Shown here: piece after piece, positions 1 through 64,000 of the stretch | How positions within the stretch are numbered: the first letter of the stretch is position 1 | Layout of the letters: each line of letters begins with the position of its first letter | Assembly: GCA_016648135.1 (NCBI GenBank) | Contig: JADDOH010010270.1 | Span: 1-64,000, forward strand | Reading direction: 5' to 3' | Length of the DNA: 64,000 nt | From: Agrypnia vestita | Taxonomy: Eukaryota > Arthropoda > Insecta > Trichoptera > Phryganeidae | Translations under genes and position numbers: made by a program | Notes under the pieces: model-generated | What the model was told of the DNA's origin: nothing | Databases searched by the model: none | The model's input: only the letters and a program-made list of their open reading frames with translations

Positions 1-590
1 TTTCATACTGCATTAAATTTTTCAAAAAAAAAATAATGCAATCTTCGAGGCTTACTAATTTATAATGTACTGAATTCGAGTTCTTATAGGAAACATAGTC
101 TATAAATTCTACAAATGGACTTTGGCGCAGACGTTATACTCTATTTAAGGAGCCAAACGTCACAAATTTTATAAAACTGGGAAGACTTCGGTGGCTGGGT
201 CTTGTGGAGAGAATATACGAGCATCAAGTACCAAAGTCCCTGCTGAACTCAAGGCCAATAGGGCGAAGGAGCTTAGGAAGGCCAAAATTAAGATGGAGTG
301 ACAACGTCCTCAAAGATATCTCTGCCTTAGAGCTTCAATACTGGAGAGAGCTGGCACTAGACCCAGATGAGTGGAGGAAAATTATTGAGGAGGCCAAGAC
401 CCACCAAGGGTTGTAGTGCCAAGAATGATGATGATGATGAGTCAATAAATTAATAGGAAACATGATTTTGGAAGGGATAGATACATAAATTATAGTATTC
501 AGTACATTTTAAATTATCAATCCTCGGTGACTGCATTCAAAACATTTTTTAATTTTTCGTATATTGCTGGCCTTGCTTTTATACCCCACA
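1..590. mobile_element. Palindromic MITE, family A (copy 1), interrupted by a LINE tail
   Basis: The right arm (about 452-590) ends in the family terminus, read inward as TGTGGGGTATAAAAGC, followed by TA. The left arm (about 40-101) carries the mirrored core that contains ACTAATTTATAATGTACTGAA. The left terminus is diverged or lies outside the window. Other copies at 6493-6728 and 37274-37759 define the family: TGTGGGG-type inverted termini, a TA target duplication and largely self-complementary halves, as in a Tc1/mariner-type MITE. The retroposed segment 109-444 lies inside it. Confidence 0.7.
109..444 (+). pseudogene. 5'-truncated non-LTR retrotransposon 3' end (RT C-terminal tail)
   Basis: An open frame runs from about 114 to 416. 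It includes NGLWRRRYTLF, GRLRWLGLVERI, GRPKLRW and DEWRKIIEEA. This is the conserved tail that follows the reverse-transcriptase domain in many insect non-LTR elements (RLRWLGHVERM ... GRPRxRW ... DRxxW). There is no start codon of its own; it is simply the 3' piece of a 5'-truncated copy. The segment ends in an ATGATG-rich tail and is flanked by the 7-bp duplication ATAAATT (102-108 and 445-451), which marks a clean insertion into MITE family A. The same 3' end recurs at 35785-35832. Clade (R1, jockey or related) is not resolved. Confidence 0.85.
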
Positions 591-605
591 TATAACGTTT
601 ATTAT

Positions 606-800
606 TTTTAAAAAATAGATATGCGAACACGGAATAAGTGTCGCATCAATATTCTTACTATTCTCAAACTAAGCTAAAATCCTGTGCCATGAAAATAGGA
701 CTAACTTGCTGGTGTCTTAGAGTGGGGATCGAACCACCAACCACCAGATCACTAGGCGAGCGTCATGACCACTACACTAACGAGCTTCTATTTATAATCC
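606..800 (-). repeat. tRNA-derived SINE, family B (copy 1)
   Basis: Read on the minus strand, the head (about 790-720) has a tRNA-like 5' half (TAGTGTAGTGGTCATGA) and a B-box GGTTCGATCC. A conserved body with AGTCCTATTTTCATGGCAC and a tail with CTATTTTTTAAAAA follow. Copies lie at 6945-7013/7892-7990, 11078-11278 and 36712-36868. This layout (RNA polymerase III promoter head, unrelated body, A/T tail) defines a tRNA-derived SINE. The parental tRNA isotype is not clear. Confidence 0.75.
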
Positions 801-819
801 TATTAGCCGTTATAATTTT

Positions 820-1078
820 TCAAGATGGCCGCCTCCGAAGCTCCCGCGCTTTCAAGTTTGGCGCCCCTGCGCGCGGCATATGCGCAAAAGAACCCTTCGT
901 TTCATTTCCCCGCGTCTTACTTTCCCCCCAGAGCGCTTTTCGGGCGCGGGGCGGGGGGAGGGGGTGGGGTAAGGCCTCGCTCCCTCCCCCTCCCCCCGCC
1001 GCCAGCCAACAAACCCACCCCCCGCGTTCTGCGTCGGAAATCTCAACCCGCGTCGTTCGAATAGCGCCATTTTGAAAG
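820..1078. promoter_or_regulatory. GC-rich island with flanking YY1/Pho-like motifs
   Basis: About 250 bp of C/G-rich sequence in a background near 30% GC. It starts with AAGATGGC (822-829, reverse of GCCATCTT) and ends with GCCATTTT (1066-1073). Overlapping frames here are open only because of base composition and show no domain. It could be an unmethylated CpG-type promoter or enhancer, but no transcription start can be assigned. Confidence 0.4.
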
Positions 1079-1289
1079 TTAAAAGGGTGATGCCATCTAG
1101 CGGTGTCTTGGAGTGTACAGAGAGTAAATTAATTAAATTATTATTGTTATTAGGTGCAAGACCCAGAGGGTCGAATATAGAAATAATGAAGAATAAATGT
1201 AGACGATTTAGTTAAATAATACAAGATAAAGAAATATAGGTGTTTTGAATTGAAAAATTGAATGAATGAATAGATAATAATAATATTCA

Positions 1290-1622
1290 ATATTGAGCCC
1301 CTTTTTATTAACTATAATACAGAAATTAACTTTGGATACACCACTTTTTTATTGAAAAAAAACCAACACGTATCAAAGTTTTTTTTACAAATAATTATCT
1401 TTTAAATTTATTTTCATGTTAAGTAGGTAGGTACTTATTATTTATTATTATTCATTTTCCATCCCATAACTTTTAATATTTTCATTATCTATACTTCGTT
1501 TTTGAAATTTAATTTTGTACATTTGTTATCCTGATGAAGAAGCCATTGGCTTTGAAACATGTTGAATTTTTTTTCAATAAAAAAGTGGTGTATACAAAGT
1601 TAATTTCTATAAATTATAATTA
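1290..1622 (+). mobile_element. Penelope-like element relic, family G (copy 1) with terminal inverted arms
   Basis: The left arm (about 1315-1385) and right arm (about 1560-1620) are inverted copies around CACCACTTTTTTATTGAA. At about 1385-1417 the strand reads NNYLLNLFS then stop, the same C-terminus as the Penelope endonuclease fragment at 52983-53234. A CTGATGA ... GAAAC motif follows at 1531-1558. So this is the 3' end of a PLE with its pLTR-like repeat and a partial inverted copy on the other side. Confidence 0.6.
1528..1567 (+). ncRNA. Hammerhead-ribozyme-like motif in PLE 3' repeat
   Basis: CTGATGA (1531-1537), one unpaired A, a stem GAAGCC/GGCTTT closed by ATT (1539-1553), then GAAA (1554-1557) and ACATGT followed by T. 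This order matches the type I hammerhead core. Stem I here is only two pairs, so this copy may be inactive. PLEs are known to carry hammerhead motifs. Confidence 0.45.
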
Positions 1623-1924
1623 TAATGTCACCACAAAATAATTTTGCTGTGTTTGAAAAAGAAGTTTTTTATTTACTAATTTGGCAATCCAACAGGAAGA
1701 CATATATTCATGGTAGGAAAAGAATACAAAAAAGTAGTTATGTGTCTCCCACAATTATAGGACGATATACATAAGACGATGATAATTTTTTAACATTAAC
1801 ATAAAACGACTACTTTAACAGACATATAACAGATAAAACTCAGTGATAATTAGGAGGAAAAGTGAAATAAAATAGTAATAATTAGTAATGCGTATAATGT
1901 ATAATACATATAATGCACATTATC

Positions 1925-2110
1925 AGGGAGAGTGAACCTTTTTCAGTATCTGTCTCACCATACGACGTTAGGGAATCGTTTATTGAAGACTAAGAAGTCT
2001 TCAATAAAAGATTCCAATACCTATACACATTCGTCTCTGTGAGACTTCTATAATTTATCTTAATCAATGATTATCCCTTGGTGGACAAATTTTCAGTAAT
2101 TGTGTTCTCA
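1925..2110 (-). repeat. Foldback repeat family D, terminal fragment
   Basis: Contains the family hallmark TTCGTCTCTGTGAGACTTCT plus the downstream ATCTTAATCAATGAT segment shared with copies at 13185-13712, 18500-18790, 44640-44930 and 55670-57070. A perfect 12-bp hairpin with a 6-nt loop (about 1979-2008) lies just upstream. Confidence 0.55.
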
Positions 2111-2795
2111 TAACGCACAAGTAAAAATTTTGCGAAATATAAAATGTTTGAAATATCGATAATAAATGTACCAAGACCAAAATTTCGACTCTCGGCTTTA
2201 TGAAATCTGAATTATGTCACATATCCCATTTTTGCTATCAGTGACTCAAATATAAGTGTAAGTGTAATAAGTGTATGATGCTGTTTTGAGACAGGGGTAT
2301 AATTAATTATGGTATTTGAGGGGTATTTATTAATGGTATGGTATTTAAAAGGTAACAACACTAAGAGGAATCAAGAAAATTTTTTGGACGTAACTATTAT
2401 TCTCACAAGATTAGTATAATCGCTTAAGGCGTAAATTGCTTAAAATTTATTTAATTATTTTGACAATTTCAAAATGGCGGAATAATGTGCTGTCCCGCAA
2501 AGATCCTTCGTCTGACGTGAGCAGCTGGTAAAGTTAATTGTGTCGCCAGAGTATGAGATAAATAAAAAAGAAAATTATTTTATAATAACATGACGTAATG
2601 TCTATGATACATCAATATTAAATCAATTAATTTTCACTATTTTCCTATAAAATAGAAAAACAGTGTAAAAATGAATAATAAGCAAACGGCGTATTTTATA
2701 AAAAAAATCACATGTTGCATATTATAATTTTTTAATAATCTATATATCTGTTTTTACAGACATCTTGCAAAACTATGTGTGCAAAAAAACATTAT
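2111..2795. other. Unassigned AT-rich sequence
   Basis: No long frame, tRNA or recognised repeat. AAAATGGC at 2471-2478 is the only GC-island-type motif. I see nothing else I can support. Confidence 0.5.
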
Positions 2796-2977
2796 CAACA
2801 CTAAGTTTTTAACCACCGTTGAGTAATATGTAAACCTAAGCGCTTTCATAATATTACTCGACACTTTTCATCATTCATCTTCAGTTCTATCTAATATTGC
2901 CTCTAAAGATGATAGGTGTCCCCATTGAAAGCGCTTAGGTTTACGTATTACTCAACAGTGGATTAAAACTAAGTGTT
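2796..2977. repeat. Inverted repeat (about 53-bp arms) around a CTCTAAAGATGAT segment
   Basis: Left arm 2796-2848 and right arm 2925-2977 are reverse complements with few mismatches, centred on ACCTAAGCGCTTTCA and its mirror. The right arm carries AAAGATGATAGG ... ATTGAAAGCGCTTAGG, resembling the repeat at 54190-54270 and other PLE-type 3' repeats of this window. Confidence 0.65.
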
Positions 2978-3061
2978 TAAAATAAGTTTAATATTAAACT
3001 TCCACTCTAAGAACGAAACAATTTTTAATTTAACTGTATGTGCAGTTTGAACGCAAGAATA

Positions 3062-3626
3062 CATTATAGCAAATGTGGAGTATCCAAAAAAATTGACTGC
3101 GGTCAACGAGGATTACTAATTTATAATGTACTGAATTCAAAAATTTATTGGAAACAAACAGCCTGTAAATTTAAAGGAAGCATGATTATTGAAGGGATAG
3201 ATTTAAATAGGGATTTTCATTCTTACAATGCAAGAGGAAGCGACAACATAAGACCACCGAATAAAAAGAAAAACACCTCACAAAATTGTATGAGGTACAA
3301 AGGTCTAAAAATCTTCGATAGCCTGCCAAAGGAAATTCAAAACACGGTGAATATAAGGAGGTTTGAACGGGAGTGCAAAAATTTTATTGTAAAAACTTTT
3401 AAATGACTAGATGGAATGCAATATGTTTGAGTGAAATCATGTATATTATTAGCCCACACAACAAAATGTGTGGAACTAAATAATTAAAATAAATAAATAA
3501 AATAGATACATAAAATTTAGAATTAAGAACAATTTATATAGACAATAAGTAATCGTTGGTGATTGAAATCAAAATATTTAAAAATTTTTTTTGGATATCG
3601 ATGTCTTTTGCTTTTATACCCCTTCT
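3062..3626. mobile_element. Palindromic MITE, family A (copy 2), interrupted by a LINE tail
   Basis: The left arm 3062-3196 and right arm 3508-3626 match family A, ending GCTTTTATACCCC. The insertion 3203-3501 sits between the direct duplications ATAGAT at 3197-3202 and 3502-3507; other family-A copies read GATAGATACATAAA across this site, which shows the pre-insertion state. Confidence 0.75.
3203..3501 (+). pseudogene. 5'-truncated LINE 3' end (RT C-terminus plus 3' UTR)
   Basis: The frame to the stop at 3404-3406 reads SYNARGSDNIR, then GLKIFDSLPKEIQNT and FERECKNFIVKTF. This pattern (YNTR..., a short gap, KIYNxLPxxIK, FKxxLKxFL) is the usual C-terminus of CR1/jockey/L2-like reverse transcriptases. 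A 3' UTR and an AAATAAATAAATAA-type tail follow. The longer open frame that begins at 3038 is chimeric: its first half is MITE sequence, so it is not a real start. Confidence 0.8.
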
Positions 3627-3629
3627 ATG

Positions 3630-4840
3630 ATAAATGTTAAGACTACCTTACTTCATAGTCAAAATAATAATATATAGTATTAAAATTGAGTTATCACAAT
3701 TTTTCACAGTACACTCTAATATTTCTTTAATAATAATTTATCTATATTTTTTGTCCCGTTACAGGTTTTAGTCTGTCCAATAGTTTGTTAAATAGTTTTG
3801 AAATTACTTTCTGTTTGGTCCTGTCACCGTAATTTTGATTGTTTTTGAAATTAATTAAATTTTTTCCTAGTTTCTTTATTCGTTATTTGTCGTGTCGTAT
3901 ATTTGAGTTTTAATTGAGCCGAATCCGATTTTTACCAATTTTTTATTCTTAATTTAATTTATTTAATCTTTTAATTAAAAGGTAATTAATTGTATATATT
4001 GTTGCATAAATTTTAATATTCTTACTACATACGTGGGTAGGCGTAGGTACATAATTGCTTATTTCTGAGGGTAGATACACATTATATCAAATTCATCCCC
4101 ATTTTCTAAGGCTTCCATGTTTGAGCAAGGGTGTGTGGAGAATATTGCTCCTAAGATTTATGTCTGAAAAGATTACGTAATTTAAATTGTTTACTGAGGG
4201 AATTTATAGGGGGTTGGTTCTGACATGTTTTGAAGCATTGTTTGAATAGATAATTGAATAGATTAGGGCGCTTCTCGTATAACTTAGCAAAGAAATGTTG
4301 AATATGGATTTTGGGGTTAATAATTAATAATAGGTTTGGAGCCACCAGCGTCGTGTAACTAAATGAATTAAAACAGTAATTATATTATGATAATTATTAT
4401 TATTATCATAATAATTTATTCTCCAATATTATTTAAGACCTTGGATTCTTATTTTGACGCTGTCCAAAAATGTAGAGTAAATTGGATTGTTTAAGATAAT
4501 AAAATGAAAATGAAATTTTTTCAGATTCGACAGCATACGTTGGCACCGTCGATATATTATTGTTTTTTTTAAATTTAATAATTAAAGATTGAAAAATTGC
4601 CTTGAATACGTTATCAAAGTGAGCAATCTATATATTTTCAAGTTCACTGTAAATTCAAATACAGATGGATTTAATCAAAATTTGGCATGAATATATATTG
4701 TTGTATGCAACTGTCATAACAATCTGAATTGTAAGTGTAATAACTATGTATTTTTAACGTATTTTCTGAGGTATTCAAATCATTTTTTAGTAGATATCTT
4801 ATTTAATAAAATTTTTTATTTTTATATTTTATAAATAAGA
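3630..4840. other. Unassigned AT-rich sequence
   Basis: No coding signal, tRNA or recognised repeat. A nearly perfect AT-only hairpin (ATTATGATAATTATTATTAT and its mirror) occurs at about 4383-4412. Confidence 0.5.
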
Positions 4841-5060
4841 GAGTCTTATTTAGAAAGAAATGAGTAATCGCAAATGATGTGTCTTTTTTGGGTGAAGTTC
4901 GTTTCTCAGCAACGCTTGAGACAACAGTTTTGACGAGTCGGTAAAGAAGTCTACGGCTCGAGCAAAGAAATTTGCAGCTTAGAGATGAAATTCTTTTGCA
5001 ACCTTTTTTTTTGTCACAATTAATAAAATAAAAATATGTTGTAGGGGTGAATATACGGTA
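4841..5060 (-). repeat. Dispersed repeat P
   Basis: Shares GTAATCGCAAATGATGTGT, GACGAGTC-GTAA-GAAGTCT and a TTTTTTTGTCA-AAT-AATAAAATAAA stretch with 43262-43390 and 44080-44120, so it is an interspersed repeat of unknown class. Overlapping frames have no recognisable domain. Confidence 0.45.
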
Positions 5061-5303
5061 TTTGATTTTTTTGTGTCCCTGAAGGAAATGAAATCTGTTC
5101 CATTCAATATTGATAATTTCTCTATTTGACACTATTTTTAAATTTGTAATGATGAGGGCCAGAAGATTTTTTCATTTTTTTAAATTTTATAAGCACCAGA
5201 GGAAAATGTGTTACCAGGGGAGTGACACTATTGGCAGAGTAGTGACAAATTAAAGCAGGGAAGTGTCAGGCTATTGATTATTAGCTAAGAAAGGGGACTA
5301 ATA

Positions 5304-5447
5304 TTAAATAAAACATATATAAATTATAGTATTTGATTCAGAATTTTTAACCGGATCGTTTTTAATTCTTTGGTAGCATAATTTTTCAGCTTGACGCTTT
5401 TTTTCTAACTTCTCTTTCCTTGTTTGCCTCTTTTTAACATTTGCCAT
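5304..5447 (-). CDS. N-terminal coding exon of an unidentified spliced gene (partial)
   Basis: The minus strand encodes 47 residues from ATG (5447) to a stop at 5304-5306. It begins MANVKKRQTRKEKLEKKRQA and continues EKLCYQRIKNDPVK: a very basic, Lys/Arg/Glu-rich helix-like segment. Just upstream is a good 3' splice site (TTTTTTCTAG, exon from 5470), a 268-nt intron, and a strong donor CTG/GTAAGTAT at 5739/5738, so this is a start-codon exon behind a 5'-UTR exon. I have an impression that multi-copy insect genes of unknown function begin with this kind of segment, but I cannot confirm a family. The residues after NDPVK may be intron read-through, as GTTAAA is a weak donor there. No downstream exon is visible in the next 5 kb, so the locus is probably truncated. 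The function is unknown. Confidence 0.5.
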   Translation of the reverse strand: MANVKKRQTRKEKLEKKRQAEKLCYQRIKNDPVKNSESNTIIYICFI

Positions 5448-5470
5448 GATGTCTGATTATGCTCGAGTAT

Positions 5471-5738
5471 CTAGAAAAAATGAAATGAAGCCTTAAACAT
5501 TAAATATTAACGAAACAAAATTTCGTCACTTCCCTGGCGCTTATGTATTTTCTCTGGCATGAAATATGCCAGAGAAGTGACGCCAGAGGAATGACAAAAT
5601 CGCACATAACCTACAAAAACAACATCACTCGCTTTTCTGACCACAGTTTAACGTAATACATGACATCTACACACAATTAACATTGCATTGTGCAAATATA
5701 CAATTTCGTAACGATAAAATACAAAAACTTATACTTAC
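5471..5738 (-). other. Predicted intron in the 5' UTR of the orphan gene start
   Basis: On the minus strand the boundaries are CTG/GTAAGTAT and TTTTTTCTAG/ATACTC. Inside are an inverted pair of the 14-bp motif and the perfect palindrome CTCTGGCAT-GAAAT-ATGCCAGAG (5551-5573). Confidence 0.5.
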
Positions 5739-6317
5739 CAGAGGAAATACTACAACGACTGGCACAAACACGCTTTCCTACAGTGAATCGCAAACTGACA
5801 CAATATTATTAGAGTTTTGCTCAACGTCGTTAGTTTGCTTCTAACCTCACACTGTTGTGCGCGCGTAGTTGAAGGACAAAGACATACCTTTGCGGTTTTA
5901 TGTCAAATTTTACTTCTTTGAGTTTCGCCAGATGAAGTGACATTATTGTAACATGACATGAAAATAAGTTTTTTTTTTAAATTTAATAAATATTTTTACA
6001 GTGTATTTTGATAAAATATGTTTCGATGTTTATTAAAGCGTATGATCATATTAAAAATAATAATAATGGCATACGTATTTAAAGTATATGGCCATAATAT
6101 CATCATAATCTAGTAACGGGGGAGGCCAAAGGAGTATACATTTATACCTACTTTAAACTATTAATGCCTTAAATTAAACAATTATCGCGAGTAGACTATA
6201 TGGGCCAAATAAAAGACCATGTTCTTTATTGTTTAAGCATACAGAAATAATAATATAATAAGTTTTACATAAAATTTGTCTATGGACCATTGGAATTGAA
6301 ATAGCGTATATTCACCC

Positions 6318-6743
6318 GTAGGTCTTTTCATATAAGCTTGCAATGGAGTTAGTGTGAGTAAAGTGCGTAATATGCGCATTGTTTCGTTGTGTTAAGTTTA
6401 CGGATACGCCCCTCTCGTATCGTAAAATTAACACAACGAAACAATGCGCGTATTACGCACTGTGCCCACACTAACTCAATTGCAAGCTTATATGTGCGGT
6501 ATAAAAGCAAAGGCAGCAATATCCAAATGCTGTCACCGAGGATTACTAATTTAAAATGTGATGAATTCTAGATTTTATGTATCTATCGCTTCCAAAATCA
6601 TGTTTCCAACAAATATATATGCTCTGTTTCCTATAAAATATCAAGTTCAGTGCATTATAAATTAGTATTCCTCGATGACTTCATTAAATTTTTTTTGGAC
6701 GTTGTTGCCTTTGCTTTTATACCCAACATATGAAAAGACCTAC
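6318..6743. mobile_element. Foldback element J hosting a nested MITE
   Basis: The arms (about 6330-6403 and 6423-6496) are about 75 bp and share CATATAAGCTTGCAA, GAGTTAGTGTG and CGCATTGTTTCGTTGTGTTAA. The outermost 5' sequence GTAGGTCTTTTCATAT (6318-6333) has its mirror at 6728-6743, beyond the nested MITE. This shows that element J was intact before the MITE inserted near its right end. Confidence 0.75.
6493..6728. mobile_element. Palindromic MITE, family A (copy 3, complete, 236 bp)
   Basis: Ends TGTGCGGTATAAAAGC and mirrored GCTTTTATACCCAACA, flanked by TA (6491-6492 and 6729-6730). The empty site can be read from the mirrored arm of element J, which shows TTATATGAAAAG without the insert; the duplication is therefore TA, as for Tc1/mariner-type MITEs. 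It is noncoding, with self-complementary halves. Confidence 0.85.
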
Positions 6744-6944
6744 ATCTTATTTATTTTCTAAATTAAATTTGTCCTGACATATTAAAAATCTAAATTCAAC
6801 ATAACCCTCATTTATCGAATTTGACATTTTGTTCCGACACCCAATGTCAATGTTGAATCTGCCGAATAAAACTATTTAATTAAAAATCAGAACCTTTTTT
6901 TTTATTACTCGTTTCCGTCCCATAAACCGAGCGTGAAGATGTTA

Positions 6945-7013
6945 CACATTAAAAAAAATATAACGGCAGAATACGTGACACATCAATAGGTATTCTTACT
7001 ATTTTCAATCTAA
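6945..7013 (-). repeat. SINE family B (copy 2), 3' part before LINE insertion
   Basis: Matches the SINE-B body/tail (CACATCAATA, ATTCTTACTATTTTCAA) and continues after the LINE insert at 7892 with GCTAAACGCCTGCGCTATGA, so a single SINE was split by the LINE. Confidence 0.7.
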
Positions 7014-7891
7014 TTTTTGATGGCTTGCATTCCGGAATTAATGCATCGTGTAATTGTGAAAAAATTGATTTAGTTAATGAATACGTATATCTTGGTATTA
7101 CCATAGATACATTTTTCAAATGGGATATTCAGGTAAATAAGGTATGTAAGAGGTTGAGAACTGTATTGGGATGTATGCACAAGATTAAATACTATGTTCC
7201 GATACAGACTATGAAAACTATATATCAATCTTTAGCGGAATCGGTAATAAGGTATGGAATAACTAGCTGGGGTCTAACTTGCAAAACTAATATTAGAAAA
7301 ATTCAAAATATTCAAAATTCGGCTATAAAATTAATAAATAAAGAAAGTGCTACTAAAGATATACAGGAACTCTTCAAGAAACAAGGCTCTATGCCAATTA
7401 ATGCTATCTTGTGGTACAAACTAATTACACGATATCATGAAGATGGGACATATAAGCATAGATTGATTCATAAACATAGTACCAGATTTACGGTTAAAGA
7501 AGGACTACGAATACCGAAGGTCATAAATAAATATGGACAAAGAACATTAAAATATGTCATACCAAAAATATTAAATAAAATCCCATGTCGTGTCAAAATG
7601 GATATTAATAAAAAAGGGCAAAATACAGAATTAATGAATATGTTATTAAATAAAAGAGACTTATTTTGATTTTGGTAATATTTGTATTTTTTCTTGTATT
7701 GTTGTATAGTATTGTTGATTTGTATTTGAGTTTATAAGATCTATTGTAATTAATTAATATGAATGTATTTCTGGTAATTACAATTTATTTATATATATGT
7801 ATTGATGCACCTACAGACAAATATCAATGTGATGTTTTGTGGGTCTGAGATGTAAAAAAAAAAAAAATAATAAATAAAAAAAAAAAAAAAG
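7014..7891 (+). mobile_element. 5'-truncated LINE (CR1/jockey-like), inserted in SINE-B
   Basis: Contains an RT C-terminal frame (7025-7669), a 3' UTR of about 190 bp and an A-rich tail (7855-7891). Both flanks are halves of one SINE-B copy, which fixes the boundaries to within a few bases. Confidence 0.8.
7025..7669 (+). pseudogene. Reverse transcriptase C-terminal fragment (214 aa)
   Basis: Residues 20-45 read VNEYVYLGITIDTFFKWDIQ, the conserved (V)KYLGxxxDxxLxWxxHI block that follows the YADD region in LINE RTs. Then come LGCMHKIKYYVP, TIYQSLAESVIRYGITSWG (the YxxLxxSxxxYGxxxWG block), KIQNIQNSAIKLI, and a C-terminal region ending in RIPKVINKYGQRTLKYVIPKILNKIP. The palm catalytic residues and the endonuclease are absent because the copy is 5'-truncated. 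Its frame is still fully open over 214 codons, so the insertion is probably young. The ATG at 7025 is not an original start. CR1- or jockey-like from the motif order; not further resolved. Confidence 0.85.
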
Positions 7892-7990
7892 CTAAACGCC
7901 TGCGCTATGAGAAATAGGTATAACTTGCTGCTATGGAGTGATCACTAAGCGAATATCTTAATCATTAGACCAACAATCACGCAATGTTCG
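7892..7990 (-). repeat. SINE family B (copy 2), 5' part after LINE insertion
   Basis: Continues the SINE interrupted at 7013: GCTAAACGCCTGCGCTATGA, then a decayed tRNA-like head (GATCACTAAGCGAATATCTT). Confidence 0.6.
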
Positions 7991-8305
7991 ATTCCTATCT
8001 TATATTTGGTTTTGTTTGTAAATATATATATATATAAAGAAAGCCATGTTTCTCTACCCGCCAAGTTTTCTCCACAACCAGCTACAACCACTCACCGGGG
8101 GTTATGGTGGTGGATAGCCCCTGGTGTCACATTGAAAATATGCGAGTTTGGTGGGGGTGGCTGTACGTGGGTCGGAGTGGGTGACGAAAATGTGCTTTCA
8201 AGCACATTGGTTTGTTATGCGAAGGCCGCAAATGTTTCAGATTGTTTCAAAATAGGCGCGCCGACTGTGTCGGTGAGTCTAGAAGGTTCCGCGAAAATCT
8301 GCTCT

Positions 8306-8351
8306 AGAAAGTTCTGGAAGGAGAAGGTTCTAGAAAATTCCCGAAATTTCT
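8306..8351. promoter_or_regulatory. Heat-shock-element array 1 of Helitron A (3+6 pentamers)
   Basis: 8306-8320 is three contiguous alternating pentamers (AGAAA GTTCT GGAAG). After a one-base spacer, 8322-8351 is six more in perfect nGAAn/nTTCn alternation. HSF trimers bind three or more such units, so this is far above the usual minimum. Confidence 0.75.
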
Positions 8352-8417
8352 ATAACGTTCTAAACTGAGCGGCGGAATGTGTCGGTGTGTCTAGAAGGTT
8401 CCTGTACATTCGATAAA

Positions 8418-8468
8418 TTTCTTGAAAGTTCTGGAAGGAGAATGTTCTAGAAGGTTCGCGAAAATTCT
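8418..8468. promoter_or_regulatory. Heat-shock-element array 2 of Helitron A (4+6 pentamers)
   Basis: 8418-8437 gives four perfect alternating pentamers. After a one-base spacer, 8439-8468 gives six more (AGAAT GTTCT AGAAG, then GTTCG, CGAAA, ATTCT). Confidence 0.75.
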
Positions 8469-8529
8469 ATGACGATCCAAACAGTGTACTAAACTCTACG
8501 CGTGCGAAGCCGTGCGGGCACAGCTAGTC

Positions 8530-9114
8530 TCATATAAAATCATGACTTTTATTTAATAAAAGTGGTTTTAAATCACAAAGTAAAACCTACCCCCATTTTG
8601 TACTCATTTCCATCCACTCCACCCCAACACGTGTAACCTTCTTACCGAAAAAAGACACGTTACACTTCTACCCTTGTCCACTCAAAAAACATATTTCTAT
8701 TAAATCCCCACAGAGCAATAATAATTTGGCCCCGCCTGCGAAACCAGCGCCGCCAACTTTTCCAAAATCCGGGGAACATATTTTATATTAATTTTTTACA
8801 TCACAGAGAGCTTTTTCGGGATCCAACTTTTGCAGTGTTTAATCAAAACTTTCCTCTTTGAAATAAAACAGTGAAACGTACTCCGAGAATGATTAATTCT
8901 ACGTATTTTTCGTGCATATTACATATAACTTTTTATAAATAAGTGAAACGCGTTCCCCGGATGTTTTTAAATAAATTATTATTTTTGTGTCTTCTAAAAA
9001 TAAATATAAAAAAAGTTATGATGACGTGGGAAATCATTCGGGAATTAATTATAAGAAATTAATCTTCCTTACTTAATTTTCATTTTAAGTAATTCATTTA
9101 ATTCTCATACGATA
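8530..9114. other. Unassigned sequence
   Basis: A short, moderately GC-rich patch (about 8590-8780, with CCCCGCCTGCG and AATCCGGGG) in otherwise AT-rich DNA. No frame or repeat recognised. Confidence 0.4.
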
Positions 9115-9360
9115 CCGGGTTAATAACCTTGCAAGACTATATTCCTGATTTAATTATGAATCTAAAATGTTCGAGCAACCATGGCCTAATGTAAATAGTT
9201 ATAGAGATATGCGACATATTTGCATTTTTAAAGAATATTTTTTTTAAAACGTTGGACTATCATTACAGTAAGTTATATCGAATGAAAAAAATCCATTCTT
9301 TTTAGAACAAGTTAAATTAAGTAATAAAAACCTCCCGATTCCAATTGGAAAACATATAAA
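9115..9360. repeat. Palindrome family E, one half
   Basis: Matches the left arm of the complete copies at 21621-22106 and 43471-43971 (TCTAAAATGTTCGAGCAACC, AACGTTGGACTATCATTACA), with an A/T-rich centre but no second arm. Confidence 0.6.
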
Positions 9361-9424
9361 TGGGAATATCTGCAAGGTTCTTATCATTTAATTTACAAAA
9401 TTAACACACTTCCTGTCATTCAAT

Positions 9425-10434
9425 CGGTCTGAAATTTAGCACATCGACTTGACGTCGATGACAATGCACTCTTACATTACATTTGGAGTAACATATACAC
9501 ACACGAACACAAAAAATGCAAATTTATCTCAGATGTTTGGGCAAGTACTTATTTTAGATATTTTAGAATTTATCTCTTTATTTAAAATCGTATAAAACAA
9601 AAGCTGATTGTTATTCTGTTTAATGAATTTTGTCATCGGTATGAAATTTTTTTTTATTAAAGTGTGACTTCAAAATGGATATCTATTTCGTATTATCTAA
9701 AAGGATATTAACACAACAAAGTGTTGGAGCGGCATGAAAATCTTGAGAGTTTCAGAGAGTTTAATTTTTGATTTGATTTTGACATTCTGCATAATCAAAC
9801 TATAAAAAGCTGAAACAGAGACCTCGCATATAAAGGATTTATAATGAAAACAATGCTTTTTTTATCAGTTTATTTTAATTATATATCTGAAATTCTCTTC
9901 GCAGTTGAATAATATGCAGAGTAAATACCGCAAGCTGTTGGCAGTTCATGTACCATGGCGCATTTATAGTTTCGTAGAAGTGCCGACTTTAAATTTATTT
10001 TTGTTTTCATATTTTTAGTTACACGTAAACAGGAAACAGTAGGGCTTTGTCCCAACTTTTATTTGCCGTGTATTTGTTTATTTAATACATCAACTCATTA
10101 ATAATACAAACATACAGAAAACTACCCTCGGTATAAATCTCCACAGACCTTTTTCCTCTCCGTTTCCGGAGGGCGGGCGGGACGGGGTGGGAGGCTTTTC
10201 GGACCGAGGCATATTATTTTTGAAGAACATCGGGTGGGTGTATACGTTAGGGGTAGGTGAGAGGGGCATTCTTGTCTCGCTACAGCTGTGATTATTATTA
10301 CTATGTGCGATTCAAGAATATATTGTTATTCAACAATATATTTTTTTAATTGATTCTTTTAAAGATAGGTGGACACCGGCGAGTCCTATCGGGAAAAACA
10401 AAAGAAATTAAATTACATTTGAAAAAAATAAAAA
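9425..10434. other. Unassigned, with a small GC island at about 10150-10260
   Basis: AT-rich without coding signal. The GC island contains GGAGGGCGGGCGGGACGGGG. Nothing else is supportable. Confidence 0.4.
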
Positions 10435-10861
10435 TCAATATATTATATATATAAAAAGAAACCGGTGTTTCCATATCCGCCAAGTTTTCTCCACAACCAG
10501 CCACAACCACCCACTAGTGGTTATGGTGGTGGATAGCCCCTGGTGTCACATCAAAAATATGCGAGTTTGGTGGGGGTTGCTGTGCGTGGGTGACGAAAAT
10601 GTGCTTTCTAGCACATTTTTTGTTATGGGAAGACCGCAAATGCTTCAGATTATTTCAAAATAGGCGCGCCAACTGTGTCGGTGAGTCTGGAAGGTTCCGG
10701 AAAAATCTGCTCTAGAAAGTTCTGGAAGGAGAAGGTTCTAGAAAATTCTCGAAAGTTCTATAAGGTTCTAAACTGAGTGGAGAAATGTGTCGGTGTGTCT
10801 AGAAGGTTTCTGTACATTCAATAAATTTCTTGAAAGTTCTGGAAGGAGAATGTTCTAGAAA
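10435..10861 (+). mobile_element. Helitron-like element (copy B), 3'-truncated
   Basis: Begins TCAATATAT after A and follows copy A closely, but stops at 10861 inside the second heat-shock-element array. Adjoining sequence (10862 on) is the antisense 3' UTR of a LINE, also present at 53578-53770. The CTAG end is missing, so this copy could not be mobilised through its own 3' end. Confidence 0.75.
10714..10861. promoter_or_regulatory. Heat-shock-element arrays of Helitron B
   Basis: Perfect alternating pentamers: 10714-10728 (3), 10730-10759 (6), 10826-10845 (4) and 10847-10861 (3, cut by the junction). Confidence 0.7.
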
Positions 10862-11077
10862 GAAGTGAAAGTTTTAGGTTATGGAAAAACTATGAGAGTC
10901 AAAGAATTAGAGGTAAAAGGGGAATTAGGAATAGATAGGAAAGGACAAATCTACTTAGTTAAAAGGACAAGAGATAATAATAAAAAGAAGTGCAAATGTA
11001 TATGTATAGCATAAAGATATCTGATCAATACATCTGCATATATATATATATATATTTTATTTTTATTTTTATTTTTT
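10862..11077 (-). repeat. LINE 3'-UTR fragment (antisense), with TA repeat
   Basis: Nearly identical to 53578-53770, where it lies downstream of an RT C-terminus on the minus strand. It ends in a TA microsatellite and T-rich sequence. The apparent 50-codon plus-strand frame is therefore fortuitous. Confidence 0.65.
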
Positions 11078-11277
11078 TAAAAAAATAGAGATGTAAACAC
11101 GGAATACGTGTCACATCAATATTCTTACTATTTTCAAACTAAGCTAAACGCTTATGCTATGAAGATAGGACTAACTTGCTAGTCTGGAGTGAGGTTCGAA
11201 CCAGCGACCTTTGGATCACGAGTCCAGTGTCCTAACCACAAGACCAACAAGCTACTCGCTTGCTCGCAAGCTACTAT

Positions 11278-11278
<1 letters not shown>
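11078..11278 (-). repeat. tRNA-derived SINE, family B (copy 3)
   Basis: The minus-strand head has GGTCTTGTGGTTAGGACAC and B-box GGTTCGAACC, then AGTCCTATCTTCATAGCAT and the tail. The head differs from copy 1 over the anticodon region, so the heads of this family are not uniform. A TA microsatellite (11273-11312) adjoins. Confidence 0.75.
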
Positions 11279-11279
<1 letters not shown>

Positions 11280-11315
<36 letters not shown>

Positions 11316-11784
11316 AAGCAATTTGAAAAGGTTATTTTTCGGGAACTTCGCGGATATTTAGATAGATAGTTATCTCTCAACTGTCAGAGAGACCTGCTTG
11401 AGAATGGTTATCCCAGTGTAACCGAAATATAGCACAAAAATAAAATATTTTTACAAATCCTGTTCAAAGTTCGCAAAGTTCCTGAATAATAACCTTTTCA
11501 TAATGCATATACTTCTATTTAAACACACACACACATGTATATATATATATATATATATAAGTTATTTATATTTTTCATTTATTTATGGAAGCGAATCCCG
11601 TAATATTTAATAAGAAATAAATAAATGAAATTAAGAAAAATACACAAATATCAAATAATAAAACATAAATTTGTTTTTATTTAATCTTATATTCTCATAT
11701 TTATATATTATCTAATATATCCTATCTTATATTATCTATCTATCTCATATCTTCTTTTATCCCCCAAAAATATTATTAAATATA
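11280..11784. other. TA-microsatellite-rich unassigned sequence
   Basis: TA tracts at about 11273-11312 and 11537-11560. A mirrored pair TTGAAAAGGTTATTTTTCGGG (about 11323) / ...AATAACCTTTTC (about 11490) suggests another foldback of about 180 bp. No coding signal. Confidence 0.45.
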
Positions 11785-12085
11785 TATAGGGACGAAAGGA
11801 ACAACCGAATGATTCAGTAACATAGTGTTTTGAATAAAGTATTCAGAGTTGTTTTTTAAATACACATCTTGCGGGAAAAATGATATGTGTCAGAAAGTAA
11901 AATAAAATGTGGCTAGTTTTTAATTTTTTGATAAAGCACAAAATATATGATTAATTATTTGAAAAATTTGAAAAGAAATGACGACATAAGTCAACTCGGT
12001 TTAAAATTCTTGTGCAAAAAAATGTAAAGAAATTTCCAAAATTGGTTTTGGCTCTCCTGAAAACCTGCATTTTTTTACTAAGGGC
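11785..12085. repeat. Foldback-like repeat N (copy 1)
   Basis: Shares the GGAACAACCGAATGA end and, in mirror orientation, TGCATTTTTTTACT with 63745-64000. The order of the shared segments is inverted between copies, as in a foldback element. Confidence 0.45.
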
Positions 12086-12304
12086 CAGTTGTTTCAAGTT
12101 GGATCAAAGTAAAAGTTTGTTTATAGTATAGATTTTTGCGTTCTCCGTCAATCAAATGATCCGTTTCCGTAAAATTTTTATTGTCTTATTTTATTTAAAA
12201 AATTATATTTTATACACAAAGGTATTTGTGACTATTGCATTATAAAAAGCGGATTGCTTTAAAAATGGAATCAAAACATTATAAGGTCGAAAATTTTTCG
12301 TTAA

Positions 12305-12520
12305 CTTACCAGACTGTCATGGCGAAATTGGATAACGCCCCATTCCCGGATAGAATGAAGGTCCGTTGGTTTGAATCCCAGTAGCAGTTATAATATTTTT
12401 TCGTAAATTTGATTTTTTTGTATATTTGTCCTAATTGATTAATAAAAAAAAAGTTTAATGACTGAAAATCTGAAATTGTAATGTGCACAATAATAATGTG
12501 TTTTCTTTAATATAATACAA
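12305..12520 (+). mobile_element. tRNA-Arg-carrying element, family K (copy 1)
   Basis: The tRNA-like core 12312-12387 (GGATAACGCC, CCCGGAT, B-box GGTTTGAATCC, CAGTAGCAG) is followed by the family tail (TTTTTTCGTAAATTTGATTTT, CTAATTGATTAATAA) and the outer ...AATAATGTGTTTTC end. Confidence 0.65.
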
Positions 12521-12820
12521 TAACATATGTAAGTAAGTGATTTTTATTAACTTTTATTATTATTATGAATTTGTAAAATTAGTGTCACGTAAAATATTCT
12601 AGAATATCGATATTGTTGCATATAATATTTTACATAAAAAATAATTTTGAAAAATACATAATAATAATAAAAATGAATAAAAAATAAAAGACAAGAGTAG
12701 TAACAATAATAAATGAAACATAATAAAAATAAGTAACAATATTACCTACATATAACATATTAAGATAAGTGAATTGTACCTTGCATCGTAGAGTGTAATT
12801 AATATAATATTTTCAATATT
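12521..12820. other. Unassigned AT-rich sequence
   Basis: A/T-rich with AATAATAATAAAAATGAA-type low complexity; no features recognised. Confidence 0.4.
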
Positions 12821-12824
12821 TTCT

Positions 12825-12915
12825 GGTTTGGGTCTTCTGGGGTATTATGTCGTGTTATTCGAAGTTTCGGATCCCATTGCAGGGTACATCATCAGAGCTG
12901 ATGAGTGATTTCAAT
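12825..12915 (-). repeat. Foldback family L (single arm)
   Basis: Reverse strand contains CTGATGATG, ACCCTGCAATGGGATCC and GAAAC, shared with 15510-15700, 30917-31120 and 42555-42675. Confidence 0.6.
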
Positions 12916-13184
12916 ATTGATTTCAATACTGCTACTCAATTCAATATATTATTATCAAAAATATCGCAGAAATATATTCTAAAATTAAAACAAGAAATTA
13001 AAATGTGTTTGCAAAAAGTTAGTTATTAGAGCCGTTAAATATTTAGAAACTACAATAATCTGACAAAATAATGTCTTTACAATAATTTTTGTAACAATCT
13101 ACAAAATGACCTATTTTTTTATTGCGTTTCAAAATTCCAAAAAGACACTGAAGAAGAGCAAAATTTAAAAACATCCAGAATATT

Positions 13185-13712
13185 TTGAGTTTGTTCAAAT
13201 CTTTCAGAACAGTGCTGGATTTATGTCACAGAGACATTATTAATCAATTAGTGTATATTATAGATATCTCACAGAGACGAAACTGTATTAATTATGGGAA
13301 AGTAGGTGTAAGTATTCGGATGAATTTCATTACACACAATAAAGTATATTGCTCCCAAAAATTCCGTAAAAAATCAATGTAGATTTTCTCATTAGCGACA
13401 TCTGTGGGGATTTAGGGGAATGAAAATGGCTTTGTACAGGCCGCATGGAAAAGGCGCTTACAACTCATATATGAAAGCTTTTCACGAAATTTGAACATAT
13501 ATACAACTTCCAAAAAATGAATAAGCGTGGTATATTCTATCATGGGTGGAAATGGCGAATGTTACAATTGTGTAAAGTGATCACTTAAGCCAACCATAAA
13601 AAGACAGGTCATAAGTCCTGTTACACCCAAATGACTTCTATACCTACTTTCCCATAATTAATACAGTTTCGTCTCTGTGAGATATCTATAATATACACTA
13701 ATTAAAAACATC
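13185..13712. mobile_element. Foldback element, family D (complete copy)
   Basis: Inverted arms of about 65 bp (about 13245-13312 and 13643-13708) share AGATATCTCACAGAGACGAA and TTAATTATGGGAAAGTAGGT, with only a few mismatches. The interior carries GTAAAGTGATCACTTAAGCCA, the site into which the TTAA-flanked MITE jumped in the 55.7-kb copy. Noncoding; short frames inside have no domain. Confidence 0.7.
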
Positions 13713-13849
13713 CATTCCACTTCCGCGCGATTCAAAATTCACGTTGAAACCGTGCCTAAACTACTCTTTTTACCTCGCAAAAATAAATAATATCCCAACC
13801 CTCTCGTTGCGGCTGCAAACTTATCAAAAATACATACACAAAACTACCC

Positions 13850-14045
13850 CGAGCGCGCCACCCTCGTCATTTCCGTGTCGGCCGGGGGTGGGCACGACCT
13901 GAGAGGATCCGCCATCTTAGTTTTACATAAGGCACCCCCTATTTCTCTTTTCTGCCCCCACCACCGATTTCTAGTCCCCCGCCCGCGCGGCTCCCCGACT
14001 TTTCACCCCTTTCTGCGCCACCTTGGGGTAGCGGCTAGCTCCGCG
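13850..14045. promoter_or_regulatory. GC-rich island with GCCATCTT
   Basis: GC-rich stretch with GCCATCTT at 13911-13918 and C-runs. Frames over it are compositional. Candidate CpG-type regulatory element; no start site visible. Confidence 0.4.
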
Positions 14046-14476
14046 CAGAGAACACAGAGAAAAATATTCATATTTAAAGTGACACCTTAAAAAAACTAAC
14101 CCATAAAAAACAAGTTTTTATAAGAACATTTTTCGTCTACGAGAGAGCGAAAGATTGAAAATCATCCTGATCACAAAAGTCGAGTCACCAGGTGGCGGAT
14201 AGGGGAATGATCCGCAGATATTCAGGGTAGGAGGGAAATAAAATAGCTCCCGTGGACCAACAGGTCGGAGATGGATACCTGTTACAAACCCCCTATTGCG
14301 AGCTTCTCTGACGTATTCGGAGTAGAGGTCGTAATAGTATCAAGTGCTTAGGCTGGAGTACTCGGAAGAGACGTAGGCGGAAGAACCCGATATGGATCAA
14401 TGACGGAGCTCACGTCATTCAAAATGGCGACAATCTTGGAGTCAGGTGGCAACCGATCGTAAAATACGTAGCCAAA
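14046..14476. other. Unassigned; contains a family-F end and AAAATGGC
   Basis: 14092-14125 is the terminal piece of family F (ACCCATAAAAAACAAGTTTT). 14160-14420 has moderate GC and no domain; it might be a LINE 5' UTR, but I cannot show it. AAAATGGC at 14421-14428. Confidence 0.35.
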
Positions 14477-15026
14477 AAAGTAACCCATAAAAATCAAGTT
14501 TTTATTATGCTCCCTTTCTTTGTAAAATATAACAACAATCAAAGACGAATTAAAACATGTAACATAACACTAAACTTACGGTAATTTAATATATTTCTAA
14601 AATGTCAGATGTTTTGAGCTTTGGTAAGACACTTCATGCTTTGAAGATTAAATTCTAAAAACATTTGTCAGTCGATTTAGATTTTCGAAATTCGTGGTGA
14701 AGTACCCTATTATGTATACCGACGGAGTAATTCAAATTTAGAAAATATTCCGCGACATTATCGGGCCGCCGTTGCTAGTAATCAAACTTTTGTAATGATT
14801 CCAATTTGAAAAAACTATTAAATATTTGAAAAATCCGAAATTATACTGTAATTATTATTATTTTTTAACGAAAATTTGATAGATTTTCTTGATCGTCGCC
14901 ACGAGTCTGCTTGCAAAGTTTCAGCTCGATTGTATCACGGGAAAAGGGTCAAAAATCGATCCAAAGTTTTTTCGACGGCAAGCCGGCAAGCAAGCAGACG
15001 CCACGAGTTAATATAAAGGGAGTAAT
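14477..15026 (+). mobile_element. Noncoding element, family F (copy 1, about 550 bp)
   Basis: Starts ...TTTTTATTATGCTCCCTTTCT and ends ...AAAGGGAGTAA, short inverted ends with consensus ACTCCCTTTCTTT. Body landmarks: CGGGCCGCCGTTGCTAGTAA, CACGGGAAAAGGGTCAAAAA, GGCAAGCAAGCAGACGC. Copies lie at 26815-27367, 40296-40865, 52200-52556 and 61965-62470. Confidence 0.7.
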
Positions 15027-15509
15027 TACATAGGTATACATTTAGCGCCCACACTTACTTGGTTTGGCTAGCTACCAGTAAAGTAAGATGCATGAATAAG
15101 TCAAGAGAACTGATAAAACTATAGTGTGTTATTATCACGACAAATTAAACACTTGAAATAAATTATTGTTTTATTTTACGCACAAAATCACTGGACACAA
15201 ACTTGATTGTAATGTATGAAATTTGAACTTATTGTCATTGTCAAGAGACTTCCACTTGCCTGTGGGACAAAGTATGTCTGTGACCGCTTTTATTCACTGT
15301 ATATATTATACGAATGCCTGGCAGGTACTCTCGTAATTTATTATCGCTGGTCGGCTCGCACAAGTCGCCGGTGGTTTCACTTCTATGGCCTGGCTTCACT
15401 GTCGAAAGCAATGCTTTAAGGTTCATAAGCCATTGACATATTTTTTAGGTATTAAAATAATGGATACCTATTTTATTCGAACTTAACATAACAAACATAA
15501 GCGTGATTG

Positions 15510-15700
15510 TTCTCAGGTTTTTACGGCAGTTCAGAATTTTCTGCGTGTAGTTTTCTGGGATATTTCGTCGTGTATATCCGACCTCTCTGACCGATATTTC
15601 GTAACAAATTAGTCATGATGATGAACCCTGCAACGGGACCGGAAACGTCGGCAAGAGAAGTCAGATACACACGGCAGAATATCCCAGAAAATGACATCCA
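15510..15700. repeat. Foldback family L (two decayed arms)
   Basis: Left part (TTTTCTGGGATATTTCGTCGTG) is mirrored on the right (CACACGGCAGAATATCCC). ATGATGATGAACCCTGCAA and GGAAACGTCGG match the family core. Confidence 0.55.
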
Positions 15701-16120
15701 GAGGATAGTTGGATTGTCCCGGAATAAACAGCCGGCCGAGCGACACAAAATCAAGAATACAGTTTATTATTTAAATTATTTTCTATGGAGATGTACAAAT
15801 ATAATATTGATTGTCATAGATAAAATTGAACAGACGACATTAACATTTTTTTTGTTAATTTTTAGAGATTGGTGTTTTTTTTTAAATATATTAAATGCAT
15901 AAAATATTTTTAAGTGCGATGGCAAGTCCAGATTTATAGATCTAAGGGATCTCAAATTGATGCGCGCGCATTTCGTGGTCTCGCATTCCCGCTACACGCA
16001 TATCTGCAACAATGCGTACGCTACCCGTTACTATAAAAAAACGCTATTGGTTCCTATAAAAAAATTACTCTAAATGTGCCAAAAGAACATAAAAGTAATT
16101 GTAATATTCATCCATATCGT
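15701..16120. other. Unassigned sequence
   Basis: AT-rich; a GC patch at about 15960-16020 (TGCGCGCGCATTTCG). No coding signal. Confidence 0.35.
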
Positions 16121-16312
16121 GAGACAGTCATGATAGACCAAGATAATGCCTGCCCCGGATAGGAGATCCGTGGTTCGAATCCCGGTAGCAGGAAAATATT
16201 TTTTAGTGTATTTGATTTTTCTGTATGTCTTTCTAATTAATTTATTAATTTGGTCCTAAATTTCATAGAACTTCACAATAAGAATGTGTTCTTGAATATA
16301 ATATACGTGCGT
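16121..16312 (+). mobile_element. tRNA-Arg-carrying element, family K (copy 2)
   Basis: tRNA-like 16121-16192 with B-box GGTTCGAATCC and 3' CCCGGTAGCAGG, then the family tail TTGATTTTTCTGTATGTCTT, ATTTATTAATTTGG and the outer arm ACAATAAGAATGTGTTCTTG. Confidence 0.7.
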
Positions 16313-16442
16313 TATATCAAAGTGTCTAAAAAAAAAAGAATTAAAACGGTTAATTCTGGCGTTCCCTAGCGGCAGTTACACAAAGTTATTTGTGCCTACT
16401 ATACCAGAAAAAGTGTATTGATCTAAAAATGGATAATATATA

Positions 16443-16640
16443 TTAATCAATTAATAAATGAGATTTACAGATAAGGTCGATATATTCACGGAAATTTACG
16501 AGGCCGCTATAGCGTAATTGGATAACGCACCTGCTCCGGATGAGAGGAGATCCGTGGTTTGAATCCCGGTAGCAGCCAAATATATTTCGGGGATTTGATT
16601 TTTTTGTACGTCTTTCTAATAGATGAATTAATTTGGTTTC
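16443..16640 (+). mobile_element. tRNA-Arg-carrying element, family K (copy 3)
   Basis: tRNA-like 16502-16577: acceptor GCCGCTA/TAGCAGC, D arm GCGTAATTGGATAACGC, TCCGGAT at the anticodon loop, B-box GGTTTGAATCC. Short inverted ends: ATTAATCAATTAATAAA and ...AATTAATTTGG. tRNA-Arg-like because GGATAA plus T(T/C)CGGAT occur in the same positions as in tRNA-Arg. Confidence 0.7.
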
Positions 16641-16770
16641 AAGAAAATCCTTGCTAAAAATCAAATACATTTACGGTCCACCTATTTGGAGTTATTTTGT
16701 GAAGGTGTTGGTGTGCAAGTAATATTAAGGTTGTGGTGTTGTAGTGAGATTTACATGCTAGTATAGTGGT

Positions 16771-16813
16771 TGTCCTGACGAAGAGAGAGGTTACGTCTCG
16801 AAACCTGTAGACA
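16771..16813 (+). ncRNA. Hammerhead-ribozyme-like motif (best copy)
   Basis: Stem I TGTC (16771-16774) pairs with GACA (16810-16813). Core CTGACGA 16775-16781; one unpaired A; stem II GAGA 16783-16786 / TCTC 16796-16799; GAAA 16800-16803; short stem III AC/GT around CT; cleavage-site triplet GTA at 16807-16809. All type I hammerhead elements are present in order, apart from the extra A. The host repeat (about 16680-16830) is probably a PLE-type 3' repeat. Confidence 0.55.
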
Positions 16814-16839
16814 CAAAAGTAATTTTTAGTGGTTATATA

Positions 16840-17520
16840 CTAACATAAATAACATTTGGTTACTATTTTTTTTTAATGTCTGTTTTTTAATTTTTTTAAT
16901 TGCATCATTTTATCATCTTCATTTAAAAAAAAAACGGATCTAACGCCCAATAAATAAACTTTGAATATAGTACTGCAGTTTACGTACCAGACCCTTAGCG
17001 CTTCCAGCCGTTCGTCACCTTTTCGCTCGGATCGCGGGTCTCTCTCTGGCCGCTTGCCTCTCTGTCCCTCCTCCGTTTTCTGCGGATATATTATTTAATG
17101 TACGTATAAGCCGCTTACTTACAGGTTCTACTTTAATATATGCTCCTCTCTTCTTCCGGTCGGCGCTGGAGAACTACAGGGTGGACCGACACGTGCCACA
17201 AATGTTAAAAAAATAATACAATTAATATGAAATAAAAAAATAACGGTATTAAACTGTACAAAACATCAATACAATGCAATAACATTCATCGGTATCCTGA
17301 CAAAAGCGCCCAATACAAAAGTTAATTGGGATATTATTCCCATGTATTTAATTTTAGAGAATTTCACAAAGCTCAAACGTAAATATAACTAAACATTTTA
17401 TTTAATTATTTTTTTTAATAAACTTCCACAGACCTTCAACATGATATTATTTACCCAAATAGATAGATGGTCCTAGAGTGTCATGAATATGATATAATTG
17501 CACAATACACTTTTCATAAT
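16840..17520. other. Unassigned, with a moderately GC-rich block
   Basis: About 16985-17190 is GC-richer (CGTTCGTCACCTTTTCGCTC, CGGTCGGCGCTGGAGAACTA) with no domain. The rest is AT-rich. Confidence 0.35.
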
Positions 17521-17524
17521 AAAT

Positions 17525-18000
17525 AAATTAATAATAATAAATTATGTCTTAGTGATAAAATTAATTATTGTATTTATTGTTCCGAATAAAATAAGGATTG
17601 TCGCAAATCTATAAATTAATTAAGGAATGAGTTCCAGATTAACAAGTTTTTGCAAAATACCCTTTTTATGCTAAACTAATAATAAATGATGTCTTAATGA
17701 TAAAATAAATTGTAAATAATATTCAGAATAATATAAGGACTAACACAAATCAATAAATACAATTTAAGAATCGGAGATTGTCTTATAACATTTACACCAA
17801 TATTCTTATAATTATTTATATTTATTATGTATAAATATTTATGATGAACTAAAATACTTATAATAAACTAATAATAAGTGATGTCGTAATGATAAAATAA
17901 ATTGTGAATAATATTCAGTTCAACATAAACACTATCACAAATCAATAAGTACAATTTAGGAATCGAAGATTGTTTCATAAAATTTACACCATTATTAGAT
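17525..18000. repeat. Degenerate AT-rich tandem repeat (3 units)
   Basis: The segment AATAATAAATGATGTCTTAA...TGATAAAATAAATTG recurs at about 17531, 17675 and 17867. Spacing is uneven (about 144 and 192 bp) and the second and third units are the most alike, extending to the shared ...TTTACACCA end. Confidence 0.65.
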
Positions 18001-18199
18001 AATAGATTAAAATTATTAAAATAGACTTTTTTACACATATCCTAACAAAATAATTGTTTTTCCTGATACGTTAGGTTAGTATTATTAATTCATATATTTA
18101 AATTAGTAAAATTAAGGAAACCGTCAGGCGATGCGAGCAAAGTTCACCACTTTTTCTCATATATTCTTTTGCATTATATATTACAAATATTATAAATTA

Positions 18200-18490
18200 A
18201 ATTAATTAATTGAACAGGGTGGGCGAAAAGAGGCGGCTCCTGAACAGAATCGCCCAACATCGAGCAGTTTGGATAGGCATCCGGGCCTGCTTTTTATCAT
18301 CGTGGAGGAAAATGTTGAAGGCAACAATCGTAGAGGCCGCCCGAGATTAAGCTACATAGACCAGATTATCGAAGATGTGCGCTGTAGCACCTACCAAGAG
18401 ATGAAGAGGCTGGCAGGTGACAGAGAGGAGTGGATAAAGCGAGTGCTTGTTGCAGACCAATCCTAGGATTTCGACCCAAAAAAAGAAATT
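18200..18490 (+). pseudogene. Non-LTR retrotransposon RT-tail relic (frameshifted)
   Basis: One frame starts VGEKRRLLNRIAQHRAVWIG; another continues GNNRRGRPRLSYIDQIIEDV and MKRLAGDREEWIKRVL. Together they match the tail block (K/R-WIGH, GRGRPRxxYxDQI, DREEWRxR). A frameshift near 18260 breaks it, so it is a dead relic. Confidence 0.75.
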
Positions 18491-18499
18491 AATCAGGTT

Positions 18500-18790
18500 T
18501 AATATATCACCCACAAATTAGATATCTCATTAGTAACATTCTATCATGAGTGGAAATGGTGAACTTTACATTGTGTAAAGTGATCATTTAAGCCAGCCGT
18601 ATGAAAGGTCGTGAGCCCTATGAACACACAAAGACTTCCATACCTAATTTATTATAAAAATTATAATTTCGTCTTTACGAGACATCTATAATATATCTTA
18701 ATTAATGATGTCCTGGGACAAGATCCAGTACTGTGTTCTGAAAAATTTGGACAAACTCAAAACATTCATAATATTATTTGTTTAAATTAT
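18500..18790. repeat. Foldback family D (partial copy)
   Basis: Matches AGTGGAAATGGTGAA...GTGTAAAGTGATCA, GAGCCCTATGAACAC and TTTCGTCTTTACGAGACATC of family D. Confidence 0.6.
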
Positions 18791-18804
18791 ATCATATTAT
18801 GTGT

Positions 18805-18960
18805 ATATTTATAAATAAATAAAATAAATAAATAAATATCACTTTATTTCAGAAAGTGGGGAGGTTCGTGCAATCCCACACATCCCATATAAAAGTAGGT
18901 ACACACATTAAAATATTATATAAAATAAAAGAGAAGAAAGAAAAATAAAAAAAAAACAAG
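18805..18960 (-). repeat. Antisense LINE-type tail
   Basis: AAATAAATAAAATAAATAAA directly followed by TATCACTTTATTTCAGAAAG: an A-rich tail block bordering what may be a LINE 3' end. Class not resolved. Confidence 0.35.
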
Positions 18961-19865
18961 AAAACAAGTATATATTTATGTATTATATACCTATGCTATT
19001 TTAAGAATAATTATAAAAATGAAAGAAAACACAATGAAATTATCTTTGTGTTTATACCTTCTATTTTTCCTGCATACCTTTAAGTTATAAATCTAATTTG
19101 TTTTATTTTATAAAAATCTATGTTCTCAAATTGCGATTTCACAATAAAACGTGTTTAAGGTAATATTATTATAATATTAACCGGTAGGTACTTTTTTAGT
19201 ACATCGGCTTAACAAAGACCCAATCATTTCGTTCAATTATGTCAACCCTCCTTTTGAAAATCCCTTTTTCAAAAATCATCAAATGTATCCGTTCTCACAA
19301 ACAACCCGTTTTCTCCGCTTTAGGAGTGTCCTTCAAGACCCGTGGGATTCACAAAGATTCCGGTTATTTTGGAAAATTATTTAGATGCTCGGGACAAGCT
19401 ATAAACCTGTCGCAACCAAAATATAATACCTGATTTATGCACCCCATTTGAAACGTAATGCAGTAGGTATAGAAGTACTAGTCGCTTTGTCTACTTAAAA
19501 TTTAACCAAAAATGTGATGATTATCAGCGACGGAACAAAGTAGTATTGACCCTAAAATAATTTTTTTATAATTGATATTATATTATTGACGTATTACGAA
19601 TATAATGTATCGTCCAATAGGAAAAAAAAATAATTAAAAAAAATAATAATTTCCAAACTATCAAAAATATTAATTTTATTGCCCTTACAAATAATAAAGT
19701 AATTAAGATATACCTATAATAAATATTTCACAGGTAGATTTCTATCTAAATTATGAGATGAAAATGTTCAAGTAACAATGTGAGCTTCTTCAAAGTTAGC
19801 ATTTTGAAAATATTTTTGACTTATTATCTGTAAAACTTTAGACTATAATTAAATTAACTTATATG
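18961..19865. other. Unassigned AT-rich sequence
   Basis: A short open frame at 19239-19433 has no domain. Nothing supportable. Confidence 0.4.
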
Positions 19866-19868
19866 TGA

Positions 19869-20045
19869 ACTATGAAAACAAAGGCAGCAATATCAAAAAA
19901 ATTAAAAATATGTTTTGAATACATTCACCGAGGGTTAGATAATAATTTAAAATGTACTGAATTCTTTATTTTATTTTATGTACCTATCCCTTCTTAAATC
20001 ATGTTTCCTATAAAATCATGAATTCAATATTTTTTTTATGTTGTC
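19869..20045 (+). mobile_element. MITE family A (copy 4), left half
   Basis: Matches AAAACAAAGGCAGCAATATC, CACCGAGG, AAAATGTACTGAATTC and ATCATGTTTCCTATAAAATC; the right half is missing. Confidence 0.6.
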
Positions 20046-20174
20046 TTTTACATCTCACTTATCGAATATTTAAATGCATTCGTTTAGATTATAGTTATAT
20101 AACTTGATTAATATGAATGAATTTGATTCCCTTTTGCATTTGTTGCTTTCACATTTACCTTTTGCATTTGTACG

Positions 20175-20815
20175 AAAGTATGTTCGATAGAAGAGGAAAT
20201 GTTGAGAAAGACATCGAGAGGATAGTGACTGCGGTGAATAGGGTGAACGGTGCTTTGAACGCAATAATTTCTAAAATAAATATCTCTACCGAGGCGAAAC
20301 TAGCAGTAGGTACATAATGGAATTCTGGTACAATCACTGATGTATGGAAGTGAAGCCTGGAGCTGGCAGAAGAGGAACGAAAGTAGACTGAATGCAGTAG
20401 AGATGAGATCCCTCAGACGTATGTGTGGAGAATACATTTATGATAGAGTAAAGAATGAAGATATTAGGAATAAGTGTAAAGCTGATTTTAGCATAATTAA
20501 TAGAATTAAAAAAGGATCGTTCAGGTGTTTTGGGCATGTTGAGCGAATTAATGAGATTAGAATGGTAAGAAAGATATAAAATGCAAGTGTTGTTGTCGCC
20601 AGAAAGAGAGGGTGACCGCGAAAGACGTGGAACGACCAGATTAATCAGATACTGGAAGATGGTCTCGTTAGAAGCCTCAACAACCGGCGAGCTTGCACGT
20701 GAAAATGTATGAATGTGGACGAGACGAGAATCCGTGTCAGGATAGAAGAGTGTGACGCTCCATCCTCTCTGCCTACCCTCATGGGGAAACGGCGTGATGG
20801 TAAGTACGAAAGTAA
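20175..20815 (+). pseudogene. RT C-terminal relic, insect non-LTR element
   Basis: Frames in order: GNVEKDIERIVTAVNRVNGA and STEAKLAVGT; then MYGSEAWSWQKRNESRLNAV, EMRSLRRMCGEYIYDRVKNE and FRCFGHVERINEIRMVRKI (20340-20579); then decayed RKRGxPRKTW-like, RACT, CMNV and LPTLMGKRRDG up to 20810. This is the YGSExW ... E(M)RxLRxMCG ... RWFGHVERM ... GRPRKTW tail of a common insect LINE. At least two frameshifts and stops make it inactive. Antisense pieces of the same 3' end lie at 37387-37613 and 44935-45125; a sense piece lies at 44235-44330. Confidence 0.85.
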
Positions 20816-20899
20816 ATTAGATTTTTTAAATAATATTATTTAATTTGGAAGAAGCGTGCATTCGCGTAAAATAAATAGAATAAAAAATACATTTGCGTC

Positions 20900-21265
20900 T
20901 ATTTTGTAGTATCAAACCCGTAAATGAGTTCAACACGCACCGGAGCAATCTAAGGCTCCACAGGTACGGTGTTTTTTGGCACGACCGTTACCCACGAATT
21001 ACTTTTAAGAGAGGCGCGCCAGTGGCGGGCCTCGGGAGGCATTGGGGGGTCAAAGTAGCGAAAGCAGGCAGAGCGGTTTCTCGACCCCCTTTTCCGATTC
21101 TGGCCCCCCGCCCCACGAATGGTACGCCTCTGGAGCCTTCCTTCGCAGAGATAAGTTAGCAGGTTCTGCCGCGAGAGGGGGGGGTGGTGGAGGCCCAGCC
21201 TGCGCGACACTGTATCATCCCCTAATAAAATCGGGGAAGGGAGCGGATGAGGGCGACTTTAGAGC
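20900..21265. promoter_or_regulatory. GC-rich island
   Basis: C/G-rich (CGCCAGTGGCGGGCCTCGGG, GCGAGAGGGGGGGGTGGTGG) in AT-rich surroundings. Several overlapping frames are compositional and share no domain. Confidence 0.35.
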
Positions 21266-21389
21266 GATGCGGGTAAGAAACGTCATTTATGGTTAGTGAA
21301 AAAATATTACGTTTATTTTACTGAATTGCTTAAGTTATCAATTATCTAGTTATGAATTTTTTGGTCAGATTTTTTTTGAGATCATGGCG

Positions 21390-21545
21390 CTAGGTAAAAT
21401 TAAGTGCCCTGAATTCAAAAAGATGCGCTCTCGAAAAGATGTACAAGATGAGAAATGTGCTCTCAAATGATGGTCAACTTTGGGAGGACCTGAGACGACA
21501 CTAGGAGAAGAAGAAGATCTAAAAATTAAATCAAATTTATTGGGA
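21390..21545 (+). pseudogene. Possible LINE-tail relic
   Basis: CCTGAGACGACACTAGGAGA followed by AGAAGAAGATC resembles the GAA-rich ends of the RT-tail relics. No intact motif remains. Confidence 0.25.
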
Positions 21546-21620
21546 GTAAATATTTAAAAAGTTACTTAAGTTGAATTATAGATATCTCACAGAGACGAAG
21601 CTATTATTCTATTATATTTA

Positions 21621-22106
21621 TACAGGGTTATTTGGAAAACATTAAGAACCTCGCAGTTCTATATTCCTGCCTTGATTACGAGTCTAAAATGTTCAAGCTA
21701 TCATGACTTAATATCAATAGTTATGGAGATATGCGGCATCAAAGTTTGCAATTTTTTTTCAAATTTCTGACTTATTTTTTGTAAAATGTTGGACTATCAT
21801 CACAGTAACCTATATCGAACATAAAAAATTCATTCGATTCAATACATGTTAAATAAAATGATAAAAACCCTAAAAAAAAAGGGAATTAAAGGGAATGAAT
21901 TTTTCATATTCTATATAAGTTACTGTAGTGATAGTCCAACGTTTTACAAAAAATAAGTCAGAAATATGAAAAAAAAAGCAAACTTTGATGTCGTATATCT
22001 CCATAACTATTGATATTAGGTCATAATAGCTTGTACATTTTCGACTCAGAATCAAGGCAGGAATATAGTCCTGCGAGGTTATTAATGTTTTACAAATAAC
22101 CCTGTA
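21621..22106. mobile_element. Near-palindromic element, family E (complete, 486 bp)
   Basis: Ends TACAGGGTTATTTG and mirrored CAAATAACCCTGTA. Arms of about 220 bp share CTCGCAG-CTATATTCCTGCC, ATCAATAGTTATGGAGATAT and GACTTATTTTTTGTAAAA. Noncoding. A second complete copy with different outermost bases is at 43471-43971. TACAGGG-type ends are typical of insect MITEs. Confidence 0.8.
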
Positions 22107-22109
22107 TAT

Positions 22110-22620
22110 GTAAGCCTGGTTATCAAGATCCGAAGATCTTGATGACCAGGCCCTTAACTTGTCGTCTAAGCTGGTAGCACCAGCTTTGAACCTTTGGGGG
22201 TTTCTGGAGAAGCTGTTTTTTAGGGTCACCACCCGGCCTTCGACGGTAAATCTTCAAAGTCGTGAAATGCTTGATGATTTTATTCCATGTTATACATAAG
22301 TACGATTACAAAGACAAGGATAGATACTCGATGGACTAGAGTCACCGGCATACGCCGGGGGTCGCTAAGAGACTGACATGCCCGTATAGGGCGTTGGCTG
22401 GTTTTTATATGTTTTGCGAACAAATAACTTTATTGACGTCTAGCTGTATGTGTGAATTGCTGACGGCGCAATGACCTGTATAGACTCGTGTAAACCCTGC
22501 TGTGCCTCGATTTGTTTACGCGGCCTAGATTTGTGGTTTATATATTATGGTTTGAAACGCCATAATGCCATCAAATTACTTTCGACATGCCCTTTTTCTA
22601 ATCGAAATGACTCGGCAGCT
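22110..22620 (-). mobile_element. Possible LTR-retrotransposon fragment
   Basis: On the minus strand there is a TATAAAA (about 22407), an AATAAA (about 22280), then TGGTGACCC (about 22224-22232), a tRNA-Trp-type primer-binding-site string, followed by a short open frame (TLKNSFSRNPQRFKAGATSL). That order fits U3-R-U5-PBS-leader. No clear TG...CA ends or pol are seen, so this is tentative. A 17-bp hairpin with CGAA loop lies at 22114-22151. Confidence 0.3.
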
Positions 22621-22784
22621 TCCATTCTTTCTCAATGTACCGTATAATGCAGTGTAGGTATATGTGTATAGTTTATGATGCGCATTTTGATTTTATACAT
22701 TCGTCTTGCGTTTTTTATTTGTCTTTTATTTTACGTAACGTCAAGATAAAATATAGGTCTTGGATCAAAATAAAATACTCGCCA

Positions 22785-22925
22785 CCCTCTCGGCGATGTC
22801 AATGGGGTGGTTTATTGGCCCTACAGTCCGCCGGCTACTTACAAAGCTTCTCAGACGAGAGTGGGGGTGTGTGGGGTGGAGGGTGTGGGAGAGGCTTAAA
22901 GAGGGGTTGGAAAATAGACGTCAGT
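22785..22925. promoter_or_regulatory. Small GC-rich island
   Basis: GC-rich patch with GGGGGTGTGTGGGGTGGAGG. Overlapping frames have no domain. Confidence 0.3.
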
Positions 22926-22929
22926 CGTT

Positions 22930-23504
22930 AACCCTGTCGCAGATGCAAAAAAAAAATTAAACATTTTTTTTGTTTTTTTTTCAATTTACATATTTTTTGC
23001 TGATGTATGTAAAATCGTAAAATTTCAAATTTATAATAGACACATGTTTTTCGCTCCGTATTGGAAATTAAATATCTTTATTTGGTAAACTGGTAGACAA
23101 GACTACTACTTATCAAGTTGTCCAGGGGTTTGAGCCTCATTACAGGCGATGACTTATAAATTTTTCCATTCTGTACATTTATCTTCGTCTGGTGAAGAAC
23201 GTATTTTTTTGCTTGTTCGCCACTTGCACTGTCCATACTTAATAGATAACTAGCATACATGCGCGGCTTTGCTCACGTAGATTTTTGAGTAACTTTATGT
23301 CATATTTTATTAATTAATTACCCTTAATAACTAGATATATATTGTAGTGGACTTTTTTATAGAACTTTTTGATTTCTAAAACTTCTCTATAGTAAGAATT
23401 TAAAAATGTCTTACAGTTAAGGCATAGTTCGTAAAAAATGCATTACTCGACCATTTTTTCGTCAACTTTAGTTATAAAATAGGTCACCACAAAAAATCTT
23501 TTTA
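22930..23504. other. Unassigned; possible decayed tRNA-derived head
   Basis: 23090-23150 has a tRNA-like run (TGGTAGACAAGACTACTACT, then GGTTTGAGCCTC), possibly a SINE head. CTAGCATACATGCGCGGCTT at about 23250 recalls RTE-type 5' ends. Neither is certain. Confidence 0.3.
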
Positions 23505-23660
23505 TTCTGACGGGAATACTCGTATATAACCTATATCCACTCTAAAAGTCCACTCTAAATATTGGTGAAAGAATTTTTGAAATCTGATGAGTAGTTTGTG
23601 TAGTTTGAGTAGTAGATGAGTAGATACAACCAAATATATAAACTTTACCTCTTTATATAT
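23505..23660 (+). repeat. RTE-like 3' end fragment
   Basis: TTGGTGAAAGAATTTTTGAAAT and TTTACCTCTTTATATATTAG match, in reverse, 55525-55670. An ...CTCTTTATAATATTAGTATAGA end is common in insect RTE-type repeats. Confidence 0.5.
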
Positions 23661-24480
23661 TAGAATAGATATGATCATGAAACTGTTTGAAAATGTCAGT
23701 TCACAACAAATTGCCCCTCCCACCCCAATATTATCATCAAATAAAAACAGAATTTAAGGCTACTACTACTTCTTACTAATATAATATTTCATTTTATATA
23801 ATCATTGTTATACTTACATTCAATTCTACTTTGTACTACTTAGATTAATGTACATTAATACTTTATACCTGCAATACTCCGTCTCTATACACGAGTATGC
23901 TGACCTCACAGAAATAGTAGAATAAATTGTTTCTTTATTTTAAATATTAAATTATATATTAATTTATGTACAAAGAACAAACTAAATAAACAAATAAAAT
24001 TGTGATTTTGTACTGAGTTTGTAATTCTTTTTACTCCCCTTCTTTCCATTAACTATAGGTAAAATTCATAATTGAGGCGAACTTTCAACAGATTTAATGC
24101 ACTCACAAAAAAATATAATTTAGACTAATTACTTACTCATGTGCGACGCTTGCTTTGCGATCCATTATTCAAATAAAATATATGTTATTATTTTCCATTA
24201 AATCAATTATATATAATTTCATTAATATACTATATCACATATATGTACCACCCAAATACGATATTTTTCACTACTAGTTAAAACCTGTAATTGGCTTTTA
24301 TGTTTCACATTCTTTGTATTTACTTAATTATTGTTAGCTGATGGTTTTCTAAACAAATATAAATAGAAATAAAATAAATGTGATTTATGTATTTTTATGA
24401 TATTCTGATAGTGTCTCATAGTAAATAAAATAAAATTGAAATAAATATTTCTTAAAATAACTTTAATTTTCAAGAGTCGC
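23661..24480. other. Unassigned AT-rich sequence
   Basis: No coding or repeat signal recognised. Confidence 0.4.
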
Positions 24481-24559
24481 CAAGGGGTTGACGTTTTCTC
24501 ATTTCCCGGGAATATGAATCCGGAGTTAAGTTTTCGCTAGCATCGTTTTCGCTAGCCGT

Positions 24560-24793
24560 GTGTTTGTTTTGAATGTGAGCTGCTTGCTGCCAAAATGGCC
24601 ATCAGCATTAAAGGAAGTACCTGCTCGTGAAGAGTGTGCAAGGATGTGCGAAGTAAGGAAGGAACACGACAGATGGAAGATTGCTTTAACTGATGTTGAC
24701 ACCACAGCTATAGTTCCAGGACAGGCAAGATCCAAGTCTAGGGGCCAGAAATACAATTTACGTCTGTTTATTGACAGAGTTAAGAAGAATTAA
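24560..24793 (+). other. Unidentified 77-codon open frame
   Basis: The frame contains ECARMCEVRKEHDRWKIAL, loosely like the xxDRxxWR element of LINE tails, and lies just upstream of a clear LINE-tail relic (24885). No domain can be named. It may be retroelement debris rather than a gene; the antisense frame looks random. Confidence 0.25.
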
Positions 24794-24884
24794 ATCAGTA
24801 ATATAATTTAAAATGGGTCTAATAAATTTAAAATATAGTTTAAATAACCCAATGAATTTAAATAAATTTAAAATATAGTTTAAA

Positions 24885-25060
24885 ATGGGTCGCATAAGTG
24901 GTTTGGTCATGTTGAGTCAATGAGAATGATAAGAATGATATACGACGCAAGTGTTGACGACTCGGCACAACCAGGATAGCCAAACAATGGATGATGGCTC
25001 TGTCAGTTTTTCGGTTATGGCACTTAAGAGACAGACACAGCGCTTAAGAGACAAAGTTAT
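24885..25060 (+). pseudogene. RT-tail relic (decayed)
   Basis: Reads SGFGHVESMRMIRMIYDASV then stops, matching RWFGHVERMxxxRxxxxIYxASV. Interrupted by stop codons. Confidence 0.6.
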
Positions 25061-25179
25061 ATGATCGTTTCACAATTAAAAGTAATGCAACAACACAATT
25101 GACATCAGTGAAAAGCAAAGCAAATATTTATAAGACCTATGATGACTATGAAGCAAGAGCAGACACGGTGAGAACTAAA

Positions 25180-25495
25180 TACTTCCTCACATACTGAGAT
25201 GAAGACTCTAAGACGACGCGGACAAGATCCTCAGGGACAGAATACCCAATACTCAGTACGATGGAGTAGGCAAAGAAGGCGTTTCTAGAAGGATCATGTT
25301 GAGAGAATGGACCAGACAAGACTTCTTAGAGATGTGATGGGTGAGATTCCAGAGGGGCGCCGACCGCCAGGAAGACCAGCAAAGAGATGGAGAAAAAACT
25401 GGACGTCCTCGTCACAAGACCAGGAGTCCAGTTTTCAAACACAGATCAAAGATCCACTTAAAGATGATCAAGAAGAAGAAGAAACTTGACGTCAT
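25180..25495 (+). pseudogene. RT-tail relic with GAA-rich end
   Basis: Contains MKTLRRRGQ, HVERMDQTRLLRDVM and GEIPEGRRPPGRPAKRWRKN, then EEEET from an AAGAAGAAGAAGAAAC tail. Typical HVERM ... PEGRRPxGRPxKRW block; frameshifted relative to the upstream part. Confidence 0.75.
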
Positions 25496-25499
25496 ATTG

Positions 25500-25905
25500 C
25501 GGTTATGTAAACCGCACGCAGTTTGTTGTTTAAAATAATTGAAAATTTAACACATTGATAATAATTGTTATAAAACAATTTTTAAAATTTTCCAAAAATT
25601 CTTGGCGGTTATCAATACATTTTTTAAACGAAAATTAAACCTTTTTTTAACACTGTCTGAAAAATGGAGTAAATGGGATAGTTCAAGACAGCAAAAAATC
25701 GAAGATAAATTAAATTATATAAATTAAAATTAAAAAATCGAATGTTTGCAGATACTACAGTATACGTAGGGATCATCGATATACACCTGAAAATGTACCG
25801 GGTTACGCCTGAAAATTATATTAATTTAGTCTACAGAAAATTCACAATTGCGGTACATTTTATCGAATTTAAAAGACAGGACAGCGGCGGTGCTATCGAT
25901 TGGTA
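25500..25905. other. Unassigned AT-rich sequence
   Basis: No features recognised. Confidence 0.4.
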
Positions 25906-26045
25906 AGTTTCGCAAAGTTTTCCCAGTCGAAAGGTGGCGCTGGGGGTGGGGGGAGGTGGCGCTCCAGGAAGGGGAGGTTTCCACCCCCATGCAGCGGCAA
26001 ATGAAAATCCTCATGGTTGAAAGTTTAAGTCTTGTTTCGTCCAAA
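25906..26045. promoter_or_regulatory. Small GC-rich island
   Basis: GTGGCGCTGGGGGTGGGGGG and neighbouring GC-rich sequence. Frames on both strands are compositional. Confidence 0.3.
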
Positions 26046-26176
26046 GCCCGGCCTTAATTACTATGCAAGGAAGCGGATGTGGAAAGGCGGAGGTCCTTTT
26101 AAGTCAATATTTTAATTATTTATTTTTTCTACTTTGCCTAAGCGTGAATAAGGCTTAAGAGGATTAATAGTTACCT

Positions 26177-26180
<4 letters not shown>

Positions 26181-26213
<33 letters not shown>
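26181..26213. repeat. TA microsatellite
   Basis: About 16 uninterrupted TA units. Confidence 0.9.
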
Positions 26214-26217
<4 letters not shown>

Positions 26218-26620
26218 GATAAAAGCGTTACACAATCCTGGGATCCTGAAATTTAGACATAAATTTGGTGAATTTTTACAAGGAAGCGATTAAGAGACAA
26301 GAAGGAATGTGTATTTGATTACGCATTTTTATCGATAGTTGTGCGGTATGATCGATAATCTTGAAATAATGCGGAGCATTCGTTTGTATGTTCCCGATAT
26401 TTACCTTAAACGACGTCAGCATAAATTGTTTCACATTCCAATATACAGGACCAACCTACCGATGGTTATGCCTGTTGGAAGAGATACAGCTATGCTGAAC
26501 GATATCACTTTGTAGCAGATTTCTCTTACATCTTTGATTTAAGAATTCGTATTAATGTATATTAATTAAATGAGTTAGCATGTCCCAATTGAATGCAAGT
26601 TATATTAAAGAATAACATAA
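26214..26620. other. Unassigned sequence
   Basis: No coding or repeat signal recognised. Confidence 0.4.
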
Positions 26621-26750
26621 TTTATTAATCAATTAGAAAATACATACACTCCGATTAATCCGAATCCCGGTACCAAATATTTTTTCGTTGATTTGATTTT
26701 TCCGTATGTCATTTCTAATTGAATAATGCATTTAATTTTTGAAAGTAAGT
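26620..26750 (+). mobile_element. Family K relic (tRNA mostly lost)
   Basis: ATTAATCAATTAGAAAATAC, then CGAATCCCGGTACC (remnant of the tRNA 3' half) and the tail TTTTTTCGTTGATTTGATTT. Confidence 0.6.
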
Positions 26751-26814
26751 TTGCCATGTCGATATTATTGCCTAGTTTTTTTATAGGTAGTTAAAATTAA
26801 TCTTTTAACTTATT

Positions 26815-27367
26815 AAAAAAGTAATCCATAAAAACCAAGTTTTTATTATACTCCCTTTCTTTGTAAAATATAACAACAATTAAAGACGAATTTAAATATA
26901 TAACATAACACTAAACTTACAGTAATTAAATGTATTTCTAAAATGTCAGATGTTTTGAGCTTTGATAAAACACTTCATGCTTTGAAGATTAAATTCTAAA
27001 AACATTTGTCAGTTAATTTAGATTTTCGGCTTTCGTAGTGAAGTACCTATTATATATATCGACGGAGTAATTCAAATTTATAAAATATTACGCGACGTTA
27101 TCGGGCCGCCGTTGCTAATCAAACTCTTTTAATGATTCCAATTAGAAAAAAACAATAAAATTTCTAAAAATCCGAAATTATACTATAATTATTAATTTTT
27201 TTTAACGAAAATTTGATAGATTTTTTTGACCGTTGCCACGAGTTTACTTACCAAGTTTCAGCTCGATTGGATCACGGGAAAAGGGTCAAAAATCGATCCA
27301 AAGTTTTTTTGACGGCAAGCCGGCAAGCAAGCAAGCAGACGCCACGTGTTAATATAAAGGGAGTAAA
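26815..27367 (+). mobile_element. Noncoding element, family F (copy 2)
   Basis: Colinear with 14477-15026, including CTCCCTTTCTTTGTAAAATA at the start and ATATAAAGGGAGTA at the end. Confidence 0.75.
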
Positions 27368-27469
27368 AACGTGCGTAAATTTCTTCTTATTTTATTGGTG
27401 ATTAAATAAATTATATTAGTTATACTACAGTAATAATATTTTCCGAATACCGCAGCGAGGTGCTATGGA

Positions 27470-27640
27470 GAAGAGCGCGCCCGGTCCCAGCATTCGGCAG
27501 AAATAGGGGATGGGATTTTCGAAGCCTCCCGAGGGGTGATTTTGCCGCTGGGTGGATCGTCTCACTTTTCTGCCGGTGGGGTGGGAAGGCAGGGGTGATA
27601 TGAGAAAATGGTGGATGGAAAGGAAATACATCCTCTTGGC
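27470..27640. promoter_or_regulatory. GC-rich island
   Basis: Contains GAGCGCGCCCGGTCCCAGCA, CCTCCCGAGGGG and GGTGGGGTGGGAAGG; no domain in the overlapping frame. Confidence 0.35.
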
Positions 27641-27725
27641 GGGGTTGCTTTCAGAAAGGTACAGTTAGGAAAATGGAAGATAAAGGCACACATTTTCATA
27701 TTTTGTTTCTTTTCATTTTATAGAG

Positions 27726-28196
27726 GACTAGCTGTTCGTACGCGGCGTTTCACGGGTTAAGGATTAAGTAAAAAATAAGTTTGTGAGAGAAAACAAAGAT
27801 TCCTCTAAAAAAACAATGTTTCCATTTAATGTTAACATAAGTAATTGTAACATAACTGTAATACTTAGATATACGGTGTCGCAGACTTTTTTGAAGATAT
27901 TAATATCCTATATAAAACTGTAGTAGGTACATCACTTTGCTCTATTGTCAAAAATTTCCGCAGCGTACGCGATATAAGGTTTTTTTTGGTATTTTTTTCA
28001 CACGTTGGGTTATATTCATGAAGTTTTCATACGGATCCCTAACGTTTTTGAAAATATTCTAGTAGCCTATGTTCATCAGGGATAATGTAGGATTCTAAAC
28101 GTGAAAGATTTTTTCAAATCGGTCCAATAGTTTCGGAGCCTATTGAATGCAAACAAACGATCAAATCTTTCCTCTTTATAATATTAGTATAGATTA
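27726..28196 (+). mobile_element. RTE-like noncoding retroelement copy
   Basis: Starts CTAGCTGTTCGTACGCGGCG and ends with the TTTCCTCTTTATAATATTAG-TATAGA tail, so both ends of the element type are present. Interior conserved pieces include ACGGATCCCTAAC and AATCGGTCCAATAGTTTCGG. No protein. A related start lies at 57354. Confidence 0.6.
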
Positions 28197-28199
28197 ACT

Positions 28200-28769
28200 A
28201 TTTACACGTAAGTATTGCAAAAATATATAACATTATTTATATTAATAAAAAAAACAATTAGTTTAAGACCAATATTTATTAAATAATCAATATGTTTCGG
28301 AGCAAATGGTCCCATCATTATATATAATGTATTGACAAAAAAGATGAATAACTAATAGGTATAATTATTAGAAACTAACAGGAAAACATTTTTAAAAGGT
28401 AATTATTTCTAAAATTTCTAATTTCTTATCTAATGTAGTTATTTGTATGTAAATTTTCTAAGCCCTTGTTAATGGTAAAATAATGATATATTTCCAGAAG
28501 ACTATTAGAAAATTCAGATGAGTTATTTCTACTTGAACATCTCGAGTGCTTCGTAATTCTAAAATCAAAAGTATTACTCATATTATTAATTAATTTGAAA
28601 TTTTAGATATTTAATTTAAAATCAAAATCTTATCAAAACATTACTAAACTGACAGCGCGTCCGCGAAGCAATTTATAAGGACTCGATTTCTCAAATCTTC
28701 TGGTATATACTCGCATATTCGACTACTTTCCAGGTCTTTCTAAGTTTACAGAAATACTTTGGACCATCA
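28200..28769. other. Unassigned; a PLE-type repeat remnant at 28240-28330
   Basis: The minus strand of 28240-28330 has ATGATGGGACCATTTGCTCC-GAAACATATTGA, a decayed version of the family-G ribozyme-like motif. The rest is unassigned. Confidence 0.4.
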
Positions 28770-28905
28770 AAAGATGTAGGGACGCGCAGGAAAGGCTGGT
28801 GGTATAAAGCAGTTGAGGGAAGATCTCCAACTAGATGGACGGACCTAGTGAAGTCTGCAAGCAATATTTCACTTTAAAAAGCCTTCAAGATGCTACAAAC
28901 TGGAA
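28770..28905 (+). pseudogene. RT-tail relic (short)
   Basis: Reads KGWWYKAVEGRSPTRWTDLV, then a decayed AFKMLQTGN; resembles GRPxxRWTDDL. Confidence 0.45.
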
Positions 28906-29409
28906 ATTTTAACATAATTAAGATAATCCTTGAAGTAAAAATATTAAATAGTATTCAAATTCATGGCACAAGATTTTTGCACAGAGTATAGAATTGTACA
29001 GAGATGAACTAAACTCCTCCTTTAGGCAATAGAATTGCGTCACAGTTTGTCCCCCTTCAAGTATATTTAAAACACATTTATCCCCTGGTAATTTTTTTTT
29101 TTTTAATTTTTAAAATTTTCTTTCTTCTTCAAGTAAAAACGTATTTTTGTAATTACCCGCGACTTATTTATTAGTTACTTATTACTTACTTATTGTTTTA
29201 AATTTATCGTGGTAATTTTTTAAACAAATCCAACGCATTGGAATCAGCAGCGAAACCAGACCGTGTTCCAGTAAATTTACGTTAGTTCATGTCTACACCA
29301 ACCGTGAACCGATAATACATTTGACTAGCATTTTTTATGATTTTGTGTTTTTAATGCCATATTTAGCAATTTATCCTAAACGCACATTTGTCAAAAAAAA
29401 ATTAAAATT

Positions 29410-29755
29410 AGGCTTCCATAAACAAAACTAGTAAGAACACAAAATAGTTTGTACTATAAAGGTCTTAAATTGCTTAACGAACTGCCAGCAAATATAAAAA
29501 AAAGTACTTTTCGTAAGTTAAGTGCAAAATATGTGAAAAGTAAGTTTAATGTGTGATCATGTTTTGTCTTTTTAAAGTCTTCTTTATTTTATGCCAGATG
29601 TGTAAATGTGTTTCTACTTTTGATTATTTATGTTGATATATATGGTTTGGGGATCTTTATGTTAAAGTGTATGTTAATTTATGTTTCATTACTAGATGTA
29701 AAAATGTTTACATTTTTAAAACCAAATAAAAATATACAAACAAACAAAAAATATT
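29410..29755 (+). pseudogene. 5'-truncated LINE 3' end
   Basis: Frame YYKGLKLLNELPANIKKSTF...KFNV then stop (about 29450-29562), the KIYNxLPxxIK C-terminus. A 3' UTR and an A-rich CAAATAAAAATATACAAACA tail follow. Confidence 0.65.
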
Positions 29756-29759
29756 TTTT

Positions 29760-30429
29760 ATAGAAATATCTACCTAGTTTATACACTATATATAAAAAGG
29801 GCAATAATTCGTTTGATAGAATATTAATGTATCTAGTTGCTGAGTGATGTCAATTACAATAATTTACACCAAATAAGAAAACCAACTTTTTAAGTATGTA
29901 AGTTTAAAAAAAAAAGAAGGTTTTTCTTCCTCCTGAAAAAACAGAAGATAAGAAATGTTGGTGGTTCACGGTCGATATATTTAGGTGGTTTGTGAGTTTC
30001 TTATTTATTTTTATGTTGTACTGCTCATTTTGTACATGGCACCCTTCACTGCACCCTTATTGTAAGATGAGTTATCCCTTTTGTAATGTGCCCTGTACCC
30101 GAAATCGTCGAGGTCTGAGATCTTCCCACCACAGGTCAAAAAGCTTTGCAGACGAACCCTTGATTGGGAGACAAGCCATTTGATTTACCAATGAGTAGCT
30201 GAGCCCATATTTTCATTTAATTATTTCTGTAATTTTGATATGAAAATATCTTAGCTCGCGTTAACCCAACATCGTTCTATAAAAATGTGACGAAATCGAT
30301 ATGTGTTGCTTGTTAATATGGTGGAAATACATATTTATGATGTATTCAATATTTTTTTTAATAAAGCAACAAGAATCATATATGATATATCATATATACA
30401 TCATATATACAAATGAAATAACATTGTCA
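29760..30429. other. Unassigned AT-rich sequence
   Basis: Short frame at 29992-30183 has no domain. ATATATCATATATACATCAT low-complexity mirror near 30380-30410. Confidence 0.4.
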
Positions 30430-30710
30430 CGGATTCGCTGCGGTGAGATCGGAGTGAAACACTAGTTCCAATTATAATAATTTCGTTTTCTGTCTGTCCG
30501 TCGTAACTTTGTGTAACGTCTGTGACTTTTAATGCATAGTATTTTTTTTTTGAAAAATATTTTTTTTCTAAAATTTTTTTCGAATTTGTTTTCGATTTTT
30601 TTGTTGAATATCTTTTTTTCGAATTTTTTTTTGACGATTTTTTTATACTTATTCCTTAGGAACCGACATGTCAAAGTACCATCATTTTTGACGTGTTACA
30701 GCTATTAAAC
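30430..30710. repeat. Dispersed repeat R (partial)
   Basis: Shares TGTCTGTCCGTCGTAACTTT, CTTATTCCTTAGGAACC and TCATTTTTGACG with 48240-48560, 57118-57245 and 61370-61470. The T-rich run inside gives a spurious Lys-rich antisense frame. Confidence 0.55.
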
Positions 30711-30916
30711 TTCTATTAACATATCTCACATAGTAAAATTTCTAAAAAGTGAGAAATGAATTATAATATGAACTTTTCTTCAAATTCCTTTCTATTTTAT
30801 TTCAAAACATAAAATTGATCCTTGCGAAAAAGAAAAAAGATGAAAGAAAATCAAGTTATCAAAAATTGTTTTATTAAAGCTAAAAATGTTCTTAGGTTTT
30901 CACGGCCACTCAGAAT

Positions 30917-31120
30917 CTTCAAGTTTGTGTTTACTGGGGTATTATGCCGTGTTGTTACGATCTTTCGGGCCGACGTTTCGGATCCCATTGCAGGGTCCAT
31001 CATCAGGGCTGATGTGTCTACACATCAGCCCTGATGATGGACCCTGCAATGGGATCCGAAACGTCGGCCCGAAAGGTCGTAACAACACGGCACAATACCC
31101 CAGTAAACACAAACTTGAAG
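30917..31120. repeat. Foldback family L: 101-bp-arm hairpin
   Basis: Arms 30917-31017 and 31020-31120 are reverse complements with about two mismatches and only a CT spacer. Core GTTTCGGATCCCATTGCAGG. A transcript would form an almost continuous long hairpin. Confidence 0.9.
31028..31068 (+). ncRNA. Hammerhead-like core in foldback family L
   Basis: GCC (31028-31030) / GGC (31066-31068) stem I, CTGATGA 31031-31037, one extra T, stem II GGACCC...GGGATCC, then GAAA 31058-31061 and CGTC. The mirrored arm carries the antisense twin. Stem III would be minimal (ACGT), so only weak support. Confidence 0.35.
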
Positions 31121-31129
31121 ATTATTAAA

Positions 31130-32095
31130 GCTAGTCTCAACACATTGAAATAGAGTTTACCATGGCTTTAAAAACACTAAAATGGAACTAAATTTTAACT
31201 AGAAATTTGAATGCTTCATATCTCATGAGTTAATGACATCCCATCAATGATTTTCCAGAAAATAACTATGCTTTGTCAATATCATCTGATTTATAATTAT
31301 GATGAGATAAGATATTTCCTAATATTACCTGGTATAATGTAAAAAATAATACTGGTATTAAAGTGGCGTAAAACTGAATAACTTTTTATTAACTACCCTG
31401 TACACCTGTCCTATGTTGACGAACATAATGTTCAAAGTATATGTACATACATGAAGTGTACATAAACACATAGGTGAATCTTCTTATTCAGAATATGTAA
31501 ATGATCACACAGGTAAGACATTATTGCTACATGGTTCAGGGCGATAACCATCCTTTCAGAATTTCTAAGAGGCTGGAAACATCCACACTTAATACATACA
31601 AATACACACGCCTCGCATAGTACGCATCATTCAGGTATTACGAACCGGGAAAGAATAAATTTATAACTTCCTAGAAAGTAAAACTATATAATAGATGTTT
31701 CTTAGGAGATTGATAGAGAAGCTTCGGTTACAAGTGAAGATGTACAAGTTGAAAGTATGTAGGCGCGCAGCGGAGGTCTGCCCGATCCGATGACGTACCC
31801 ATGACTGCCTTCTTCCTAAGGCTGTCGCTGTTTAAGGTAATTGCACTTTAGTTTTTATATTTTTTAAGGGGCACAGCGACATAAAGGTACAAAATGGTCT
31901 CAAAATAACATGTCTGCAATATCATTATATTCTGTTGAGTTTATCTGCCTCCGAATTGATATTGAGTATTCGACTGTTTTTTCGAGATAATTTCCAATTA
32001 CGGTTCCAACCAATAATCATTAATTACTTCATACGTGGGCAATTCGTCTTAATTACAGGCGTGAGCTTGTTGTATTGTAGTATAATAGTGGAAAA
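31130..32095. other. Unassigned sequence
   Basis: No coding or repeat signal recognised. Confidence 0.4.
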
Positions 32096-32232
32096 AATTG
32101 AAGAAATATGGTCAACGTCTCTATGAGACATCTATAAGATATTTATTGATAAATGATGTCCCTCTGGGGATAAATCCAGCATTGTGTTCTTGAAAATATT
32201 GGACATAATCTAAATATTCTGGTGCATCTCTG
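32096..32232 (+). repeat. Foldback family D fragment
   Basis: TCTCTATGAGACATCTATAA, then TGATGTCC and CCAGCATTGTGTTCT match the family end. Confidence 0.5.
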
Positions 32233-32234
32233 TT

Positions 32235-32755
32235 ATTGGTATTACTTTATTTATTTATGTATTTATTTATTTTTACGCACAAGGGGATTTTACAGGAAAT
32301 AATATGAATGTACAACAGGTGTTATAAAATAGTGTGATTATACATAGTAACTTAAATTTGTTAACATAAAATTCAACAAAACAAAATAAGACAAAATACA
32401 GTTTAAAAAAAAGGATTAATTATTTAATTCATTGCAAATTTTTACATGAAAAATATTAATATACAATTAATATTATATAATAGTGCATTATATTATAATT
32501 TAAATGTTTAAATAATCCATTTAAAAAATTTAAAAATAATTCAGGCGATGATAAAAAGAAAACTCGTAAGCAAACAATACAAAACATGGGTAAATATTTA
32601 AAAAATAAAGATAGACAACAAAATATAATTTCAAAATTTGAAAAATAATTTACTCAATGCAGGTAAGAAAACAAATTAGATAAAGAATACAAAAACTATT
32701 TAAGTAAGTATTTAAAAATAAAAAACTTTATTCCACTTTAAATCATTTTACTTCT
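32235..32755 (-). repeat. Antisense LINE-type tail and AT-rich sequence
   Basis: TTTATTTATTTATGTATTTA at the start is a reversed A-rich tail, bordered by CGCACAAGGGGATTTTACAG. Upstream coding is not recognisable. Confidence 0.35.
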
Positions 32756-32759
32756 ACTT

Positions 32760-33180
32760 CCTTGCACTATACTCATTGGCTAGGCTGTTGGGGTCGTCTT
32801 TTCTCATTCAAGCTTCTTCGGTTCTGGGTATCGCTTTCATCCAGGCTGTTTCTCTGTAGTATTTTGGAGCAATGAGACATCTAGGACATCGACGAAACTC
32901 CATAGACATTTCCTGCTTCACCATGTGGTCTCCGTCTTATGTACCCGAATCATCTCAGCTGTTGTTCCTCCAGCTTTCTGTTTACATCCACTGTGATACT
33001 CAGACTACCACGAATGCGAGAACTTTTAATCCAATCTTTTAGTGTTACTCCTGCCGACCATCTAAGCATTCGCATTTCTGCTGTTTCGAGTTGACTAGAG
33101 TAGTATTTGTACAAAGTCCAGCATTCGGAGCTATAAATTATTACGGGTCTAAAAATATGTTAGGTCTGGTGTGCATTTTC
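32760..33180 (-). pseudogene. RT-tail relic (minus strand)
   Basis: Reading the minus strand: RPVIIYSSECWTLYKYYSSQ, then EMRMLRWSAGVTLKDWIKSS, RIRGSLSI and EEQQLR-stop-FGYIRR. This matches YGSECW ... EMRMLRWxxGVTxxDxIRNxxIRGxLxV ... RLRWFGHVxRR. Stops interrupt it. Confidence 0.75.
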
Positions 33181-33189
33181 TTTAAATTT

Positions 33190-33690
33190 TATAGACATTT
33201 TAAGGTTACATAAGATTCCCGTTCTTCTTCTTCCTTAGCCTTTTTCCCTGCTGGATGTAGGCCTATTGCATTTTCTTCCACTCATCTCTGTTTCTCCCCC
33301 TTCGCATCCAGGTTCTTCCTGCTTGTTGGACTATGTCATCAGACCACCTTTTGGGAGGTCTTCCGACGCATCTATTTTTTGTCCAGGGCCTCCACTGTAG
33401 GATTCTGGGTGCCCATTTAGTATCCTCCTGTCGAGCCATATGTCCAGCCCACTGCCATTTTAGTTTTGCAATACGGTCCATAATATCGGCAACTTTTGTT
33501 CGGCGTCTTATTTCTTCATTTCTGATTTTATCTCGAAGGCTTACGCTGAGCATCTGCCTTCCCATGGCCCGCTGTGTATATTTTAATTTTTGTATGCTTT
33601 TATCTGTTAGTGTTGCTGTTTCTAGTCCATATGTCAACATCGGTAGGATACATGTATCGAACATTTATCAAGATTCCTGTTACGGATCTA
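33190..33690 (-). pseudogene. RT C-terminal relic, EEIRRRT family (133-codon frame)
   Basis: The frame 33263-33664 reads MLTYGLETATLTDKSIQKLK, QRAMGRQMLSVSLRDKIRNE, EIRRRTKVADIMDRIAKLKW, QWAGHMARQEDTKWAPRILQ and GRPPKRWSDDI, then RNRDEWKKM. The YGxExx, AMERxMLGVSLRDRIRNEEIRRRT, KWxWAGHxAR and GRPPxRWxDD blocks are the tail of a widespread insect LINE. The 3' end (GGCCTACATCCAGCAGGG, GAAGAAGAAGAAC) follows at 33190-33262. The catalytic RT domain is missing. Confidence 0.85.
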
Positions 33691-33744
33691 AATTTCATCA
33701 GATTCGATAAAAACATAAAATATATTGAAATTCATCTTGTAACC

Positions 33745-34010
33745 CGTGGTCACCCGCGTTCCGTCGCTCGCAGATCGGCGCTCGGAAGACGGCCAAGATC
33801 GGGCGGAGAAGAAGCGCGGGGGCGACCAAGGAATATGATAAAGTGGGCCGGCGGCGGGCGGGGCAAGTTTCCATTAAATTCTCCAAAGTTTTAATGAGAA
33901 AACAAACCGGGAATATAAATTGCCGAATAAGCGTCCCGGATTGGAGCTGTCTCGTCGTGCCCGGGACCTAATCCTGGAGCGGCCGGGGGAGGGCGGGGGG
34001 GAGGACTTAA
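33745..34010. promoter_or_regulatory. GC-rich island
   Basis: Contains GGCCGGCGGCGGGCGGGGCA and GGCCGGGGGAGGGCGGGGGG. Overlapping frames are compositional. Confidence 0.4.
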
Positions 34011-34261
34011 GCCATTTCGCTAAGCATTGACAAATTTGGGACTCTTAATAATATTGATGGCGATTATTAAAATTGTTGCGAGTTCGACGTCCGACCGACG
34101 GGCTCGAAATAAGAGGTAATCAATCAACGAACGGACAAAGGATTAGTTTCTGCCTGAGAAATGCTACAACTCTAAAAATTGTTAATAATACATTTTCATA
34201 TTTACATAAAAAGAATATTGTTCTATACTCTAGTCAAAAAAAAGAGAACTCTCATTCTACA

Positions 34262-34292
34262 TGTGTGGGGTATAAAAGCAAAGGCAGTGTGG
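34262..34292 (+). mobile_element. MITE family A, terminal fragment
   Basis: TGTGTGGGGTATAAAAGCAA plus AGGCAG, only the terminus retained. Confidence 0.6.
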
Positions 34293-34449
34293 ATCTAGGC
34301 CTACCCGGACTCTAGTTCCTCGAGCATATAAATTGACCAATCGCACTCGAGGCGAGACTCACCATCGCCACCAATGGTAGCTCGTACAGTCACTCTTCTT
34401 TCGAATGCCGCCAAGATAGTTGAAACATTCTTTATATTCCGCGAACTAT

Positions 34450-34895
34450 TTTATTGTAGCCAGTGATGACATATGCAGTGAAGACGACGGCCCTTACAAA
34501 GAAATTTGTAGAAAAGCTCAAACGCACACAACCTTCCATGGAGAGATCCATGCTTGGTGTAAGCCCAAGAGAAGAATTAAAAATGATGAAATTAGGCGTA
34601 GAACTAGAGTAGTGGATATCATGGATTGTACGGCGAAGCTAAAGTGGCAATGGGTAGTACATGTTGCAAGGCACTATACTACAAGATAGACTCCCAGAGT
34701 TCTGAAATGGAAACCCGCGGAAAATAAAAGAGGCGTCAGAAGACCTCAAAAGAGATGGGCCGACGATGTATGTAGCTGCTGTAGGGGGAAGATATGACTA
34801 CAACTTGCAAATAACAAGGAAGAATGGAAGAATATGTAAGAGGCCTACATCCAGCAGTGGAGAGATGAAAGCTGAGGAAGAAGAAGAGATTTTAT
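34450..34895 (+). pseudogene. RT-tail relic, EEIRRRT family (plus strand)
   Basis: KNDEIRRRTRVVDIMDCTAK, LKWQWVVHVARHYTTR, then after a stop RRPQKRWADDV-like sequence and AYIQQW-like end, GAGGAAGAAGAAGAG. Same family as 33190-33690. Inactivated by stops and a frameshift. Confidence 0.8.
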
Positions 34896-34899
34896 TGCA

Positions 34900-35784
34900 A
34901 CCCGTACTTCCAATAAAATTAAAATTAAAATTAAATAAAATTTAACCAACTTCATTATTACTTTCTAATATAAATAGCTTCGTCTCTTTATAATTTATCT
35001 TAATTGATGACCATCCACTGGAGAAAAACTATACAAATATAATATAAATAATTTGAACATGCTCAAAAAATATTTTGAAAATGTTTTTTAATCAGACACA
35101 AAATAATTTTAAAACCTCACGCCTTTAAGAGATGATGGTTGACTTTGGCTTCCTTGTAAAAACACTAGATGGTGTATTATGTTAATTTCTAGATTGCTGC
35201 ATTTCTTCGAAATGTGTTCGGGAGCTCCGACTTTAAGATATATTTCCATAATGGATAGCGTGAGCAACTCTTGAGCAACTAAATAGTATTTCACGATTCA
35301 AGAAGACCAAATGGTTCTCTAGAGAGTTGGTGCAGCTAGAAAGTCGTGTACTCGATTGCCAAACTTGATAGCCCGTTTATATAATGATGTAAGCCAGTAT
35401 GAAATAGCTTAAGATGGAAAAAAGTTTGGTTACAAGTTACAACACTTTGGGAGCCTGAAGTTCAGTAGGTGATTTTTACGAGGAGGTGACTAATCATTTT
35501 ATTTTCATTAAATAAATAAAAATAACATAGTTAAATACCACTTATACTTATTGTCAAATCCGACCAGGTAGTAGACTAGATAATTTAGAGGCATAAGAGA
35601 TAAGAAAAGCCATTAATATGAATCGTAAAATCATTAATAATCAAGTAAACTTATCTTTTAGTCCACTTTTAAATGTTTCCTCTTAATAATAATATTTCCC
35701 GCGCACTCCCACCCCCTACCCCCACTATTGGCACTACGTTCTTTCACACTAGTATAATATAAGCACATAATTATTTAATAATTT
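34900..35784. other. Unassigned; family-D fragment at about 34975-35080
   Basis: 34975-35080 shares CTTCGTCTCTTTATAATTTA and TTGATGACCATCC with family D. The rest has no recognised feature. Confidence 0.4.
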
Positions 35785-35832
35785 ATTTAAAGACCCACCA
35801 AGGGTTGTAGTGCCAAGAATGATGATGATGAT
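35785..35832 (+). repeat. 3' end of the LINE seen at 109-444
   Basis: GACCCACCAAGGGTTGTAGT and ATGATGATGATG match the 3' end of the first LINE insertion; a very short truncated copy. Confidence 0.75.
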
Positions 35833-35844
35833 TATTTAAATTAA

Positions 35845-36078
35845 CTTTGTAAACACCACTTATTTATTGAAAAAAATCAACATGTTTCGAAGCCAATGGC
35901 TTCTTCGTCAGGATAACAAATTTAAAATTTAAAAATCGAAGCATAGATCAAAATATTAAAAAGTTATATATGGAAAATGATAATATAAAGTACCTTATGG
36001 CTTCGAAACATGTTGAATTTTTTCAATAAGTAAGTGGTGTTTACAAAGTTAATTTATATAAATTATAATTAATTATAG
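35845..36078. mobile_element. Penelope-like repeat, family G (foldback copy)
   Basis: Arms of about 70 bp (35845-35895 and 36000-36065) share AACACCACTTATTTATTGAA and CATGTTTCGAAGCCA. The left arm carries a full ribozyme-like motif on the minus strand. Confidence 0.65.
35876..35914 (-). ncRNA. Hammerhead-like motif, family G
   Basis: Minus strand: stem I ATC/GAT, CTGACGA (35911-35905), one extra A, perfect stem II GAAGCC-ATT-GGCTTC, GAAA, then ACATGT and T. A three-pair stem I can form. Confidence 0.5.
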
Positions 36079-36289
36079 CGAAATCTGGTCGGATTCGACA
36101 ATAAATATAAGTGGTGTTTAACTAAGTGATATTAATTTATTTAATTATAATGTCCCGCCACCAAGTGTTTGCTTCCTTCGAATATTTTCTTTTCTTTATT
36201 GAAACTTAAAAAAGTATGATATACTTATTACGTATATTATATTTTTTGAGTAGTTTGTGAGCTTAGTTTGTTCAAGACAAAACTGACTG

Positions 36290-36710
36290 TTTTCAAATCT
36301 GTGTACAGACCAATCCTAATACATCCTGACGGAGAGAGTGAGATCAAGGATCCAGGCCGCCGAGATGAGTTTCCTTAGGGGAGTAGCGGGAGTCACAAGT
36401 GTGACATAATGCACACATTCGGCATGGAGCCCATATATAGAAAAATCACATATGAGATGGCTTGGATGTGTGCTAAGAATGCCAGAGGAACGAATACCAA
36501 GAAGAATCCTCCTGGCAACCCCGGAAGGAAGACGGTCGGTGTATCGCCTCAGATTAAGCTAGAAAAAGTAATAGAAAATGTGTATGAAAACAGAATGGGA
36601 CTAGACTGGTCGACTCATGCAGAAGCATCGCAAGACTGGGGAATATGGAAGCACCTTGTCGAGTCTCTGGGCTCCCGACCCTTCTAGGACAAGGGGATGA
36701 AGATGTTGAG
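36290..36710 (+). pseudogene. RT-tail relic (frameshifted)
   Basis: Frames in sequence: IQAAEMSFLRGVAGVTSVT; MRWLGCVLRMPEERIPRRIL; then LATPEGRRSV and MGLDWSTHAEASQDWGIWKH, LVESLGSRPF. This is the AEMxFLRxVxGVT ... RWLGHVLRMPExRxPR ... DRxxWRxLVxSLGSRP tail. Ends GGGGATGAAGATG. Confidence 0.8.
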
Positions 36711-36711
36711 T

Positions 36712-36868
36712 AGTTTGTTGGTGTAGTGATCTTGATGCTCGCCTAGGGATCTGGTGGTCGGTGGTTCGAGTCCACCAGCACGTTTGTCCTATTTTCATAG
36801 CACAAGCGTTTAGCTCATTTTGAGAATATTAAGAATATTGATGCGACACGCATTCCGTGTTCTTTTTT
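36712..36868 (+). repeat. tRNA-derived SINE, family B (copy 4)
   Basis: Plus-strand head TTGGTGTAGTGATCTTGATG, CTCGCCTAGGGATCTGG, B-box GGTTCGAGTCC; body TCCTATTTTCATAGCACAAG; tail TTTTTTTTATTTTTATTA. Confidence 0.75.
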
Positions 36869-36869
36869 T

Positions 36870-37270
36870 TATTTTTATTATTTATTTGCAGGTAAGGCAG
36901 TTTTATTACTAATGAATATACTTAATAACCATTTAATAACAGTGTTGGCTTACATAAAAATTTATAAAATTACAAAAAAATAGTTGGCATGCACATAGTT
37001 CACTATTGTTAAGTTTTTAGTTCACTATTGTTTATATTGTTCATTTAATTTACGATAATAGTTTATTTTAATCATTATTAAAAAGTTATTTATTCTTATT
37101 TGGTGGTCTGCATACATACTAAATTTGTCAGTTTATTTTTTATGCTTTTAGAATTTCACAAGAATCAAAATCTTTTGTTTGTATATTTTCCGGTATATCT
37201 TTTCTTATGTATAGAATTATCATATCCTATTTCAATTTATATTTAAAAATATATGTATTATATTATACGT
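36870..37270. other. Unassigned AT-rich sequence
   Basis: No features recognised. Confidence 0.4.
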
Positions 37271-37273
37271 ATA

Positions 37274-37759
37274 TGTGGGGTATAAAAGCAAAGGCAGCAA
37301 CATCAAAAATCAAAAATATGTTTTGAATTCTGTCAATCACCGAGGATGACTAATTTAAAATATACTGAATCATAAATTTAATATCTCTTTCTAACTAACC
37401 ATCACGCCATTTCCCCGCAGAAGTAGGCAGACAGCATAAAAACTATCTCGATACAGCACTTATGCTTCGGCTACATTCATACATCTAATTATGTATGTTC
37501 TACGGTTGTTGAGGTTTTTAACAAGGCTATCCTCCAATACTTGCAGTACCTGATCGTGTCAGGTCTTTTGCGGACGTCCTCTATTCCTGTTACCTTAAAA
37601 ACTTGCCCCATACATATCTTTATCCCTTCCAAATTCATGTTTCAAATAAATTTATAGGCTAATGTTTCCTATGAAAACTCGTATTCACTACATAATAAAT
37701 TATGAATTATTATTAAATTATTTTTTCCAATATTGCTGTGTTTGCTTTTATACATCACA
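37274..37759. mobile_element. MITE family A (copy 5), interrupted by an antisense LINE tail
   Basis: Termini TGTGGGGTATAAAAGC and GCTTTTATACATCACA with flanking TA. The insert 37387-37613 lies between ATATCT duplications (37381-37386 and 37614-37619). Confidence 0.8.
37387..37613 (-). pseudogene. LINE 3' end (same family as 20175-20815), antisense
   Basis: The reverse strand reads AGGACGTCCGCAAAAGACCT, GTAGAACATACATAAT and CTGCCTACTTCTGCGG, then GGAAATGGCGTGATGGTTAG-TTAG, the family 3' end. Short copy flanked by a 6-bp duplication. Confidence 0.75.
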
Positions 37760-37764
37760 TATAT

Positions 37765-38145
37765 TATAAAGAAACACTATTTAATTGGAAAATTTTTGAA
37801 AAAATAATGATATGGTTGCGTCATATCCATTTCCGTAGACACAAGTCATGTCCACCCCCAGTGCCTCCACCGTGGCTGAGATGAAAATCGTGGACGCTTT
37901 CTCTCCATCAAAAACAGATTCTTGTAATCTGTATCAATATCGCAAGCGCCCGTCTTTTATTTGTAGAGTGAGGCAAAATTTTTTGGCCGAAAATTAATTT
38001 TTAACGTTTTAGTACATTCAAATATGGGACGTGTTTTTTCTCGTTATTTAAAAAACATCAAAAGCTGTCAACAGGCCCGATGAAATATTTCAAAGCACGC
38101 AGGAAATCTATAACCAAATTCATTACGCGTTATAACATGATCTCG
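37765..38145. other. Unassigned sequence
   Basis: Moderate GC at 37840-37960; no features recognised. Confidence 0.4.
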
Positions 38146-38149
38146 CCGA

Positions 38150-38460
38150 ACTTTCTTTGATCTCCGCTGTCGTCTCGATAGCGTTTCTCTTCCAGCCTCC
38201 GCGCCACGCACACCATCAATTACTATTGAACCGCGAGAGCGAATCAACACAAACCTTAAACCAACATGGCGCATTAAGGCCACGCACACGAACCGGAGAC
38301 AAAGGGAACGGTATCAAATTGCTAATAAAACACAACACTAATTAAGCCACGTCAATTTCAGAATTTCTCCCGCGTTAATGTGTATCCACCATCTTTGCTA
38401 AGATTTCTGTTATCTGGCGCCCCCCTCCGCCCCGCCAAGTTTGCCGGGGGTGGGTGGCAG
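38150..38460. promoter_or_regulatory. Mildly GC-rich block with GC-island core at 38395-38460
   Basis: CCCCCCTCCGCCCCGCCAAG and GCCGGGGGTGGGTGGC; CCATCTTTG just upstream. No coding domain in the overlapping frames. Confidence 0.35.
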
Positions 38461-38734
38461 TGGCGTAACTTAACACATAATTCAAACACTATTAGGATCG
38501 CCCGAGAGAGCGCAAAAGGTAAGTCTTAGGGTTACACATGTCTGCCCGTTTTAAAGTGATCGGATTTAATTTTTGCTATATTTTTAGGGATGATCATGGA
38601 ATAAAAGGGTGTTATCGGTATGTTTATTTCTCACTGAAGATATGCTCCGGGAGCAAGGGAAATGATGAAAAAGCGAACAGAAACGTCAAAACGTCTGTCA
38701 AATGTCAATATTTCTATCATTGTGACAAAAATAT

Positions 38735-38825
38735 TGCTTACGACCTATCGTGCGGCTGGCTTACTGGCGTACTAACACAATGTAACGTTCACAATTTCCA
38801 CCAATTTTCTTTTCCATTTAATTTC
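38735..38825 (+). repeat. Foldback family D fragment
   Basis: ACGACCTATCGTGCGGCTGG, AATGTAACGTTCAC and ATTTCCACC match the family-D interior (compare 44745-44810). Confidence 0.55.
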
Positions 38826-38844
38826 TTTCGAATTCACGGCTAAA

Positions 38845-39035
38845 AAATGAAATTAAACAGCTGGAGATGGGGCTTGAGCCCCGGGCCAGCAAACCCAAAG
38901 GTGGCAACGATAGCGATGTTGCTATCGCCGAGCCTGCACTAGCTGCCAAAAATACAGTACGTATAGTACTTAGCAAAGACGCGAACTATTTCATGTTGCT
39001 GAACATGAAACAGTTGCGTTACGTTTTATTATAAA
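38845..39035 (+). repeat. Dispersed repeat R (copy)
   Basis: GGAGATGGGGCTTGAGCCCC, GGCAACGATAGCGATGTT, GCTATCGCCGAGCCTGCA; same order (reversed) at 48240-48400. It contains the mini-hairpin CGATAGC-GATGTT-GCTATCG. The unoccupied continuation here defines the Helitron C insertion site. Confidence 0.65.
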
Positions 39036-39039
39036 TTTC

Positions 39040-40295
39040 GTAGCAGTCGCGAGAGAGAATAGTTTGTTTTATATAAAAATAATAAAAACTATAAACCTCT
39101 TCTATAATCAACAAAACTTCCGAAATTTTTTTCATTCATTACAAAACTTTTATTTCTATTTATATTAAGTCATTTTAACTTAAAAACGAAATAATTGGGA
39201 TATCTTATACCTATATAATAGAAACATACAGAGTCAGAAACAGCTTTGGCACATATCAGTTTAAAAGTCACTCATGCGGACGTTATATTTCAAAATTTGT
39301 GACACTTACCTAAGCAAAAAGTGCGCCTCAAGAAAGTACCAAGCCACAAGTGAGATGTCCTGAACGCATAGCGATAAATTCGCACTATTTAGAAAGAGAG
39401 AGCAATATTTCGAACACGCTTGCGTCAATTTTACGTAGACTATCTTTCTAGGGTTAAAAACCCAAGGCAGTAAGTAGAAATCGGATATACCTGCATGGAT
39501 TATACTGTCGGATCTCCACGATGTATGGGTATTTTTAAAAAAGACCTGACCAGCGATATTTATATCAAAAAGGAGTTAAACCATCTAAAATGTATGCCAT
39601 GATTTCAAGCGTAATAATAATGACGCATTAGCTGAGTTATCATTGCATTAAATTTTTAGGAAATAATTAAAACAGAAAATGTCATTTACATATTATCACG
39701 TGTCGTGGCTGCAGCATGAATTTATAAAAGCGCTTGGATTTAATACAGGAATTATTGAATACCGATTAATTAATTAAACTAACGTACAAAGTCGCTTATC
39801 ACTATTAAATGTAACGCTATTCCTTAAATTAAACCGTTTCGGAAATTTACCACACGTAAATAGACACTTTATATTCGCTTTAATATTTTATTCACTGTTC
39901 ACTAGAATATTCCATCAATTTCCGCACTTATTAATTTCGCTACGTAAGAACTTTCTAGAATCGCTGACTTCTAGAATTACCGCTCGATTGGCCAGCCTGG
40001 TCCGCAGCTTGCGGCTGCCTTCGCTACTTTTATCGCTGTCAACGCGCACGGAAAACAACTGACACCTCTTTACTCCCGTGTGCCGTATTTATATTCGCTA
40101 ATGATCTGATATCGAAATTCTGAGACGTTTCCCGCGTTTTAGAGAAGTTCCTCGCGTTTTACAGAGTTTTGGAGATGTTTCTCGTAAGCCGTAGATTATG
40201 CTAGGCCGTTCTGGAATCTTCGGTAGTATTGTGATCATTTCAAACAACTGTCACTTGACATGAGTGCGTGATTCTATTTAGCCTCGTTACAATAT
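39040..40295. other. Unassigned sequence
   Basis: 39640-40290 has a distinct composition with repeated CTTTCTAGAATCGC-type and GCGTTTTA-GAG stretches, perhaps a TE end, but no terminus or coding motif is clear. Confidence 0.35.
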
Positions 40296-40865
40296 ATTTT
40301 TACTCCCTTTCTTTTAACTCGTAGCGTCTGCTTGTCTACTTGTCGTCTTGTCTGCTTATTTGACGAAAAAACTTTGGATCGATTTTTAACCCTTTTCCCT
40401 TTTCCTTTTCCCCAATCGAGCTGAAACTTTGCAAGCAGACTCGTGGCGACGATCAAGAAGATCTAACAAATTTTCGTTAAAAAAAAGAATAATTATAGTA
40501 TAATTTCGGATTTTTAGAAATTTGAATGGTTTTTTCAAATTGGAATCATTAACAAAGTTTGATTACTAGCAACGGTGGCCCGATAACGTCGCGGAATATT
40601 TTCTAAATTTGAATTATTCCGTCGGTATACATAATAGGTACTTTACTACGAATTTAGAAAATCTAAATTGACTGACAAATGTTTTTAGAATTTAATCTTC
40701 AAAGCATGCAGTGTTTTATCAAAGCTCAAAACATCTGAGATTTTAGAAATACATTAAATTACTGTTTAGTGTTATGTTATACGTTATAATTCGTCTTTAA
40801 TTGTTGTTATATTTTACAAAGAAAGGGAGTATAATAAAAACTTGGTTTTTATGGGTTACTTTTTT
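40296..40865 (-). mobile_element. Noncoding element, family F (copy 3, minus)
   Basis: TTTTACTCCCTTTCTTTTAA at the left and GAAAGGGAGTATAATAAAAA at the right; body in reverse of copies 1 and 2. Confidence 0.75.
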
Positions 40866-40869
40866 AAAA

Positions 40870-42550
40870 ATTTAACTTGCCTGTTACTTTTAGTTAGTTC
40901 AAAATCAATCTTAAATCTTGAACAGTAGATGTTTTTCTTTCTTCTGAAAATGTACAACTTTGAGACTAGATATCTTCGACCCTTTATGGCTTGCTCCGAA
41001 GGCTGCTAGCAGGTGCGCCCCTGGCAAGGCGCACACATGCACAGGGCACACTTCCGTGGGTATTATCTATCTCAGGGGGTGTGGAATTTGCAGAACATCC
41101 CGCACCGAATCCAAGATTTCTTAGTTCTACATCTGCGCTGAGAGCTATTGTTTCATTTGCGTTTTAGGCAGGGGTGGATGTGATATGAGGGTGGAGCTGT
41201 ATCTATGTATAATACATAAATATACATATTGCGCGTTAATTAATGAAATACTAAAATCAAAAACCTATATAAAAATGACAGAAACGTTTTCATACTCAGG
41301 CCATGAAAATGTTTCCAATAAAAAATGAAATAAATTTACTATAAAAAAGTGGATTATACGAAATAACTTGGAATCTGTGACAGCAAATACATAAGCTGAA
41401 CAGCAAGAAACCCAAATAAGGAAAGAAAAGAACATAGCTGTTGCTTAAAAATAATATTTTTTCGGAATTCCGAGGCATATAATTTAAACCAACCGTTTAA
41501 ATTCTGAGACTTACGGATAATGTCATATTCCTTAACACGTCTTCGATTCAAGACACGTTACCTCTCCCCTACCTTAATAGATTGACAACATTCTATGTCT
41601 CAGTTATTAATAACACCTGATGCTCCTCTCAAAACTATCTTAGTGATAAAATAACTAAACGTGTGTGTAATACATTTTATTTAGTGTCAATTAAAAAATC
41701 AAGGTATAATAAAAAATACGTCGAATTTTTCTAAATTTTTGTTTATTTATTCATTAATATTAATATATCCCTTTCAAATAAGTCAGATGTAATACACTTG
41801 TACCATTGCTTATACAATTTTCTAAGCACTTTTGGCACGTATTTTTCAGTATGGCGTTTAGCTATCTTTGGAATTCTATCTCAATGTTGGCGTAATTCTT
41901 TTTAAGATATTTTTCATCTTCGGGAATATGAAGAAAGTAAGTCATCTCACGAGGATGAACCTGTGCAGAGATGAGTAGTTTTAATTAATTTGTTTATTTG
42001 TTTAAGGAATCTGAACAGTTTCTATCACTATAATGTTAGAGCACAGTGTACATTACATAAACCAATAACAAAGGTTCAGAGATGTTTAAGGCGTAGCAAA
42101 TTAAGTACTCTGTTGGTTAAGAGAATATCAACAAACAATATTTAAGTAAAATAATGGTAATAGATGAAAAAATTAGAAACAGTTATTGAGTTATGATAGT
42201 AGGTAACACGGGGATAAGGATGGAATAGGAGAGAAATGGTGAGACGGTAAGAGTCAAAGTGGAGGTAGAGGAAGAGAATATTAAATGTAATGAGTGTTTG
42301 ATCAAGGAGGATTAAGCATTCTTTTAAGTGTGGTAAGACCAATATTGAATAGGTCAATATCGATGCAAATATTATTGAAAGCCTTGCATGTGCGATATTA
42401 AGATGTATGAATTGTTAATAGATATTTTAAATACAACTGAAAAAAAGTGAATATTTTAAAATGCAAAGGCAGATTAATGAAAGAAAATACTTTTGGTAAA
42501 AAAAATGTATATCATTATATATAGGTACGTGTAAGAAATTAAACGTATGT
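40870..42550. other. Unassigned sequence
   Basis: 40980-41120 is moderately GC-rich (GGTGCGCCCCTGGCAAGGCG). No coding, tRNA or repeat signal I can support. Confidence 0.4.
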
Positions 42551-42554
42551 TTAT

Positions 42555-42675
42555 AGGCTTTTACATCCGTATAGAATCTTCTGGTTTTTATTTTATGGGA
42601 TATTTATACGACCTTTCCGACCGACGTTTTGGATCCACTGCAGAGTCTATCATTCTGTCCGGATGAAGGACTAGA
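42555..42675 (-). repeat. Foldback family L (decayed arm)
   Basis: TTTTATGGGATATTTATACG, CCGACGTTTTGGATCC and CTGCAGAGTCTATCATTCTG correspond to one family-L arm. Confidence 0.5.
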
Positions 42676-42979
42676 AAATTATAAGATCGCTATATTTGTA
42701 GAGAAAACCATAAAATCGTGTGAAAAAACCTGTTATTACCCATTATATCATATAAAACAGCCATATATTTTAAAATTATATGACATATGAACATTTAACG
42801 AGCAATAAAACATATATAAAATAAATACACTGATGCCTGTATTCTACAGTTGGATACTTGTGCACCTGCAGTTGAAACTACTATCAATAATGTTTTCACT
42901 GTATAGTCACAGTATAGTTATGTGTCTCAATAAAACATAAGTAAGGTATCATACTGGCTACGATAAAATGGACACCGAA

Positions 42980-43145
42980 GACATTTTGATATAATGAATA
43001 AAAATATACTTTGTTTTCACACTTATTTATTGAAAATATCAACATGTTTCAGGGCTAATGATACCTTTGTCTATGTATACTTAGGAAGGGACCATTGGTG
43101 ATGAAATATGTTGATATTTTCAATAAATGAGTGGTGATAATAAAA
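42980..43145. repeat. Penelope-like foldback repeat, family G variant
   Basis: Inverted halves TTATTTATTGAAAATATCAA-CATGTTTC and ATGTTGATATTTTCAATAAA; the ribozyme-like core is not intact. Confidence 0.5.
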
Positions 43146-43261
43146 TATATTTTTATGAAAAATCATTTTGATTTTTTTTTTTAATGGTGGCACATAGGTA
43201 CTTGCTATCTTAATACTTATAAAAATAACATAAACTAATAAATGACCAAAGAAATTTTTTT

Positions 43262-43390
43262 TACCTAGTCTTGTAGTAGTCGCAAATGATGTGTAACATC
43301 TTTTCTCAATACAACAGTAGTTTGGACGAGTCAGTAAGGAAGTCTGCGGCTTCCTATGAACCGAGCGCAAAGATGTTATAAATTAAAAAT
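43262..43390 (-). repeat. Dispersed repeat P (copy 2)
   Basis: GTCGCAAATGATGTGTAACA, GACGAGTCAGTAAGGAAGTC and ACCGAGCGCAAAGATGTTA link it to 4841-5060 and 6920-6950. Confidence 0.45.
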
Positions 43391-43470
43391 TTCAAAATAA
43401 TTTATTCATATTCGTAGAGGAAACATGGTGAAAAAACCCAGGTATTACCCATTAAACATACTTGTGAATA

Positions 43471-43971
43471 TACAGAGTGTACCAGAGCTAGCAGCAGAAA
43501 TTTGGCAGGTAGATTCCTGACTATGTTATGAGTCTAAAATGTTCAAGCAACCATGACCCAATATCAATAGTTATGGAGATATACGGTATCAAAGTATTAA
43601 TTTTTTTTCAATATTTACTACTTATTTTTTGCAAAAGTTGAACTATCTTTACAGTAACTTATATCGATTATGAAAAATTCATTCGCACTAATACAAGTCG
43701 AATAAAATGATAAAAACCTTGCAAAAATTGAAAAAAGTTATTTTTACAAGGTTTTATCATTTTGTTTAAGTTGTATTAAAGCAAATAAATTTTTCATAAC
43801 AGATATAAGTTACTGTAATGATAGTTCAACTTTTTGCAAAAAATAAGTCAGAAATATGGAAAAAAATGCAAGCTTATATCTCCATAACTGGTTTCTTGAA
43901 CATTTTAGACTCATAACATAGGCAGGAATCTACCAGCCAAGTATCTGCTGCTAGCTCTGGTACATCCTGTA
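43471..43971. mobile_element. Near-palindromic element, family E (complete, 501 bp)
   Basis: Ends TACAGAGTGTACCAGAGCTA and mirrored TAGCTCTGGTACATCCTGTA. The arms of about 220 bp share the interior with 21621-22106, while the outer 40 bp differ, so the two copies are different subfamilies. Confidence 0.8.
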
Positions 43972-44234
43972 TATCGTATAAAACAGCCATTAATTTTAAA
44001 AATAAACACCTGATTTTATTGATATTTTTCTTTAAAATGCATTATTAAATCGATTTCTTTATGATAAAATTCATTTACAACCATTTTTTTTGTCAGAATC
44101 AATAAAATAAATGTTGTACCTGCATTATTTTTGTCGAACAGTTTTTTTTCTAAACCAAAGAAATCCAGAGATATTAGAAATCTTAATTCAACCTTATAAT
44201 AATTTAACGAATTTTACATTTTGTTCCGATGCCT

Positions 44235-44330
44235 AATCAAAGGCGGTGTGCCAAGACAGAAGAAAATGGCGTTCTATCCTATCTGCCTCTCCCTGCAGGG
44301 AAACGGCGTGATGGTTAGTTAGTTAGAACA
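44235..44330 (+). repeat. LINE 3' end (family of 20175-20815)
   Basis: CTGCCTCTCCCTGCAGGGAA then ACGGCGTGATGGTTAGTTAG, the family 3' end. Confidence 0.65.
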
Positions 44331-44639
44331 TTCGAAGTATTTCTTCTGTTATAAATTTAAATAATATTTTCACTGTTTATGTTATCACTGGTTACACTCC
44401 ATAAAAATAACATTACGTTTCTTAGGAAAAATAAAAATTTCTGTTGATCAATAACTTTTCTATTATTTGTATCCCATAGCAGCGATAGATTATAATTATT
44501 AAACGTGATATTTTTTCTAGAACATTCAAAACATTCTTGTTGCTTAGGTCCGAATTCAGAGTCAATAGATGATGATGATTTAATGGTTAAGATACGTCTT
44601 ACAAGCGTAATTTTCAGTACAAAATAACACTTTAAAAGC

Positions 44640-44930
44640 GTACCTTAACCAATCAATATTATTATAGATGTCTCACAGAGACGAAATTGTATTTTTATGG
44701 GAAAGTATGCACGGAAGTAATTGGGTGTTCATAGGGCTCACGACCTATCGTACGGCTGGCTTAAATTACCCCTTTACACATCGTAACGTTCGCCATTTCC
44801 ACCCGATAGAATACCATGTCGTTTAAATTTTTGAAAGTTGCATATATTTAAATTATACGACATGTTTCGGATATGTGTTGCAACAATCCTTAGCGCGAAC
44901 GGCATCCAAAGCTTTTTCATTCCCCTTAAA
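44640..44930 (+). repeat. Foldback family D (partial copy)
   Basis: GATGTCTCACAGAGACGAAA, TTTTTATGGGAAAGTATG, GGGCTCACGACCTATCGTAC and CCATTTCCACCCGATAGAAT. Confidence 0.65.
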
Positions 44931-44934
44931 TAAC

Positions 44935-45125
44935 TTACTAACTAACCATCACACCGTTTCCCCGCAGGGGTAGGCAGAGAGGATTGAACGCCACACTCTT
45001 CTATCCTGGCACACCACTTTTGCTTCGGCCACATTCATACATGTTCTCTTACAAGTTCTACGGTTGTTGCGGCTTTTAACGGGGCCATCCTCAAACACTT
45101 GTTGTATCTGATTGTGCCAGATATG
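44935..45125 (-). pseudogene. LINE 3' end, antisense (family of 20175-20815)
   Basis: ACTAACTAACCATCACACCG, GGGGTAGGCAGAGAGG and ACAAGTTCTACGGTTGTTG reversed give the RACMRRCMNV-type tail and GTTAG-repeat 3' end. Confidence 0.7.
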
Positions 45126-45404
45126 AATTAATTAAATGACCACAGATATCTCTAGCGAGATATCTATTTTTTTTTTTACAGTACCTTAACCTTTAAATCA
45201 ACTAAATGTTGATTCGGAATTCGGGCCTTAGATTTTCATTCCTAAACCATTTTTTCATAACGTCTTCGTTCCATAAGAATAATTTTAAATATTTGTATTT
45301 TTTAATTAATATGAAATTATTTTTCATCCGCTGTTAAATATCTCCTTCGTATGATTTAGGCACTAACACATATCACATAATATTTAAGTCTGTATTGTCA
45401 TTTA

Positions 45405-46050
45405 TCGCCGATTCGGCTCTGGTTTCGATTTCGCGGGTGTAGCTAAAGCCTCTTTTCGGGGTGGGGGTTGAGAAATTTTGCGAGGATCGGGTGTGTTTCT
45501 GAGATTACTGCCGCCCACCTCCCCTCCCCGCCCGCAGGCGTGTGTGCCTGAATATTAAAACGGGATCGGGGAAGAAAGGCAGTGGCGGCGAGTGGAATAA
45601 TGTATTCGACCGCAAGGCGGCGTTGTTGGGCATTTATATATAAGGTGCTAATGTCTTATACGAATACAATAGGCGTTAGTTAAATAACTAAATAATTCAT
45701 TAATTTGTTGAGACAGACCGAACGGGAAACATTGGAAACTGAGGGGGTATTCGAAACAAAAGCGCCAGTATACAATACACGAAATTTAGGTAAACATTTT
45801 TATTAAATAATTTAAGGATTCGCGACGGTAGGATACAAATACAGTGTACTAAGAACAGTAATACGTCTTCATACAAACTGGTCGCTACCCATTAGGATGT
45901 GTGCGTGCGTGCTCGGTGCCGTGTACGCACGCAATGTGACGCACACATTGACAGTATATGGGGGCACAAGGCGGCGGCAGTAAGGGCCGTGCCTTCGGTG
46001 CCATTCGCGCTCGCAGCCGCCGCTTTAGAAAAAAAATCGCTTCCTGAAAA
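45405..46050. promoter_or_regulatory. Two GC-rich islands
   Basis: 45405-45620 (CCTCCCCTCCCCGCCCGCAG) and 45895-46030 (GTACGCACGCAATGTGACGC, GGCGGCGGCAGTAAGGGCCG). CpG is frequent. The open frame at 45899-46162 has no domain. Confidence 0.4.
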
Positions 46051-46359
46051 AAAAGCCTTTTTTTATGTTTGTGGTGCTTTACTAAAAAGGTGTGTTGATT
46101 ATCACAAAGACTGTGAGTTTTTAAAAGCTACGGTGATGTTAATCAGCGTTCTTGCAATTTAAGTGCAGAAACTAGGTATACTAATTACAGAAATTTTCGG
46201 GTTTCGTGTCTACCTTATGCGTCGGAATCTCAGACGCTACGAGTTAAAAGAAAGGGAGTAAAAATAAAGTGACAACCCTAGCGTCAATGCGAGAGTAGGC
46301 TAATAACTCGCCGACTACTGTTCTGGGTATACTGTGATACAAATGAAACATTTAAAATC

Positions 46360-46700
46360 ATATTAAAAAACACATTCTTATAGTGTAGTTGCAATTTCAG
46401 AATTAAGTTATTTTTAAAACCAATATTATTAATCAATTTGAAAGACATACAGAAAAATCATATCAACAACAAAAATAATTGGCTGCTACCGATAATATGT
46501 GTTATTCAATTGACAAAAAGAGATTTATCGATTAGGTCTATGTATTGACGGAAATGTGCGAGGCTGATGTAGCATAATGGTAACTCACCTTTCCCGGATA
46601 GATAAGAGATCCGGGTTCGAGTCCCGGTAGCAGCCAAATAGTTTTTCGTTGATTTGATTTTTCTGTATGTCTTTCTAATTGATTAATAAACTTGGCATTT
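46360..46700 (+). mobile_element. tRNA-Arg-carrying foldback element, family K (most complete copy)
   Basis: The left arm (about 46365-46490) is the reverse complement of the family's 3' half, containing AACACATTCTTATAGTG, AAAGACATACAGAAAAATCA and GGCTGCTACCG. The right arm (about 46622-46700) repeats these in forward orientation. Between them lies a tRNA-like sequence (46562-46635). Confidence 0.75.
46562..46635 (+). tRNA. tRNA-Arg-like sequence inside family K (not a canonical tRNA gene)
   Basis: T arm CCGGG-TTCGAGT-CCCGG pairs perfectly; 3' TAGCAGCC faces GGCTGAT; CCCGGAT sits at the anticodon loop. The D arm and acceptor are imperfect, so a mature functional tRNA is unlikely. It is best read as a Pol III-type head of a mobile element. 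Confidence 0.5.
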
Positions 46701-46787
46701 AACATGAATTAAACTTTTATTTAATACATAAAGTCACTGAAACTTTATTCTGCATTTTGCACTAATTCGTCGTACTAGAATATTCTA

Positions 46788-48072
46788 TTAGGTCCTTACA
46801 TATGAAATTGGCGTTTAGTATGGGAGGAACATAAAGCCGATTTTTTTTATTATAATATATTTATTTAATCAAAGTATGTACCATTGCTATCTATGCACTT
46901 TTGCCATCTCATAGGTAGTTCATCGATCGCTTTACTAAAAAAACCATTCGGACGGGAATCAATAAAATCTTTGAAGGCGGTTTGGACTGCCCCATCGGAG
47001 TTGAATTTTTTCCTTTGCAAGAAGTTATCCAAATTTCGAAAAAAATGGTAATCTGTTGGGGCAAGGTCCGGAGAGTACGGTGGATGTCTTAGACATTCCA
47101 ATTGAAGCTCCTCTAATTTGGTAGCCGTCTGTTGTGCAGTGTGTGGTCTAGCGTTATCATGAAGCAGCAGTGGCCTAGAGCGATTAACCAGCCTCGGTTG
47201 TTTAGCAGCTAGCTTTTCCATCATGGTTTGCAGTTGCTGACAATAGACATCTGCCGTAATCGTCTGGCCAGATTTAAGAAAGCTGTAGTGAACGACACCA
47301 GCACTGGTCCACCAAACGCTCACAAGTAACTTTTTTGGAGTCAATTTTCGCTTGGGGCATGGTTTGGCTGGTTCGGCAGGGTTCAGCCATTGCAATGAGC
47401 GCTTTCGATTATGGTACAGGATCCACTTTTCATCACAGGTAATGATTCGATTAAAAATCCCTTCATTATTGTGCCGGTTGAGTAATGCAACGCAGCAGTC
47501 AACGCGCGTTTGTTGATTTGCTTCACTCAATTTGTGAGGTACCCACCTTTCAAGCTTTTTCACCTTACCAATTTGCTTCAAGTGGATTAAAACAGTTTTA
47601 TCACTAACACCGCAGCCTGCAGCTAACTCGGATGTGGTTTGCGATGGATCCGCTTCCACAATAGCCTTCAATTCTTCATTATCAACTTTGGTCTCCGGCC
47701 GTCCACGGGGCTTGTTCTGCAGGTCGAAATTTCCAGAACGAAAACGTTGGAACCAAAAACGCACTGTGTTTTCTTTTGCGGCACCGTCGCCATACACATC
47801 ATTAATCCTTCGAGCCGTTTCTGCAGCACTGGTGCCACGGTGGAACTCGTACTCGTAAATAACGCGATATTTCAAGTTTTTCATTTTGTAAACTGAGTGA
47901 CGCAAAGAAAAAAACAATTGAGGAAAAAACAAATGAATTATAATTTTCAAAACACAAATACATGAGCAAATAGCTGTATAAATTTGGATTTGGAATTCCT
48001 AACCAAAGAGAAGATATTTGAGATCAAATTTGCCAGTACGGCAAAACGCCAATTTCATATGTAAGGACCTAA
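46788..48072 (-). mobile_element. Complete mariner element (cecropia-type), 1285 bp
   Basis: The terminal inverted repeats (46788-46816 and 48044-48072) agree over 29 bp, starting TTAGGTCCTTACATATGAAA, and are flanked by TA (46786-46787, 48073-48074). A full-length transposase frame lies between. Both ends, TA duplication and intact coding make it a structurally complete, probably young, insertion. Confidence 0.95.
46865..47884 (-). CDS. Mariner transposase, cecropia-like subfamily (339 aa)
   Basis: It catalyses cut-and-paste transposition by binding the element's TIRs and joining it into TA sites. An N-terminal paired-type helix-turn-helix (residues about 1-112) is followed by WVPHKLSE (114-121). 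The DDE catalytic domain has D151 (TCDEKW), D243 (LHDNARPH) and D278 (APTDYHFF), with exactly 34 residues between the last two: the mariner D,D34D signature. It ends RWQKCIDSNGTYFD, as in cecropia-type mariners, and has the usual length of about 340-350. I chose the ATG at 47884 because the frame from 47950 adds 22 hydrophobic residues (MKIIIHLFFPQLF) unlike the family. No stop or frameshift is seen; an AATAAA follows the stop. Whether it is active cannot be read from sequence. Confidence 0.95.
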   Translation of the reverse strand: MKNLKYRVIYEYEFHRGTSAAETARRINDVYGDGAAKENTVRFWFQRFRSGNFDLQNKPRGRPETKVDNEELKAIVEADPSQTTSELAAGCGVSDKTVLIHLKQIGKVKKLERWVPHKLSEANQQTRVDCCVALLNRHNNEGIFNRIITCDEKWILYHNRKRSLQWLNPAEPAKPCPKRKLTPKKLLVSVWWTSAGVVHYSFLKSGQTITADVYCQQLQTMMEKLAAKQPRLVNRSRPLLLHDNARPHTAQQTATKLEELQLECLRHPPYSPDLAPTDYHFFRNLDNFLQRKKFNSDGAVQTAFKDFIDSRPNGFFSKAIDELPMRWQKCIDSNGTYFD

Positions 48073-48239
48073 TATTTGTTCGCTCAGATCACTGTTCGCT
48101 AATTTCTATTCGTTCGGAAACTATGGTTTCGCACTCGCTTGTCAAAACAAACTGTTCCCTTTTTTCGTTTTCTCGAATATTCTCACTTATTTCCGTGCAC
48201 TCGGCAAGATTCCAGTTTTTCCACACGTCCAGAGCGTTC

Positions 48240-48560
48240 AGGAATATGAAATATCATGTCTTCACGTCTTTGCTAAGTTCTATATGTACTGTATTTTTGA
48301 CGGGTAATGCAGGCTCGGCGATAGGAACATCGCTATCGTTGCCGCCTTCGGGTTCGCTGGCCTGGGGTTTAAGCCCCATCTCCGGCCGTTAAATTTAGTT
48401 TCTTCAATTCGAAAATAACGGACGTTACACGAAGTTACGGGGACCAACAGACAGACAGACGGACAGAAAATGAAATTATTATGATGGGTGTCGGCTTTCA
48501 ATTAGTAAATACTTATTCTTTAGGAACCGGCATGTAAGAGTGTCATCGTTTTTAACGGGT
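48240..48560. repeat. Dispersed repeat R (long copy)
   Basis: Contains GGCTCGGCGATAGGAACATC-GCTATCG, GTTTAAGCCCCATCTCCGGC, CAACAGACAGACAGACGG, AGGAACCGGCATGTAAGAGT and TTAACGGGTTGG-GAGCTA. The GACAGACAGACGGACAG tract and GACGGGT...AGCTAG ends recur at 57118-57245 and 61370-61470. Class unknown. Confidence 0.65.
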
Positions 48561-48764
48561 TGGAGAGCTAGTATTGTAATAAAAAAATATAATCTAGCTA
48601 CAAATTTATCGGTGGCTAATTGCACAGTGACATGAGTAAAAAATCGACATGTAAACGGAAAACAAGAGACACAGTAAAACAAATAAAGATTTGCTTTTGC
48701 ATTTCAAGAGCAATATAATGATTGATAAAATATAATAATTTTTCCTTGCATAGTACGTCTTTGA

Positions 48765-48900
48765 GCCCGCGGAATTATAATCCTCAGACTTCGACCGCAG
48801 GAATCCCCCTTCCCGCCCCGCAGCCGCCCGCCGCTAATCCAGCAGAGCCCCACCCCCTCCCCCTCACGAGACGCCACTGGCAAACTTTAATATAACTTTG
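48765..48900. promoter_or_regulatory. GC-rich island
   Basis: CCCTTCCCGCCCCGCAGCCG and CCCCACCCCCTCCCCCTCAC; no coding domain. Confidence 0.35.
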
Positions 48901-48904
48901 GTTT

Positions 48905-49430
48905 GGAAATGAGACACGTAAAGGTGAGGCGTCGCTCTGGCGACAGAGGCGTGCGATATATTTCCGATAAATATTATTTAAGTTTAATTATATATCATAA
49001 TATTAATAGGCATGATGACAGATTTTGAAATAGTCTTTTATAATGTAGGTACATGTTTAATATTACCGAAAATAATATTATTTCAGTAATAAATTAAATT
49101 TTTACGCAAATAATTGCATTTTCATCCATCTGTTTTTAATTTCGCGCAAAAACGCCCGCAGCTGTCATTTCGTCTGCGTGATGTCAAGCATTGGTAAACA
49201 TTGCGTTGTGTCTATGACAACAGTCCAAAGTCACGGTGACGGGTACAGAGGCGTGACGTCATTCGCTCTGACCGACGTTTCAGCTAAAATGGCGGATTGC
49301 ACAATTTTATACTTTTATTTTATTGAAAATCTTATTAATCTCAATGTGTACATTAAAACTGGATAATTTTTTCATCCTATCACAATATTTTCTTCTCTAA
49401 AATCACTTATTATTTAATTTTTTAATACTG
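48905..49430. other. Unassigned; AAAATGGCGG at 49287
   Basis: 49140-49300 is moderately GC-rich with CTGACCGACG and AAAATGGCGG. The short frame 49178-49366 has no domain. Confidence 0.35.
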
Positions 49431-49439
49431 CCACCATGC

Positions 49440-49845
49440 CCAGACTATCCAAGCTGCCGAAATGAAGTAGGACTTGAGAGGAGTGGCAGGGGTTACAAAA
49501 TTGGATCGAATAAGAAACTCAACAATCTAAACATTGAACCACTTCTAATCTCCATAGAAAAATCTCAACTAAGGTGGCTTGGGCACGTACTAAGAATATC
49601 TGATGACCGAATTCCTAGGAAAATACTGAGTGTGATTCCTGAGGGTAGACGTCCAGTGGGCCGCCCCAGACACAGTTGGGCGAGGTAACTCTACAAACTG
49701 TGCGAGGAAAGGATGGGACTTTAGTGGACGGAGGCCGCGCATTCAGCGCAAGACAGGGACGAATGGAGGTGCCTTGTCGATGCAGTGGGTCGCCGACCCG
49801 AATAGGACAAGGGTATGAAGATGATGATGATGATGATGATGATAA
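49440..49845 (+). pseudogene. RT-tail relic with (GAT)n end
   Basis: Reconstructed by frame changes: AEMK then DLRGVAGVTKLDRIRNST, PLLISIEKSQLRWLGHVLRI, DDRIPRKILSVIPEGRRPVG, RPRHSW, and AQDRDEWRCLVDAVGRRPE. It ends in GATGATGATGATGATGATGA. The frameshifts and stops show it is dead. The same family lies at 36290-36710. Confidence 0.85.
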
Positions 49846-49849
49846 AATA

Positions 49850-50494
49850 AATCCATTCTTTAGATTAGGGGATCGGGACACAGCGGACGTATATTCCCCC
49901 TCGCATAAATTAAAAACACATTTATTATATGATATGGATTTATAATAAATAAATAAGTAATGCAGTTAAAGTATTCATTCTTGTATTAGTAAATACCCTT
50001 ATAAACAAGACGTATTTCTTATAATGGACTATTTTTTTTAATTTCGTTCCAAATCGAGACTCGTTAATTAAAAATGTATTTAGTAAGTGTACTAAGACAT
50101 AATGTTTTAGAGTACTTAGTTTGACCTTTTTATAAGTACCTACCTATTACAAAATTTGCAAGCTCATAGTTAAACGTATTGGAATCAGCCGTAGCACCAA
50201 GTGTATTAAGAAATTTACGTTAATTTATGTCTATATGTTATGTTGGTCTGTGTTGGTCTGTGTTGATGATATATATTTTCTTTAGTCATTAAACCTCACA
50301 TCAAAGAATATAAAAATTTAGATATTTGAGTAAAATATCAAGATAAAATCTCATGTTTTTTTGTGATTTGCAGTTGTTTTTAATACCTTTGATAGGTTCA
50401 GACATGTCCCGGCTACTTAAAAGCATTTTTTTCTGTGTAAAGAAGGTACTTATATTTTGTGCTGCTTGGAAGATGTCATCTTTGAAAAAATATA
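49850..50494. other. Unassigned; repeat Q at 50160-50250
   Basis: 50160-50250 shares CGTATTGGAATCAGCCG and AAATTTACGTTAATTTATGT with 29235-29300; class unknown. Otherwise AT-rich. Confidence 0.4.
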
Positions 50495-50830
50495 ATTGGA
50501 TGTATTACAATATTTGGGTATTGTAATTGATTCTAAATTGTCATTAAAAATACATTGGTTACATAACTAAGAAAATTGCGAAAATGTAGGTAAGATGATG
50601 GGAAGAATAAGACACGAATTGACTCAAGAAGCGTCGATAATAATTTATAAGTCAATATTATTCCTCATTTTCAAATATTAATCCACTATTGTATACTTGA
50701 GTTACGAAGTAGATATAAAAATTGCAAAATTAACCAAATAGGGCGATGAGAATCATTTCAAGGAGGGATAGATAAAATTAAAAAAATGATCAAGTGATTC
50801 ACCGTAAAACTCAGAATAAAGCTAAACACA
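50495..50830 (+). pseudogene. RT fragment (decayed)
   Basis: Reads YLGIVIDSKLSLKIHW, then KMMGRIRHELTQEASIIIYK, SIL: the YLGxxxDxxLxxxxH ... KxxxRxxxELT ... IIYKSI block after the RT palm. Several stops. Confidence 0.65.
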
Positions 50831-50859
50831 ACGTTATTTATATAAAAAACGTGAATGAA

Positions 50860-50965
50860 AGTCATTATAAGGTGGCCACCCTATAATTAATTTCATGTAT
50901 GAGCTGGCTTAAGTGATCACTTCCTTCCATATATTTGAAGGGACTATGCTAGAGACATTTGCAGT
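50860..50965 (-). repeat. Foldback family D fragment
   Basis: AAGGTGGCCACCCTATAATT and GAGCTGGCTTAAGTGATCAC match the family interior. Confidence 0.45.
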
Positions 50966-51049
50966 CCTTTTCATGAAATCGTAGGTACCTTTACCTATAT
51001 AATATTTCGCAGCTGATAATGATTCCCATATATCTTTAATATGGAGTAT

Positions 51050-51310
51050 TAAGCAACAAGCTACTTAAACTTCTCTTTTTAATTTACACAAATCTATAAG
51101 ATGTACTTGAATGTTTTTAACTGCAATGTATTTCTTCTTCTTCTTACTACTTATAATCATTTTTTTCTCATAACTTTAACTTCTCTTTTTATTTTACACA
51201 AATCTATACGATGTACTTGAATCTCTTTAACTGCAATTTACACAAATCTAAATTTTACATTAATCTATTATATGCACTTGAATCTTTAACAGCAATCTAA
51301 ATTTACAACT
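51050..51310. repeat. Degenerate tandem duplication
   Basis: AACTTCTCTTTTTAATTTAC and ACAAATCTATAAGATGTACT recur about 110 bp apart (about 51068 and 51178), with a third shorter, more diverged unit at about 51238. Confidence 0.55.
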
Positions 51311-51439
51311 ATCTATCTTATGTTATTTGCCTGAAAATCAATATTTTTTTTTTTAACTCCTTTTATAGCCCAGTACATATTTTTAATAATATTTTTAAAC
51401 GTATGTTCTGAGAATACAATTACCGGATTTGTCCATTGC

Positions 51440-51560
51440 AGGATTATAATTTCATTAAGATTAATTATAGAAATCTCACAGAGACGAAGCTATTATCTTT
51501 TATATGATGGCCCAGGGCTTACAACCTTGAGTGATCACTCGACCCAGCCCGTACTTGCAA
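51440..51560 (+). repeat. Foldback family D fragment
   Basis: AGAAATCTCACAGAGACGAA, then GGCCCAGGGCTTACAACCTT and GAGTGATCACT. Confidence 0.5.
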
Positions 51561-51564
51561 AAGA

Positions 51565-52198
51565 TTTAGTGACTCAAAAATTAAGGCCTCTCTCACCACG
51601 CACGCCCTTGGCAGCCGGGGAATCTACATTAGTATAAAATATACATCAGAAATCTCCGCATCTCCTTGGCGTAGTATAACATTGTACCTTCGTTGCGCGT
51701 ACGTGCCAGGCCCGCTCGTTTCACGGATGGATTAAGTTGGACCCGACTTATATTCCCCGAGAACAATGCGGTCCTGAGGAGATGTATAATTTATTGTAAT
51801 ACGCTGGAACTTTCACACACTTGAGACCTGGGCTGGAACAAAGGCCGTGGAAGGTCTCCAGAATTAACTCATTTCTAAGCTCATTGCAAGTCATTGCATT
51901 AATCGGTCGTATGCCGCGCAATTTCGCGCATGATGGCTGTTTTTTAGACACTTTTTTGTGATGGTGATATTCATGTAAAAATCTACAATAATCGCTTAAA
52001 TGTTGCAGTTTCTGGTTTCTCAATATAAATACTTCAATAATTACATATTCATTAATTATGAAAATAAGAAATTAAATTTACTGTCAGAAATGTACGCACA
52101 TGTTTATCGAATAAAACCATGAAAGCAATAAATAAAGATATTGTATTTCAATATTTTGTTCTAAAAATATCAAAGAATATGAAAATACTTAATTTTAA
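51565..52198. other. Unassigned, moderately GC-rich at 51565-51800
   Basis: CTCACCACGCACGCCCTTGG, GGCAGCCGGGG and GCGCGTACGTGCCAGGCCCG. The minus-strand frame 51748-52023 (91 codons) has no domain. Confidence 0.35.
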
Positions 52199-52199
52199 T

Positions 52200-52556
52200 A
52201 CTTTATTATTTAAAAAAACTAACCCATAAAAACCAAGTTTTTACTCTACTCCCTTTCTCATTTACTAGTTGAAACAGGTTTCGCGCTTACTCCAGTCGGG
52301 CGACGCTACGAAAGTGAGTAATAAAAACTGTTAAAATTTCGAAAAATCCAAAATTATACAATAATAATTTTAAAAAATTAAACAAAAATTTGTTAGATCA
52401 TTTTTATCGTCGCTACGAGTCTGCCTACAAATTTTCAGTTCGATTGGATCACGGGAAAAGGGTTAAAATCGATCCAAAGTTTTTTCGGTAGACAAGCGAC
52501 AAGCAGAGAAGCCGACAAGCAGACGCTACGAGCTAAAAGAAAGGGAGTAAAAATAA
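52200..52556 (+). mobile_element. Noncoding element, family F (copy 4, internally deleted)
   Basis: ACCCATAAAAACCAAGTTTT, ACTCCCTTTCT at the start; CACGGGAAAAGGGTTAAAAT and AAAGAAAGGGAGTAAAAATA at the end; about 200 bp of the interior is missing. Confidence 0.75.
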
Positions 52557-52559
52557 CAC

Positions 52560-52920
52560 TTTTTTTAAACAGATAAATAACACAATTAATGCGCGGTTTG
52601 AAGACGACATTTGGAATGATTTTTTTGTCCGGTTTGCGCGGCAAATGAGGTTACTTGACAAATATAACTCATTAATTCATTCAAAACCTTGAGATATAAC
52701 GAGTGAAAAGCTTTAAAAACCCATAAATGCAGGTAAAATAGACCGAATACGTGTCTAGGGAGCGCAGATCTGCGCTCCGGCACTCGACCGGTTGAGTAAG
52801 ATTGCTTATTTTTAATAAATTAATTGTTGTTTCATTTACAGAGTGGAAGTTCATGAGTAACAAATAATTTATGCACAATGTTTTATTCTTCTTCTTCAAA
52901 TGTAGCAAATTTATTTTGTG
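52560..52920. other. Unassigned sequence
   Basis: 52745-52795 contains a short mirror TCTAGGGAGCGCAGA-TCTGCGCTCCGGC (perfect AGCGCAGATCTGCGCT palindrome); otherwise nothing recognised. Confidence 0.4.
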
Positions 52921-52982
52921 GTAACATAATTATAATTAATATAAATTAACTTTGTTTAAAACCACTTATTTATTGAAAAAAA

Positions 52983-53234
52983 ATTAGAATTAAAGAACAC
53001 TTAAGGTGTTTAAATAGTAATAATTATTCTGAATTTGCTAACCATCTTTTGGCTACGGGTCATTCTTTTGATATTAATAAGGGTTTACAAATTTTACATA
53101 CAAATTATACAGAATCACAATTTGATAAATTAGAAATTTTGGAAATAAGAAAGAGTGTAAATAGTAAATTGAATATTATAAATAATCAGGTCCTTTTTGC
53201 AAATAGTTATCTTTTAAATTTATTTTCATATTAA
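52983..53234 (+). pseudogene. Penelope endonuclease C-terminal fragment
   Basis: Open frame IRIKEHLRCLNSN, then YSEFANHLLATGHSFDINKG, LQILHTNY and FDKLEILEIRKSVNSKLNII. The R(x)xEHL ... FAxHLxxTGHxF ... LxxLE(x)xEI pattern is the second half of the GIY-YIG-type endonuclease domain unique to Penelope-like elements, where it makes the target nick for priming. The GIY-YIG residues and whole RT are missing, and the segment starts directly at the inverted arm. It is an open but incomplete copy. Confidence 0.75.
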
Positions 53235-53310
53235 TTAGGTACTTTATATTATTATTTTCCATATATAACTTTTGATCTATACTTCGGTTTTTAAATATTA
53301 TTTTTGTTTT

Positions 53311-53347
53311 CCTGATGAAGAAGCCATTGGCTTTGAAACGTGTTGAT
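53311..53347 (+). ncRNA. Hammerhead-like motif, family G (copy next to PLE coding)
   Basis: CTGATGA 53312-53318, extra A, GAAGCC-ATT-GGCTTT, GAAA 53335-53338, then CGTGTTGAT. Stem I pairing is poor here. Its position downstream of a Penelope endonuclease ties the motif to PLEs. Confidence 0.45.
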
Positions 53348-53424
53348 TTTTTTCAATAAATAAGTGGTTTAAACAAAGTTAATTTGTATTAATTATAATT
53401 AATGTTTTATTCCACTGATTTGAG

Positions 53425-53752
53425 TTATTTATTTATTTATGGGAAACTAACAGTACATATAAAGAGATTGTACATGATTATTGAACAGTATAGAGACCAT
53501 CTTACAAGTTTCCACAGAATTAACATGTTGTGAATTAACATAAAGCAACTATAACTTGAGTTACATAATAAAAAACAAAAGAAGTGAAAGTTTTAGGTTA
53601 TGGAAAAACTATGGGAGTCAAAGAATTAGAGGTAAAAGGGGAATTAGGAAAGGATAGGAAAGGACAAATCTACTTAGTAAAAAGGACAAGAGATAAGAAT
53701 AAAAAGAAGTGCAAATGTATATGTATAGCAAAAGATATCTGATCAATACATC

Positions 53753-53787
<35 letters not shown>

Positions 53788-54150
53788 AATATATATAAGA
53801 GGTCTGGGCAAAAGAAAAAATGTTAATTAAAGAAAGATACAAGATAAAAAATTACATACACGAAGTCTGTTCAAAAGAAAGAAGATGGATTAAAGAAGAG
53901 GAAAAAAAAAAGATTTATGACTGAGAATTTATGTACAAATTCATAGGTCGATGAATTGAAAAGATCCAAGTCGCTGAATATAGAGTTGAACAAATTAGAC
54001 GAGCGATATATAAAAGAGTTTTGCCGGGAGTTGGTATTACAGGGTGAATGGCTCAAGGTCTCAACCGATCTAGTGGATCTTCCGGGTACTCTCAGGGAGA
54101 TGCGCTGCAGCAATGCCGGGCAGTCAATCTTAGAGGTAGCTAGTTTATGA
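53425..54150 (-). pseudogene. 5'-truncated LINE (RT C-terminus, 3' UTR, tail)
   Basis: The minus strand reads LQRISLRVPGRSTRSVETL and NSRQNSFIYRSSNLFNSIFS, DLDLFNSSTYEFVHKF (54113-53940): the VP...TxxxxxSFIYRxxxLFNxL...LDLF...F C-terminus of CR1/jockey-like RTs. The 3' UTR runs to an AAATAAATAAATAA tail at 53425-53440 and includes the segment also found at 10862-11060, plus a TA tract (53753-53785). Confidence 0.7.
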
Positions 54151-54189
54151 AGAAATATAACATCACCAGTATTTCTGCGATTGACCAGG

Positions 54190-54270
54190 GGTGTAATGTT
54201 AAAGAAGTTCGAAAAAAAAGTTATAAAAGCCTAAGAGCTTTCGATGGGCACAACCATCATCTTCAGAGGC
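54190..54270 (-). repeat. PLE-type 3' repeat fragment
   Basis: Minus strand: CCTCTGAAGATGATGGTTGT and CGAAAGCTCTTAGG, like the repeat at 2925-2977. Confidence 0.4.
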
Positions 54271-54361
54271 AATATTAGAACTAATTGTTAATAAATATGG
54301 CCAACAATTAAAAACTAAAGGGAGGACGTGCGGGGAGGGTAGTTATTTATTGATATATACT

Positions 54362-54625
54362 ATATATATATATTCAAGAACACATTCATATTTGTGAAGT
54401 TGTAATTTTAGTTTTAAACCAAATTAATTAATCAATTAATAAAAATAAGAACTACATATAAGGTCGATATATTCACGGAAACATAGAGGGTTGCTATAGC
54501 TTAGTGGTCAGAGCACCAGCCCCGGAAAGAAGGTGACCTGGGTTCGAATCTCAGTAGTAAACTAATGTTTTTTCGTGAATTAGATTTTTCTGTATGTCTT
54601 TCTAATTGATTAATTAATTTGATTT
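54362..54625 (+). mobile_element. tRNA-carrying foldback element, family K (copy 5)
   Basis: Left arm ATTCAAGAACACATTC and CCAAATTAATTAATCAATTA; tRNA-like 54488-54560 (AGCTTAGTGGTCAGAGCACC, B-box GGTTCGAATCT); right end CTAATTGATTAATTAATTTG, the mirror of the left. Its anticodon region differs from the other copies. Confidence 0.7.
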
Positions 54626-54629
54626 AAAA

Positions 54630-55520
54630 AAAAAAATACATACACTAATACTTATTTCAGCAATGTGAATGATGCGGGTATTTAAATATTTCTTAAGTTC
54701 TTTTTATTTTAAATTTCCCTATTAATTAAAAATAATAATTAACAACAAGGTTTAGAAAATAAAAATATGCTTTTCCACTCAGCTTTTATTGTATTCTAAA
54801 ACACAGAAAAATAAACTTAGAACAAATTCTATCTTCTTTTTTTTTTGAGTCAATAATGTTGCCTTGGGCGAATTAATATAATAATAAATTGTTATCATAA
54901 AAAAAATAATATTTAACGGGTCTACACACACCTGTTGCTTTAATAGTATCGATTATAATAACAATGTAATAACTTTTTCCTATTTAATACATAGAAATTT
55001 ACCTTAAATCGTTGTTTTATTATTAAGAAATAAAAAATCACGTAGGTATAATATTTTCTGTTTAATTTCTTTTTTTAATTACAAAATTGTTTATTGCATT
55101 TTTACAGAATGATTTGCAGATTTTATTTATCTTAATTTGTAATTGATATTTTGATTTCTTTTTTGTGTACTTTTTCTTAATAGTGTTTAAATTGTAGTGG
55201 TATCACTGTTTTACTATTTTTTTCAATGTTGCTGTACAAGTTTCCACGTTATTAATTATTTTAGAATTATTTAGAAGACGATTGTAAATCATGGACATCA
55301 GGGCGCTCAATAATACTTCAAAGTATCGACACTTGAACACGTTCCATATAGGGTTAAATATTCTATACAAAAAAATTACATAGGTACTTGGTGCGTACCT
55401 ATGTGTGTGTCAAAATTTTGAAAAATTGCCTAAAAATTATTTTAAAAGGTTAATGTTACGCATTATAATATCCGGGACATTACTCGAAGTAAGGAGCTCA
55501 AAATCATTCATCATTGTATG
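54630..55520. other. Unassigned AT-rich sequence
   Basis: No coding or repeat signal recognised. Confidence 0.4.
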
Positions 55521-55524
55521 TATA

Positions 55525-55670
55525 CTAATAAACAAAGAGGTAAAGTTGTAAGTTTGGATGTAGGAGGTAATCTCCGAAACTACTCATCCGATTTCAAAAA
55601 CTCTTTCACCAATACTTAGAATAGACTTTCAAAGTGGTAATAGGTTTTATATACAACATTTAAAAATTTG
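55525..55670 (-). repeat. RTE-like 3' end fragment (minus)
   Basis: ACTAATAAACAAAGAGGTAA, GGTAATCTCCGAAACTACTC and ACTCTTTCACCAATACTTAG; the reverse of 23505-23660. Confidence 0.5.
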
Positions 55671-57070
55671 ATATTGTATGGATGTTTCTACGATGAAATT
55701 AGTGAACATCGCTTTGTGTAGAGTGATTACTTAAGGGGTTACGTGTAGTCAGAGGCGCAAAAAAATAGACATTTAAAAAAATTTTTTTTGAACGGTTATT
55801 TAATGTTTTGATTCAATTCATAATACCAACGTTTTACTTTATATTTTAAGTAACTATACCGAAAATATCAAATAAAATTATTAATACTGGACCACGATAG
55901 AATCTCGTTTCTTGACCCCTGTTTTGCAAGTAGTGCCTCGCGGTGTCCATCAGTGCTTCTTAGTGGTTTATCTAAATTTAAGGAAACAAAAATAAATTAG
56001 TAGTTTAATAGTTAATCTTGTGCAAAATCGAAGCTTTTTTATTTTTTTAAAAATTTAGCAAAATGGCGGTCTTTGAAAGCTTAATTATGAATTTTGAGGG
56101 AAAAAATCACTCATTTATTATTTATAAAAGAATAAGTTTAAGTCAAAAAAAAAAATCCTTCGATTAAGCACAAGTTTTTAATGCCTAAAATATGATGTTT
56201 AAATTTCATTTAAATCTGTCAAGTAGTTTTTAAAATATCGTGGACACCGTTTTTGAAAACGTTATTTTGAGAAAAACGCGTTTAAAGTTTTATGCATAAA
56301 TAATTAATACTAATACAATTTAAAAAATTACTTACGTAGAGTCGTCTATTTTTGGTACATATAATACATCTTCTGCCGATGTGTAAGCCTACAAGATGTC
56401 GATTTTTTTTCTACGTCTCATTTTGCCTTCTCGAGTGACTTGATTTGCACGTTGGTCAGCAATCTTTATGCGCTCTATATCGAGTTTTTCAGCATATCGG
56501 TGTGCATTAGGTCCATAATATAATCCTATGCATTGGAAATCATTAATATTCCTTGCATACCTTCATGACGTCTCATTATAAATTTTTGAAAATGATTATA
56601 ATACACGCACAACTACCTATCGACTGCTGGGTTTCACTGCCACTGAAGGGTCTTATGTCTAAAAATCGAAGTATAAAAGAAATTTCGTACATTATTATTA
56701 GAATTAAACAGGTAAAAACCGCGTTCCGCAGCAGTCGCGCCGTTTGTCAGCCCGGCCGGCTCTAGTAGCGTCCGCGTATCAGTACGGGCGGCAGCGGAGG
56801 GCCCTACAGTTATCGTTGGATATCTTTAAAACTAATAACCGGATCGAGTTGATATTTTCACACAATATTTTTGAAATATTTTGCTTTAAGAAAATACCAA
56901 AAAAAAAATTTCGATTTTAAAAAATCCTGACTACACGTAACCCCTTAAGCCAACTCATACAGGTTGTGCCCTGGGCCACCCTGTAAAAAGACCTCCATAC
57001 ATGTTTCTCATATAAATATCTTCGTCTCTTTGCGACTTCTATAATTTATCTTAATAAATAAAATCTTATT
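55671..57070. repeat. Foldback family D copy split by a TTAA-type MITE
   Basis: 55671-55734 ends ...GAGTGATTACTTAA and 56945-57070 resumes TTAAGCCAACTCATACAGG; other copies read GTGATCACTTAAGCCA without the insert. Confidence 0.75.
55735..56944. mobile_element. TTAA-flanked MITE (piggyBac-type), 1210 bp
   Basis: Identical 18-bp termini GGGGTTACGTGTAGTCAG and mirrored CTGACTACACGTAACCCC, bounded by TTAA at 55731-55734 and 56945-56948. TTAA duplication is diagnostic of piggyBac-like transposition. No transposase; a moderately GC-rich patch (CGGCCGGCTCTAGTAGCG) near 56750. It would need a transposase in trans. Confidence 0.85.
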
Positions 57071-57117
57071 TAAATATTGAAAAAAAAGTTTTTTTTATTA
57101 TATTACCTATGCTTTTT

Positions 57118-57245
57118 TAGATCAGGGATTCAAGCCCCATATCCGGCCGTTTAATTTAAAAATTTTAGCCGTGAATAGCCGAAAGAAATTTTAGACGTAA
57201 CACAAAGTTACGGACGGACAGACGTACAGACAGCGAAATTATTAT
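57118..57245 (+). repeat. Dispersed repeat R fragment
   Basis: TTCAAGCCCCATATCCGGCC, AAGTTACGGACGGACAGACG and AGCGAAATTATTATG. Confidence 0.55.
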
Positions 57246-57353
57246 GTTTGATTAATAATGTCATTATAAAATCATTTCGCTCTTTTTGAATAAAATACAA
57301 ATTTATTTCATTTTTAATAATTTAAATTGTTACATTAATAAAACTTATAATAA

Positions 57354-57960
57354 ACTAGCTGTCCTTACCCGGCGTTGCACGGGTTAAGGATTAAGTTTTA
57401 AATAAATTTGTGAGGGTAAACAAAGGTTCGATTCTAATGGTATAGATTTGCAACGAAAATAATAAGCGGAGTTTAATAATAAGTTTTCAAATTTTGAGGT
57501 CAAAAGGTACAGATTTACCTAGAAAATATATCAGGAGTGGGGAAGGGGTAAGAGAATAGGGAGGAAATGTTGCCTATGTTTCCCGCCCAGTACTAAAGAA
57601 TAAGTTTCCAAATTTTAAGTCCAATCGGTCAAATGGTACAGATTTGCATCGAAAGTATTTCAGGGGGAGGGGAAGGGGTATGAGAATAGGGAGGATATAT
57701 CACTTATGTTACCCGCTGAGTCTTGAAGAATAAGTTTCCAAATTTTGAGTCCGATTGGTCAAACGGGATAGAAATAATATAAGAAATAAAATATGTCAGG
57801 AGGAGGGGAAGGGGTATGAGAATAGGTGAGAAATGTTGCCTATGTTACCCGCCGGCTCCCAAAGCATAAGTATGCAAAATTTGAATCGAATCGGACAAAC
57901 GGTGTAGATTTGTATAGAGAACAGACAGACAGACATAGAAATATTAGAATTTAATTGTAA
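57354..57960 (+). mobile_element. RTE-like repeat containing a 115-120 bp minisatellite
   Basis: Begins CTAGCTGTCCTTACCCGGCG and ends GACAGACAGACATAGAAATA. Between about 57480 and 57900, units with AATAAGTTTCCAAATTTT, GGTCAAA-GG and GGGGAAGGGGTATGAGAATA recur about four times. Confidence 0.65.
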
Positions 57961-58034
57961 AATGTGAAATATAAAAATAATAAAAGGAAATTCAGCTTCG
58001 CTAGACGCGACCCGAGGGACGAACATTAACCATC

Positions 58035-58470
58035 GCAGAAATAGTGTCAGCGCGGGGTCCCCCCCCCCGGGCAGGTGCGGGGGGCGCCGTCTCAAGGAGC
58101 GCCTCTCAGCCAATGGGGGACCGCGGCGCGCTCCATAAAGCTTCTAAGAAATCGATAGGTGTTTTCCCGCCCGGCCCGCGCCCCGCCGCGACCGCCATCT
58201 TAGCTCCGCGGGCGGGACGCGGCGCGGCGGCGGGCGCGCGCGCGAGCGGGACGCCGGCCGCGGGGAAGAGTGCGCGCACTCGCCGCCCGCGAATCCAAAA
58301 TGGCCGCCGCCGCCGCTTCTTAAACATTCTGCCGGGCGGCGTGGGTGGGTTTTTCAAGCGCGGCCCGCGGCGGGGGGGCGTCTTGGAGGGGGCCGCGGGC
58401 CGCGGGCCGCTCACCTGCGAGACGCCCCGGGCGGGGGTGCCTACCAGCCGGTGTGCGCTGAATTTGACAG
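58035..58470. promoter_or_regulatory. Strong CpG island with two YY1/Pho-type sites
   Basis: The most GC-rich stretch here, dense in CpG (GCGGCGGGCGCGCGCGCGAG). GCCATCTT at 58194-58201 and AAAATGGCC at 58297-58305 are on opposite strands. Four long overlapping frames are Gly/Arg/Pro/Ala-rich and compositional. A CpG-rich promoter is possible, but no initiator or exon can be assigned. Confidence 0.5.
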
Positions 58471-58484
58471 CATCGCGAGTACTG

Positions 58485-58555
58485 CGGATGAAATTTAACA
58501 CTTTCAGTCACCGCCTGGCACCACTGCGATGTGGAGTTTAGGATCGATAATCGGT
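58485..58555 (+). repeat. Dispersed repeat H (copy 1)
   Basis: GATGAAATTTAACACTTTCA, CACCGCCTGGCACCACTGCG and ATGTGGAGTTTAGGATCGAT; also at 59800-59860 and 59905-59985. Confidence 0.6.
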
Positions 58556-58596
58556 TTATTTATTTGTTTAACGTCCATATGGGCTTTTGCAAAATA

Positions 58597-58752
58597 TATG
58601 TACCGTAGCCGGCAAACATCTTGAAATTTTACGGCGCAGTGGGGAGAAGTTTGCGCATGTACCATTCCACCAAAGAGATTAAAATTTTGTCTTCTGCGCA
58701 TTCCCCCACTATGCCAAAAAATTTCAATAAGTTTGCCGGCAACTGTACAATA
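58597..58752. mobile_element. Short foldback MITE
   Basis: Inverted ends TGTACCGTAGCCGGCAAAC and mirrored GTTTGCCGGCAACTGTACA, arms of about 60 bp with CTTGAAATTTTACGGCG / ATGCCAAAAAATTTCAAT; total 156 bp. Confidence 0.7.
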
Positions 58753-58953
58753 TAAAAAATCACATAAGACAGATATACGGTAAAGATTCAAGTACAAGGT
58801 TACAATTACAAGTAAAAATCACAAAAGACACATACCTAGTTATAAAGATTACAGTACATTAAGAGGATAAAGTACAGGATAAAGTACATAAAATAGATTT
58901 GTGTAAATTCATAACAGAAGTAAAAAAGAGAAGTTTTAACAGGATGAAGAAAA

Positions 58954-59013
58954 ATGTCTAAAGTAAAAGGTAATGGAAAAATTTATTTTTCCATTACCTT
59001 TTACTTCAGACAT
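58954..59013. repeat. Hairpin, 29-bp arms with 2-nt loop
   Basis: ATGTCTAAAGTAAAAGGTAA...AAAAAT then TT then the mirror, with one mismatch. Confidence 0.9.
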
Positions 59014-59284
59014 AAAGAATTGTTTCAGTTACACAGTTATACTATCAGCAAAAATGTCTACCACCTCCGCATGTTCATTACCTAACGAGTGTAATAATGC
59101 ATTAATTCGACATTTCTTCTATAATAGAATAATGTAGGTACTATCTTGATGACCTCGATGTGATGTCTTGATGACCTCGATGGTATATATAAGTCGATAA
59201 GACTAAAAAGCTGGGGCAATCAATCATATTATCTATGATCTATACATAAATATTAGGTGAAATATATTATCTATGATCCTATAC
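59014..59284. other. Unassigned; short direct repeat of GATGACCTCGATG
   Basis: TCTTGATGACCTCGATG occurs twice at about 59150-59180. No other feature. Confidence 0.4.
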
Positions 59285-59321
59285 AACTATTAAACTTGTC
59301 TCACAGACAAGTTTAATAGTT
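59285..59321. repeat. Perfect hairpin, 17-bp arms, 3-nt loop
   Basis: AACTATTAAACTTGTCT, CAC, then the exact reverse complement. Confidence 0.9.
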
Positions 59322-59710
59322 GCGGACGACTGAAGAGATATTCATTATCAATATCCTCCAAGCGTATATTTAATTTGTAATTCAAAAATCTTAATAATTT
59401 TTTTGTATTCGTTCAACATCCGTCGAATGATTAACATAGTGAGGCGACCAAATGATCGAGTTATATTCAACCTGAGGTCTGACAGGAGAAGTGTAGAGGA
59501 CTTTATAAGTGCGCAGGTCTGTAAAGTTTTGTGCAGTTCTTAAAACAAATCCCAACATTTTGAGATCTTTATTAGTTATCAAGTCAATGTGGGGAATGAA
59601 TGATAATTTAGTGTCAAAAATTACTCCCAGATCACTTATCTCCCTAACTGATACTAGATTTGCATCATTAATTTTGTAGGTTATTTTTAATAGGATACCT
59701 TTTTTGGTAG
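59322..59710 (-). pseudogene. Reverse transcriptase fragment (minus strand)
   Basis: Within the frame 59391-59807 the last 80 residues read YKINDANLVSVREISDLGVI, FDTKLSFIPHIDLITNKDLK, MLGFVLRTAQNFTDLRTYKV, LYTSPVRPQVEYNSIIWSPH and STDVERIQKNY. This is the DLGVxFDxxLxFxxHI ... LGFxxR ... LYxxxVRxxLEYxSxxWxP ... IExxQ block of CR1/jockey-like RTs. A frameshift follows and LRFLNYKLNIRLEDIDNE can be read in another frame to about 59310. The N-terminal part of the open frame is AT-rich non-RT sequence. Confidence 0.8.
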
Positions 59711-59799
59711 ATATTTGTATAATATATAAACGTATGTTGTATAAGATATAAACGATGACGATCACTCTGCAGAATATATTTATTACATTAACTATGGTA

Positions 59800-59985
59800 T
59801 CCCACATCCTTTTAGTCTCCGCCTGGTATTACTACCGCAATGTGGAGTTGAGAATTGACAACGGATAACGGGGGGAGACTAGAATATCTACATACTAAGT
59901 ATTATGGATAAAATTTATCACTATCAATCTCCGCCTGGCACCGAAGTTGATTGTGGAGTTGTGGGTTCATAATCGTATTTCAACT
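59800..59985 (+). repeat. Dispersed repeat H (two tandem copies)
   Basis: TCTCCGCCTGGTATTACTAC and TCTCCGCCTGGCACCGAAGT, each followed by TGTGGAGTTG, about 110 bp apart. Confidence 0.6.
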
Positions 59986-59989
59986 TAAA

Positions 59990-60600
59990 ATTCATAACCT
60001 CTTCTATGGGTTTGTTGTCTACGACCAGTTTACATCTTCGAGGTTGTCTAGATATTGTAAGACACATATATATAACAACCGTAAACTTAAAAAAATTAAA
60101 ATAATTATTTACTTTTTTATTTATTTAATATCTCAAATCTAATCATCCTAGTTTTTTTTTAATAAATGCAGTCACCATCCATGTCAATTTCTGCTTTCCA
60201 TATACCTGGAAGATGGTTGTTTCTGCAGTTTAAGAGTGTCCAGGGTCCAGTGTCCTGGTGGCGCACCTTTCGTTCTCTTCCACAGCCGCCAGAAGGGGCT
60301 GGTCATCGAAATCCTGAAGGTTAACCCTTCCTGACTAGTTGTCAGTTATCTAACAGTTGACTCCAGCTTTGAAGGGAACAAATCACTCTCGGCATGCCTT
60401 TTTGTTAATCGTTCATCGTCGTCGAAAAGAACGTTGAGGTCGCGAAATATCAGCACCTCTCCACCCTTTCTCAAAGTGGCACAGAAGTATGTGGCATACG
60501 TTGTAATATTTTCTATGCTCATTTTAATTTCTTAATCCTGTTAAAGAATTGTAAAATTTCACATATTACAAATACAGATGAAAATCAAACATAATAATTT
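59990..60600. other. Unassigned sequence
   Basis: 60180-60500 has coding-like GC content (GGTGGCGCACCTTTCGTTCT, CACAGCCGCCAGAAGGGGCT), but no frame or domain was recognised on either strand. Confidence 0.35.
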
Positions 60601-60733
60601 TACGTAATTTTTTTCGAATTCACGGATTTAAAAAACAAAATAAATGGCCGCAGATGGTGATTGAAGGCCAGCAAACCCGAACCGGCCGCTAAACGAGAGT
60701 TGCTACCGCTGCCTTTCCGTAGACCGACAAAAA
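60600..60733 (+). repeat. Dispersed repeat R, left part (split by Helitron C)
   Basis: ATGGCCGCAGATGGTGATTG, GGCCAGCAAACCCGAACC, GAGAGTTGCTACCGCTGC, CCGACAAAAA; resumes at 61228 with ATACTATA, GCTTAACAAAGACGCGACGC. Confidence 0.65.
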
Positions 60734-61227
60734 TCAATATATATATAAAGAAACCCGTGTTTCTCTACCCGCCAAGTTTTCTCCACAACCAGCCACAACC
60801 ACCCACCGGTGGTTATGGTGGTGGATAGCCCTTGGTGTCACATCGAAAATATGCGAGTTTGGTGGGGGTGGCTGAGCGTGGGTGGGAGTGGGTGACGAAA
60901 ATGTGCTTTCTAGCACATTGTTTTGTTATGGGAAGGTCTAAAAGGCTTCAGTTTGTTTCAAAATAGGCGCGCCGACTGTGTCTAGAAAGTTCCGGAAAAA
61001 CCTGCTCGAGAAAATTCTGGAAAGAGAAGGTTCTAGAAAATTCACGAAAGTTCTATAAGGTTCTAAACTGAGTGGCGGAATGTGTCGGTGTATCTAGAAG
61101 GTTCCTGTACATTCGATAAATTTCTTGAGAGTTCTGGAAGGAGAATGTTCTAAAAGGTTCGCGAAAGTTCTATGACGATCCAGTGTACTAAAAATCTACG
61201 CGTGCGAAGCCGCGCGGGCAAAGCTAG
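60734..61227 (+). mobile_element. Non-autonomous Helitron-like element (copy C, complete)
   Basis: 5' TCAATATATATATAAAGAAA, 3' hairpin GCGAAGCCGCGCGGGC and CTAG (61224-61227), inserted between A and T as Helitrons do. Repeat R resumes on the other side, so both ends are fixed by context. About 494 bp, no Rep/helicase. Confidence 0.85.
60984..61054. promoter_or_regulatory. Heat-shock-element array of Helitron C
   Basis: 60984-60998 (3 pentamers), 61009-61023 (3), then 61025-61054 (6 in perfect alternation: AGAAG GTTCT AGAAA ATTCA, then CGAAA and GTTCT). A second, slightly mutated array follows at about 61120-61173. Confidence 0.75.
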
Positions 61228-61475
61228 TATACTATAAACATATACCAGGGCTTAACAAAGACGCGACGCATTTCATGTTCCGCCCAGCACAATCGCCAGG
61301 GTTTAAAATAATACCATTGACTGCCGGCAGGGGAAATATAAAAAATATGTTCAAATATTTTGATAAAAGTCGTTATTACTATTTCATGGGTGTCGGCTTT
61401 AAATAAGTAAATACATTCTTTAAGAACCGGTATGTAAAATTACCGTCATTTTTGACGGGTCACAGCTAGGTTATG
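61228..61475 (+). repeat. Dispersed repeat R, right part
   Basis: GACGCGACGCATTTCATGTT, GGGTGTCGGCTTTAAATAAG, AAGAACCGGTATGTAAAATT, TCATTTTTGACGGGTCACAG-CTAG. Confidence 0.6.
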
Positions 61476-61960
61476 AAATAAATTCAGAAAGATTATTTAT
61501 ATTCTGTGAATTAATGTTAAAAATATGGGATAAAGTATTCATTCCTAATTTTTATTATAAAAATCTTTAAGAAACGACTTTATTAAAGAGCTATATGATT
61601 GATCGTGACGTCTTAATTCGACAGTATTTGAAAGAACGCGTTATTTTTGTTTGGTGTAGTGCCGTAGTATTTGTAAATCTGTGTACCATACAATACCAGG
61701 AACCCTTTCTCGAAACCGATATTATTTTGTAAAAAAATAATGAAATTAAATATACGGAATCTCCTATACGTCCTGCACCGCGAAATCTTAATGTCAAATT
61801 AACCAAGAATTAAAAATTTTAAATTTTAAAATCACTTTTATACTCCTAATATATACAAAAACTACTTTTCTAGACCGAAGTAGAGATTATTCTATTAAAA
61901 AAGTGACATTTCCCTAATATTTTATGACAAATGTCAATTGAACGTCAATAAATTTTAAAA
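61476..61960. other. Unassigned AT-rich sequence
   Basis: The minus-strand frame 61591-61806 has no domain. Confidence 0.4.
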
Positions 61961-61964
61961 AACT

Positions 61965-62470
61965 AAACCATAAAAACCAAGTTTTTATTTTACTCCCTTT
62001 CTTTGTAAATTAAATTTACCATCATGTAATAATTGATTGACTGAAAATAAAACATGTCTAGACAAACATCTGTGTCAAAAATCTCTAAAAATATGTCTTT
62101 ATTATTTGATTTCTTCCCAAAAAACCGAAGAGTGCTGTCATCTATGAACTAATTGTCATAAATTTTCGAAATTCGTAGTGAAGTACCTACTGACAGAGTT
62201 ATTCAAATTTTCAATATTCCGTGACGTTATCGGGCCGCCGGCGCCGTTGGTAGTAATCAAACTTTTGTAATGATTCCAATTTGAAAAAACCATTAAAATT
62301 TCTAAAACTCCAAAATCATACTTTAATTATTATATTTTTTAAACGAAAATTTGATAGATCTTCTTGATCGTCGCCATGAATCTGCTTGCAAAGTTTCAGA
62401 TCGATCGGATTACGGGAAAAGGGTTAAAAATCGATCCAAAGTTTTTTCGTCAAGAAAACAAGCATGCAGT
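61965..62470 (+). mobile_element. Noncoding element, family F (copy 5)
   Basis: ACCATAAAAACCAAGTTTTT, TTTTACTCCCTTTCTTTG at the start; CGGGCCGCCGGCGCCGTTGG and AAAAGGGTTAAAAATCGATC inside; the last ~40 bp are degraded. Confidence 0.7.
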
Positions 62471-62474
62471 AAAA

Positions 62475-62870
62475 AGAACACAGTATATTATTAATGTTCC
62501 AAATTATCTTAATTTTTTTTCAAGTTCGTAATTTGTCGTCACAAAATTTGTGCAATTAAAGAAACAAAAGGAAATCGAACAATATGACTGAAACTGCGAC
62601 GGCTGATCGTAATAAAATCTGGGATATTTAAAGGTAGCAAAATACTGCGTGGAATAATAATTTGCGTGGAGTATCCATTCAAACCAGCAAAACCCCATTT
62701 AAATTTAATAGAATTTGATACAAACCATACAGTATTCTGAACTAAGCAAAGTTGCTAGTTCTGTATTTTGACAGTTATGTATATACGACTTTATAATGAA
62801 GCCAATTTTTACCTTTTAAGTGTGACAGGTTTGAAATAAATAAATGAAGAGGACTCTCCCGAAGTTTTAT
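62475..62870. other. Unassigned sequence
   Basis: No coding or repeat signal recognised. Confidence 0.4.
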
Positions 62871-62874
62871 TACT

Positions 62875-63055
62875 AGCTATGAGACAACCTGTTAATGCCG
62901 ATTTGATGAATTTGATGTTACGGTATATAACCCCTCTGACGAACATACAATGGTGGCTACTGAAACCGGTCGACGCCAAAATAATTAAATATGACGGTGG
63001 ATTTATATTTTTTTTAAATACAATTGAAATCATAATCCTTTGAGCGCTTTCTTGC
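62875..63055 (+). repeat. Possible PLE-type 3' repeat
   Basis: CTCTGACGAACATACAATGG and ACTGAAACCGGTCGACG resemble the CTGACGA...GAAAC core of the ribozyme-like repeats, but stem II does not form well. Confidence 0.3.
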
Positions 63056-63339
63056 TCGTATACTTATTGCCGTATTATTTATATTTTTTACTTTATTTAA
63101 TTAATCTAAATTACATTTTACAATAATTTTTTTTAATACTTTTTGTGCTAAAAATGTACAAATTAAACGTTTTTCATGTTTTTTTTGGAAATGTTGCGAT
63201 ATTTCAAAATATGTGATTACTTGATAATCAAAAAAATTATTTTATTATTTGTTGTAATCTACTTATATTCATTAATTACACCTATATGTTTCTGAAAAAC
63301 ATTTCCATCGTCAGCGTATTCTATAAACCTCAAAATATC

Positions 63340-63690
63340 ATTTCTACGAGGAATAGTAGGAGTTTCCAGAAGGGAAAGAATCAGAAATAGGTACGCAAAT
63401 AAGATAATGTTTCGAAGTGGAACCCTTAATGACATTTATCGAGAAATCACAGTTAGGGTGGCTGGGACATATCTTGCGGACGCCGGCAGATAGACTGCCG
63501 AAGCGGATATTCCAGGTAAGACCAGGAAGCAGAAGACCAAGGGGCCGACCTAGGAGGAGCTGGCGGAAACAGTTGGGGGACTGCTGCGAAGCGAAGCTGA
63601 CGCAGACGTGGAGAGTGAAGCTCAAGATAGGAAGAGTTGGAATCTCCTATGCGGTGCAGGGAACCAGTGGCAGAAGAAGAAGAAGAAAAA
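63340..63690 (+). pseudogene. RT-tail relic with GAAGAA end
   Basis: ERIRNRYANKI in one frame, then IEKSQLGWLGHILRTPADRL, PKRIFQVRPGSRRPRGRPRR and SWRKQLGDCCEAKL; ends GGAAGAAGAAGAAGAAAA. Matches IEKxxLRWLGHVLRxPxDRLPxxxL ... GxRRPRGRPRxSW. Frameshift between the first two parts. Confidence 0.8.
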
Positions 63691-63744
63691 GTGTATATTT
63701 ATTGTATTCATTATATTTCTTGTGTAATTCATATTTTAAATATA

Positions 63745-64000
63745 TATGGGCGAAAAGAACAACCGAATGAGTAAAAAATGCAGGTTTTCAGGAAAGCCAA
63801 AATAAAATTTGGGAATTTTGTTTGTTTCCGAAATATCTCTTAAAGCCTTTGTTATTTTTATGTAATTTTTGTAAAAGTACTTTTGTTTTATTGCACACGA
63901 AAGTTAAACCATGTTAGATTAATCATGTCATTTGTCCTTTTTCAATAAATTAAAAAAAAATCGCATTTCATGATATTTTCTGACTCATAACTTTCTAAAT
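63745..64000. repeat. Foldback-like repeat N (copy 2, runs off the window)
   Basis: GAACAACCGAATGAGTAAAA and AATGCAGGTTTTCAGGAAAG; the latter is the reverse of the 12045-12075 segment of copy 1. Confidence 0.45.

What the first reader, a model, noticed from the sequence alone, without database searches (positions are those of the whole stretch)
8306..8468. Helitron A carries about 19 heat-shock-element pentamers in two nearly uninterrupted arrays
Direct reading gives runs of strictly alternating nGAAn/nTTCn: three (8306-8320) plus six (8322-8351), and four (8418-8437) plus six (8439-8468). HSF trimers need about three. Runs of six in perfect phase twice within 170 bp, each preceded by a shorter run and a one-base gap, are not expected by chance. 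Helitrons carrying heat-shock elements have been reported to rewire the heat-shock response in Caenorhabditis; an insect counterpart would be an independent case.
Basis: partly seen in the sequence, partly recalled or inferred. Interest (0 to 1): 0.9.

Follow-up and report, generated by a model that had tools for sequence, protein, structure and literature searches.

The report
Caddisfly Helitron carrying heat-shock-factor sites
An abundant jumping gene in a caddisfly genome carries dense, correctly spaced binding sites for the heat-shock master regulator, a combination we found reported only in Caenorhabditis worms, although binding and heat response remain untested here.

Summary
The motif call is correct. 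Strictly alternating GAA/TTC pentamers run 3+6 at 8306-8351 and 4+6 at 8418-8468 (19 in all); 100 dinucleotide shuffles of the window never exceeded three. They lie in a roughly 510-bp non-autonomous Helitron (A|TCAATAT...CTAG|T) present three times in the window and, by inference, thousands of times in the genome.

The host is a caddisfly by a COX1 copy. The genome holds 8,508 perfect six-pentamer sites against 0 for the reversed pattern, and 164,595 trimers against 8,649. All 15 sextet places examined (12 elements, first in contig order) lie in this family.

The array is a roughly 115-bp tandem unit: two per short copy, about 8 to 15 in two longer relatives. Young copies decay neutrally (core/rest 95% interval 0.68-1.11), but between diverged units cores are kept better than spacers (10.8% against 24.4% mismatch), suggesting selection on the replicating lineage.

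Best reading: an insect counterpart of Caenorhabditis HSE-Helitrons, in which HSF drives the parent element. Not shown: HSF binding, heat induction, host effects, the autonomous parent.

The parts
8020..8527 (+). Copy 1: full-length non-autonomous Helitron (5' start degenerate in this copy; 3' end ...GGGCACAGCTAG followed by T)
8260..8370 (+). HSE repeat unit 1 of copy 1 (about 110 bp)
8306..8351 (+). HSE array 1: runs of 3 and 6 alternating nGAAn/nTTCn pentamers separated by one base
8372..8482 (+). HSE repeat unit 2 of copy 1, 78% identical to unit 1
8418..8468 (+). HSE array 2: runs of 4 and 6 pentamers separated by one base
8501..8527 (+). Helitron 3' terminus: predicted 6-bp stem (CGTGCG/CGTGCG, loop AAGC) then GGCACAGCTAG; next base T. 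Stem no more stable than in shuffles
10435..10860 (+). Copy 2: from 5' end TCAATAT to within HSE unit 2; breaks off at 10859/10860 at another repeat that recurs at 53578-53733
10714..10861 (+). HSE arrays of copy 2 (runs 3, 6, 4, 3; a further run of 3 at 10690-10702)
60734..61227 (+). Copy 3: full-length Helitron TCAATAT...AAAGCTAG|T
60984..61171 (+). HSE arrays of copy 3 (runs 3, 3, 6, 3)

Best explanation
An abundant non-autonomous Helitron family of a caddisfly carries a tandem-unit heat-shock-element array. The unit (about 115 bp) has 13 pentamers in its long-form consensus, so an array could bind several HSF trimers. In the replicating lineages the array most likely served as a stress-responsive promoter or enhancer for the parent element, and short derivatives still carry two units. 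By rolling-circle copying the family has spread thousands of strong HSEs; most copies then decay neutrally.

Shown: Helitron ends, HSE arrays at exact spacing, genome-wide excess of HSEs, neutral decay of sampled copies, and better conservation of cores than spacers between units. Inferred: copy number in the thousands, HSF binding, heat induction, origin of the short form from a longer one, and the promoter role in an autonomous parent.
For: Arrays and chance control. Spacing control: period 5 only, 19.05 per kb in the family against 0.057 outside. Genome counts: 8,508 sextets against 0 for the reversed pattern; 164,595 trimers against 8,649. 15 of 15 sextet places lie in the family (12 elements, the first 15 of 50 listed and 8,508 in all). 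Ends, over 48 distinct insertions: next base T in 44 of 45 readable 3' ends, CTAG in 41 of 45, and A before 31 of 31 recognisable starts (52 copies with near-duplicates gave 48/49, 45/49, 35/35). Unit 1 against unit 2 of the short consensus: core 1/36 changed, spacer 7/24, outside 12/50 (Fisher P 0.005, 0.006); with unit 2 as reference 1/30, 6/20, 13/60 (P 0.012, 0.030). 26 unit matches in two long relatives: core 93/862, spacer 140/573, outside 160/1026 mismatched; circular-shift control reached by 0-6 of 113 shifts. The long form's tail is repeated at 40 or more places. In C. [quoted passage not shown]
Against: No binding or expression data. No Rep/Helicase gene was found joined to the array: 20 of 102 Rep-domain hits were cut out (three lineages, 17 of the 20 loci from one), and none has an HSE unit of its own within at most 1.5 kb of the Rep domain; L069 holds a separate short copy beside the Rep frame. 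The 5' ends of those elements were mostly not reached. A possible Rep fragment in the long form's tail is only 8-10 residues at E about 3, worse than a chance match in the window (E 0.039), and Pfam finds nothing. Sampled copies show no constraint on the pentamers. The unit test rests on two elements found through the sextet pattern and treats sites as independent; cores beat sequence outside the arrays only modestly (10.8% against 15.6%; core columns against all other columns, P 0.022).
Confidence: 0.6

Rival explanations
1. The array is a structural minisatellite of the Helitron: TTCTAGAA-type palindromic repeats expanded during copying, or bound by the Rep protein. The resemblance to HSEs is incidental and HSF plays no part.
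For: The unit number varies, two in short copies and about 8 and 14-15 in two long relatives, as in minisatellites. Alternating GAA/TTC is inherently palindromic, and the two array strands fold slightly better than shuffles (z -1.57 and -0.62). Sampled copies decay neutrally.
Against: Only the HSE period (5 bp) is found. The spacers, which a palindrome or another protein's site would probably also need, are the least conserved columns (0.75 mean conservation against 0.89 core and 0.85 outside).
Confidence: 0.2
2. The element captured a host heat-shock gene promoter by chance. The HSEs are inert passengers that hitch-hiked to high copy number, with no selection for them.
For: Helitrons can contain captured promoters (recalled; the xanA example is in the reference list of PMC6544945, passages). 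Sampled copies show neutral decay.
Against: The array exists as a multi-unit structure whose cores were kept better than spacers between units. No host heat-shock promoter could be compared: every hsp70 (PF00012) search did not complete (first, last).
Confidence: 0.15
3. Selected copies have been co-opted as host heat-shock enhancers, as in Caenorhabditis, and the family has rewired the caddisfly heat-shock response.
For: The short consensus holds 12 overlapping trimers and the median of 38 sampled copies still has 10 (range 6-12). With copies probably in the thousands, some near promoters are expected (inference).
Against: No copy was shown near a heat-responsive gene, and the copies sampled show no constraint. 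Neither expression data nor gene annotation were available.
Confidence: 0.15

Closest known systems
HSE-bearing Helitrons of Caenorhabditis (Helitron1_CE, HelitronY1/Y1A/Y4_CE, Helitron2_CE, Helitron7_CB; PMC6927752, PMC6765114)
   Same: Rolling-circle element; dense tandem HSE clusters; mostly non-autonomous copies.
   Different: Different phylum; HSEs organised in about 115-bp tandem units of variable number; HSF binding and heat induction unproven here; no autonomous copy with the array found. [quoted passage not shown]
Non-autonomous insect Helitrons such as Lep1, Hel-2 and Csup_Hel1 (PMC6544945, passages)
   Same: Short non-autonomous elements with TC...hairpin...CTRR termini.
   Different: The main text of that paper does not contain 'heat shock'; sequence homology to those families was not tested.
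HSF1-bound satellite repeats (human satellite III; PMC9032817, search listing and start of abstract only; satellite III detail recalled)
   Same: Repeated DNA offering many HSF sites across the genome.
   Different: That is satellite DNA; here the sites are dispersed by transposition.

Membership tests
Helitron (rolling-circle transposon) | 5' TC start, inserted after A | tested here: met
   31 of 31 distinct insertions with a recognisable TCAATAT start are preceded by A; the start was not recognisable in the other 17 of 48, copy 1 included
Helitron (rolling-circle transposon) | 3' CTRR end followed by T | tested here: met
   CTAG in 41 of 45 distinct insertions with a readable 3' end, next base T in 44 of 45
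Helitron (rolling-circle transposon) | No target-site duplication | not tested
   no empty sites were compared
Helitron (rolling-circle transposon) | Hairpin near the 3' end | tested here: inconclusive
   a 6-bp stem with a 4-nt loop is predicted in copies 1 and 3, but no more stable than in shuffles (z 0.69 and -0.92; 0.61 and -0.39)
Helitron (rolling-circle transposon) | Rep/Helicase partner | tested here: inconclusive
   102 Rep-domain hits in the genome, many in open frames of 685-1605 aa; none shown to belong to this family
Heat-shock element array | Three or more alternating nGAAn pentamers at exact 5-bp period | tested here: met
Heat-shock element array | Bound by HSF on heat shock | not testable with these tools
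   needs ChIP, CUT&RUN or gel shift
Caenorhabditis-type HSE Helitron | Dense HSE clusters lie in the Helitrons | tested here: met
   15 of 15 examined sextet places, 12 elements, in the family (a small, not random part of 8,508); 67 of the 100 trimers listed fall in 8 clusters of five or more (my count). The whole-genome share was not measured
Caenorhabditis-type HSE Helitron | Transposase mRNA driven by the HSEs | tested here: inconclusive
   no autonomous copy with the array found; expression not testable
Caenorhabditis-type HSE Helitron | Common descent with the nematode elements | not tested
   no nematode sequence was fetched

The most novel reading that the evidence does not exclude
An insect genome whose heat-shock-factor landscape is in large part built by one Helitron lineage: about 165,000 canonical HSE trimers, some 19 times the reversed-pattern control, of which perhaps half or more, and nearly all the strong six-pentamer sites, come from an element that independently evolved or captured a multi-unit HSF array to couple its own activity to stress. 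This would be convergent with Caenorhabditis. The sheer number of strong sites could act as a genome-wide sink that sets the threshold of the host heat-shock response.
Probability: 0.3. Interest if true: 0.88.

Novelty: new variant of a known kind. Interest (0 to 1): 0.72.

Why it matters
HSE-laden Helitrons were reported as possibly restricted to Caenorhabditis (PMC6927752). A second case in a distant animal group would suggest that Helitrons repeatedly tie themselves to the heat-shock factor, and would let one ask whether stress-coupled transposition is a recurrent strategy. Caddisflies are freshwater insects whose response to warming is under study (listing), and tube-case-making caddisflies have repeat-expanded genomes (PMC7936034, title and passages). 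Heat RNA-seq and HSF ChIP in one species would test both element control and host rewiring.

Tried and rejected
Lepidopteran host: my first guess, from a mariner frame 83% identical to a Bombyx record. Rejected after a COX1 copy, read with the invertebrate mitochondrial code, had as best hits a 99% cluster labelled only Hexapoda, a 98% Trichoptera cluster, then caddisfly records at mostly 91-93%; other orders came at 85-89%. The copy lies at about position 121,000 of contig C1261, so it is probably a nuclear insertion of mitochondrial DNA; the order is safer than the genus. Species: assembly size resembles Agrypnia vestita (PMC7936034, passages: 1.353 Gb in 25,541 contigs, against 1.322 Gb in 19,947 here), unproven.

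Chance motif, and GAA/TTC richness at any spacing: rejected. Selection on individual copies: not seen in the sample. Autonomous parent with the array: sought among 20 Rep loci, not found. The main autonomous lineage, read to its 3' end in one copy (L081), ends by eye in a different palindrome followed by GCTAG|T. The long form's tail as a Rep fragment: weak only. The first alignment of copies was spoiled by reverse-strand loci and was redone; its numbers are not used. Viral contigs: 0, 0 and 1 exact pattern matches, of no use beyond background. Not obtained because the server did not answer: hsp70 genes and their promoters, a count of the family 3' end, a genome-wide wrong-spacing control.

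Rows dropped before counts: L003, L018 and L027 (near-duplicates of L002, L009, L026) and's decay test; one search found a fourth pair (L017/L032), so the 38 copies of the decay test are 37 distinct insertions; it was not recomputed. Copy 2 of the window was left out. Ten copies found through the sextet pattern and L069 were aligned but kept out of the 38; L069 alone gave core 3/46, spacer 6/30, rest 14/326.

Full report
Observation. The runs described are exact: 3+6 and 4+6 strictly alternating GAA/TTC pentamers, 19 in all, at 8306-8351 and 8418-8468. In 100 dinucleotide shuffles of the whole window the longest run was three, and in 20,000 local shuffles four (3 cases). Two more copies in the window carry the same arrays. 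A spacing control over 27 sequences (the window and 26 loci chosen for similarity to copy 1) gave 278 trimers at period 5 in 14.6 kb of family DNA and one trimer in total at periods 3, 4 and 6-11. Outside the family, 139.8 kb held 8 trimers at period 5 and 0-6 at each other period. At period 5 that is 19.05 against 0.057 per kb.

What the element is. Copies have the ends of a Helitron. Of 48 distinct insertions, 45 had a readable 3' end: 41 end in CTAG and 44 are followed by T. In 31 of the 48 the TCAATAT start is recognisable, and all 31 are preceded by A (the 52 copies include four near-duplicates and give 45/49, 48/49 and 35/35). A 6-bp stem with a 4-nt loop is predicted just before the end in copies 1 and 3, but it is no more stable than in shuffles. 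Of the 52 copies, 39 match over 502-514 bp. The only stop-to-stop frame of 95 aa or more listed over copy 1 is one of 139 aa at 7949-8368, so the copy is taken as non-coding. Copy 2 in the window breaks off at 10859/10860, where another repeat begins that recurs at 53578-53733.

Host. The window lies in a 1.32-Gb assembly of 19,947 contigs. A COX1 copy in it, read with the invertebrate mitochondrial code, has as best hits a 99% cluster labelled Hexapoda and a 98% Trichoptera cluster, followed by caddisfly records at mostly 91-93%, with other orders at 85-89%. The host is therefore taken as Trichoptera; the species is not established.

Scale. The perfect six-pentamer pattern occurs 8,508 times in the genome and its reversed control 0 times. 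The canonical trimer occurs 82,301 + 82,294 times against 4,349 + 4,300 for its control. The first 15 sextet places in contig order were cut out, of 50 listed; they belong to 12 elements, and all 15 lie in the family. By my count on the listing, 67 of the 100 trimers shown fall in 8 clusters of five or more. The rest are scattered and include other repeats. The 8 trimers outside the family in 140 kb, if typical, would make nearly half of the genome's trimers; so the family's share is large but was not measured. A copy number was not obtained: one search scored 40 of 2,933 first-look candidates, and the sextet count implies some thousands of copies.

Architecture. Each short copy contains two units of about 110-115 bp, 78% identical in copy 1. 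One of the 15 sextet loci, L055, and L057, which I fetched because sextets listed on contig C7 looked unusual, turned out to be long relatives. They have the same 5' end, then many tandem units: 9 unit matches in L055 and 17 in L057, partial ones included, so about 8 and 14-15 units. The 26 matches give a unit consensus with runs of 4, 3 and 6 pentamers; individual units are partly decayed (26 and 89 pentamers left in runs of three or more in L055 and L057). A shared tail follows and, by eye, L057 ends in CAGCTAG|T. The tail is repeated at 40 or more places, with 1,177 first-look candidates. The short form is therefore plausibly a shortened derivative of a many-unit element; the reverse is not excluded.

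Selection tests. (a) Within the short family, copies depart from the consensus about equally in cores and elsewhere. For 38 copies (37 distinct insertions), CpG sites left out: core 58/2391, spacer 60/1482, rest 354/12554; core/rest ratio 0.68-1.11 (95% bootstrap; 29 copies gave 0.63-1.21). These copies are the best matches to copy 1, so they are mostly young, and older copies were not tested. Inserted copies as a group look unconstrained. Spacers look somewhat faster (4.0%). (b) Between the two units of the consensus, cores differ at 1 of 36 sites, spacers at 7 of 24 and outside at 12 of 50 (Fisher P 0.005 and 0.006); with unit 2 as reference, 1/30, 6/20 and 13/60 (P 0.012 and 0.030). (c) Across the 26 unit matches of the long forms, mismatch to the consensus is 93/862 in cores, 140/573 in spacers and 160/1026 outside (P 1.7e-11 and 0.002; by columns, core against all the rest, P 0.022). 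Shifting the core mask around the unit reached the observed contrast in 0 of 113 shifts, in 2 when units with a perfect sextet were dropped, and in 1-6 when the mask was defined on one element and tested on the other. This fits selection on the lineages that replicate. The P values treat sites as independent, only two long elements were used, and both were found through the sextet pattern.

Parent element. The genome holds 102 Rep-domain matches, many near-identical and in open frames, so Helitrons here were probably active recently. The 20 cut out fall in three lineages, 17 of them in one. None carries an HSE unit of its own within the flanks held (at most 1.5 kb); L069 contains a separate short copy beside its Rep frame. 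One copy of the main lineage, read to its 3' end, shows by eye a different palindrome, though with the same GCTAG|T terminus. A stretch of 8-10 residues of the long form's tail aligns at the start of the Rep domain in two lineages with E about 3, while a chance match in the window scored E 0.039; Pfam sees nothing. The autonomous parent is unknown.

Mechanism. The most likely reading is that the array recruits HSF trimers and made transcription of the parent element stress-responsive, as shown for Helitron1_CE (PMC6765114, passages; PMC6927752, passages). Short derivatives keep the array because it lies in the part retained. Binding and induction are inferred, not shown. The main rivals are a structural minisatellite and an inert captured promoter.

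Known work. Garrigues and others searched genomes with Helitron annotation at UCSC and found enrichment only in Caenorhabditis (PMC6927752, sections 5 and 9 read in full, passages elsewhere). The text prints the pattern scanned as NGAANNTCCNNGGAN. If that was literally used it is not the canonical HSE and could have missed cases; it may be a misprint. Ten full-text searches, joining Helitron, heat shock (element), HSF, HSF1, Lepidoptera, insect, Trichoptera, caddisfly and satellite in various sets, listed nothing that, by title and start of abstract, reports HSE-rich Helitrons in insects; one listed paper was opened and holds none in the passages seen (PMC11678190). Two caddisfly genome papers have no 'heat shock' in the main text (PMC7936034, PMC8881205, passages). 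Most subscription journals are not covered.

Verdict. Function in host heat response is open.

Noticed in passing
window 46865-47998 (-): Open mariner transposase frame of 377 aa (stop to stop); its best relatives are 90% and 84% identical, with a Bombyx mori record at 83%, which suggests recent activity.
   Followed up: partly
window 10859-11014 and 53578-53733: An unidentified repeat, 96% identical between places, begins where Helitron copy 2 breaks off.
   Followed up: partly
window 16503-16577, 54490-54562 and related stretches at 16172 and 46614: Two tRNA matches and a shared following stretch in four places, probably a tRNA-derived SINE family.
   Followed up: no
window 30914-31123: Inverted repeat, two 104-nt arms 98% complementary with 2 nt between.
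   Followed up: no
window 57498-57918: Tandem array of about three 130-136-bp units next to a GC-rich stretch with a 178-aa open frame at 58005-58541.
   Followed up: no
L058-L077 (genome loci): Three autonomous-looking Helitron lineages with long open Rep frames; copies of the commonest are 98.7-99.8% identical over the aligned stretch, which suggests recent activity.
   Followed up: partly
L057 reverse strand about 1868-5188, and L055 from about 430: Long relatives of the Helitron with about 14-15 and 8 tandem HSE units and a shared tail.
   Followed up: yes
L057 reverse strand about 2587-3808: An insert inside the long Helitron with matching inverted ends (TTAACCCTAGAAAGC...GCTTTCTAGGGTTAA), by look a piggyBac-like element at a TTAA site (label recalled).
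   Followed up: no
listing; window 47726: The trimer GAAATTTCCAGAA recurs at many dispersed places in the listing and also occurs inside the mariner frame, so another repeat adds single HSE-like sites.
   Followed up: no
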